Source: a virus. Taken from it: a stretch of DNA of 31,975 nt. Position numbers and translations under genes: made by a program. The notes under the pieces are model-generated. The model ran no database searches. It was not told the origin of the DNA and saw only the letters and a list, made by a program, of their open reading frames with translations. Position 1 is the first letter of the stretch. Every line of letters begins with the position of its first letter. This document shows positions 1-31,975 of this stretch, piece by piece. The stretch lies in the IMG/VR virus record IMGVR_UViG_3300035698_002302, positions 1-31,975 of that record, one strand, 5' to 3'.

Positions 1-1898
1 ACGTTGAGCGTTGAGTCAAGATCTGTTGCGCCATTGACTTGCAGATCACCGGTGACTTTCGTTGTCGAGCCGTCGATCTGTGTCGGGTAATCTGGGTCGC
101 CAACAGTGAACGTGCGGACAGGGACGGCGACCGTAGACCAGTCAAAGAGCATCAGTAATTGCTCGCAAGTCTCTTGCCCAGGCCCAGCCTCAACAATAAA
201 CTCAGCCACGACCTCATCGCCTGCGCTCAAGACTATGTCTTCAGATAAGAACCACTGAGCGGTGCGTAAGTCGCCGGGAGAGTCAGAGTCAACACCAGCT
301 TCCGTGTTGCCAGTGGCGTACTGAATTGAGCCACCATTGACTGTGTACGCCACTACCAGCGGCGGCAGCTCACCTGACCCACCGCCAGCAATTTGAGCCG
401 ATGCAAACAGGCTAAACGTACCGTCATTAACGACTGTAGCAGTCAAAGTTTGGTATTTTTGAGCGTTCGAAATCGGAGCAGGCACACCAAGGGTGTTGGT
501 CGGAAAGTCTGCCGCACTTTCAGTTGAGTAGTCAGTGCTGGCCTCAACGTAAGACTCTCTAAACACAGAAAGATTTAACGCGCCCATAAACACATAGCTA
601 ACGTCAATGCCGAGGTTGTTTACATCGCGAGCATAGATCGACCACTCTTTTAGCGCGTCACCATCAATGATCTTGAAAAACGTACAGATGCGAGAGTTGT
701 TAGTTCCAAAACTCCCGGTGCTACCCTCATCACCTATAATAAAATCAGCAGCCGGCGCTCCCTCTGCGGCATTGTCGTACCTCTGAACAACATCGTCTTC
801 GGCAAGCCATGCCTCAAACTCAAAACGACCAATAGGCGCACGAACACAACCCATCAAAAGGAACTGGTCTGAACCATTGCCGACATCAAGAGCGGGCGAC
901 AGCTTCGTGCCATTAGCGCCATTGGTAATTGTCTGTGAAGCTACGCTCTCACCGTAGGTAAAATTAGCGCCCAAGTCTGACAGCTTTATAGCCATCATGC
1001 TCGCGCCACCAGCCTCGGCATCAACCGTGTCGCTGCATTGATACTGCGCCTGAATAGCACCGGCTGTCGCGGTAACAACACCCATCCAATTATATTGGAT
1101 AGGCTCGGAGCTGCCGCCGATGATCGCGGTCGAAATCACCGTGAACTCCATTACCGACGCGCCAATAGTCACGCCATTATTTTGGACTCTGGCTTCAACA
1201 GGATTAACGTTACTGCTCACTGAAGCCCTTACAACGATCAGGTAGTCTTCGCCTACATCCAAATCAGTGACAGAAGCGCCGTCAAGATCCTCGAACGAAC
1301 CAAGACCATCCAGCTGCTGGATAACTGGAGTAACGCCGCCAAGGTTGGAATCAAGCGATGGCGAGCTGTTTACAGTGTGTCCAAGAAGATCGCCACCACC
1401 AGAAGGAGTGATGTCATCAAAGATCAAAAGCTCGATGTTGGCATCTGAAGCGTTCATCCAGTTCACGCCGACCGCGCTGTCGAAATTTACGGCCTGATTT
1501 CCTGAGATGTTGAGCGAGTCGTCGGTATCGAGATCAAGCTGTGCAAAGAGTCCAGTGGAGCTTCTGACACGAACGTATCCGCCGTCAGGCAGATCAAGGT
1601 TGATGGTGTCTTCCCAATGGCCGTTGACGCGGTCGTACTTGATGATTGCACGTTCCGCCGCGCCACCGCCGTCCTGACGCTGTGTGAACTGACCAAACTG
1701 GACTTCGTTGTTTGAGAAGCCTCCAGCGCCGCCACCGCCATTCGGAATCCATGTGCGGTTGCCATCGGTATCGGATGACAGCACGTAGCCGTCGACCTCG
1801 GGATTGCCAAGGCCGGTCTCGATGTCCTGAGCAGCAAACCAGCGACCCCACTCGTTAGCGTCGCGAGGTATGTTTCTGAAGCCTCTAAGCTTCGCCAT
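1..1898 (-). CDS. Tail fibre/appendage-like structural protein, N-terminal 632 codons (runs off left edge)
   Basis: An uninterrupted minus-strand frame runs from ATG 1898 to the window edge, so the gene is partial and at least 632 residues long. The start MAKLRGFRNIPRDANEWGRW overlaps the stop of the gp10-like gene as TAATG. Residues about 50-110 are Gly/Asn rich. The body is a long run of beta-type sequence poor in Lys, with many Gly, Asn, Thr and Ser. The last visible residues, close to the edge, read VTGDLQVNGATDLDSTLNV, a repeat style common in trimeric phage fibres. Position directly after the head-completion genes, where P22-type phages keep tail genes, supports a tail fibre or tailspike role. 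No enzymatic motif is visible; the receptor-binding C-terminus lies outside the window. It could instead be a decoration or needle protein. Confidence 0.72.
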   Translation of the reverse strand, partial: MAKLRGFRNIPRDANEWGRWFAAQDIETGLGNPEVDGYVLSSDTDGNRTWIPNGGGGAGGFSNNEVQFGQFTQRQDGGGAAERAIIKYDRVNGHWEDTINLDLPDGGYVRVRSSTGLFAQLDLDTDDSLNISGNQAVNFDSAVGVNWMNASDANIELLIFDDITPSGGGDLLGHTVNSSPSLDSNLGGVTPVIQQLDGLGSFEDLDGASVTDLDVGEDYLIVVRASVSSNVNPVEARVQNNGVTIGASVMEFTVISTAIIGGSSEPIQYNWMGVVTATAGAIQAQYQCSDTVDAEAGGASMMAIKLSDLGANFTYGESVASQTITNGANGTKLSPALDVGNGSDQFLLMGCVRAPIGRFEFEAWLAEDDVVQRYDNAAEGAPAADFIIGDEGSTGSFGTNNSRICTFFKIIDGDALKEWSIYARDVNNLGIDVSYVFMGALNLSVFRESYVEASTDYSTESAADFPTNTLGVPAPISNAQKYQTLTATVVNDGTFSLFASAQIAGGGSGELPPLVVAYTVNGGSIQYATGNTEAGVDSDSPGDLRTAQWFLSEDIVLSAGDEVVAEFIVEAGPGQETCEQLLMLFDWSTVAVPVRTFTVGDPDYPTQIDGSTTKVTGDLQVNGATDLDSTLN

Positions 1899-3313
1899 TA
1901 GAGCCTCCCGCCACGCACCTCAGTGATGGTGTCCACGATGCTAATCGGCACTGGGTCGGAAACCGATGCACGATAGACGCGCTGTGAGGACTGCCCAAGG
2001 TTGTGCCAGACGCATCGATCTCGGTACTCGCCACGCTTGCCCATCGACTTGCTCGGCAGGCTGTTCCAGGTCACCCCAGAGTCATCGCTGTACTCGAGCA
2101 TCATCATTGGGTCGCTGCCCTGGCCGGTCGTGAGTCCCTGACCGGGATCAAAGACCACCTCGAATCGGTCGTGGAAGATCTGGCTCTTCTCGGCGTAGAT
2201 TGGCTGATACGTCCAACTCATGAGCTGAATGCCCGTAGACTCAAGATCGTCTGCGTAGTAGTCCAGATCAATCTCGACAATCTTGTTGGACTGCGAGTCG
2301 CCAGCAAGGATCTTGTTGTCAAAGCGCTGCATGAACCGTGGGCGGAAATACTTGTCGCCGAAGCTCTTACGCTCTGACCACTCCTGAGTGACCGCGTCAT
2401 AGACGATGGTTCCCTCAAGGAAGCTGAAGCCGATGAAGAAGTGGCCTTCGTTGCTGTACGAGAACGTGCGCCCTGAGCTGATGGTGGCTCGCTCCAGGAA
2501 GCGTTCGATGTTGTGCTTGGACACCCTGACCGGCTGGTTACCGTCGACGCGGCGCACCGTGAAGTCATCGGCGCAGAAGTAGATCACGTCGAATGAGCGA
2601 CCGACCAGCTCGGCAGACAGCAGGCCGACTTCCATCGTGCCATTGATGTTCCTCTCGAAAGGAAATCCAGAAGCGCCGGTATTCTCGAAAAGCTCGACCG
2701 TCGACTCGTTCATGCACAAAAGCTGCCGGAAGCTGGTCGTCATACCGACCATGTTGTCCGGGTTGCTGTCGGCATTGGCGAAGTTCAGGCCACCGAAGTC
2801 GCTTGCGGATCCAACGTCAGCGCCGAAGAATCGGTTGCTGTCAGGCTCACGGAACAGCAGGAAGTTCTCGAGGAACTCCACGTCGCCTGCTCCACGGCTG
2901 GTGAAGTTAACGTCGGTGATCTGCGTCAGCGTCGTGCCATCGTAGTAGTAGGCATCGGGCTGGTTGACCACGACAAGTCGATCAGTGTTCTTGGCAAAAT
3001 CGATGCGCGACCGAGATCCAATGTCACCGACCAGCGTGGCCACTTTGTTCTTGTCGACGCTGTAGAGCTCACGCCCTGAGACCACGTAGAGACGGTCGAT
3101 GGTTCCGTTGCCGAAGTTGATCTTCGCTCGGAACATGCCTTCGATTGAACCGGAGCCGACCGTTGACCAAGATTTTACTCCGGGCGCACGAGTGAGCATC
3201 ACCTGTGTCTTGCTCCCCGGTGGCATGAGTTCCGGGTAACAATTCACAATCTGTGCCGTCGATGCCGGTCGGCTCCGAGACTGGTAGGAATAGATGGGAA
3301 GGTTCAGGCGCAT
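1898..3313 (-). CDS. P22 gp10-like head-completion / tail-hub protein (packaged DNA stabilisation)
   Basis: This 471-residue protein matches the size of P22 gp10 (about 472) and its general plan: a beta-rich propeller-like protein beginning with a short segment ending in NCYPELMP, then an APGVKSW motif (compare FPGITKRY in gp10), repeated hydrophobic beta blades (LYVVSGRELYSV, DRLVVVNQPDAYYYDG) and a central segment PDNMVGM followed by STVELF. In P22, gp10 closes the portal after packaging and connects gp4 to the needle and tailspikes. I infer the same role here. It lies downstream of the gp4-like gene, separated by the 959-residue protein and a small ORF; its stop overlaps the start of the fibre gene. 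No strong ribosome binding site is visible before ATG 3313. Confidence 0.82.
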   Translation of the reverse strand: MRLNLPIYSYQSRSRPASTAQIVNCYPELMPPGSKTQVMLTRAPGVKSWSTVGSGSIEGMFRAKINFGNGTIDRLYVVSGRELYSVDKNKVATLVGDIGSRSRIDFAKNTDRLVVVNQPDAYYYDGTTLTQITDVNFTSRGAGDVEFLENFLLFREPDSNRFFGADVGSASDFGGLNFANADSNPDNMVGMTTSFRQLLCMNESTVELFENTGASGFPFERNINGTMEVGLLSAELVGRSFDVIYFCADDFTVRRVDGNQPVRVSKHNIERFLERATISSGRTFSYSNEGHFFIGFSFLEGTIVYDAVTQEWSERKSFGDKYFRPRFMQRFDNKILAGDSQSNKIVEIDLDYYADDLESTGIQLMSWTYQPIYAEKSQIFHDRFEVVFDPGQGLTTGQGSDPMMMLEYSDDSGVTWNSLPSKSMGKRGEYRDRCVWHNLGQSSQRVYRASVSDPVPISIVDTITEVRGGRL

Positions 3314-3331
3314 TGGATAGCACCCGACTGA

Positions 3332-3514
3332 TCAATGGCGAGCTTTGGCTCCACCCATGAGCTTACGAATGCCTGCAGCGATCTCCTGCTCTGACATGTT
3401 AGCGATGGGCGCTTCAGCATCATCGATGACGAGGTCATCATTCTGCGCCTTGGTTGAGGGCGTTTCTGAAGCCCTTTTGTCGCCCTTGGGCGAGCTGTTT
3501 CCAGACTGTCGCAT
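3332..3514 (-). CDS. Small acidic protein, overlapping the end of the 959-residue gene
   Basis: From ATG 3514 this frame encodes 60 residues, ending with a convincing acidic-then-amphipathic tail (DDLVIDDAEAPIANMSEQEI). A GGAG lies 10 bases upstream of ATG 3514. The first 77 bases overlap the end of the upstream large gene in another frame. The frame is open further upstream to ATG 3595, but that part reads as an Arg/Ser-rich shadow, so I prefer 3514. Function unknown. A frameshift-made C-terminal extension of the large protein is an alternative, because the good-looking sequence begins almost exactly where that protein stops. Neighbours suggest a minor virion or assembly factor. Confidence 0.5.
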   Translation of the reverse strand: MRQSGNSSPKGDKRASETPSTKAQNDDLVIDDAEAPIANMSEQEIAAGIRKLMGGAKARH

Positions 3515-6317
3515 AATCCACGGTCTCCGTATTGACCTTTCCTCCCATTTTACCATACAGGTCTTTCTCGGCGTACCAGAGCAGCGCCTGGACATCCGCC
3601 GTGTCGATGTCGATTCCCTGCTTGCGCATGTTGTCGCGCACCTGAAGGATCACATCGCGCATGAAGTTTCGCTGGCCACCGCCGGACGGCGAATCAACCA
3701 CCGTCGTAAATGACTTATCCAGGTTGCGAGCGGCGTTGTTGAGCGCGTTCTTGTCCTTGTAGCCGCCGCCTGCAAACGTCTTGTGGATGATGTTCGCGGC
3801 GAGTTCTGGATTATCCCTGACCATCTCCGGGTCAACGCCCATCTCTTTCAGCTCGCGGTCATCGATCGAGTCGAGGAAGCCTTCGACCTGATTGCCAATC
3901 TTCTCTGGATTCGAGACCAGTGTGCCAGTGTGGCGACCATACGTGCGCTGCCACCATCGGTCGAACGTGGGCGGATCGTAGTTGCCCATCAGATTCTGCA
4001 TGAAGCCACCGCCAATCTTCGGTCCGAAGATCACGCTGCCCTTCACCTTGGTGTCCACGTTCTCGCCGCCGACTTTGAACCCAGCGTCGACCAGCTCCTT
4101 GACCGTGAAGTCTTTCGACAGGAAGCCCCTGAAACCCTCCTGGCCGTAGTCCTCGATCATCTTGTTGGCGGTCTTAAAGGATTTCTGCATCGCGGCCTTC
4201 TCTTTGCCGCTGCCAGCAATCGGGAACTCGCCGTTCTGCTTCCACTGCTTGTAGTAGTCGTTCGTCAGTCGGGCGTTGAGTCCAACCTCCTGACCGTTCG
4301 ACGTGATCGCCATGATGAATTTGAAGGCCGTCTCAGCGTTGGGATCTGTCGCAAGCTCAGGGTGCAGCTTGGTCGCATGCTCCATCGCCTCGGCGAGATT
4401 CTCCTTGTACCAGCCAGCCATGTTCGGGCGCTTCTGGTATGACGCCAGTGCCTCGGTTGTCATGTTGTCGGCGACCGTCTTGGCGTTCTCTGGAGTCATC
4501 TCCATTGGCTTGCCACCCCACGCCTCGAGCGCCTGCTCGTTGATGTCCATGCCGACGTCAAAGATGGTTTGCGAGTTTGGCGGCGCTGCCGGGATGTCAT
4601 CGTTGTAGATGAAGTCTGCCCGGTTGAGATCTGCGGTCGTTGCCTGCTGTCGCTGGTTGGCCAGTGCATTGCGAGAGACCTGAGCTCCAAGCACCTGTTT
4701 GCCACCGCCGGTATCGGATACGGATCCACGCTGCTTGCCACCCGGCTTGCCGCGCTCGACACCTTGAGGCAATGACTTGCCCAGGGCGTTCTTTGGTTGA
4801 TTGTATGCGGCTTCTTCGTTTCGCAGATCATTGCCATAGCGCTGCATTGCGCGATTGTCTATCGCATCAGTAGCGTCGATCTCGGCGTGCGTTACTGATC
4901 CACGGGGAACCTCGTTGCCGTATTCATCAATAAACTTCTCAGGGTTGAGAGAAGACCGTGTCAGCCGTCGCTGGCCATCGATGAACTCCCCTTGCGGCTT
5001 TGGTGCGCCTCTCGACGTGACTGAGCGGGAATCCTCAAGCTGCTCAAGCTCGTTGCGCATGCGGTCAATCTGCTCAAGGTCATAGTCGCCTTCCCGACCG
5101 TACTCGCGCTCCTGGACAGCGTCTTCGTAATCAGCACGACGCCGGTCAATCTCAGCATCGCTGATGTTCTCGAGATCCCGGTAGACGTTATCGAGCAGCC
5201 ACTTGGATTCCTTCTTCGCAGCCGCTGTGCCGACATTCTCTTCGAGGTCGTACATGCGGTCTTCAACGTCGCGCATGATCTCGATGTAGTCGTTGGCCTC
5301 AAGATCTCCGCGCTCTGCAACAGACTCGACAAGGCGCTGGGTGTCTTCACTGAAGTTCGTGATGGCATTGCGCCATGACTGCGCCTTCAGCACTTCCTTG
5401 CCGCCACCCGTGTCGCTAACCGATCCGCGTTGCTTGCGACCAGCAGCCATCAAGCCCGGAATCTTCGTCACGTCGCGGTCGTAACCAACGGTGGTTTCGG
5501 ATCCATCGCGCCTGACTTCCTTGACGGTGTAGCCACCTTCCGGCTCAGGATCCATTCGGTATGTCGTGCCCTCGTCTCGGAAGCTTCCATCGTTGCTGCC
5601 ACCGTTACCGGATCCGATTGGCCTGTCCATCTGCGCTTTGACTTCAGCGTCAGTCAGGATTGGCTTCCCGACCATCTTGCCGACCGGCTCGCCCATTGGC
5701 TGTCCTGACTGCATAGCTTCCAGGCCACGCGTCAGGTTCGGGTCACCAATCTGCGCCATCTCTGCCATCTGCGTGAGATCCTCGACGCTGAGTTTCTCTG
5801 CTGCCTCGTTGGCCATGTCGACGTACTTGCCAGCAGTCTTCGCGCCACGGCCTGCCGCGCCAGCCTGCTTTTTGCCGGGGATGGCTTCAGCGCCTGCAGT
5901 GGCGAGCGTCAGCGGAATTGCGGTCACCGCCGGGTTCCATCCCTGATCAGCACCGTATTGCGTGATCGCGCTCGATGCCTCAGTGAACGGTTCCATGATG
6001 GTATTGATGAAGTTGCCAAGGCCTTCGATGGCTCGCTTGCCCTCGGCTGACCGGGGCATGTACGTGAACTTCTCTTGGACGCTCTCGACATCGGCTGCAG
6101 GATCTCTGCCAGCACCCGTGGCCATCAGTCCTGACCAACCGGCAGGGATGTCGGCGGCGATGCTACTGGCTATCGTGCCACCAGCCTCTGCAACGCCCAT
6201 TGCATTGCGAGCGAGATCGCCGGCAAAGCCACGAATCCCACCGCCGGAAGTTTCTGCCTCTACTTGCTTGTCGAGTCGCATCGCCTCCGCGTTAGCGAGA
6301 TCTGTGTATTTGCCCAT
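3438..6317 (-). CDS. Large 959-residue putative virion/ejected protein with a repeated linker motif
   Basis: The start overlaps the stop of the gp4-like gene (TAATG at 6317). Residues about 30-70 and 130-150 are Ala/Gly-rich and hydrophobic, a style also seen near the N-terminus of the 735-residue protein at 28928-31135 and suggestive of membrane-interacting ejection proteins. A low-complexity, charged middle (about 330-510) carries coiled-coil-like Glu/Arg sequence. The motif KQRGSVSDTGGGK occurs twice (about residues 295-307 and 528-540). The C-terminal 380 residues look like a folded domain, with FDRWWQRTYGRHTG and DVQALLWYAEKDLYGKMG as its most distinctive blocks; I recall similar blocks in large multi-domain phage proteins but cannot name a function. 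P22 has no protein of this size between gp4 and gp10. Ejected effector, peptidoglycan or DNA-acting enzyme, or tail component are all possible. Confidence 0.8.
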   Translation of the reverse strand: MGKYTDLANAEAMRLDKQVEAETSGGGIRGFAGDLARNAMGVAEAGGTIASSIAADIPAGWSGLMATGAGRDPAADVESVQEKFTYMPRSAEGKRAIEGLGNFINTIMEPFTEASSAITQYGADQGWNPAVTAIPLTLATAGAEAIPGKKQAGAAGRGAKTAGKYVDMANEAAEKLSVEDLTQMAEMAQIGDPNLTRGLEAMQSGQPMGEPVGKMVGKPILTDAEVKAQMDRPIGSGNGGSNDGSFRDEGTTYRMDPEPEGGYTVKEVRRDGSETTVGYDRDVTKIPGLMAAGRKQRGSVSDTGGGKEVLKAQSWRNAITNFSEDTQRLVESVAERGDLEANDYIEIMRDVEDRMYDLEENVGTAAAKKESKWLLDNVYRDLENISDAEIDRRRADYEDAVQEREYGREGDYDLEQIDRMRNELEQLEDSRSVTSRGAPKPQGEFIDGQRRLTRSSLNPEKFIDEYGNEVPRGSVTHAEIDATDAIDNRAMQRYGNDLRNEEAAYNQPKNALGKSLPQGVERGKPGGKQRGSVSDTGGGKQVLGAQVSRNALANQRQQATTADLNRADFIYNDDIPAAPPNSQTIFDVGMDINEQALEAWGGKPMEMTPENAKTVADNMTTEALASYQKRPNMAGWYKENLAEAMEHATKLHPELATDPNAETAFKFIMAITSNGQEVGLNARLTNDYYKQWKQNGEFPIAGSGKEKAAMQKSFKTANKMIEDYGQEGFRGFLSKDFTVKELVDAGFKVGGENVDTKVKGSVIFGPKIGGGFMQNLMGNYDPPTFDRWWQRTYGRHTGTLVSNPEKIGNQVEGFLDSIDDRELKEMGVDPEMVRDNPELAANIIHKTFAGGGYKDKNALNNAARNLDKSFTTVVDSPSGGGQRNFMRDVILQVRDNMRKQGIDIDTADVQALLWYAEKDLYGKMGGKVNTETVDYATVWKQLAQGRQKGFRNALNQGAE
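4680..5435 (-). repeat. Two copies of a 19-codon linker motif inside the 959-residue gene (4680-4736 and 5379-5435)
   Basis: Both copies encode KQRGSVSDTGGGK followed by a similar tail (EVLKAQ or QVLGAQ) and then xxRNA. Thirteen residues are identical, while the DNA copies differ at many third positions (for example ggtatcggatacggatcc against gtgtcgctaaccgatccg), so the repeat is kept at protein level and is not a recent DNA duplication. The copies split the protein into an N-terminal region, a middle region and a C-terminal domain, and may mark domain boundaries or processing sites. Confidence 0.85.
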
Positions 6318-6736
6318 TAGCTGTCCGAGTTGATGTTGTACCCGTCGTAGAATTTGCCTTGACCGGCAGGGAGGTGACTCATGTCGACGTTGTCGAGCTG
6401 CTCGCGTGTCGCCTTGGATAGCAACATGCCGTAGGCGCGATCAGCAACAGCAGCAAGTTCCCCGCTCACAGTGGCTCCGTACTGCGGAGCGCACACGATT
6501 GCGAGACTCGTCCTCACTGCCAGACGTGCGTACATCGGAATCGGCGCGTTGCCGCTCGTCGAGGATTGCGAGTACCAACCGAAGTCGATACCGATCTCCC
6601 GCCACATGTCGAGCATCTCGTTGAGTTTGGATAAACACGTCTTGCCCTGTCCTGCATCCGCGCTCTGGTTCTCGGCGATGACATTGATCTCTCTCAATGC
6701 CCCGTTGATGATCTCCAGGTTCGTGATAGCAGCCAT
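6317..6736 (-). CDS. P22 gp4-like tail accessory factor / head-to-tail adaptor
   Basis: The 139-residue protein resembles P22 gp4 (166 residues) in length and pattern: an N-terminal helix INGALREINVIAENQSADA, a second helix LSKLNEMLDMWREIGIDFGW that matches the DLEAMMAEWYQDGI segment of gp4, and a helical middle (LAVRTSLAIVCAPQYGATVS) equivalent to the gp4 helix carrying LACRIAPDY. In P22, gp4 binds under the portal ring and provides the platform for gp10; it has also been linked to muramidase activity, for which I see no clear catalytic signature here. Start ATG 6736 has a GGAG upstream within a possible hairpin (6743-6760). The stop overlaps the next gene. Confidence 0.8.
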   Translation of the reverse strand: MAAITNLEIINGALREINVIAENQSADAGQGKTCLSKLNEMLDMWREIGIDFGWYSQSSTSGNAPIPMYARLAVRTSLAIVCAPQYGATVSGELAAVADRAYGMLLSKATREQLDNVDMSHLPAGQGKFYDGYNINSDS

Positions 6737-6742
6737 AACAGC

Positions 6743-6760
6743 CTCCGTGTGATTTCGGAG
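6743..6760 (-). promoter_or_regulatory. Possible hairpin covering the ribosome binding site of the gp4-like gene
   Basis: On the minus strand CTCCG (6760-6756) can pair with CGGAG (6747-6743) across an 8-base loop. The second arm holds the GGAG that precedes ATG 6736. The stem is only five base pairs, so translational control is speculative. Confidence 0.25.
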
Positions 6761-6764
6761 AATG

Positions 6765-7355
6765 TTAGCACGAGAAGAACGTGATCAGCACCAGTCTTCC
6801 ATCGAGCGTGTCCCTGCCAAAACCCTCTGGCGGTTCAGCGCGATGCATCAATTCAGCTTCGTAAACAGCCAGACGATTCTCTTCCCAGTACACCATGTCG
6901 ACCACATCCCAAGCGCTGTAGTCGTTGGTGTCGCGTTTCCACATGTCCCACTCGGCAACCGACTTGGGCGATCTGGTCATTCCGGTCTTGCGATGCGCCA
7001 AAATCGAGGTTCCGGCTTTTAAGTCATCTGGCGCAGGATTGACGTAGTAAAACGCAGAGTAGTCGCCGTGGACGGCATCATTGTGTGCGCCGTGCGGTGC
7101 GGGAGGGGTGCTTTCCGTCGTGAGCCGCCAAAACATCTGGTCTACTTTGATCGAGCGCCTCGGGATGCGCATCAGTCGTGCAATGGATCCAAGAATGAAG
7201 CTTTCAATCCACTTCGGCACATGGGCGTTGATGCCAGGGTAGATCACGCCGTCTGCCGGGCTCATGACATCGCTGTAACTAGCATTGTGGGCGTACTTCT
7301 TCAGCTCCCGGTAAAGCGAGGCCGAGAGAACATCGTCCATGATCTCGACGGTCAT
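6765..7355 (-). CDS. 2-oxoglutarate/Fe(II)-dependent dioxygenase (prolyl-hydroxylase-like)
   Basis: I place the start at ATG 7355, which overlaps the stop of the methyltransferase gene as ATGA, giving 196 residues. The double-stranded beta-helix signature is visible: HND (His91, Asp93) in GAHNDAVHGDYSAFYYVNP, a distal His171 in AELMHRAEP, and Arg187 in DGRLVLITFF for 2-oxoglutarate binding. Enzymes with this pattern hydroxylate protein side chains, nucleobases or small molecules using O2 and 2-oxoglutarate. The substrate cannot be read from sequence. It is the last of three enzyme genes (glycosyltransferase, methyltransferase, oxygenase) placed between capsid and tail-adaptor genes, so modification of a virion component is a fair inference. 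The longer frame upstream of 7355 is an antisense-like shadow over the methyltransferase gene. Confidence 0.85.
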   Translation of the reverse strand: MTVEIMDDVLSASLYRELKKYAHNASYSDVMSPADGVIYPGINAHVPKWIESFILGSIARLMRIPRRSIKVDQMFWRLTTESTPPAPHGAHNDAVHGDYSAFYYVNPAPDDLKAGTSILAHRKTGMTRSPKSVAEWDMWKRDTNDYSAWDVVDMVYWEENRLAVYEAELMHRAEPPEGFGRDTLDGRLVLITFFSC

Positions 7356-7861
7356 GCCTTTTTCAGGACAACGAAAAGCTGGTGCTGCGCCTCCTGAATC
7401 CCTTCGAGTTCCCAGTAGTTTTCCGCAAGCGCTGCGCGATAATCCGTGCAAGCCCCAGCTCCGACTTGGTCGTAATGGTCTTTCGTCAGGAACGCAAACA
7501 CCTCTTTGGGCAGCACTCGAGTATGACCGGGGTCGCCGTAACTCCAATGCGAGTCCCACATCGGCACTGTGATACACATGTAACCACCTGGCTTGAGGAC
7601 TCGCCGAAACTCCGCAAACTGCTTGAAGAAGAACTGCCAATCGCCTTGCGTTCCGACGTGTTCGAGTATCTCGTAGGCGTGAATTTCATCGTATACACCA
7701 TCGGCGAAAGGCAGAATGGGGTCGTTCAGATCATGCACGATGTCGCACGGCTGTTGCATGTCTAACCGTGTCGGGTTTTCGAATTCACTGTTCGGGCTGT
7801 CTGCCCACTTCATGCGCTTCTCGCGGTTGTTTCCTGCGCCGAGCAATAGTTCATTCTTCAC
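7352..7861 (-). CDS. Class I SAM-dependent methyltransferase (Methyltransf_11-like)
   Basis: The 169-residue protein has a degenerate glycine motif (LLLGAGNN, residues 5-12), an acidic strand region IVHDLND (41-47), then YDEIHAYEILEHVG (57-70) and FAEFRRVLKPGGYMCITVPM (82-101), which is the standard order of motifs in small Rossmann-fold methyltransferases. Such enzymes move a methyl group from S-adenosylmethionine to sugars, lipids, proteins or small molecules. Its start overlaps the end of the glycosyltransferase gene by 11 bases and its stop overlaps the oxygenase start, so the three are translated together. A glycan O-methyltransferase is a reasonable guess but not shown by the sequence. 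Confidence 0.82.
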   Translation of the reverse strand: MKNELLLGAGNNREKRMKWADSPNSEFENPTRLDMQQPCDIVHDLNDPILPFADGVYDEIHAYEILEHVGTQGDWQFFFKQFAEFRRVLKPGGYMCITVPMWDSHWSYGDPGHTRVLPKEVFAFLTKDHYDQVGAGACTDYRAALAENYWELEGIQEAQHQLFVVLKKA

Positions 7862-8690
7862 GGTCAGCTCCCTTGCGGCGCACCTTGCCGAGTTCGTCGA
7901 CCTTCTCTTTCAGGTAGTGGAGGTAGTTGCCCTTCACGCCACCATGATTGAAGTCGAAGTCAGGCCAGCACCAGATCGGCTCATCGAACACGCCGTCGCG
8001 GTAGTACTGCATGTAGTCATCGCAGAACGAATAGTCCTCGCCGACGAATCCGCCATGCTCATCGAACTTGGTATAGAACAGCCACGGCACAGGCTCGGGA
8101 TGATCCTTCAGTCGAACGCGGCGCTCGCACTTGTCGCTCATCGTCTGCAGCAATTCACGGCTGAGACACATGAACCCGGTCGGCGCTCGCTTCAGCTTTA
8201 GCCATCCGCCATTCATCTGCAGTCTGGGCGGCTTGCCATCCTCACCACTCCCCGGCAGCGGATCAAAAACAGCTGGGAAGGAAAGCGGTTTGCCATGATT
8301 GCGTCGTGGATAGACTCCGCACGTAAACGGGAGGCCAGAGCGAATTAGCCCAGGCATAGCTCGAGGCTCGAAGCCCACGTCGCCATCGATGAAGAAGAAA
8401 TGGGTGAAATCCTTCAGCGACTCGGAGGTCAGGAACTGTTGCACGAAGATGTTCCGCGCCATCTCGATGAATGCGCCGTTACCCATGACCGATGCCGAGC
8501 ATTCGATCAAATTGAGGCTGCAGAGCTGTCCTGCCATGAGGAGCTGCTGCGCGAAGTCGGTGTCGACCTTGCCATCGTATGCGGGGGTTGCCACGTGAAC
8601 ACGCAGCACGTTCGACTTGTCGACCTTACCCTCGTGATTGAAGTCTTTTTTCTCGGGCTTCGACTTTCCGCGATTCCTTTTGCGACTCAT
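7851..8690 (-). CDS. GT-A fold glycosyltransferase
   Basis: The 279-residue protein opens with a basic, disordered tail (MSRKRNRGKSKPEKK) and then shows VHVATPAYDGKVD, a nucleotide-sugar-binding style first strand. FFFIDGDVGFEP (98-109) holds the DxD-type metal/sugar-nucleotide motif (DGD at 102-104). APTGFMCLSREL (169-180) and GEDYSFCDD (217-225) are the acceptor-side and catalytic blocks commonly seen in family 2-like and related phage glycosyltransferases. It probably transfers a sugar from a UDP or GDP donor. It starts as TGATG on the stop of the Gp49-like gene and overlaps the methyltransferase gene, inside the late structural operon. The target could be capsid protein, DNA base or host surface glycan. 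Confidence 0.85.
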   Translation of the reverse strand: MSRKRNRGKSKPEKKDFNHEGKVDKSNVLRVHVATPAYDGKVDTDFAQQLLMAGQLCSLNLIECSASVMGNGAFIEMARNIFVQQFLTSESLKDFTHFFFIDGDVGFEPRAMPGLIRSGLPFTCGVYPRRNHGKPLSFPAVFDPLPGSGEDGKPPRLQMNGGWLKLKRAPTGFMCLSRELLQTMSDKCERRVRLKDHPEPVPWLFYTKFDEHGGFVGEDYSFCDDYMQYYRDGVFDEPIWCWPDFDFNHGGVKGNYLHYLKEKVDELGKVRRKGADREE

Positions 8691-8980
8691 CAGTCGAGCA
8701 TCCGAAAAGCGAGGAAGCGATAGACCTGTTGACGTGCATCGTCTTCTGCAAGCTGTTGGCCAAGCGCCATGTCGAAGTTGTCAGGGTTGGCGCATGCCGA
8801 CTGACCAACAATGGTGAATCCGTTTCTGAGCGTCAGGCAACAGACCGTCGTGGTCGTACCAATAAAGTGATGAAATTGAGACGTCAGGATACTGTCCTTG
8901 ACAGCCTCGGTGGTGACGAAGTTCGTCTTGCCTTCAGCGAGAAATCTCGCCTGCAGCGATTCTCTGTCTTTCTTTGCCAT
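8690..8980 (-). CDS. Phage Gp49-like small protein (Gp49/66 family)
   Basis: The 96-residue protein carries the pattern of the phage Gp49-like family: FHHFIGTTTTVCCLTLRNGF, then TIVGQSACANPDNFDMALG and a final helix with EDDARQQVYRFLAFRML. In the family the core reads roughly TVCxLTLxNGFxVxGxSACxxPxNF. The family function is not established; members are found near structural or early genes in many phages. Start ATG 8980 follows the Lys-rich gene by a 15-base gap; the stop overlaps the glycosyltransferase start. Confidence 0.8.
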   Translation of the reverse strand: MAKKDRESLQARFLAEGKTNFVTTEAVKDSILTSQFHHFIGTTTTVCCLTLRNGFTIVGQSACANPDNFDMALGQQLAEDDARQQVYRFLAFRMLD

Positions 8981-8995
8981 GCCATGCCCCTTCAG

Positions 8996-9244
8996 TTATT
9001 TCTTGGTGGTTTTCTTTTTCGCCTTCTTCTTGGTGGCCTTCTTCGCCCCAGGTTGCAAGCCCTTCGCCACGATCTCAGCGTCGGTCAGGTTTCGTGTGAC
9101 CTCGCGGTAACGCCCAGCGCTTTCAATGAACACGCGCTCGGTGACCGTTGGCACATCATCGACTTCAATCTCGACCTGTTTGCCGGTGGTCTCACGAATG
9201 GTCGTGATGGTCTTCTTCGGCCATAGGCCTTTGAACAAGCTCAA
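8996..9244 (-). CDS. Small protein with a Lys-rich C-terminal tail
   Basis: The 82-residue protein has a short ordered-looking N-terminal part, about 60 residues, then a strongly basic tail (QPGAKKATKKKAKKKTTKK). It is the first gene after the coat gene and its terminator-like hairpin. I do not recognise the family. Histone-H1-like Lys/Ala/Thr tails usually bind nucleic acid, so a DNA-binding or head-associated role is possible. The overlapping plus-strand frame is an Ala/Phe-rich shadow. Confidence 0.65.
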   Translation of the reverse strand: MSLFKGLWPKKTITTIRETTGKQVEIEVDDVPTVTERVFIESAGRYREVTRNLTDAEIVAKGLQPGAKKATKKKAKKKTTKK

Positions 9245-9255
9245 GTCAATCTCCT

Positions 9256-9287
9256 AAAAAAGCCGAGGGAGCCGAAGCCCCCCCGAC
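9256..9287 (-). terminator. Rho-independent terminator after the coat gene
   Basis: Read on the minus strand, GTCGGGGGGGC (9287-9277) pairs with GCTCCCTCGGC (9272-9262) using G-U wobbles, with a TTCG tetraloop, followed directly by six T residues (9261-9256). It sits just after the coat stop codon at 9295 and before the Lys-rich gene. It probably ends or attenuates part of the transcript so that coat mRNA is more abundant than mRNA for the downstream genes. Confidence 0.75.
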
Positions 9288-9294
9288 TAAACGG

Positions 9295-10557
9295 TTACAC
9301 CAGATCCGCTTCGTAGCGATGGATGCTTGCCAGCTCAGGGTAGAGCTCTGCAAATCCCCACAGGATGTCGAGGCGGCAAGGCAGTTTGTCGTTGTTGATG
9401 TCGTACTGGCGAGCAATACGAATCGACATACCGTCCTGAACAGCTCGAGCGCCCCATGCGCCAAACTCGCTCACGTCAATCAGGTCAGCCGTTCCACAGA
9501 TGAATGCATCCTTGTGGAAGAACAGATCCTGCTTGAACTGGCTATCAGTTGCGCCAATCAGGGTGACCGTGAGGCCATCCGTGTTAGCGGTTCCTGACAA
9601 GACGCAGTTCTGGAACGCGTTGCCTGCACCGTAGATCAGCCCCGGCTTCACCGTCACGAGGTAGTCGTTGGCTGCGGTGGTCAGCGTCACGTCTGACTGA
9701 ACAACGAAGCGACGAAGCCGCCCGGTGTTGGTACGCAGCTCTGGATGAACTTCGTACACGCCATCAATCGTGATGATGTCGCCGGCAAGCAGGGTGTCGG
9801 CTGTTACGCCGTCAACTTGCAGATCGGTTTGACTCACCCAGGTGTTGGCAGTCGTTGACGTTCCGAGGTTAGCGCCATCGGTCACAGCAGCAGCACTGTC
9901 GAGAGTCCCGGTCGTGTGCGACGGCAGCAACGTGTTTTCGTACACGTCGAATCCGCCAGTGCGACCCATCATTCCCTCTTTGTACTGCTTCTTGATTGCG
10001 CCAGAGTCCTGGAACAGACCCTTCACGGCATCATTGAACTCAACGACAGAGTCGGGTGACAGAATCGCTGTGCGATCACTGCGCGGTCCGAGTTCGTTCG
10101 TGATGTTCTTGCCGTTCTGCTGGTAACGCTTGTAAGTCAGCAGGCCGTTGGTGGTTGCGTTGGTGTAGTTGAAGACACGCTTGTAGGCAACAGCGAGTGC
10201 ATCGCCTTCGACCTTCGCAGCGAGCTGGCTCATTGCGGGTTTCAGGAAACGATCACTGAAGTCATCAAGCTCCATCGTCAGCTCGGCTGTCGTGAAATTC
10301 ACGTCAACACCGTACTGGCTCTGGACGGTCAATGGAGTGGAACGCTCGACATGATCTTCGGCAGCGAGGGTAGCACCAGTACGAACTTCGTACTTGGACG
10401 GCATGCGAACATTCAGCGAGTAACCAATCTTCGCACCATCTTGTGCGTAGCGGTCATCGTACTGTTTGTTCACGTTACCGAGGAAGTTGCATTCCTGATG
10501 CAGAACCCGTGCGGCTTCGCGGGTAATCATTGTCGGCGTAAGGATTGAGTTAGCCAT
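9295..10557 (-). CDS. Major capsid (coat) protein, P22 gp5-like
   Basis: The 420-residue protein is close to the length of P22 coat (430) and lies directly after the scaffold gene. The N-terminal part (ILTPTMITREAARVLHQ) and the segment LRTNTGRLRRFVVQSDVTLT fit the gp5-type HK97 fold with an inserted beta-barrel domain, which I place roughly at residues 215-345 (Thr/Ala/Gly-rich, from SHTTGTLDSAAAV onward). ELTMELDDFSDRFLKPAMSQ is the helical spine region. An AGGAG ribosome binding site lies six bases before ATG 10557, as expected for the most abundant protein. A strong hairpin terminator follows. In P22, coat folding depends on GroEL/GroES; a GroES homologue is encoded upstream in this same operon. 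Confidence 0.88.
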   Translation of the reverse strand: MANSILTPTMITREAARVLHQECNFLGNVNKQYDDRYAQDGAKIGYSLNVRMPSKYEVRTGATLAAEDHVERSTPLTVQSQYGVDVNFTTAELTMELDDFSDRFLKPAMSQLAAKVEGDALAVAYKRVFNYTNATTNGLLTYKRYQQNGKNITNELGPRSDRTAILSPDSVVEFNDAVKGLFQDSGAIKKQYKEGMMGRTGGFDVYENTLLPSHTTGTLDSAAAVTDGANLGTSTTANTWVSQTDLQVDGVTADTLLAGDIITIDGVYEVHPELRTNTGRLRRFVVQSDVTLTTAANDYLVTVKPGLIYGAGNAFQNCVLSGTANTDGLTVTLIGATDSQFKQDLFFHKDAFICGTADLIDVSEFGAWGARAVQDGMSIRIARQYDINNDKLPCRLDILWGFAELYPELASIHRYEADLV

Positions 10558-10566
10558 GTGGCTCTC

Positions 10567-11460
10567 CTATCTCTTAGCAGCTAATTGTTTTTCCCTCGCT
10601 GCAAGCCACTCGGCGTCAGACATCTTGTCTGCAGTGCCAGGATCACTTGGTGAAGTCTTGAAACCGGGATCCGAGCCGTCGACCGTCTTTGCAGGCGGGG
10701 GCGCTTTGCTGGCTTTCGAGCGTTCGGCGTTAGCCTTGGCAACTTCCTTTCCGATTCGTGCTTCCAATTTAGTCATCTCCCGCATCTGAGCGGTTGGTGA
10801 CATTGCTGCTATCTTTGCGGCCTCTGGTTTGTTCTGCGCCAGATAGTCGCCAACATGCAGCCCGACTTCGCTTTCCGGGTCGATGATAAACATCGCCATC
10901 TCTTGCGAGACCATCAAGTCATCATCGTGGAGTCGCTCTTTGAATCCGGGGTTGTCTGCCTCGAAGGCATCCTCCCGTGCTTGGAGCTCGTCCTGCCGAC
11001 GCTGCGCCTCTGACTCTCTGGTCTGGTTGGCGTTGCGCTGCTCGATCCGACTTTCTGCCCGTCTTGCACCCTCGTCAATCAAATAATCGTTGAAGGCTTG
11101 TTCGTCGTAATCAAAATCACGAAGCGTCTTGATCGGCTTTGGCTTCTCATCAACCTTTTCGGGCTGGGGCTGCTGTTGCCTTTCCAGTTGTCGCTTCAGC
11201 TGCCTATTCTCAAAGGCAAGCTCTTCGATCTTCAGCTCACGTGCAGTGGGCTTCTTATCGTCAGGTTCGTTATCGGCTTTGTCCTTGCCGGACGGTGGTG
11301 AATCGTCATCCTTCTCTGCGCCTTCGCCCTGCTCCACTTCCTTCTCGTCACCCTCCGGTTCAACGAGATGTCCCATGTGCGGGTTCAAACTCAGGTCAGG
11401 CTCTGCACCTTTACTCTCGGTCTCGACGATAGGCTCGTCGGCAGCTTTCGGATCGTTCAT
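10567..11460 (-). CDS. Scaffolding protein, P22 gp8-like
   Basis: The 297-residue protein matches P22 scaffold in length (303) and in character: very charged, low in aromatic residues, with an acidic disordered N-terminus (about 1-75), a helical coiled-coil-like middle (LAFENRQLKRQLERQQQ, then ESRIEQRNANQTRESEAQ) and a short basic helical end (DAEWLAAREKQLAAKR) where P22-type scaffolds bind coat. It lies between portal and coat, the usual order. ATG 11460 overlaps the stop of the chimeric 65-codon frame as TAATG, with a GGAAGGG just upstream. Its first 74 codons are partly duplicated upstream (see the repeat entries). Confidence 0.87.
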   Translation of the reverse strand: MNDPKAADEPIVETESKGAEPDLSLNPHMGHLVEPEGDEKEVEQGEGAEKDDDSPPSGKDKADNEPDDKKPTARELKIEELAFENRQLKRQLERQQQPQPEKVDEKPKPIKTLRDFDYDEQAFNDYLIDEGARRAESRIEQRNANQTRESEAQRRQDELQAREDAFEADNPGFKERLHDDDLMVSQEMAMFIIDPESEVGLHVGDYLAQNKPEAAKIAAMSPTAQMREMTKLEARIGKEVAKANAERSKASKAPPPAKTVDGSDPGFKTSPSDPGTADKMSDAEWLAAREKQLAAKR

Positions 11461-11613
11461 TAACCCTTCCAGGCATCAGCGATTATCCCTCGCCAGTCAG
11501 GGTTGATGACCTCAATTCGTGCCGTCTGGCCGTCCTCGTAGGTCAACTCTGAATCACGTGCAGTGGGCTTCTTATCGTCAGGTTCGTTATCGGCTTTGTC
11601 CTTGCCGGACGGT
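11238..11613 (-). repeat. Direct repeat of scaffold codons 56-74 (11238-11296 and 11555-11613)
   Basis: These 59-base copies are identical and lie 317 bases apart. With the 197-base offset of the neighbouring repeat, the difference is exactly 120 bases, equal to the scaffold stretch 11297-11416 that is missing from the chimeric copy. The simplest history is one 317-base tandem duplication followed by an in-frame 120-base deletion in the upstream copy. Confidence 0.95.
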
Positions 11614-11750
11614 TCGGTCTCGACGATAGGCTCGTCGGCAGCTTTCGGATCGTTCATTAACCCTCCCAGGCATCAGCGATTATCCCTCGCCGTCAGGGTT
11701 GATGACCTCAATTCGTGCCGTCTGGCCGTCCTCGTAGGTCAACTCTGAAT
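11417..11750 (-). repeat. Direct repeat of portal end plus scaffold start (11417-11554 and 11614-11750)
   Basis: The two copies (138 and 137 bases, offset 197) are identical except for one substitution (cccttcc against ccctccc) and one extra base in the 11417 copy (gccagtcag against gccgtcag). The extra base shifts the frame so the duplicated portal end reads WRGIIADAWKG instead of GEG-stop. Near-identity points to a recent event. Confidence 0.95.
11460..11657 (-). pseudogene. 65-codon chimeric frame made of scaffold and portal fragments
   Basis: This frame reads MNDPKAADEPIVETE, identical to scaffold residues 1-15, then PSGKDKADNEPDDKKPTAR, identical to scaffold 56-74, then one Asp and SELTYEDGQTARIEVINPD, identical to the portal C-terminus, then WRGIIADAWKG from shifted intergenic sequence. 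It arose by duplication of the portal end and scaffold start with loss of scaffold codons 16-55. All joins are in frame and it keeps a GGGAGG ribosome binding site, so a small peptide could still be made. It may instead be a debris product or an assembly artefact. Confidence 0.85.
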
Positions 11751-13986
11751 AAAGCTTACCATTCTCTCTGACTGGTTTACTACTGATTGGCACACGTCCT
11801 GCCTTGGTCTGCAGCTCGCCAAAGATCTTATTCGACTCCTGCATGAAGCTCGCCAGGGTGTCATCGATCGAACGCACGGCAGTGGCAACAGCGACGACAG
11901 CCTCATCCGGCTCGCCTCCATTGGCCTGCAGTTCCGATGACTTCTGATCCAGATTCGCGACCTCTTTGGCGATGTGTGCGTCGAACTCTGCCTTCACCCT
12001 GCGCAGTCGCTCGATGCGGATCTCGACATCCTTTCGGTTCTGCTCGACCTTGTGCGACTCGGCTTCGGCGTCGGACTTGGTCTGCTCGAGTTCCTTCTCG
12101 GCTTCCATCACCAGTTGGCCACGCTCCTCGACTGCCTGCATGGCCTGCTCGGCTTGCAACATCATCTGCTGCACTTCCGGCGGAACCTCTTTGCCTTCCT
12201 GCAGCTTCTGTTGGATCTGTGGCGGCAACAGTGTCTGCAGTCGCTCCGCAATCTCGTCGGCGTACGGCAGATCCATTGACTTCATGACCAGATCACCAGC
12301 CACGCCCATGATCTCAGGGAACTGCTGTGCCAGCTGGCCATACGTCTCTGCTGCCTCTTGGCGTAGCGTCGAGAAGCTTGGGCCACTGGTTACCGTGACA
12401 TCGTACTTGCCCTCGGACAGGTCGTTGACCTTGACCATCTTCTTGGTCTTTGGATCAATCACCACCTGGTTGACCTTCTTGTAGTCCTCGGCTCCATCAC
12501 TGCCAAGCACTCGCAGCTCACGCTCCGTGTCGTAGATCTCAGGGATCAGGTCGAGGATGATCTCGTAACTGCGCTGGATGCCCTTCGACATGTTGTCCTG
12601 AAAGTTGAACGTCGCGATCTCGCCTTGGTTCTGACGCGCCATGATTGCCCGACCGCTGGTCTCGTTGGACTGAGCTCCAAAGCTTGCATCGAAGATCCCG
12701 GTCACCGACTTGATCTCGTCGGATGCAATCTGCGTCTCTTGGATCAGCGCGACAGGTACATCAGCGCCACCCATCCGCGTCGGAGGCCCAGGCGCTTTGC
12801 TGTCTGCTTCGTACAGCATGAACGGGTAGTTCTTCTTGTGCGCCTGCTTCCACTGGTTGAGATGACCTTCGGACTGTTTGCTCGTTGCCCAGAAATGCGA
12901 CTTCGGCGCTTGAGCGATGGTCTCGCTGATAGCGGTTCGCGCAATGTTGTAGCTGCGCTGTGCATCCTTGGCAAAGCGAGGCAAGCCCCACCAGTACGAC
13001 CTGCCGTCAATCCATGCATGCTCGCCGAAGACCATCACGAACGGGAACATAGACCCAGCCCATTCTCCCTGCTCCAGAATCCGGTCACCACTGGCAATGC
13101 ACCATTGGATCTTCTCGGAGATGATCTCTCGTCGGCGCAGGATCTGCTGCGGGTCGATGCCACCAGCCTCGTCGGTGGTCGAGTCGACAATCTTCTTGGT
13201 GATCTCGCCCTCGGGATCTTCCGGGTCGGGCATGAACGCCACCTCCCAGATCTCCTTCTTCTCGGGAACCTTGTACCAGTACTCGCAGACCCGAGTCGTG
13301 GATTCGGTATTCCATTCCTCGTCATCGTCGAACTGGTGGTCGCCAGCTGTGAACTCGCTGACCGTGGCATCTGGCCACCGCTTCTCGAAGTCCTTGTTCG
13401 GGATCTTCTCGGTAATCGCCCAGTCCCTGGCATCACGCTTCAGGAAATCTCTGGCCTGAGGATCGCAGTAAACAGTGAACGGATTGCGGAATGGCTCGAG
13501 GACGATGTCCTGATTGAATGCATCGTCGCCAATGTACTTGGTGTTGATGCGCCATGCACACATCCCGGCTGCTGTCTGGTACTCGGCAGCGTAGTCGATG
13601 ATTGAGTCGCCATCGGACTGCTGCCAGATGTTGCGGATCAGGCCTTCATCGATGTTGGCAATCTCAGTGTCGCCACCCTCGACCGCCCGCACCTTAGCGC
13701 CAGGACGATTGCTGCGCATGTCGTTGATGATGCGCTTGCAGCTGATGCGAAGCTTGTTGAACTCATAGCATGGCCTGTTGCCACGCTCCTGCTTCATGTT
13801 GTGTTCCCACTGCTCGCCTGGGACGTTGGTGAACTTCAGGTCTTCCATCGCTGCAACGCGATTCTCGTGATCAGCCTCCGCCATCACTTTGTAGCGCTCC
13901 CGCATTTTCACGAGCAAGTCGGCGTTGTCCTTCTTGCGCATGTCGGGCATGCCGTTTTTCGTATCTTTAGGCTGCGTAGGTTCCAC
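11680..13986 (-). CDS. Portal protein, P22 gp1-like
   Basis: The 768-residue protein fits the P22-type portal family (P22 gp1 is 725). Typical parts are the N-terminal KMRERYKVMAEADHENR helix, EQWEHNMKQERGNRPCYEFN with the following RISCKRIINDMRSNRPGAKV, then FMVFGEHAWIDGRSYWWGLP and ARTAISETIAQAPKSHFW, and SFGAQSNETSGRAIMARQNQ in the wing/crown region. Residues about 600-710 form a long charged coiled coil (AEQAMQAVEERGQLVMEAEK onward) comparable to the helical barrel of P22 portal. The dodecameric portal is the DNA channel, packaging motor dock and nucleation point for assembly. Start ATG 13986 overlaps the end of the terminase gene by 20 bases. Its final 20 codons are duplicated just downstream. 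Confidence 0.9.
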   Translation of the reverse strand: MEPTQPKDTKNGMPDMRKKDNADLLVKMRERYKVMAEADHENRVAAMEDLKFTNVPGEQWEHNMKQERGNRPCYEFNKLRISCKRIINDMRSNRPGAKVRAVEGGDTEIANIDEGLIRNIWQQSDGDSIIDYAAEYQTAAGMCAWRINTKYIGDDAFNQDIVLEPFRNPFTVYCDPQARDFLKRDARDWAITEKIPNKDFEKRWPDATVSEFTAGDHQFDDDEEWNTESTTRVCEYWYKVPEKKEIWEVAFMPDPEDPEGEITKKIVDSTTDEAGGIDPQQILRRREIISEKIQWCIASGDRILEQGEWAGSMFPFVMVFGEHAWIDGRSYWWGLPRFAKDAQRSYNIARTAISETIAQAPKSHFWATSKQSEGHLNQWKQAHKKNYPFMLYEADSKAPGPPTRMGGADVPVALIQETQIASDEIKSVTGIFDASFGAQSNETSGRAIMARQNQGEIATFNFQDNMSKGIQRSYEIILDLIPEIYDTERELRVLGSDGAEDYKKVNQVVIDPKTKKMVKVNDLSEGKYDVTVTSGPSFSTLRQEAAETYGQLAQQFPEIMGVAGDLVMKSMDLPYADEIAERLQTLLPPQIQQKLQEGKEVPPEVQQMMLQAEQAMQAVEERGQLVMEAEKELEQTKSDAEAESHKVEQNRKDVEIRIERLRRVKAEFDAHIAKEVANLDQKSSELQANGGEPDEAVVAVATAVRSIDDTLASFMQESNKIFGELQTKAGRVPISSKPVRENGKLYSELTYEDGQTARIEVINPDGEG

Positions 13987-15265
13987 TGTCCATCCCCTCG
14001 TATGGGTTCTTTGGCTTTCGGTCGTTGTTCGTCAGCTCGTCTGCAACGACGGCAGTGTAGCACCACGCCTCTGCACCATGCGAAAAGTCATCCTTGTCTG
14101 GCGATGAGCGTTTGTCCGGGTTGGTGTTGCTGACCTTGTACTTGAATCGCTTCAGGCAGCGCATCAGATCGTCGCCGCCCATGTCCGGGTGGTCGTTGAT
14201 GTAGGCATTGCCAAACATGCGCCGACCCTTCTCGATGTAGTTCTCGACTCCCTCCTGTGGGATCTCGTCGGTCTCCCATCCAAGGTCTTCCATGATCTTG
14301 TAGTGGCTCTGTCCTGTCTTGGGATCTCGGTGCGCGGCGTCATGCGGCATCCAGATCTTTCCCCAGTTCCAATCAGGGTGCTTGGTCTTCAGCTCGTTGG
14401 TGATCTTGTCGTAGGTGCTGTTGCGCCACTCGTAGTAGCCAATGACCTGGACGGTCGAGCCGAAGCGCTGCGCCAGTACCATCGTCATCACGCCATAGCC
14501 CAAGTCCATGATGCCGTGGACACGTCCCATCGGGTCATAGTCCATTGCCCGGAAGCGTCGGTCGGTCTGAAACTTCGAGACCTCATTGGCGAAGATAGCG
14601 CCCTCGACCGCCGGCAGACAGTAGCCAAGCCAGACGTGACGATAGACGTGCTTGTCCGGCGCCAGGTCACGGTCGTAGTCATCGATGCGTTCCTGCTCAA
14701 GCTCGGTGTCATCGAACCACGGGTTATCCATGTAATCCATCTTGATGACGTGGCTGTCGCTGGCAGGCTTGGCGATGAATCTTTCATAGGCCGGATCATC
14801 GTCCAGTTCCGGGTTCATGCTGATGTAGAAGCGACTGCCCTTCTTTCGAATGGTCGGCACGAGGATGCGTAGCGAGCGATTGCTCAGGACGTGGGCTTCC
14901 TCAAGCCAGACATCGTCAATGCCCTCGAGCGACTTCAGGCTATCGATCGACTCGTTGCTCAGACCACGGAAGATGAAGCGACTGCCGTTCATCCCGTCGA
15001 TGCCGCCCTTGTTGGTCTTGAAGAATCCACTGAGACCCATTCGGCGCTGGGTGTCCATGAGCAGCTGCATCACCGACTCGTCGAGCGACTTCTGGATCTC
15101 ACGACCGCATAACACCCGGCGTGGCTCCAAATAGGCATTCAGCGACAGGATCTCAGCAAACGTCCAGCTCTTCGCCGATCCGCGACCACCGTACAACGTG
15201 TTGTAGCGCCGTGGATCCTCGTAGACGGGCAGCGTCTTCTCTGGGATCTCGAAGCGAACCTTCAT
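13967..15265 (-). CDS. terL: Terminase large subunit (Terminase_3 / PBSX-like ATPase-nuclease)
   Basis: The 432-residue protein has Walker A GGRGSAKS (26-33), Walker B with catalytic acid DDVWLEEA (117-124), a coupling motif near ISMNPE (148-153), and an RNase H-like nuclease domain with acidic residues in GIMDLGYG (Asp254), MPHDAAHRD (Asp309) and DKDDFSHGAEA (Asp392/393). It pumps DNA through the portal and makes the packaging cut. ATG 15265 overlaps the TerS stop as ATGA, and its end overlaps the portal start, so the packaging genes are tightly coupled. It is complete and shows no broken motif. Confidence 0.93.
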   Translation of the reverse strand: MKVRFEIPEKTLPVYEDPRRYNTLYGGRGSAKSWTFAEILSLNAYLEPRRVLCGREIQKSLDESVMQLLMDTQRRMGLSGFFKTNKGGIDGMNGSRFIFRGLSNESIDSLKSLEGIDDVWLEEAHVLSNRSLRILVPTIRKKGSRFYISMNPELDDDPAYERFIAKPASDSHVIKMDYMDNPWFDDTELEQERIDDYDRDLAPDKHVYRHVWLGYCLPAVEGAIFANEVSKFQTDRRFRAMDYDPMGRVHGIMDLGYGVMTMVLAQRFGSTVQVIGYYEWRNSTYDKITNELKTKHPDWNWGKIWMPHDAAHRDPKTGQSHYKIMEDLGWETDEIPQEGVENYIEKGRRMFGNAYINDHPDMGGDDLMRCLKRFKYKVSNTNPDKRSSPDKDDFSHGAEAWCYTAVVADELTNNDRKPKNPYEGMDSGTYAA

Positions 15266-15570
15266 TCAGTCGGGTCTTTCCGCTTCTTCGCCCTGACCAC
15301 ACTGACCACAATCTCGGTTGGGAAGAGCGGCGAATCCTCATCACCAGCAATTGGCGTGACTGGTCGACCGTCCATGCGGTTAGCAATCTCCTGCCACGAA
15401 TCCTTGTCACCAGCCAGAGCGTTGTCGACCACAATCTTGGCCACGCTATCGAGACCAGCCTCTACGGACTTGACCTTGCCAGACACGCTGCGAGCAAGCG
15501 CCCTCTCGAGCGCCTCCTTCCACAGCTTGCCCTTCTTGGCGTTGTTGTTTCCTTTAGGTGCGCCAGCCAT
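15262..15570 (-). CDS. terS: Terminase small subunit (likely)
   Basis: From ATG 15570 the protein is 102 residues, beginning MAGAPKGNNNAKKGKLWKEAL, a basic start seen in many small terminases, followed by helices (ALERALARSVSGKVKSVEAG, LDSVAKIVVDNALAGDKDSW) and EIANRMDGRP, a block common in TerS-like proteins. A GAGG lies nine bases before this ATG. The frame is open up to 15636, but that part overlaps the GroES gene and is basic shadow sequence, so 15570 is preferred. The assignment also rests on position directly before TerL with an ATGA overlap. TerS recognises the packaging site and stimulates TerL. Confidence 0.8.
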   Translation of the reverse strand: MAGAPKGNNNAKKGKLWKEALERALARSVSGKVKSVEAGLDSVAKIVVDNALAGDKDSWQEIANRMDGRPVTPIAGDEDSPLFPTEIVVSVVRAKKRKDPTE

Positions 15571-15574
15571 TGAA

Positions 15575-15889
15575 TCAATCCTCTTCTGTTTTGGTCTCAG
15601 AGGCCTGCACTGTGATGGCGACAATGTCCGCTTCATTCATCACGACGTACTTCTCGCCGTCCTCTTCGACCTCGAGGCCTGTGAATTTGCCAAAGACGAT
15701 ACGGTCTCCGGGTTGCACGTCACAGCGCCTCTGGTTGCCTTCAGGAAGGATGCGCCCGGTTCCCACGGCGATCACTGTCCCTCGGCTTGGTTTGTCTTGT
15801 GCTTCGGTCGGGATCAGGATCCCACCGGCAGATGCTTCTTCCACCTCGTCGCGTTTGACTACGATCCGGTCATGCATTGGGAATAGCAT
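15575..15889 (-). CDS. Phage-encoded GroES-like co-chaperonin (Cpn10)
   Basis: The 104-residue protein is a clear Cpn10: HDRIVVKRDEVEEASAGGIL near the start, RGTVIAVGTGRILPEG, DVQPGDRIVFGKFTGLEVEE and EKYVVMNEADIVAI at the end, all in the bacterial GroES order. The mobile loop (about 16-36) keeps a hydrophobic triplet Ile-Leu-Ile at 24-26, the segment that docks on GroEL, so it is likely able to form the lid of the host chaperonin. Phages such as T4 (gp31) use their own lid to fold coat protein. Here it sits one gene before TerS and in the same operon as a P22-type coat, a class that needs GroEL/ES to fold. GAGG lies 10 bases before ATG 15889. Confidence 0.93.
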   Translation of the reverse strand: MLFPMHDRIVVKRDEVEEASAGGILIPTEAQDKPSRGTVIAVGTGRILPEGNQRRCDVQPGDRIVFGKFTGLEVEEDGEKYVVMNEADIVAITVQASETKTEED

Positions 15890-15904
15890 CAGATGATTAC
15901 CTCT

Positions 15905-16258
15905 TTACGTGTTGACATGCCCTAATACTCTCTTTGCTGTTAAAACTGCTCTGCCCGTCGCTTCAGTGGCCAGACCTCGGTCGGCGACAACGATGAGCTC
16001 TAATCGTTCGGATGGTCGGTAGCGTTGCACGACCTTCACGGCTGAAGGCGCAATGGATGCGCTGACAATTTCAGCTGGGGTCAAGGCCGTGTAGCCAAGT
16101 GTCTCCTGGCATGAGTCCATGTTGTAAACCCGGTACTCGACGGTGGTCGGTGTGTCGGCAAGTGATGTCGACTCGACTCGGAATGCTGCAGTGAACGGCA
16201 CGGCACTTCGCTCGTTCACGACAGTGCGTGGGATCTGTACTGCTACAACGTCGGCCAT
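15905..16258 (-). CDS. Hypothetical protein, beta-rich, 117 residues
   Basis: Not recognised. The sequence alternates hydrophobic and polar residues (VPFTAAFRVESTSLADTP, TTVEYRVYNMDSCQETLGY, AVKVVQRYRPSERLELIVVA), typical of a small beta-sandwich, comparable to Ig-like or decoration domains in phage heads and tails. An AGGAG lies six bases before ATG 16258. It is placed between the nuclease cluster and GroES, so a minor structural or head-decoration protein is possible. Confidence 0.7.
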   Translation of the reverse strand: MADVVAVQIPRTVVNERSAVPFTAAFRVESTSLADTPTTVEYRVYNMDSCQETLGYTALTPAEIVSASIAPSAVKVVQRYRPSERLELIVVADRGLATEATGRAVLTAKRVLGHVNT

Positions 16259-16287
16259 GAGTGTCTCCTGTTTAGCAGCATTTTAAC

Positions 16288-16626
16288 TCAAAACGCGCTC
16301 TGCGCCACACGGATTAGATCCTTCCGGGCGCGTTTCACTTCTCGGACGAAGCATCGCAATGCAGAATAGTTGCCTTGGTCGCGTCCACGAACTGCGGCCA
16401 TCCTGACTCTGCGCCCGTAAAGTGTCTCAATTTCTTGCATGTCAGATCCTTGGAGAAATCGATGTATGTCGCGGTCGCTTGATCGTTCGCCAACTCGGTC
16501 ATTATGCAGCCACATTCCAATTTCCACTGTGACTGGATCCGCAATGGACTGAAGGTGGCGTCTAATCGCATCGCGATCTTCCTCACGATCGATAAGTCGG
16601 TCGAATCCTTCATCGAACTTGTTCAT
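16288..16626 (-). CDS. Hypothetical helical charged protein, 112 residues
   Basis: Not recognised. Residues are mostly helical and rich in Asp, Glu and Arg (FDEGFDRLIDREEDRDAIRR), with a WLHNDRVGERSSDRDIHRFL middle and a basic C-terminal helix (REVKRARKDLIRVAQSAF). There are no Cys pairs, membrane segments or signal peptide. It starts 18 bases after the Ref-like nuclease gene and belongs to the same transcript. An overlapping frame at 16335-16613 is less convincing in composition. Confidence 0.6.
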   Translation of the reverse strand: MNKFDEGFDRLIDREEDRDAIRRHLQSIADPVTVEIGMWLHNDRVGERSSDRDIHRFLQGSDMQEIETLYGRRVRMAAVRGRDQGNYSALRCFVREVKRARKDLIRVAQSAF

Positions 16627-16644
16627 CTGAGCATCTTACCGCGT

Positions 16645-17085
16645 TCATCGTTTCCGCTCCCAATACTCGGTGACCTTTTGCCGGGTGTGAAATGGCACGT
16701 CGTAGTCGAACCAAGGACTGCGCTTGTGTGCCTCAATCAGATGACTGGCTATCTTCACCAGCAATGCCTCGTGTCCGAAGCTCTCCTGAAACGGCCTCTT
16801 CCCCAGCGCCAAAGATGGCCCGAGCAATCCCATCGTTGCCTGCTTCGCGCCGCCGACATGACCAGCTAGATGCTGCCAGCTCTCGAGCGGTGTTCCGAAG
16901 TGATGCCAGTCACACAAGCTGTACGTGCTGTCGTGGCCATCGCGCTTCATCCCGGTCACCGTGTGTTGGATGGTCGGCAGTCTGACCTTGTTGAGCATCA
17001 GGCACGGAATGCATGGCACGTGTTCCTTCAGGATCGTCATGCGCTCCTTCTGCTCCTTCGTCGGGGCTTTCGTTTTACCGACCAT
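16645..17085 (-). CDS. Ref-like HNH nuclease (RecA-dependent nuclease family)
   Basis: The 146-residue protein shows the Ref-type signature: a zinc-type pair CIPC (25-28), His41 in IQHTVTG, GHDSTYSLCDWHHFGTP (50-66, with Cys58 and His61/His62 of the HNH site), and the family hallmark GPSLALGKRPFQESFGHEAL (89-108). Phage P1 Ref is an HNH endonuclease that cuts DNA at RecA-made displacement loops and stimulates recombination; related proteins are found in many phage ninR-like regions. I infer a role in recombination or host takeover. It overlaps the VRR-NUC gene by 11 bases, giving two neighbouring nuclease genes. Confidence 0.83.
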   Translation of the reverse strand: MVGKTKAPTKEQKERMTILKEHVPCIPCLMLNKVRLPTIQHTVTGMKRDGHDSTYSLCDWHHFGTPLESWQHLAGHVGGAKQATMGLLGPSLALGKRPFQESFGHEALLVKIASHLIEAHKRSPWFDYDVPFHTRQKVTEYWERKR

Positions 17086-17371
17086 GAGTGTATGCCTTGG
17101 TTACGAGTCGGATGGCTTCTTCGGGCGTGTACACCTTGCGTGCTTGCCCCTTCCAATCCTTAAAAAACTGTTTTTGCGTCGGCGTCGACCTATCGTTCCG
17201 ACCGTAGTCGGTGTCTCGGGATTTAACTTCGATGAGGAAATTGTGCTTTCGGTATCCGACAAGGAGGTCCAAGGGAGTTCCGATAACCACGACCGTGCAT
17301 CCGATTTGTTCGAGGGCATCCACTATCTCCTTCTGGTTGCTGTCAGCTCGTGCTGCGTATTTTGGTTTCAT
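17075..17371 (-). CDS. VRR-NUC-like PD-(D/E)XK nuclease, small phage type
   Basis: ATG 17371 overlaps the stop of the Zn-protein gene as ATGA and gives 98 residues; a GTG two codons earlier is also possible. SNQKEIVDALEQIGCTVVVI is the usual N-terminal helix and strand. TPLDLLVGYRKHNFLIEVKS carries Asp35 and the Glu48-Val-Lys50 core of the PD-(D/E)XK fold. TPTQKQFFKDWKGQARKVYT matches the conserved Gln helix and final strand with PEEAIRLV. Stand-alone VRR-NUC proteins of phages are presumed structure-specific DNA nucleases (Holliday-junction-like or flap cutting). The gene sits among recombination-type genes. Confidence 0.83.
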   Translation of the reverse strand: MKPKYAARADSNQKEIVDALEQIGCTVVVIGTPLDLLVGYRKHNFLIEVKSRDTDYGRNDRSTPTQKQFFKDWKGQARKVYTPEEAIRLVTKAYTHGR

Positions 17372-17529
17372 CGCCACGACCTCATCCAGTTGCTGATTGA
17401 CGGCTCGCGCTTTTTATCGATGTATTGGCGCTGGTGTTCCATCACGCATGGTTTGCACAGCAGCCGGTTCTTGTAGAAGTCATCGACGGGCTTCGTGTGT
17501 TTGCACTCTTTGCATGTCTTCGTCTTCAT
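17368..17529 (-). CDS. Small zinc-ribbon-like protein, 53 residues
   Basis: This short frame exactly fills the space between DUF1367 and VRR-NUC, with ATGA overlaps at both ends (ATG 17529 on the DUF1367 stop, TGA at 17370-17368 on the nuclease start). It encodes MKTKTCKECKHTKPVDDFYK, then RLLCKPCVMEH and a basic tail. The two pairs CKEC and CKPC form a four-Cys zinc site, and the KxxxxFYK pattern is like small phage zinc fingers often found beside HNH nucleases. Likely nucleic-acid binding; function unknown. Confidence 0.8.
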   Translation of the reverse strand: MKTKTCKECKHTKPVDDFYKNRLLCKPCVMEHQRQYIDKKREPSISNWMRSWR

Positions 17530-17996
17530 GGTCCAAACTCCATGATCTGCTCGACCACCATGCGCAGCTCGTCACCAGAGTACGCTCGCATCACGTGCTT
17601 GATGATCACGTCGATGGTCTTGTCGTAGAGTTTCTCGAACTCATCCTGCGACATGTTGGCGAAGCTGATTGACTTAGGCTCCAGGCGGGTCTCGCCGTTC
17701 AGGCGATAGTAGGTCTCATAGAATCCGCACAGGATCGTAATGTCAGCCCGGAATCGGTCGAAGTTCTTCTCTGCCTGCCCGGACTCAGCGCCGGGTGGTT
17801 CCCAACAGTCGTAAGCGTAGTTAAGCAGCGCGAAGTACTTGCGATGGTGGTCGACGTTGCGCATTCGAGTGATCTTGATTCGCAGCGGTTGCCCGACCGG
17901 AAACTTGTTGAGCTCCTCCTGGTCGGTGTCGTGCGCAGGAACCAGTGCAGATCCGCGTGGCATGTGTTGCTTGATGCAGAAGAATTCACTCATCAT
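17526..17996 (-). CDS. DUF1367 family phage protein
   Basis: The 156-residue protein has the recognisable DUF1367 core: LRIKITRMRNVDHHRKYFAL followed by LNYAYDCWEPPG, then NFDRFRADITILCGFYETYY, and EPKSISFANMSQDEFEKLYD followed by KTIDVIIKHVM. Members occur in the early regions of many lambdoid and related phages, often near recombination genes; the function is not known, though single-strand DNA or recombination roles have been proposed from position. ATG 17996 overlaps the upstream stop; a second ATG follows immediately and is also possible. Confidence 0.85.
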   Translation of the reverse strand: MMSEFFCIKQHMPRGSALVPAHDTDQEELNKFPVGQPLRIKITRMRNVDHHRKYFALLNYAYDCWEPPGAESGQAEKNFDRFRADITILCGFYETYYRLNGETRLEPKSISFANMSQDEFEKLYDKTIDVIIKHVMRAYSGDELRMVVEQIMEFGP

Positions 17997-18285
17997 CAGA
18001 CTCCAGTGCTGCTTTCGCTATCTTTGCGTAGTGATGATCTTCGTTGGTTGGATTTACTGTATCCAAAGCTATCTTCTGAAGCGCACCACGCAACCGCTCT
18101 ATCTCATCGTCTTTGGCTAACAATTGCTCCTCGTATACGCCTTGATCTACCTCAAACTTGTGTATCAAAGCGTCTTTGGCCCCCAGTGCGTCGGCAGCTT
18201 CAGCGAACAAAGATGGTCTGCCGTGAGCAGAAGCAACAGAAAATTCATCAGACTCCACAAGTCTCTCGATCAAGTCACTCATCAT
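17986..18285 (-). CDS. Hypothetical coiled-coil protein, 99 residues
   Basis: I place the start at ATG 18285, which overlaps the upstream stop as ATGA, rather than at 18336 inside the previous gene. MMSDLIERLVESDEF is followed by AEAADALGAKDALIHKFEVD and QLLAKDDEIERLRGALQKIA, a clear heptad-style helix, then an acidic tail. Such short proteins with an AxDEIERLR helix are common in early phage operons and have no assigned function. Confidence 0.72.
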   Translation of the reverse strand: MMSDLIERLVESDEFSVASAHGRPSLFAEAADALGAKDALIHKFEVDQGVYEEQLLAKDDEIERLRGALQKIALDTVNPTNEDHHYAKIAKAALESDDE

Positions 18286-18563
18286 CGCTTTAACCTCCGC
18301 AGCATAGTCTCCGCAACAGCGCCAGCCGTGTCCCATTCATCCATCTCGTCCAGGCGGATCAGCTCGTCGATGCAGCGCTTCACGTCAATTATCGTTTTGG
18401 AGATCACTTTGTCTCGATCTGCTTCCGATGGCTCTTCAGCACAGTCGACCATCGACAGCGTCGAACAGGCCAGAAGGTTAAGGCAGATGATGTGGATCTG
18501 GATGGCCTTCTCGCTATTGGTTCCGCCCAATCCATGAGTCCGCTTCATGATGCAATCAGCCAT
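18282..18563 (-). CDS. Hypothetical helical protein, at least 93 residues, start uncertain
   Basis: The protein is helical and polar (SEKAIQIHIICLNLLACSTL, then KVISKTIIDVKRCIDELIRL). The conventional ATG 18563 has GGAG touching it, with no spacer, which argues against it. The frame stays open upstream with coding-like sequence (INLSREQEQNAIKLFQEMAD), back to a CTG at 18617 and an ATT at 18614; the CTG overlaps the upstream TGA and has GGAG five bases before it, and the ATT has the same GGAG eight bases before it. A non-standard start near 18614-18617 is therefore plausible. Function unknown. Confidence 0.65.
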   Translation of the reverse strand: MADCIMKRTHGLGGTNSEKAIQIHIICLNLLACSTLSMVDCAEEPSEADRDKVISKTIIDVKRCIDELIRLDEMDEWDTAGAVAETMLRRLKR

Positions 18564-18613
18564 CTCCTGAAACAGCTTGATGGCGTTCTGCTCTTGTTCG
18601 CGTGAGAGATTAA

Positions 18614-18934
18614 TCAGAACAGCTCCTGTTGAGCAATCGGCTCGAGCGGAGGCCTCAGCTCTTCAGTCACAGGGTAGTAGATGGCGGACATTGATCCCGT
18701 GGACTCCTTGCGAGTACCCAGCTTGAAAATCAATCCCTCTTCGACCAGTACGTTGCACGGCCTGCAAACTGCCGACCTCAACATGCGCAGATCTCGGACA
18801 ATGTCCCATTGAGTTTTGCCAGTCGGATGATCAATCAGGTATTTCAAAACCAGACCGACCAGTGTCTTGTCTTTGCCAGATGCCCTCAATTGCTCGAATG
18901 CCATCAGGCTCGTTCTTGCCATGTTCGTCTTCAT
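18614..18934 (-). CDS. Winged-helix DNA-binding protein (likely regulator)
   Basis: The 106-residue protein reads TLVGLVLKYLIDHPTGKTQW, then DIVRDLRMLRSAVCRPCNVL and VEEGLIFKLGTRKESTGSMS with AIYYPV: helix, helix, recognition helix, then a two-strand wing, as in small winged-helix proteins of the MarR or replication-initiator type. It probably binds DNA and may control the operon or start replication. A GGAG six bases before ATG 18934 is a good ribosome binding site. Phage family not identified. Confidence 0.7.
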   Translation of the reverse strand: MKTNMARTSLMAFEQLRASGKDKTLVGLVLKYLIDHPTGKTQWDIVRDLRMLRSAVCRPCNVLVEEGLIFKLGTRKESTGSMSAIYYPVTEELRPPLEPIAQQELF

Positions 18935-19313
18935 GCCTTACTCCCAATTCATCAAATGTTTTTCCCATGCTTCCCGAAGATCCGGCCACAGCGAGACCCC
19001 GAGTTAATTCAACCCGTTGTCTCGCCCATGCAACCCGTGAGTCCATAGAAGCGCCCTGCCATTTATCCCTCTTCGGTCGCCGTCTGACAGGGTAAGACCC
19101 GACAGCTTCCGCGATAGCCTCCCGCGCACGAGCGTACGTTACGATCACCGACAATGCGCTGGCCGTGGCTTGACTTTGGGAGGGAGTTGGCAGGAGAATC
19201 GTCTCGTGCCGTGTCGTCGTACCCAACGCATCCACGGTATGTGCCCTGAGAGGTTTCGTCGCCTCTCGGGGTTTTTTATTTCTACACTCGTCGGCTAGTG
19301 AAAGCAAATTCAT
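18831..19313 (-). CDS. Possible 160-residue basic protein (doubtful)
   Basis: ATG 19313 overlaps the stop of the 57-residue gene as ATGA, the pattern used by most genes of this operon, and the frame stays open for 160 codons (MNLLSLADECRNKKPREATK onward). Against it: codon use is unlike the neighbours (many CGG, AGG, ACG), the last 104 bases overlap the well-supported winged-helix gene, and a plus-strand terminator hairpin lies within it. The longer version from 19613 also overlaps two real genes and is rejected. If not coding, 18935-19309 is a 375-base untranslated region holding the candidate RNA described separately. Confidence 0.3.
   Translation of the reverse strand: MNLLSLADECRNKKPREATKPLRAHTVDALGTTTRHETILLPTPSQSQATASALSVIVTYARAREAIAEAVGSYPVRRRPKRDKWQGASMDSRVAWARQRVELTRGLAVAGSSGSMGKTFDELGVRHEDEHGKNEPDGIRAIEGIWQRQDTGRSGFEIPD
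19170..19199 (+). promoter_or_regulatory. Candidate sigma-70-type promoter, plus strand
   Basis: TTGACT (19170-19175) and GAGAAT (19194-19199) are separated by 18 bases. The -35 is near consensus; the -10 keeps four of six bases. The predicted start would be about 19206, and a strong terminator follows within 75 bases on the same strand, so the pair delimits a short transcript. The -10 is weak. Confidence 0.4.
19206..19277 (+). ncRNA. Candidate small RNA, about 70 nt, antisense to the minus operon
   Basis: Inferred from the promoter-like pair at 19170-19199 and the terminator at 19244-19277. No plus-strand gene ends here, so an isolated terminator on this strand needs an explanation. The RNA would be complementary to the leader of the winged-helix gene region. 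Phages carry comparable short antisense or regulatory RNAs, but there is no sequence match I recognise. Confidence 0.35.
19244..19277 (+). terminator. Strong rho-independent terminator, plus strand
   Basis: CCCTGAGAGG (19244-19253) pairs with CCTCTCGGGG (19262-19271) over ten positions with one G-U, loop TTTCGTCG, then six T residues (19272-19277). Its orientation is opposite to all neighbouring genes. On the minus strand there is no T tract after the stem, so it should not stop the main operon. Confidence 0.75.
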
Positions 19314-19483
19314 TCGCAAAGCCCGTACACAGATGAACAACTCTGGCCGTCCTTGGAGTCGATCTCGTTGATCAGATCCTGCTGTCTTCCGCCCCGTGAG
19401 GTCATCGACCACTCCTGAATGATGTTGATCCCGTGCGTCTCCTCGTGGAGTACGTCGAGCATAAACTCCTTGGTAAATTTCAT
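19310..19483 (-). CDS. Small hypothetical protein, 57 residues
   Basis: ATG 19483 overlaps the stop of the upstream gene (ATGA) and is preceded by GAGGAGAGGAAC, the best ribosome binding site of this region. The product begins MKFTKEFMLDVLHEETHGIN and ends DSKDGQSCSSVYGLCE. Short phage proteins starting KFTKEFxxxV are common in early operons and have no known function. Next comes the doubtful frame at 19313 or an untranslated stretch. Confidence 0.72.
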   Translation of the reverse strand: MKFTKEFMLDVLHEETHGINIIQEWSMTSRGGRQQDLINEIDSKDGQSCSSVYGLCE

Positions 19484-19782
19484 GTTCCTCTCCTCTTGTC
19501 ATGCTCGAACGTCTGCTTGTAGTGCGTCCGTGCTGCGTGACGATAACGGAATAAATGACAGTGCAGAAGCGACTGTCGCAATTGGCCGAGGGCAAGGTGT
19601 ATGTGCTCGGCAAGATACTCGGTCCACCAGAAGTCCAGCGCGATGATGACTTCGAGGTCCCCCTTCGCGCCTCGGTACTCGACGAACGTGAAGATGAACT
19701 TGTTGTCCACCCAGCGTAACCCTCCGACCTTCAAGTCATCGGGTGTGATGTACACTCTGCGTGTCCGCTTCGTAGTACTCAT
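19480..19782 (-). CDS. Hypothetical protein, 100 residues
   Basis: Not recognised. The first half looks like a compact beta domain (RRVYITPDDLKVGGLRWVDN, then KFIFTFVEYRGAKGDLEVII), followed by FWWTEYLAEHIHLALGQLRQ and a His/Arg-rich C-terminus. ATG 19782 overlaps the stop of the PAPS-reductase-like gene as ATGA and its own stop overlaps the next start. The tight coupling with the PAPS-reductase-like protein may reflect a joint role, but nothing in the sequence proves it. Confidence 0.72.
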   Translation of the reverse strand: MSTTKRTRRVYITPDDLKVGGLRWVDNKFIFTFVEYRGAKGDLEVIIALDFWWTEYLAEHIHLALGQLRQSLLHCHLFRYRHAARTHYKQTFEHDKRRGT

Positions 19783-20537
19783 GCGATACGTGCTCCGTTG
19801 TGGAAGACACTGCCGCCCGCGGTCTGCAAGTTGGCACCGTTCTGCCGTTCTTCCTGCCAGCGTACGACCTTGACTTCAGTCTTGCCGGCGTGAATGCACG
19901 GCATACATCCGACGTGCTTCATCCCCTGTTCGTATAGCGGGTTCCACTTCACGTCGTGCTTTTTGTGCATGTCAAAGCAATCCTCGGCTTTCCAGTCGAG
20001 AATCGGTCGGTAGTTCATGACACCGAAGTCGCCCTGCTCAAGCTCGTCCAGGTGGCGACGTGCTGGTGATTCATCCCGGCGCACTCCCTGCCACGAGTAG
20101 ACCTCGTCGAATTCTTTGCAGGCCGGAATGAAGACCTGTTCCATCATCGGCAAGACCTTCAGCTCTTCGGTGCAGAACCGTCTGCGCGTCGACGGGAAGC
20201 GACCTTTCCAAATGCATAGATCCAAGAATGGATTGCCAGTAGGAACCAGCAGATTGAGCGCCTCGTCGATGTGTTCCTGAGCGACTCCATCGAGCGCCCA
20301 CTGCTTGACGATGAACTCCCGCTTCCCAGCTATACGGCCTTTGAAGTTGGCCTTCACTCGGCGAATCGGAATGCCCAGTCGCTCCTCGAGGTAATCGATG
20401 TACTCGTAGGTCGACGGGTGTTCGTGACCAGTGTCAGCAAACACGCATCGCAAGTTCTCGACCTCGCGCTCGATGGCCAGTAGCAATGTCGCGGTGCTGT
20501 CTTTGCCGCCGCTCATGTTGACGTAGTTGGCGCGCAT
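19779..20537 (-). CDS. PAPS reductase-like PP-loop protein (ATP pyrophosphatase)
   Basis: ATG 20537 overlaps the upstream stop as TGATG and gives 252 residues; the longer frame to 20678 begins with Arg/His-rich shadow sequence. The PP-loop SGGKDS is at 9-14, followed by FADTGHEHPSTYEYI (33-47) and SWQGVRRDESPAR (148-160). Cys108, Cys122 and the CMPC pair (211-214) could hold an iron-sulfur cluster. The family includes sulfonucleotide reductases and related enzymes that activate a substrate with ATP, including DndC of DNA phosphorothioation. No DndD or DndE partner is visible, so phosphorothioation is not supported. Phage members are frequent and mostly uncharacterised; nucleotide or tRNA sulfur chemistry is possible. 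Confidence 0.87.
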   Translation of the reverse strand: MRANYVNMSGGKDSTATLLLAIEREVENLRCVFADTGHEHPSTYEYIDYLEERLGIPIRRVKANFKGRIAGKREFIVKQWALDGVAQEHIDEALNLLVPTGNPFLDLCIWKGRFPSTRRRFCTEELKVLPMMEQVFIPACKEFDEVYSWQGVRRDESPARRHLDELEQGDFGVMNYRPILDWKAEDCFDMHKKHDVKWNPLYEQGMKHVGCMPCIHAGKTEVKVVRWQEERQNGANLQTAGGSVFHNGARIA

Positions 20538-20845
20538 CAATTCGGCTTCCGGATGACAGACGCTAGGGCGGCAGGCTCTATGGTGCGCCGGTATTGAACT
20601 TCCTTCACCCAATTGTCGAGACCATCCTCTTGTGCAGCGGCAAGCATTCGTCCTGCCTCTTCCATGTCGGGCGCGCACAGATAGACCTTCTCGACGGTGT
20701 ACGTCGCAAGTGTCAGTAGCGCCGATCCCATCGCTTTCGGATAGGCCTTGCCAATCGTCTGCAAACTGTCTTCAACACCAGTGATGAACGTGTGCAGCGC
20801 TTCGGTTTCTTCGGGCGTCAAACCCTCTGATTTTTCTTCACTCAA
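20537..20845 (-). CDS. Hypothetical helical protein, 102 residues, TTG start
   Basis: I choose TTG 20845, overlapping the upstream TGA as TTGA, with GGAG eight bases before it. The longer frame to 20959 overlaps the Zn-protein gene and reads as basic shadow. The protein (SEEKSEGLTPEETEALHTFI, then GVEDSLQTIGKAYPKAMGSA) is all-helical, with a basic end. Its family is not recognised. Position just before the PAPS-reductase-like gene with TGATG overlap suggests coupled translation. Confidence 0.7.
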   Translation of the reverse strand: MSEEKSEGLTPEETEALHTFITGVEDSLQTIGKAYPKAMGSALLTLATYTVEKVYLCAPDMEEAGRMLAAAQEDGLDNWVKEVQYRRTIEPAALASVIRKPN

Positions 20846-21060
20846 AACGGGAACTCCTCTTCGGTTTCTACTTCTGGTTCGGGTGGCTTCGCCTTGTGGT
20901 TTTGATTCTCGACCGGCTTGCCATCGATCGCCGTGTTCTTGTAGCAGTCGGCGCAACACGGATTCTTGCTCGGCATGTTGATCACGCCTGGCACGAAGCC
21001 ATCGTCGATGAACATGCGAACCTCTTTGATCTCTTTACAGTACCAGCACGGGATCTTCAT
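20842..21060 (-). CDS. Small Zn-ribbon-like protein, 72 residues
   Basis: Two Cys pairs, CWYC (5-8) and CCADC (35-39), bracket a FIDDGFVPGVINMPSKNP segment, as in small zinc ribbons. The tail is acidic and Pro-rich (KPPEPEVETEEEFPF); the terminal EEEFPF resembles the acidic end of single-strand binding proteins. ATG 21060 overlaps the HTH gene stop. Function unknown; nucleic-acid or protein binding is likely. Confidence 0.72.
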   Translation of the reverse strand: MKIPCWYCKEIKEVRMFIDDGFVPGVINMPSKNPCCADCYKNTAIDGKPVENQNHKAKPPEPEVETEEEFPF

Positions 21061-21242
21061 CGTGGACGTGTCCGCATCTCGAGATCGACCAACTTCTTCC
21101 CTAGCTCATACTTTGGTTCTGCAGTGCCGCCGTTTCGCAGCATCGAAATTGCGCCCACTGAACTGCCGGTTTTTTCGGCTATGCGCTTTCCTGACCATCC
21201 TCGAGTGTTAAGCGCCCGAATAACCTCACTGAAATCAACCAT
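21057..21242 (-). CDS. Small XRE/Cro-like helix-turn-helix regulator, 61 residues
   Basis: The 61-residue protein has VIRALNTRGWSGKRIAEKTG followed by SSVGAISMLRNGGTAEPKYE, which is a helix-turn-helix with the second helix at about 28-36, and GKKLVDLE at the end. It is first in the minus operon, with AGGAGG seven bases before ATG 21242 and the divergent promoter just upstream, the usual place for a Cro or repressor. It is shorter than most CI proteins, so a Cro-like or transition regulator is likelier than a maintenance repressor. Confidence 0.8.
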   Translation of the reverse strand: MVDFSEVIRALNTRGWSGKRIAEKTGSSVGAISMLRNGGTAEPKYELGKKLVDLEMRTRPR

Positions 21243-21262
21243 TTATAAGCCTCCTGTAATAG

Positions 21263-21291
21263 TTGCAGTGCATTGAATGATTCAGTATACT
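21263..21291 (+). promoter_or_regulatory. Strong sigma-70-type promoter with palindromic -10, divergent control region
   Basis: TTGCAG (21263-21268) and TATACT (21286-21291) are 17 bases apart, giving a near-consensus plus-strand promoter. The -10 lies in the perfect palindrome AGTATACT (21284-21291), so the minus strand reads TATACT too; minus transcription from it would begin near 21278 and leave a 36-base leader with AGGAGG before the HTH gene. The minus -35 is poor. Two further palindromes, TGCAGTGCA (21264-21272) and TGAATGATTCA (21274-21284), overlap the -35 and spacer and are candidate operators for the HTH protein. Confidence 0.65.
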
Positions 21292-21566
21292 TAACTTTCT
21301 ATCAAAGCACTACTAACAACTACCAGCCTAACATCGAAATCATCTGCGGAGATCTCGTCACTGACTGGATCGTCAAAAAGGAACTGAAGAGCAGACTGAA
21401 GACTCGCTTCGTTTGGGTTCACGATGGACTCCTGTATGAAGTCAAGAAGCAAGGCCGGAAAGACGAAGAGATGCGCGACTACATTGCCAAGCATCACTCC
21501 GACCGAAAGCTTCTGAACACGATGAAGTATGAAGACGCAGTCGCAATTTACAAGACATCAGCATAA
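21273..21566 (+). CDS. Hypothetical protein, first gene of plus operon, start unclear
   Basis: The frame from TTG 21273 encodes 97 residues; the part from about residue 20 looks like a real small protein (NIEIICGDLVTDWIVKKELK, then FVWVHDGLLYEVKKQGRKDE and LLNTMKYEDAVAIYKTSA). The TTG lies inside the predicted promoter, before its transcription start near 21297, and has no ribosome binding site, yet no ATG, GTG or TTG occurs in frame for the next 60 codons. Either another promoter feeds it or a rare start codon is used. Function unknown. Confidence 0.5.
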   Translation: MNDSVYLTFYQSTTNNYQPNIEIICGDLVTDWIVKKELKSRLKTRFVWVHDGLLYEVKKQGRKDEEMRDYIAKHHSDRKLLNTMKYEDAVAIYKTSA

Positions 21567-21577
21567 GGGGTACGACG

Positions 21578-22069
21578 ATGACCACATTCCAAGAATTTGT
21601 ATCAAGCCGCCGCGACACCAACGACGTATCTGAAGTGTCGGGCATGGACGAAGAACGCGCTGGGTTTATCTACTGCGATTCATTCTACATCGAGTTCGAT
21701 GCCGAGAATCCCGACAAGCCTTTCGTTGTTGTACTCGGCAGTGGCGAGTATGCGTTCGCAGAGATTCAATGCGCACAGCGTTACCTCTGGGACAACTTTG
21801 CCGAAGAGGAGATGAAGGCTTCCGCGACTGAAGTGAAGACACCTCACCACTTCGCTCGTGAAGCGTTCGACCTTCGTGATGACATTGAACAGGCGGAGTT
21901 CGGCAAGATCACTGTCGAGGACGTGACGAAGGAAGGCTACACCGTCTACCTTCCGGTTCGTGGCTACTTCGACGATCTTGGCGAAGATGAAAATGGGTGG
22001 AAAGACGGTAATTTGATAATCGAGGTTGCTGGCGAAAGCATCGACGATTACTACGCAAATTGGGAGTAA
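21578..22069 (+). CDS. Hypothetical acidic protein, 163 residues
   Basis: The start MTTFQEFVSSRRDTNDVSEV follows an AAGGGG ribosome binding site. The protein is strongly acidic (FAEEEMKASATEVKTPHHFA, then EDVTKEGYTVYLPVRGYFDD) and ends DDYYANWE. The C-terminal half looks like a beta fold. I do not recognise the family. Its acidity would suit a DNA-mimic or small anti-host protein, which is only a guess. The next gene starts three bases after its stop. Confidence 0.75.
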   Translation: MTTFQEFVSSRRDTNDVSEVSGMDEERAGFIYCDSFYIEFDAENPDKPFVVVLGSGEYAFAEIQCAQRYLWDNFAEEEMKASATEVKTPHHFAREAFDLRDDIEQAEFGKITVEDVTKEGYTVYLPVRGYFDDLGEDENGWKDGNLIIEVAGESIDDYYANWE

Positions 22070-22072
22070 GGC

Positions 22073-22375
22073 ATGTTTATTGAAGATCAGGTCCTGAACG
22101 TCTCGTTCGACTACATCGTCGAGAACCACGGCAAGATCACGCTGTTGGATCCGACATCACGTGCTGGTATCGAATGGCTCGCAGAGCGGATGCCAGCGGA
22201 CTGTCCGCGCTTTGGCAAGTTCGCCTACGCGGTCGACACGAACTTCGTGTTCGGCATTCTCAGCGCGATGGCTGAAGACGGCCTCATGTCTGAGAGCGAC
22301 TACGTCGCATCGATGCTCGAGCAGGAGAAGCAACACGCCGCTGCACACGCAGCTGACGAGGAGGAACTGGCATGA
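22073..22375 (+). CDS. Hypothetical protein, 100 residues
   Basis: MFIEDQVLNVSFDYIVENHG is followed by AGIEWLAERMPADCPRFGKF, a helix VDTNFVFGILSAMAEDGLMS and an acidic tail HAAAHAADEEELA. Compact, without Cys pairs or membrane segments. Its stop overlaps the next start (ATGA), so the two are translationally coupled. Function unknown. Confidence 0.72.
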   Translation: MFIEDQVLNVSFDYIVENHGKITLLDPTSRAGIEWLAERMPADCPRFGKFAYAVDTNFVFGILSAMAEDGLMSESDYVASMLEQEKQHAAAHAADEEELA

Positions 22376-22668
22376 AAAAGAAGCTCGCAATCTACGCCAT
22401 GAATGGCAAGGGCGAACACGTCATTGAAGTCATCGAGAATGCTGACGGCACTGACTGGCGAGAATCATACGACAGTGATTGGACACGTCTCACGGATCCG
22501 GTCGAGGTCGACTTCCCTGAGCGTCCACAGAGCATCGTCGTGCAGCACAAGGTCGATGCCATCAACCGGAAGATGGAGACAGAGAAGGTGGCTCACCTCG
22601 CTAGGATGGCGCAGCACCGAGCCGACCGTGCCAAGCTTCTCGCTCTGGAACACATCCCAGACGAATAG
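22372..22668 (+). CDS. Hypothetical protein, 98 residues
   Basis: ATG 22372 overlaps the upstream stop. MKKKLAIYAMNGKGEHVIEV is a beta-type start; PQSIVVQHKVDAINRKMETE followed by RMAQHRADRAKLLALEHIPD is a long basic helix. Possibly nucleic-acid binding because of the Arg/Lys helix, but no family was recognised. A 78-base untranslated gap follows before the SSB-like gene. Confidence 0.7.
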   Translation: MKKKLAIYAMNGKGEHVIEVIENADGTDWRESYDSDWTRLTDPVEVDFPERPQSIVVQHKVDAINRKMETEKVAHLARMAQHRADRAKLLALEHIPDE

Positions 22669-22697
22669 TTCAGCTGATGATGACCTGAATGGTCGAA

Positions 22698-22711
22698 ACG
22701 CCGTGAGGCGT
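22698..22711 (+). promoter_or_regulatory. Small hairpin in the leader of the SSB-like gene
   Basis: ACGCC (22698-22702) pairs with GGCGT (22707-22711) around a GTGA tetraloop. It lies 35 bases before ATG 22747, in the 78-base gap between genes. No T tract follows, so it is not a terminator; a translational operator or mRNA stabiliser for the SSB-like gene is possible. Confidence 0.3.
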
Positions 22712-22746
22712 CCTGAACAGAACCCAAAAAAATCGAGGAGATTAAA

Positions 22747-23412
22747 ATGGGATTAGTAGCGAAAGACAGTGGCGGTGGCGACTTTGAGCCATTACCCGCA
22801 GGAACGTATGCAGCGCGATGTGTGAGCGTTGTCGACATCGGTATTCAACAGACAGCATTCGGCGGCAAGGAGAAGGTCTATCTCGGCTTTGAAGTGCCTG
22901 AAGAGCGCGTCAAGTGGAAGGACAAGGACGGCAAGGAACTTGAAGGTCCAGCGTTCATTGGGAGCCGCTACACGCTCTCGATCAATCCGAAGTCCATTCT
23001 CGGTCAGCACCTGACCTCATGGCGCGGCAAGCCCTTCACGGAAGAGGAGCGAGCGGGATTCGACCTGTTCACGATCTTGGGAGCGCCGTGCATGATCAGC
23101 GTGATTCACGCCGAGAAGAACAACAAGACGTACGCCAACATCGAGGGCATCATGCGCCTTCCCAAGGGTATGACAGCGCCACCGGCAGAGACCGACCTGA
23201 TTGCGTACACGCCCAACGACAACGACAAGATCCAGAACTTCGAGAAGCTGCCTGAGTGGCTGCAGAAGCTCTGCAAGGAAGGTCACGGCAAGGCTGCTGA
23301 CTATCCGACGTCACAGTCGCAACAGTCGCCGAATCCAGAATCACAGTCGCAAAACCCAGCTGATTATTTCGAAAACCCAGCTGATTATTTCGACGATGAC
23401 ATCCCATTCTGA
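22747..23412 (+). CDS. Single-stranded DNA-binding-like protein
   Basis: The 221-residue protein starts MGLVAKDSGGGDFEPLPAGT, after a GAGGAG ribosome binding site. The N-terminal 140 residues look like a beta barrel (YAARCVSVVDIGIQQTAF, then KEKVYLGFEVPEERVKWKDK and CMISVIHAEKNNKTYANIEG). It continues to a disordered Gln/Ser/Pro/Asn linker (190-215) and ends DDDIPF, the short acidic tip that recruits partner proteins in bacterial and phage SSBs. The family is probably one of the small phage SSB groups rather than classical Ssb. It lies beside a 3'-5' exonuclease, consistent with replication or recombination. Confidence 0.72.
   Translation: MGLVAKDSGGGDFEPLPAGTYAARCVSVVDIGIQQTAFGGKEKVYLGFEVPEERVKWKDKDGKELEGPAFIGSRYTLSINPKSILGQHLTSWRGKPFTEEERAGFDLFTILGAPCMISVIHAEKNNKTYANIEGIMRLPKGMTAPPAETDLIAYTPNDNDKIQNFEKLPEWLQKLCKEGHGKAADYPTSQSQQSPNPESQSQNPADYFENPADYFDDDIPF
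23353..23394 (+). repeat. Tandem 21-bp repeat in the SSB-like tail
   Basis: Two consecutive 21-base units, differing only in the last base, encode NPADYFE and NPADYFD immediately before the acidic tip. A looser Ser-Gln repeat (SQSQQSPNPESQSQ) lies just upstream. Such repeats change linker length by slippage. Confidence 0.9.
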
Positions 23413-23518
23413 CCCCCCGTCAGATAGCAGCGAGGCTTTGGTAGGTTTCCTTGTTGGCTGGTTTTTGCCCACCAGTGCTGCGCAACGGGCTTTCAATTTC
23501 ATTAGGAGCATGGCATGA
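23396..23518 (+). CDS. Small membrane-protein-like frame, 40 residues
   Basis: ATG 23396 lies inside the end of the SSB-like gene and the stop overlaps the exonuclease start (ATGA at 23515), the standard coupling of this genome. The peptide MTSHSDPPSDSSEALVGFLV has a hydrophobic segment LVGFLVGWFLP (15-25) and a basic end. The ribosome binding site is weak. It fills an otherwise empty 102-base gap. Confidence 0.45.
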   Translation: MTSHSDPPSDSSEALVGFLVGWFLPTSAAQRAFNFIRSMA

Positions 23519-24198
23519 CACTCAAAACATTTTTGGATCTGGAAACGATTCCTGATCAGCGCCCAGACGCGTTCGACCGTTATCTCGAGAAGGTATCGCC
23601 ACCTGGCAACTACAAAAAACAGGAAACCATCGACGAATGGATGGCGAAGAACGCCGAAGCCGTCGCTGCCGGGGAGTACCGCAAGACGGCGCTGTCGGGT
23701 TTGCATGGCGAGATCTGTGCAATCGGTTATGCGTTCGAGGACGGCGATGCCGTGTCTCTGGTCAGGATGAGAGACGAGAGCGAGGTAGATCTGCTGCTTG
23801 AGTTTTGCGAGGCCGTCAAAAAGAATCAGTTCCAGAAAGACGGTCAGTACAACAACATCGAGTGGATTGGCCACAACGTCATCGACTTCGACTTGCGCTT
23901 CCTGCTGCAGCGAATGCTGGTCAACCGGATCTCGAAGCGCGTTCGTCCGTTCATCCCTGCTGACGCTCGACATGGCTCAGGACGGGTTTTTGATACGATG
24001 AAAGCGTGGGCTGGTTGGCGCGGATACGTGAAGCAGGACGATCTGTGCGAAGCCTTCGGTATTGAGACCAAGGGCGAGATGGACGGCAGCAAGATTTTTG
24101 ACGCGTGGCTGTTAGGCGAGACCGACAAGATCCACGAGTACAACATCCACGACGTTGAAACAGTGCGTCGGCTTTATAATCTGATGGAGGTGGAATAA
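23515..24198 (+). CDS. PolB-type 3'-5' exonuclease (DNA_pol_B_exo2-like)
   Basis: The 227-residue protein shows the three exonuclease motifs of the DnaQ-like fold: Exo I FLDLET (Asp8, Glu10), Exo II IGHNVIDFDLRFL (118-130) and Exo III YNIHDVETVRRLY (209-221). The predicted family consists of stand-alone exonucleases related to the proofreading domain of B-family DNA polymerases. Likely role: removing 3' ends during phage DNA replication, repair or recombination together with the neighbouring SSB-like protein. No polymerase is encoded in the window. Confidence 0.87.
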   Translation: MTLKTFLDLETIPDQRPDAFDRYLEKVSPPGNYKKQETIDEWMAKNAEAVAAGEYRKTALSGLHGEICAIGYAFEDGDAVSLVRMRDESEVDLLLEFCEAVKKNQFQKDGQYNNIEWIGHNVIDFDLRFLLQRMLVNRISKRVRPFIPADARHGSGRVFDTMKAWAGWRGYVKQDDLCEAFGIETKGEMDGSKIFDAWLLGETDKIHEYNIHDVETVRRLYNLMEVE

Positions 24199-24314
24199 TG
24201 TGGACTGACATGGAAAAGGGAATTGCGAACATCGTTTGGGGCTTGATCGTTGGAGCCGCATTTATTGGCGCATTGCTATTGTTCGTCGACTTTGCGATGA
24301 GAACAGTCTCTTGA
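24198..24314 (+). CDS. Tiny single-pass membrane protein, 38 residues
   Basis: ATG 24198 overlaps the exonuclease stop as TAATG, behind GGAGG. The peptide has one clear transmembrane helix (IVWGLIVGAAFIGALLLFV, residues 12-30) with a short acidic start and a basic end. Its stop overlaps the TTG of the methyltransferase remnant. Phages often carry such peptides; function unknown. Confidence 0.68.
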   Translation: MWTDMEKGIANIVWGLIVGAAFIGALLLFVDFAMRTVS

Positions 24315-24400
24315 AATACCTGAGTGTTTGTTCAGGCATCGAAGCGGCGACCGTGGCATGGCACGAACTCGGATGGAGTCCTGTCGCCTTGGCTGTATAG
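24311..24400 (+). pseudogene. Remnant of a C5 cytosine DNA methyltransferase (first 29 codons)
   Basis: TTG 24311 overlaps the preceding stop (TTGA). The frame reads (M)KYLSVCSGIEAATVAWHELG then WSPVALAV and a TAG at 24398. The LSVCSGIEAATVAW block is the N-terminal SAM-binding motif of phage-type Dcm enzymes (usual form SVCSGIEAATVAWHPLGW). A working enzyme is about 300 or more residues and needs a PCQ loop, ENV and QRR motifs; none is present. Sequence after the TAG belongs to an unrelated small protein, so an internal deletion joined two genes and removed the enzyme body. Confidence 0.82.
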
Positions 24401-24636
24401 GGTTTACCGAGGAACATACCTGCGAAGGCTGGGATGCTTTTCAGCAGATGAAAGCGGAGAAAGATAAGTGCCAAAGTTGCGTTGTCAAGGACCAGCGCAT
24501 CGCCGCGCTTGAGGGACAGATTCGCCAAATTCACTGGACAACAGGCCACGAGCTCCTGACTTATGAGGCAGTTATCACGGAAATCATTTCGTTGTGCGAT
24601 GAAGCGCTGGAGACAAAGGAGAAAAACGATGGGTGA
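24373..24636 (+). CDS. Hypothetical helical protein, possibly 5'-truncated by the methyltransferase deletion
   Basis: From ATG 24373 the frame gives 87 residues; the reliable part begins after about 24400 (GFTEEHTCEGWDAFQQMKAE, then KDKCQSCVVKDQRIAALEGQ and a Glu/Lys tail). A CxxC (KCQSC) lies in a coiled-coil-like helix. The first residues come from the out-of-frame methyltransferase remnant and the ATG has no ribosome binding site, so the original start was probably lost in the deletion. Last gene of the plus operon; it converges with the minus-strand gene ending at 24670. Confidence 0.5.
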   Translation: MESCRLGCIGFTEEHTCEGWDAFQQMKAEKDKCQSCVVKDQRIAALEGQIRQIHWTTGHELLTYEAVITEIISLCDEALETKEKNDG

Positions 24637-24669
24637 AGAGACGAGCTAATTCCTCCAGCGAAATAAGGC

Positions 24670-25158
24670 TTAGTCTTCAGTAGCAGGGTCAAGCTGGCTT
24701 TGTATCCAGCGCCGACTGCCGTGTTCGTCCATCAGACCCTGCTCTTTTTCTATCCAGCGCAGACTCTCTTCAATCCGGCCAAGATCTCGAGCCAGTTCAA
24801 GCTCGCGCTCGAATGCTGCTTTCAGCTCTTCGGCGTTTTCCATCGCTCGGATGCGAACGGGATCTGTCTGCAATGCAACGAACGTCAGCATCGCGCCAAT
24901 GGTCACAATCAACAGTGAGCCTAATGCGATCCAGTTTGTCGGTCGGGAATTTCTCTCGGTTGTTCGCTCTTGCTGCTCACTGAGCCGATTGAGAGCGTTG
25001 TTGATGTGATCAAAACCGGATCGCATAGACTCTGCGAGTGCGGCCACGTTAGCTTCGGTCGCTGTCGATTGACGAGCGAGTTCGCTGATGAGACCGCTCT
25101 GTTCATCGAGTCGATTCCATACAGAACTTTTTGATCGAGAGTCGTCATTGTCAGTCAT
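24670..25158 (-). CDS. Single-pass membrane protein with coiled coils, 162 residues
   Basis: ATG 25158 overlaps the upstream stop by eight bases and begins MTDNDDSRSKSSVWNRLDEQ; the longer frame to 25194 overlaps more of the previous gene. Residues 15-70 form a polar helix (SELARQSTATEANVAALAES), residues 77-97 a transmembrane segment (IALGSLLIVTIGAMLTFVAL) and the rest a charged helix ending with RRWIQSQLDPATED. Last gene of the lysis block. Holin, antiholin or signal-sensing roles are possible; it is similar in layout to phage proteins described as haemolysin XhlA-like, without clear identity. Confidence 0.65.
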   Translation of the reverse strand: MTDNDDSRSKSSVWNRLDEQSGLISELARQSTATEANVAALAESMRSGFDHINNALNRLSEQQERTTERNSRPTNWIALGSLLIVTIGAMLTFVALQTDPVRIRAMENAEELKAAFERELELARDLGRIEESLRWIEKEQGLMDEHGSRRWIQSQLDPATED

Positions 25159-25495
25159 CGAATCTTGAACATTGTAGGATCGCCATCTTTTCACGGAGAC
25201 GTCGGATGTCCTCGTCCAGGTCGGGATCGGTTATGCCGTCCTCTGCCAGATTATGCTGCTCCCTCAATAAATCCCTGAGCTCTCCGTCGTACTCGTCGCA
25301 CTTCCATTCGTCGCGAAACGCCTTGACCTCGCCCACGGTCTCAGCCCGAAGCGATTCGATGTCCAGTTCGTGTTGGGTTGGGGTTGTCCAGCCGACCTTC
25401 GGCCACGCATCGAGCGCTGCGCTGGCGTACCCCATGATTGCGATGCCGCCGATGATGATTGCGCCAATCGTCAATTGCTTACTCTTCAGTTCCAT
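25151..25495 (-). CDS. N-terminally anchored membrane protein, 114 residues
   Basis: MELKSKQLTIGAIIIGGIAI contains a hydrophobic helix (about 9-28), followed by a charged helical domain (LRAETVGEVKAFRDEWKCDE, then EDIRRLREKMAILQ). The start overlaps the Rz1 gene by 17 bases. Topology and location are like a third small lysis-associated protein. Function unknown. Confidence 0.65.
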   Translation of the reverse strand: MELKSKQLTIGAIIIGGIAIMGYASAALDAWPKVGWTTPTQHELDIESLRAETVGEVKAFRDEWKCDEYDGELRDLLREQHNLAEDGITDPDLDEDIRRLREKMAILQCSRFDD

Positions 25496-25763
25496 CAGGA
25501 TCTCCCAAGCTTCGTATGCCGCCGAGCTTTCCGTTCAGGCGGTCAATTGTCGCACGGTCTTCTCCCATGATTTCGATCAATTTGCCATAAGTAGCAGCCT
25601 CTGGGATGGCCTGCTTTGCTTCCGGGGTGGTCAGATCCTCTGGAACGTCACGGTACTGGACGCGCACGACCTCCTGGATGACCGGAACCGGGATAGATTC
25701 GGTGCTACCGCAGGCTGTTAAGAACAGCAGCAGGCACAGCAGTGTCAATGCATGCGTTCTCAC
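25479..25763 (-). CDS. Rz1-like outer-membrane spanin (o-spanin lipoprotein)
   Basis: The 94-residue product has a signal sequence (MRTHALTLLCLLLFLTAC) with a lipobox LTAC at 15-18, so Cys18 would be lipidated and held in the outer membrane. It is rich in Pro/Val early (SIPVPVIQEVVRVQYRDVPE). The gene overlaps the Rz-like gene out of frame by 59 bases, as in overlapping spanin pairs. With the i-spanin it fuses inner and outer membranes in the last step of lysis. Confidence 0.82.
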   Translation of the reverse strand: MRTHALTLLCLLLFLTACGSTESIPVPVIQEVVRVQYRDVPEDLTTPEAKQAIPEAATYGKLIEIMGEDRATIDRLNGKLGGIRSLGDPDGTEE

Positions 25764-26070
25764 TTGCGACCTCCCTCACGACGGTTCTGACCCTCTCAGG
25801 GCGATTCTCAGCCTCTCTGGCGGCTTCTTGGGCGATCTGCCTCGCCCTTGTCTCAGATCTGATGTTCTGTTCGAGCTGGGCAATCCTGCGCTCGTATGCA
25901 GCCTTCTCAGCCTCTGCCAGCGCTGCAGTCGCCTCTCGAGCCGCTGCCTCGACCTTGGTGTTGCAGGCCTCGCGCTCCTCGCCAATCTTCTCAGTGGCGT
26001 TCAGCAGCAGCAGTCCCAACGCCACAGCACCGACGTATCCGCCGGCAGTGATGGCCAGGTTGCCGATCAT
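25705..26070 (-). CDS. Rz-like inner-membrane spanin (i-spanin)
   Basis: The 121-residue product has one N-terminal transmembrane helix (YVGAVALGLLLLN, about 12-24) followed by a long periplasmic coiled coil (AAREATAALAEAEKAAYERR, then IAQLEQNIRSETRARQIAQE) and a short C-terminal tail with Cys111, the layout of Rz. ATG 26070 overlaps the upstream stop as ATGA. Partner: Rz1-like protein overlapping its 3' end. Confidence 0.82.
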   Translation of the reverse strand: MIGNLAITAGGYVGAVALGLLLLNATEKIGEEREACNTKVEAAAREATAALAEAEKAAYERRIAQLEQNIRSETRARQIAQEAAREAENRPERVRTVVREVASENACIDTAVPAAVLNSLR

Positions 26071-26309
26071 GAGATCTCGCCGTCATCCGGTCGAATGTTC
26101 AGCGCCTCGGTGAGATCCTGACCAATGAACGGCAGGACAGCGGCTATCGCCTTGGTCTGCGTCGACAGCGCCCAAACGATTGAGATCCACCACAGGAAGC
26201 CTGCAGTCTTGTCGACCTCGGGCTTGCGGATGAATCGATAGGCCGCGTAAATCATCGCCAGACCAAACAGCGTGAACGGCATCAGAAGAACCAAAACCAG
26301 AGTCGCCAT
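26067..26309 (-). CDS. Two-pass small membrane protein (holin/antiholin candidate), 80 residues
   Basis: ATG 26309 overlaps the upstream stop as TAATG; the longer frame is shadow. Two hydrophobic segments are visible: VLVLLMPFTLFGLAMIYAAY (about 4-23) and FLWWISIVWALS (about 36-48). The C-terminus is acidic (DDGEIS). Genes of this size before the spanins are frequently holins or their antagonists. Confidence 0.65.
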   Translation of the reverse strand: MATLVLVLLMPFTLFGLAMIYAAYRFIRKPEVDKTAGFLWWISIVWALSTQTKAIAAVLPFIGQDLTEALNIRPDDGEIS

Positions 26310-26557
26310 TACCACCACCCTATGAAGTGACCGAAAAGCCAAAGTGACAGGCCGTAAAAACTGCCCCGGCGCAACCGCATCCCGTTGGACTGCAGCTCAC
26401 CAGAGCGCTTCGAGAAGCCAAAGATGTAGCGCACGACCTCAGTCAGCGTGTCACCATCTTTCTTGTTGAACAGCGCCCTAAACTCGATGCCGAGGAACAG
26501 ACCAAACCACAGCACCCATCCCGATGCGTCAGACCAGACCTGAGCAAAGACTTCCAT
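26309..26557 (-). CDS. Small membrane-associated protein, 82 residues
   Basis: ATG 26557 overlaps the upstream stop as TGATG. Hydrophobic stretches lie at about 14-24 (GWVLWFGLFLG) and 66-82 (FYGLSLWLFGHFIGWW), separated by a basic middle. Not recognised as a known family. One of three consecutive small membrane genes, any of which may be holin. Confidence 0.6.
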   Translation of the reverse strand: MEVFAQVWSDASGWVLWFGLFLGIEFRALFNKKDGDTLTEVVRYIFGFSKRSGELQSNGMRLRRGSFYGLSLWLFGHFIGWW

Positions 26558-26826
26558 CAGCCTGAACCCTTCCCGCTGAAGCTGTTAGCAGCCGCACCAG
26601 TCACGATTGCCGTGTAGATGGTCAAGGAGCCGTCCATGTACAAACCGGCAGCGCCACCGACCGCGTAGAACACGACCATAAAAGTCTTGTACGGATTCGC
26701 CGTGAGGTACTTCTTCAGACTGAACGTCTTGTCAGTCTCACGCTGCTCGATGACCTTCTTCACAATGTGTGCGCAGATGCCAATCAGCAGCCCAAAGGCG
26801 ATGAGTGCAAAGTCGATCGATGTCAT
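26557..26826 (-). CDS. Three-segment membrane protein, likely holin, 89 residues
   Basis: MTSIDFALIAFGLLIGICAH begins the first transmembrane segment (5-22), PYKTFMVVFYAVGGAAGLYM the second (44-64) and LTIYTAIVTGAAANSF the third (68-83). Short, with a basic loop between TM1 and TM2; this is the class I holin pattern. ATG 26826 has a GGAG eight bases upstream, and it is the first of the membrane genes after the endolysin and Fn3-like genes. Confidence 0.62.
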   Translation of the reverse strand: MTSIDFALIAFGLLIGICAHIVKKVIEQRETDKTFSLKKYLTANPYKTFMVVFYAVGGAAGLYMDGSLTIYTAIVTGAAANSFSGKGSG

Positions 26827-26870
26827 GGTCTATCTCCAAAATGCGCAACCGGGTCGGCGGCGCGGCGGTA

Positions 26871-27227
26871 CTACTGGACTGCAAAGACCGGTGGCTTCGG
26901 CGTTCCCGGTTCGACAGTAAAATTTACAGGATTCGACTCCACCGACTCGACACCCAAAACGGTCACCGTTGTGGCGCTACAAGCATACGAACCCGGCGCG
27001 AAAGTGTCTGGCGGCGTCTCGTAACTGTTGGTGTTCAGCGGCTCATTCGGAATCGTTGCCAGCAAGCTGCCGTCACAGTAGATGCGATACTCAGCGATGT
27101 CTTCCTGTGCAAGTGGCGAGTCATCGTCGTACTCGGTCGGCGGTTGCCATGTGAAGGTCTTCTCGCCCACTGCCCACGTTACCGTGAGAGGCAGGATCAA
27201 AAGCATTGCGATCAGTAATCGTTTCAC
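26871..27227 (-). CDS. Secreted fibronectin type III-like protein, 118 residues
   Basis: GTG 27227 overlaps the endolysin stop as GTGA. The start (M)KRLLIAMLLILPLTVTWAVG is a typical signal peptide. The mature part FTWQPPTEYDDDSPLAQED, then IAEYRIYCDGSLLATIP and SYACSATTVTVLGVESVESN, is an Fn3-like beta sandwich; Cys residues may form a disulfide in the periplasm. Placement between endolysin and holin candidates links it to lysis or to an exported phage function such as exclusion. Function unknown. Confidence 0.75.
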   Translation of the reverse strand: MKRLLIAMLLILPLTVTWAVGEKTFTWQPPTEYDDDSPLAQEDIAEYRIYCDGSLLATIPNEPLNTNSYETPPDTFAPGSYACSATTVTVLGVESVESNPVNFTVEPGTPKPPVFAVQ

Positions 27228-27676
27228 GTCCACTCTCCTGTAGCCATTGCCTGAACCAATCGATGCGCACGTCGACCAGTCTGTCGAAACCATCTGCTGT
27301 CCTGCATCTCGAGTGCAGCAGACTCAAATTGTCCTGCCTTGATCGCGCCAATCGTTTTCACGAAAGACGTGAAGCGCGGCTTGCCCATGTTGAACAGCAT
27401 GTCAACGATGACCAGCTTGCGAACCTCATCGAGACCAGCAAAGAATTCGAGTGACTCAGCGTCCTTGGTTGCGATCTCCAAGTCGTTTGCCAAAAGCATC
27501 TGCGCTTCTTTTTCGGTAATCCCACGATCTGTCAGGTTGCGACCAACGCCGATGGTGAGTTTCCCCACCGTGTCTTCGTAGGGGAATGTGCGAACACCCT
27601 CCGCCCACGTCACGTGCTGAAGTAGCGCCTGCGAAAAATCGAATTCTTTCTCTGGTGCTTCGGTTTTATTATTCAT
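27224..27676 (-). CDS. Endolysin, T4 lysozyme-like GH24 muramidase
   Basis: The 150-residue protein keeps the GH24 catalytic triad spacing Glu-8x-Asp-5x-Thr: Glu26 in VTWAEGVRTFPYEDTVGKLT, Asp35 and Thr41, followed by IGVGRNLTDRGIT and an NMGKPRFTSF helix with AALEMQDSRWFRQTGRRAHR. It cuts the glycan strands of peptidoglycan. There is no signal peptide or SAR helix at the N-terminus, so release probably depends on a holin. A strong AAAGGAG precedes ATG 27676. Confidence 0.92.
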   Translation of the reverse strand: MNNKTEAPEKEFDFSQALLQHVTWAEGVRTFPYEDTVGKLTIGVGRNLTDRGITEKEAQMLLANDLEIATKDAESLEFFAGLDEVRKLVIVDMLFNMGKPRFTSFVKTIGAIKAGQFESAALEMQDSRWFRQTGRRAHRLVQAMATGEWT

Positions 27677-27687
27677 GCCATACTCCT

Positions 27688-28131
27688 TTAGTTAAAACTC
27701 AAAAGCTCAACGCTTAAGTTGTAGAGGTTTGATACTACTTCGGTCACGCCGCCGCTGTCACTGCAGATCGCAAACCTGACCGTACTTGTGTACCCCACGT
27801 CGGTCGTAGTAACCGCGATGAAGAACGTCAGCGTTGAGTCCATTTGCTGCAAGTCGCCGCTATCAGAAACCAACGCGCCTCCATTGGGAAAGCCGCCAGT
27901 GACTTCACGCTTGAGATAGTAGTCTCCTGCAGATCCATTGATCAGCCATTTTTTGTTCGTGTTTTGATACAGCCCAGTGATGTTCGATCTGTAAATAAAT
28001 CCATCAGCCCGGAACTGGACGCCCGAGAACCCAGTCGAAAAAAACAAGATCCCACCTTGAATGTTTTCAAAATCTATCTGCGGAAGCTGGACTGGTCCTG
28101 CGTTGCCATCACTGAGTAGATCAAAGATCAT
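27688..28131 (-). CDS. Hypothetical beta-rich protein, 147 residues
   Basis: ATG 28131 overlaps the upstream stop as ATGA and gives MIFDLLSDGNAGPVQLPQID; the version from 28179 overlaps more. Features: FENIQGGILFFSTGFSGVQF, FRADGFIYRSNITGLY, then MDSTLTFFIAVTTTDVGYTS. The Gly, Thr and aromatic pattern resembles small tail or appendage proteins. Follows a tail-appendage-like gene; a structural role is likely. No catalytic signature. Confidence 0.62.
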   Translation of the reverse strand: MIFDLLSDGNAGPVQLPQIDFENIQGGILFFSTGFSGVQFRADGFIYRSNITGLYQNTNKKWLINGSAGDYYLKREVTGGFPNGGALVSDSGDLQQMDSTLTFFIAVTTTDVGYTSTVRFAICSDSGGVTEVVSNLYNLSVELLSFN

Positions 28132-28931
28132 GACCAGTCCTGAGCAGACCCCAAGTACCAAGTCGTGCCAGCGTCCCACGTGCGCAGCACATAAATGTCG
28201 ACAGCGTCGTTACCGGGGGTCATCGTCGGATTGGATCCACCACCGGCAACCAGCACACTGGCAGGCCATGTCACAGTGTAAGCGCCACCAGAATCGTCCT
28301 GCGTGACCTTGAAGATGACCTCCGCATACTCGTCGGCATCGATCGCGTTCGTCAAAGCAATTGTCGTGTCTTCAGTCAACGTGGTCGTGAATGAGTTTCC
28401 GTTGACGAGGTTCAGCGTCGTTGTACCTTCCGATGATGAGACCGCCGATGTCCGCAAGCTGTAGTCCTGAATGACTGGTTGCTGCAGGGTGTTGTCTTGG
28501 AAGTTGATGCTGCCACTGACCACCCAGTTTCCGGCGATGTCTTCGTCATCTGCCAGAACCGCGTAGCCTGCGCCAATTTCCTGCAATGCACCTTCAACAG
28601 TTGTCGCATCAAAATAGTCGCCAGCATCGGCAATCGACAGGCCGTCACTCGCGTCTGGTACGGAAATCGGGTCAACGTCATCGAGCTGCACGTCATCAGA
28701 GTCAGTGATGATCACGCGATAGGTCACCGCCGGATCCAGATAGATGGCAGGGAACTGACCACCGGCATCGGCAATGACCGGGTTGTCGTTTGGCGTAGCC
28801 AGCGACGATTCCTCGTACGTGTCAGTCCGCGTCGTTGTCGTTGTCAGATAGAAGTTCGCCTTCGCACCGGCATACGGGACACCGGCACTGTTGATGCGAA
28901 CAGCTTGTGGTAGTACGAAAAGCTTGCTCAT
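28128..28931 (-). CDS. Tail appendage / fibre-like structural protein, 267 residues
   Basis: The start MSKLFVLPQAVRINSAGVPY, followed by AGAKANFYLTTTTTRTDTYE and SLATPNDNPVIADAGGQFPA then IYLDPAVTYRVIITDSD, is a pattern frequent in phage tail-fibre head-binding or receptor-binding proteins. The middle has VLADDEDIAGNWVVSGSINF (a fibre-type repeat block) and the C-terminal half is an all-beta Ser/Thr/Asp-rich domain. It starts as ATGA on the stop of the 735-residue gene and is translated before lysis genes. Enzyme activity not evident. Confidence 0.75.
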   Translation of the reverse strand: MSKLFVLPQAVRINSAGVPYAGAKANFYLTTTTTRTDTYEESSLATPNDNPVIADAGGQFPAIYLDPAVTYRVIITDSDDVQLDDVDPISVPDASDGLSIADAGDYFDATTVEGALQEIGAGYAVLADDEDIAGNWVVSGSINFQDNTLQQPVIQDYSLRTSAVSSSEGTTTLNLVNGNSFTTTLTEDTTIALTNAIDADEYAEVIFKVTQDDSGGAYTVTWPASVLVAGGGSNPTMTPGNDAVDIYVLRTWDAGTTWYLGSAQDWS

Positions 28932-31135
28932 TCCTCAGTGTCCTCTTCAAGGAGCGCCGCAACGCCCATGCTTTTGATTCGCCCTTGCTGGTCGATTGGC
29001 AGTGACTTGACCCACTCGCCCCAGCTCTTACTGTCGCGCAGGATCCTCTTCGCATCATTCGCCCGCCCTTCAGCGTGAGCGATGATAGCGCGACCAAGCG
29101 CCGGATCGGACAGCACGTTGATGCCTTTTCTGACTCTGCTCTGAGCGCCTCCGCTTCTCTGATCGCCAGTGTTCCTGAAAATAGTCTCGACCCAATTACC
29201 AACACCCGGAATCCTGCCGACCGTCTGATCTTGGAACCCGGTCAGGATCCTGCCAATCGCGCTGCCATCTTCGAGCGCCTTGATGGCCTCGGCAGCGTTC
29301 GTCGTTTGGCTCTTATTGAGCTTCTCGACCGAGCGGTAGAAACCTGTAGCCGCCTTGCCAATGTCCATGAACAGCTTACGCTGCTCTGGCTCCAGGTGGT
29401 CGAAGATGCGGTCGCGGATCTGCGGGTCGCGTTCAATCTTGGTGAAGTTCTTCACGAATGAATCGGAAGTCTTAGTTCCCTTGCCTGCAGTGAACAGAAC
29501 AGTGCGCAGCGCTTCCGCAACAGCGGATGCTCTCTGGTCGGCAGGAAGGTCATTGATAAACCCATCCCACCGTTTCACGTCTCCATTCAGGAGGCCGTTG
29601 GCGGCTACCTTGATCTTGGGAATCATCGACATCTGCAAGTCGCGACCCATCACCCTGGTCATCGACTTCTCGAGAGCCTTGCGCTCCTGGGTGAGCTGAT
29701 TCATGCGCTGCCAGTCAGCTTCGTAGCCGTTACCCTTGGCGAAGCGCGACTGCTGCTCTGCCATCTTTCCATACCAGTAATCGAGCTGCCCCATCTCGGC
29801 ATCGTTGAACGGTCCGCGACTGTTCATGCCCATGCCAAGCTTGCGCCGGTATCGATCGACGGCTTCATAGACTGGCTGGTCGTACTGGTACTCCATCGTG
29901 CCGTCTTCGGCTTCGACCTTGCGATGCGTCAGCCGGAACAGCTCGCGCTCGTGCTTGGTCATGTTCTGAAGACCAGCGTCGATGTCTCCCTTGCCCAGGC
30001 GCTCGGCAGTTTCCATCAGCTCGTTGGCAGCGGAGCTCACGTCAATCTGAGATCCTTTCGGGATCTGGTTGTCGAGCCTGTCCCAGATCTTCGCTTCGTC
30101 AGCGAGGTACTCACGATGAACCTCATCGAAGCGCGTCTGAATCTGAGCCTCGGTGGTTGCCGGCGAGTCAGCGTTGCCACCAGCGTCATCGATTAGCTGC
30201 CGCGCCTTCTCGTTGAGCTTGAACTCGACCAGATCAATCTGTCCGCCGATCCCGGAATCCGGCTTGGATGCGAGGCCCGCTTCGAACTGACGAAGAGCTG
30301 GGTTTTCACTGACCATGCCAGCGTTGAACTCGATACCGAGGTCATCAAAGGCGGCAACGATTGCCGGGTTGGCGTTGACCATGTCCAGGATGGTCTGCTG
30401 GTCGCCGTCCTGTATCGCCTGTCGGAGTCGGTTGAAATCGCTCATCGGCGGCTGCTGCGGAGCCTGCCTGGACACCGGCACATCATCCACAGCGCCCACG
30501 CCACCAAATCCTGACTGCGGTGTGTTCGGAGCCATGTCTGGCGTACTGCGCATGTTCGGCTTGCCCCTCAACGGGATACCGGACGATGCGACCTCTGGGA
30601 GAATCGTAGCGATTGCTGCCATCGTCGGTGAGCCGGTCACCTGGAAGGTTCCCTCGCCAAGCGCGTTCGGCGTGTCCATGAAATCCTGCATGGAAAGCTC
30701 TGCCTCTTCCGGGCTTGCTCCTGCGACTCTCGCCCCGGCATAGGCGACCGGGGTTCCGAGCTTCTTGGTTTCCTCGATGGCGTACTGGCCACCAGCCTGC
30801 ATCATCTCCTGACCGACCATGCCGCCCTCGGTGCGCGGCTGGTACGTCGCGTCTGGCACGGCCTCCAGATAACGGTTGCCCTTCTCGCTCGGAGACTCGC
30901 CACCCGGAACCATCCCGGCAGCTGTTCCCACCATGCCAGCGATGCCTCGAGCTGCCTCGTTGGCAATCCCTGTTCCCATGTTCAGCAGCATCTCGCCTGC
31001 GCCAACGAAATCGACATAACCAAGATCACGAGCGACCTTCGCCGACTTCGACTTTGGCGGATCGACTTCGTCAAGCTTTGGAGCCTGATCCATCTGACCC
31101 ATCATGGTTGGGGCTTCGTCCCAAGCGTCACTCAT
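28928..31135 (-). CDS. Large 735-residue virion/DNA-ejection-type protein
   Basis: The N-terminal 160 residues include Gly/Ala-rich hydrophobic stretches (VGAGEMLLNMGTGIANEAAR, then GIAGMVGTAAGMVPGGESPS) like those of short-tailed phage ejection proteins. The rest is helical and charged (DWQRMNQLTQERKALEKSMT; RKLFMDIGKAATGFYRSVEK), with KDSKSWGEWVKSLPIDQQGR-like endings. The protein sits directly after another large ejection-like gene and before fibre genes. P22 gp7, gp16 and gp20 play such roles; sequence identity is not apparent. No lytic transglycosylase motif found. Confidence 0.7.
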   Translation of the reverse strand: MSDAWDEAPTMMGQMDQAPKLDEVDPPKSKSAKVARDLGYVDFVGAGEMLLNMGTGIANEAARGIAGMVGTAAGMVPGGESPSEKGNRYLEAVPDATYQPRTEGGMVGQEMMQAGGQYAIEETKKLGTPVAYAGARVAGASPEEAELSMQDFMDTPNALGEGTFQVTGSPTMAAIATILPEVASSGIPLRGKPNMRSTPDMAPNTPQSGFGGVGAVDDVPVSRQAPQQPPMSDFNRLRQAIQDGDQQTILDMVNANPAIVAAFDDLGIEFNAGMVSENPALRQFEAGLASKPDSGIGGQIDLVEFKLNEKARQLIDDAGGNADSPATTEAQIQTRFDEVHREYLADEAKIWDRLDNQIPKGSQIDVSSAANELMETAERLGKGDIDAGLQNMTKHERELFRLTHRKVEAEDGTMEYQYDQPVYEAVDRYRRKLGMGMNSRGPFNDAEMGQLDYWYGKMAEQQSRFAKGNGYEADWQRMNQLTQERKALEKSMTRVMGRDLQMSMIPKIKVAANGLLNGDVKRWDGFINDLPADQRASAVAEALRTVLFTAGKGTKTSDSFVKNFTKIERDPQIRDRIFDHLEPEQRKLFMDIGKAATGFYRSVEKLNKSQTTNAAEAIKALEDGSAIGRILTGFQDQTVGRIPGVGNWVETIFRNTGDQRSGGAQSRVRKGINVLSDPALGRAIIAHAEGRANDAKRILRDSKSWGEWVKSLPIDQQGRIKSMGVAALLEEDTEE

Positions 31136-31975
31136 GGTTTGACTCTCAAACTTCCATCAGGGTGAACGAACGGTGTGCCGGATGGCAGCGCGTTGTAGTA
31201 ATCCTCTTTCTGCTTCTGCGAGCCTTCCTTCATGATCGCCTCGCCCCACTTGCGCATCCAACTCTTGTACTGGCGTTGGACTGACTGCATGTTCGACAGG
31301 AACTGCTCTTTGGACTGTGACTGGTCGAGGTTCGCAATCGTGGACTGCAGCGCCGTGAGCTCCTGCACCGCGACCTGACCCAAAGCGCCGCCAGTCGGAG
31401 ACTCGGCTTTCATTCTCTGCAATCGATCAAAACCGATGTTCGCCTTGATGGTCAGGATGTCTGCAGCCAGGTCATTGGATGCGCCACCTGGAATGAACTG
31501 CAGGAAGGATCCCCACCCGGTCGTGAAGCCATCAGCGTTGGCTATCGCCCTATCGATGACGTGCATCAGATTGACTGAGGCCTCAACCGCCGATAGCTGC
31601 TGGTTCAGGGCCTTCTCGCGCTTCACCGACTCCGTGACTTCGACCTCGGCTTCCTTGATACGTCGCCTTGTTTGAGCTGGGTCTTCACTGATACCCATCT
31701 GTGCGCCGCCTGCCATCTCTTCGCGGTTGGCCTGCGCCTGTGCGACCTGTGGATTGACAGCGCCCTCACCAGCGACCTGGCCGCTGCCGAGTGAACCTTG
31801 CTGCCCGTAGAGATCAACGCCGCCACCCTGATTCGGAGCGACGATGACGGGTTTGCCGTCGATGTCGTAACCGGAACCAGTCTGCGGATCGTAGTTGACC
31901 GTCATCTCGCGACCGTCACTCATGACCACCTTGATGGTCTTCAGTGCCTTGGCGGCAGCGTTTGAGTTCTGCCAG
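31132..31975 (-). CDS. Large virion-protein-like gene, C-terminal 280 residues only (right edge)
   Basis: The frame enters from the right edge and continues without a break through GTG 31929, so that codon is only an internal Val. The visible part has WQNSNAAAKALKTIKVVMSD, then a Gly/Gln-rich low-complexity stretch and a helical region (EAEVEVTESVKREKALNQQL; IANLDQSQSKEQFLSNMQSV) ending with PFVHPDGSLRVKP. Helices and lack of Cys fit an internal virion or ejection protein, coupled by an ATGA overlap to the 735-residue protein. N-terminus and total size are unknown. Confidence 0.7.
   Translation of the reverse strand, partial: WQNSNAAAKALKTIKVVMSDGREMTVNYDPQTGSGYDIDGKPVIVAPNQGGGVDLYGQQGSLGSGQVAGEGAVNPQVAQAQANREEMAGGAQMGISEDPAQTRRRIKEAEVEVTESVKREKALNQQLSAVEASVNLMHVIDRAIANADGFTTGWGSFLQFIPGGASNDLAADILTIKANIGFDRLQRMKAESPTGGALGQVAVQELTALQSTIANLDQSQSKEQFLSNMQSVQRQYKSWMRKWGEAIMKEGSQKQKEDYYNALPSGTPFVHPDGSLRVKP

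Follow-up and report, generated by a model that had tools for sequence, protein, structure and literature searches.

The window analysed here, which is the whole record of 31,975 bases, comes from a P22-like environmental phage and carries on its minus strand a P22-type head module with terminase, portal, scaffold, and coat genes. Between the portal and scaffold genes lies a short open reading frame, embedded in a partial duplicate of the sequence that spans the portal-scaffold boundary. In gene orientation, the features are as follows.

13967-15265, minus strand: terminase gene
11680-13986, minus strand: portal gene of the P22 type, 768 amino acids, intact, with its tail inside the portal-proximal repeat copy (Pfam P22_portal PF16510, E 7.6e-161; PHROG 156)
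11554-11750, minus strand: repeat copy B, portal-proximal, 197 nt, holding the portal end and scaffold codons 1-15 and 56-74, and lacking 120 nt
11460-11657, minus strand: chimeric 65-codon open reading frame made of scaffold codons 1-15, scaffold codons 56-74, the portal tail, and a frameshifted end (no Pfam or PHROG match)
11554, minus strand: duplication breakpoint, at which the joined ends have 1 base in common
11237-11554, minus strand: repeat copy A, scaffold-proximal, about 317 nt, holding the portal end and the intact scaffold start
11495, minus strand: site of one additional base in copy A, whose presence puts the duplicated portal end into another frame
11297-11416, minus strand: 120-base segment equal to scaffold codons 16-55, found in copy A but not in copy B, and kept in the relatives L016 and L025
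10567-11460, minus strand: scaffold gene, 297 amino acids, intact (PHROG 8865, head scaffolding protein, E 4.4e-25)
9295-10557, minus strand: major coat protein gene of the P22 type, downstream of the scaffold gene (Pfam P22_CoatProtein PF11651, E 2.8e-37)

An earlier note on this DNA had described the 65-codon frame as a chimera of two scaffold pieces and the portal C-terminus, and this composition was confirmed. The frame reads through scaffold codons 1-15 and 56-74 into the portal tail SELTYEDGQTARIEVINPD and then into the frameshifted end WRGIIADAWKG. As the note had also stated, it is preceded by a ribosome-binding site, and its stop codon overlaps the scaffold start as TAATG. The portal proper, whose end lies in copy B, terminates with NPDGEG 22 bases ahead of the chimera ATG. 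The duplicated coding parts show no decay. A search of the chimeric peptide against Pfam and PHROGs matched no family, and the peptide, an assembly of low-complexity pieces, is likely disordered. No RNA family was found in the window with Rfam.

Three direct-repeat blocks, of 60 nt at an offset of 317, 78 nt at an offset of 197, and 59 nt at an offset of 196, explain the entire 197-nt insert. The previously reported offsets of 317 and 197 were reproduced, and their difference of 120 corresponds to a clean gap at 11297-11416 inside the scaffold gene. The two small differences between the copies could also be located: the 78-nt block contains one mismatch (11468 T / 11665 C), and the offset changes from 197 to 196 beyond position 11495, where the scaffold-proximal copy carries one additional base, which is the frameshift in the duplicated portal end. 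Three differences therefore separate copies A and B: a substitution, a single-base indel, and the clean 120-base gap. Their longest perfect match is 60 nt. No other direct repeat in the 32-kb window reaches 30 nt, and thus this one is not a product of chance. The duplication joint (11554) has a microhomology of 1 base, and by inspection of the sequence the deletion joint (11613/11614) has 0 bases. Elsewhere in the window, a 21-base tandem repeat is present at 23351-23393 as two perfect copies.

These joints also bear on whether the arrangement could be an assembly or library artefact, in which strains with and without the 120-base deletion were joined by a chimeric read, or in which one copy contains an error. 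The source is a metagenomic virus record, and the differences between the copies could be strain differences. Furthermore, an exact scan of viral contigs for both novel joints gave no match, although near-identical records may lie outside the scanned set. However, an overlap assembler would need a real read across a joint of 1 base, and copies with a longest exact match of 60 nt would be resolved by assemblers using longer words or by 150-base reads; taken together, these two features mean that some read must have crossed the joint. Assemblers tend to collapse tandem copies, not to invent them. We consider an artefact unlikely.

The earlier note had proposed a check for a single-copy junction in related phages. 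We collected 77 portal-scaffold loci in which both genes were readable, representing 71 distinct records, and the 72 junctions with a gap of less than 1 kb were tested for exact repeats of at least 18 nt within 600 bases on each side of the boundary. A duplication across the boundary was found in 0 of these 72 junctions, and no second copy that would indicate conservation of the frame in an independent genome was present among them. The closest relatives, L025 (portal 75% and scaffold 58% identical) and L016 (portal 68% and scaffold 59% identical), both have a single-copy junction, as does one distant relative recovered from a Woeseia MAG by a scan of genome contigs. The duplication is private to the present record among those examined. 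The scaffolds of L016 and L025 keep the segment around SLNPHMG, which is absent from the chimera, and the deletion is therefore specific to the extra copy. Across the 77 loci, the interval from portal to scaffold ranged from -8 to 3075 bases, which implies that the boundary tolerates inserted DNA.

Some variation of other kinds was also seen at these loci. L013 has one short repeat, located within the portal end. In L005, L007, L008, L080, and L098, the portal and scaffold genes are 1-3 kb apart with other sequence between them, so that adjacency of the two genes is not fixed among the relatives. L020 (1704-1923) and L021 (4869-4905) have portals that are about 96% identical, but the stretch from portal to scaffold is about 180 bases longer in L020. 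By eye, the additional bases are unrelated to the portal or scaffold sequence, and they have no Rfam match. The portal-scaffold boundary is a spot of varying content.

The portal tails of the relatives, which are poorly conserved in both length and sequence, provided a clue to the origin of the single-base difference. The tails of L016 (NPDVED...), L019 (PDSEG), and L018 (PDSEE) resemble the NPDGEG end of the portal in copy B. Because these three tails resemble PDGEG or PDSEG, the NPDGEG frame is probably the older one, and it is more likely that a single-base insertion occurred in the copy belonging to the chimera (copy A), a direction that is suggested by the sequence comparison but is not firm. 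The portal of L025 ends with NP and, being shorter and different, is uninformative on the direction of the indel. The direction of the lone substitution is ambiguous, since two alignments of L016 are possible. With the additional base in copy A, the same DNA falls into another frame, that of WRGIIADAWKG, and consequently the chimera extends to the scaffold start.

We propose, at a probability of about 0.7, that a recent illegitimate tandem duplication of about 317 bases, with 1-base microhomology, occurred across the portal-scaffold boundary together with an in-frame deletion that removed 120 bases of the upstream copy, leaving both genes intact and the fusion frame between them as a by-product. 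The same pair of events had been put forward in the earlier note, and the junction geometry and the single-copy state of L016 and L025 support it; the two may have occurred in either order or as one complex event. The 1-base and 0-base joints fit illegitimate joining or template switching better than recombination between repeats. A tandem duplication across the boundary would yield a full portal end and a full scaffold start, and this restoration of one whole copy of each gene accounts for the intact genes and for the tolerance of the event, with no need for selection. The fusion frame would probably be translated at some level through the ribosome-binding site inherited from the scaffold gene; most likely it serves no selected function, and recombination between the repeats would tend to eliminate it.

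We then asked how surprising an open chimera is by simulating random duplications and deletions on L016 and L025. The simulated chimera stayed open across 30 bases or more of the portal part in 40% (L016) and 48% (L025) of cases, and in 22% and 19%, respectively, its end lay no more than about 4 bases from the scaffold start. At such frequencies, an open and coupled chimera is not strong evidence of function. A deletion in frame and a fusion to the portal tail in frame would coincide in about 1 in 9 cases by chance if the two are independent. This double coincidence and the lack of decay are mildly suggestive of function, but a very recent event would account for both equally well.

At the chimera start, Shine-Dalgarno pairing with the 16S tail is predicted at -10.7 kcal/mol, versus -6.0 kcal/mol at the scaffold start. 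The chimera can probably be translated, and through coupling it might have a small effect on scaffold output. The duplication could accordingly retune the scaffold:portal ratio, with the chimera serving as an upstream frame with a stronger predicted ribosome-binding site and the scaffold being translated partly by termination-reinitiation at TAATG. The difference in predicted pairing agrees with this, and so does the extra base in copy A, which brings the chimera frame to the TAATG overlap. However, the scaffold site of L025 is predicted to be equally weak (-6.4 kcal/mol; -9.8 in L016), yet L025 has no chimera. The range of gaps in the relatives indicates that coupling is not conserved, and two changes are too few for an argument from selection. 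Retuning of this kind is quite improbable, and it is more doubtful still that the frame is a newborn fusion gene, caught soon after its birth, that controls scaffold translation as a coupled upstream frame and thereby changes the scaffold:portal ratio.

The earlier note had further suggested that the chimeric peptide might act as a decoy or regulator of scaffold assembly. It would do so from an open frame with a ribosome-binding site, and it carries N-terminal scaffold residues and the portal tail. In the P22 procapsid, however, the scaffold contacts portal and coat through its base, C-loop, and hook, and residues 1-57 form the N-loop (PMC12005531). The chimera has only residues 1-15 and 56-74 of this family's scaffold and roughly the last 18 residues of the portal. 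With P22 numbering mapped onto this scaffold by position only, it would extend no further than the first residues of the base and would be without these contact regions. The portal part that it carries is the variable tail described above. The suggestion thus found no support, since no tested relative has the chimera, open frames are common in simulation, and the P22 contact regions are missing; we regard it as the least probable of the readings. What is seen here is most likely a routine copying error and not a new regulator.

The locus provides a clean snapshot of a tandem duplication over two adjacent phage genes that leaves both whole and adds a translated-looking fusion frame. Its importance would rise only with proof that the frame is retained or that it alters scaffold output. 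For annotators, it is a warning that such a fusion frame is not evidence of a gene. Literature searches turned up no comparable phage cases.

The locus resembles known P22-type head modules in its portal-scaffold-coat order, in its P22_portal and P22_CoatProtein matches, and in its head scaffolding PHROG; it differs in having a 197-base extra partial duplicate between portal and scaffold, which occurs in no relative tested. It also resembles short illegitimate tandem duplications that create fusion frames, with head-to-tail near-identical copies, near-zero microhomology, intact parent genes, a fusion frame at the novel joint, and a single-copy ancestral state in the relatives (L016, L025, and the other tested junctions). 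In contrast to those cases, one copy here carries an in-frame deletion of 120 bases, and two phage head genes are spanned.

Follow-up and report, generated by a model that had tools for sequence, protein, structure and literature searches.

Why does a virus carry a gene for the co-chaperonin GroES together with the genes for its head, and what might the product do there? The question is raised by an IMG/VR virus record, referred to here as the window, which is 31,975 bases long and probably fragmentary. Its minus strand encodes, at positions 15575 to 15889, a 104-amino-acid GroES (Cpn10) in an open reading frame that starts with ATG and includes its stop codon.

The identity of the gene product can be stated plainly. 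The open reading frame matches the Pfam Cpn10 family (PF00166) with an E value of 1.4e-29 and 102.4 bits, against a cutoff of 21.1, and residues 3 to 92 cover profile positions 3 to 92 of 93, which makes it a full-length domain. PHROG 3188, "co-chaperonin GroES," is matched at 3.5e-27, and the protein is 47% identical to Escherichia coli GroES (GroS) across 91 residues. In the alignment of the two, the mobile-loop triplet I24-L25-I26 follows Gly-Gly, such that GGILI pairs with the GGIVL (Ile-Val-Leu) of E. coli, the mobile loop is of equal length with no insertion, and the roof segment is kept at the E. coli length. The window gene differs from its E. coli counterpart in having no adjoining GroEL gene and in encoding an acidic C-terminal tail. 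The structure model has a pLDDT of 85.8 overall, with a drop to 62 in the block of residues 21 to 30 that is consistent with a mobile loop. It matches solved bacterial GroES chains with Z scores of 12 to 15.5, including 12.8 for 1aon_O, and the GroES beta-barrel fold was recovered with a Z score of 15.5 and an rmsd of 1.8 over 86 residues of Thermus Cpn10 (1wnr_G). The Pfam and PHROG scores, the identity to E. coli GroES, and the fold match together exclude a chance match, and the initial annotation of a complete Cpn10 with an intact Ile-Leu-Ile triplet is borne out.

The genomic context is that of a P22-type head module, comprising a P22-family portal and a P22-family coat with an inserted domain, as judged from Pfam matches and a coat model. 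On the minus strand, the order is g15905, groES, a candidate small terminase subunit (TerS), the large terminase subunit (TerL), portal, scaffold, and coat. The first of these genes, g15905 (15905 to 16258; 117 amino acids), is kept ahead of the terminase genes in relatives. The candidate TerS (15262 to 15570) had no family match over the cutoff, and similar proteins lie directly before TerL in several relatives (29 to 55% in tblastn). TerL (13967 to 15265) matches PF04466 at 1.1e-32, the portal (11680 to 13986) matches PF16510 at 7.6e-161, the head scaffolding protein (10567 to 11460) matches phrog_8865 at 4.4e-25, and the coat (9295 to 10557; 420 amino acids, 46.0 kDa) matches PF11651 at 2.8e-37. 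These genes are tightly packed: 15 nucleotides separate g15905 from groES, 4 nucleotides separate the groES stop codon from the TerS ATG (15570 to 15568), TerS overlaps TerL, TerL overlaps the portal gene, and 9 nucleotides lie between scaffold and coat, the exception being a gap of 219 bp between portal and scaffold. Further, a ribosome-binding-like AAAGAGG (AGAGG) for groES sits in the last codons of g15905, and a similar site for TerS, AGAGGA, sits at the end of the groES gene.

Signals around these genes were called by consensus scan, and the calls are to be read as such rather than as RNA or functional evidence. Just past the coat stop codon, the minus strand carries a terminator-like hairpin of 12 pairs followed by a T-run (9261 to 9288). 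Between 9200 and 16700, the scan found no promoter-like site, and the minus-strand terminator-like sites there were a weak one at 16311 to 16294 and an overlapping group for the single hairpin at 9288 to 9261, with none between 16294 and 9288; counting both strands, there were 10 terminator-like sites, against a shuffle mean of 6.9 (standard deviation, 2.9). Given the shared strand, the tight spacing, the lack of an internal terminator-like site, and the strong one after the coat gene, the arrangement fits one transcription unit running from about g15905 to the coat gene. Hence, where groES had been described as cotranscribed with terminase, portal, scaffold, and P22 coat genes, the neighbors are confirmed by their family matches, and cotranscription itself would follow from strand, spacing, and the terminator scan. 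Upstream of this late unit, a RecA-dependent nuclease (PF16786) and a NinB/Orf recombination mediator are encoded on the minus strand at 16645 to 17085 and 17526 to 17996, respectively, in a lambdoid-like layout; a protein with a PAPS reductase domain (19779 to 20543, minus strand; PF01507, 1.5e-30), possibly with a DNA modification or host metabolism function, is also encoded.

No Cpn60 was found in the window record, which points to the host GroEL as the likely partner; as the record is probably a fragment, a phage GroEL could also lie beyond it. Among 10 records searched for Cpn60 (window included), one was positive, that of Flavobacterium phage immuto, where GroES and GroEL are encoded as a pair. 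For a complete phage GroES in a head operon with no GroEL in the record, a lid for the host GroEL is the natural reading, as had been proposed. We therefore consider it likely that groES is an accessory gene for a functional phage GroES, expressed late in infection alongside the head proteins and serving as a lid on the host GroEL. Mechanistically, GroES would be produced along with the head proteins, would assemble as a heptamer to cap the host GroEL, and would thereby raise the co-chaperonin supply while TerL, portal, scaffold, and coat, its presumed substrates, are being mass-produced. Its effect is probably a generic boost of the host GroEL capacity for folding head proteins. The protein family, the retention of the key segments, the place in the operon, the lack of GroEL in the record, and the patchy occurrence described below all support this explanation.

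The initial annotation went further and proposed that a dedicated lid could suit a coat whose inserted domain differs, as T4 gp31 serves gp23. On that account, the host GroES would be unable to fold the window coat and the phage lid would be able to. The presence of groES and the coat gene in one operon speaks for such a relationship, as does the T4 precedent, in which GroES is described as no substitute for gp31 in gp23 folding (PMC3012670). T4 gp31 is likewise a phage-encoded co-chaperonin of related fold (Z scores of 8.8 to 9.4 against our GroES model). However, gp31 is described as having no roof loops and a longer mobile loop of 22 residues (PMC6318259), whereas the window GroES keeps its roof and the loop length of E. 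coli; gp31-like remodeling was sought, and neither the absence of a roof nor a lengthened mobile loop was found. The coat offers no better grounds. Its model (pLDDT of 76.8) can be aligned with the P22 procapsid coat along 377 of its 420 residues (Z score of 30.1, rmsd of 3.4, 15% identity), and, among the matches listed, no chain from outside the P22/Sf6/CUS-3 group aligns along more than 269 residues. The modeled coat thus has a P22-like inserted domain and, at 46.0 kDa, an ordinary size, so that comparison with P22 reveals no different domain and nothing unusual that would call for a special lid. This P22 match along the length of the coat ruled out a lid specified by coat size or fold as the leading reading. 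Moreover, the premise that the P22 coat depends on GroEL/ES appears overstated: GroEL/S is reported to engage temperature-sensitive coat mutants significantly more than the wild type (PMC2267774).

The distribution of the gene among coat relatives bears on the same question. These relatives comprise 143 distinct IMG/VR loci, namely, the best 80 of a first scan plus 63 new ones among the best 80 of a second. The Pfam Cpn10 search covered the whole records of the first 80 loci (50, followed by 30 among a set of 38 records); all 143 loci were also searched with a Cpn10 profile built in this analysis. Of the 63 new records, the 15 that reach beyond their locus were covered as well. Cpn10 was found in a single one of the 143 listed coat loci, L015, although these counts may miss close kin of the window record. 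A TerL-based scan yielded one locus only. At least 600 bp before TerL are covered in 31 of the 143 listed loci, and in 19 of those, identity to the window coat is 55% or more; Cpn10 is missing from 18 of these 19, and the nineteenth is L015 itself. Among these 18 are L017, L018, L019, L021, L022, L105, L108, and L113, with coats that are 69 to 76% identical, which again argues against a lid dedicated to this coat. The distance from g15905 to TerL is 639 bp in the window versus 238 to 383 bp in most close relatives, and the slot in L017, L113, and L141 holds small open reading frames of 61 to 62 amino acids with no resemblance to GroES. Given these Cpn10-free close relatives, shorter junctions, and unrelated small genes, groES has the look of an insertion, and the slot that it occupies between g15905 and TerS is variable. 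In terms of the mechanism outlined above, it would be an accessory gene rather than a conserved partner of the window coat.

In L015, the Cpn10 gene lies 3' of the coat gene, between genes similar to those at 7851 to 8690 and 6765 to 7397 of the window, so that a position ahead of the head genes may not matter. The latter window gene (6765 to 7397, minus strand) encodes a DUF6445 protein that has relatives 3' of the coat in both L012 and L015. At its C terminus, the L015 GroES (12964 to 13425) extends into a tail of about 35 residues, several of them cysteines, which might be a small metal-binding element, and the L015 TerL (4487 to 6763) carries an intein (PF14890, 1.5e-10). One pattern runs the other way: the scaffold type of the window occurs among the relatives only in L012 (61%) and L015 (59%), the others being at about 23 to 38%, and of these two, L015 has GroES and the L012 contig ends short of the slot. 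This counts against a plain accessory insertion and in favor of a coat-specific lid. Weighing it with the P22-sized and P22-folded coat, the unremodeled GroES, the 18 Cpn10-free loci, and the different location of Cpn10 in L015, we regard a coat-specific lid as unlikely.

The variable slot and its unrelated occupants, together with the other position taken by GroES in L015, would equally suit a captured host gene that serves general folding or stress tolerance (of tail, injection, or replication proteins, or for the fitness of a lysogenic host) and reached the late unit by chance insertion. The viral GroES gene next to replication genes in L002, where it adjoins a DNA polymerase gene, is a further point in favor. 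Its weakness is the repeated placement of phage GroES among or beside head genes, in both P22-type and gpT-type heads, and we hold it to be quite unlikely.

That placement emerges from comparison with other phages. Among 46 phage records that match the window coat, at least two have Cpn10, Xanthomonas phage PBR31 and DSL-LC05, on the basis of three tblastn queries and one annotation. The PBR31 GroES (orf017, MT119766), which was already annotated, shares with the window the order GroES, small open reading frame, TerL, portal, scaffold, and coat, as well as the lack of GroEL in its record; it differs in sequence, with 37% identity for GroES and 39% for the coat, and its mobile loop is about six residues longer. 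In DSL-LC05 (L102), Cpn10 lies directly before the portal gene. Its Cpn10 (L102:900-1148) lacks the roof segment and has a shortened mobile loop, and the sequence contains an ambiguous residue. Since this Cpn10 is known through annotation only, short divergent Cpn10s may escape both Pfam and our profile; a tblastn search with it revealed no further phage, apart from records resembling host DNA. A term search for "GroES" and "chaperon" gave no hit in the main text of the PBR31 paper (PMC10975493) or of the DSL-LC05 paper (PMC10611076), and among open-license PMC papers we found none on GroES in P22-type head operons.

The GroES genes of CRP-902 and MW202796 also lie among head genes, between the genes for the portal and the major head protein; they differ from the window case in their 28 to 35% identity and in the coat, which in CRP-902 is annotated as Mu gpT-like. 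MW202796 was grouped with CRP-901-like phages by gene order in this analysis, and we take the CRP-902/MW202796 group to be HMO-2011-like phages. The MW202796 Cpn10 (L009:19983-20318), like that of DSL-LC05, is without a roof segment, a trait that both share with T4 gp31. A partial GroES match lies ahead of the major head protein gene in L091. In the Pseudoalteromonas siphovirus B8b, a GroES open reading frame was described among structural genes and suggested to act in the assembly of the capsid or tail, and it was noted that myoviruses and podoviruses were known by then to carry GroES (PMC4294664); set beside the window by this description, B8b is alike in the structural neighborhood and differs in being a siphovirus with the open reading frame near the tape measure gene. 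For the generic co-chaperonin that we favor, the PBR31 gene order, the head-gene GroES of CRP-902 and MW202796, and the portal-adjoining GroES of DSL-LC05 are points in support. The relatives with similar coats and no GroES are points against, as are GroES genes away from head genes in L002, in L007 (next to a metallo-phosphoesterase gene), and in Vibrio phage D93 (where the surrounding 7 kb contain no head gene annotation).

Where the gene came from can be addressed in part. The best bacterial GroES identity was 48% among 64 loci from a pattern-based genome scan and 52% in 198 genomes of one phylum (that of L168; 187 with a match), in a comparison that additionally included E. coli and may not include the GroES of the host. 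A very recent host copy, which the initial annotation had raised as a challenge to its own reading, was accordingly not seen among the bacterial GroES found. That groES is a nonfunctional host copy, either recent or in decay, seems very improbable to us; its patchy distribution would fit, as would its codon adaptation to phage genes, which is among the lowest (0.599; 0.549 to 0.769 for the other 19 genes), but the core is intact, the identity to any bacterial GroES found is at most 52%, and the GC content of 56.2% is like that of the phage.

A GroES tree of 68 rows and 98 columns joins the window GroES with that of viral L002 (support of 92/88), near Acinetobacter GroES, and the window, L015, and PBR31 GroES do not join, with weak support. 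With so few columns, long phage branches, and 27 of its 65 inner branches open, the tree says little about GroES origins. Two records listed as Acinetobacter "phage" MD-2021a (CAKLQH020000021 and CAKLQF020000019) match GroES; the first, in which groS-groL is surrounded by bacterial housekeeping genes, resembles host DNA. The tree includes the MD-2021a GroES among its host rows, and GroES-matching "phage" records that resemble bacterial contamination, MD-2021a among them, were left out of the phage cases. Tentatively, and with more doubt than conviction, we suggest that GroES may have been acquired by P22-type phages on several independent occasions, within or next to the late head unit, because co-chaperonin supply or the fit to the host GroEL would limit head assembly in some hosts. 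If so, groES would be a host adaptation module through which a single coat could fold in different bacteria.

The phage GroES lid gene is thus a real but optional extra of a kind already recorded in other phages, and it leaves the general picture of phage co-chaperonins unchanged. What the window adds is a clean example of a P22-type late operon in which a phage GroES occurs with no phage GroEL alongside it. With PBR31 available as an isolated phage and with near relatives lacking the gene, the question of what purpose a phage GroES serves can be approached by natural comparison.
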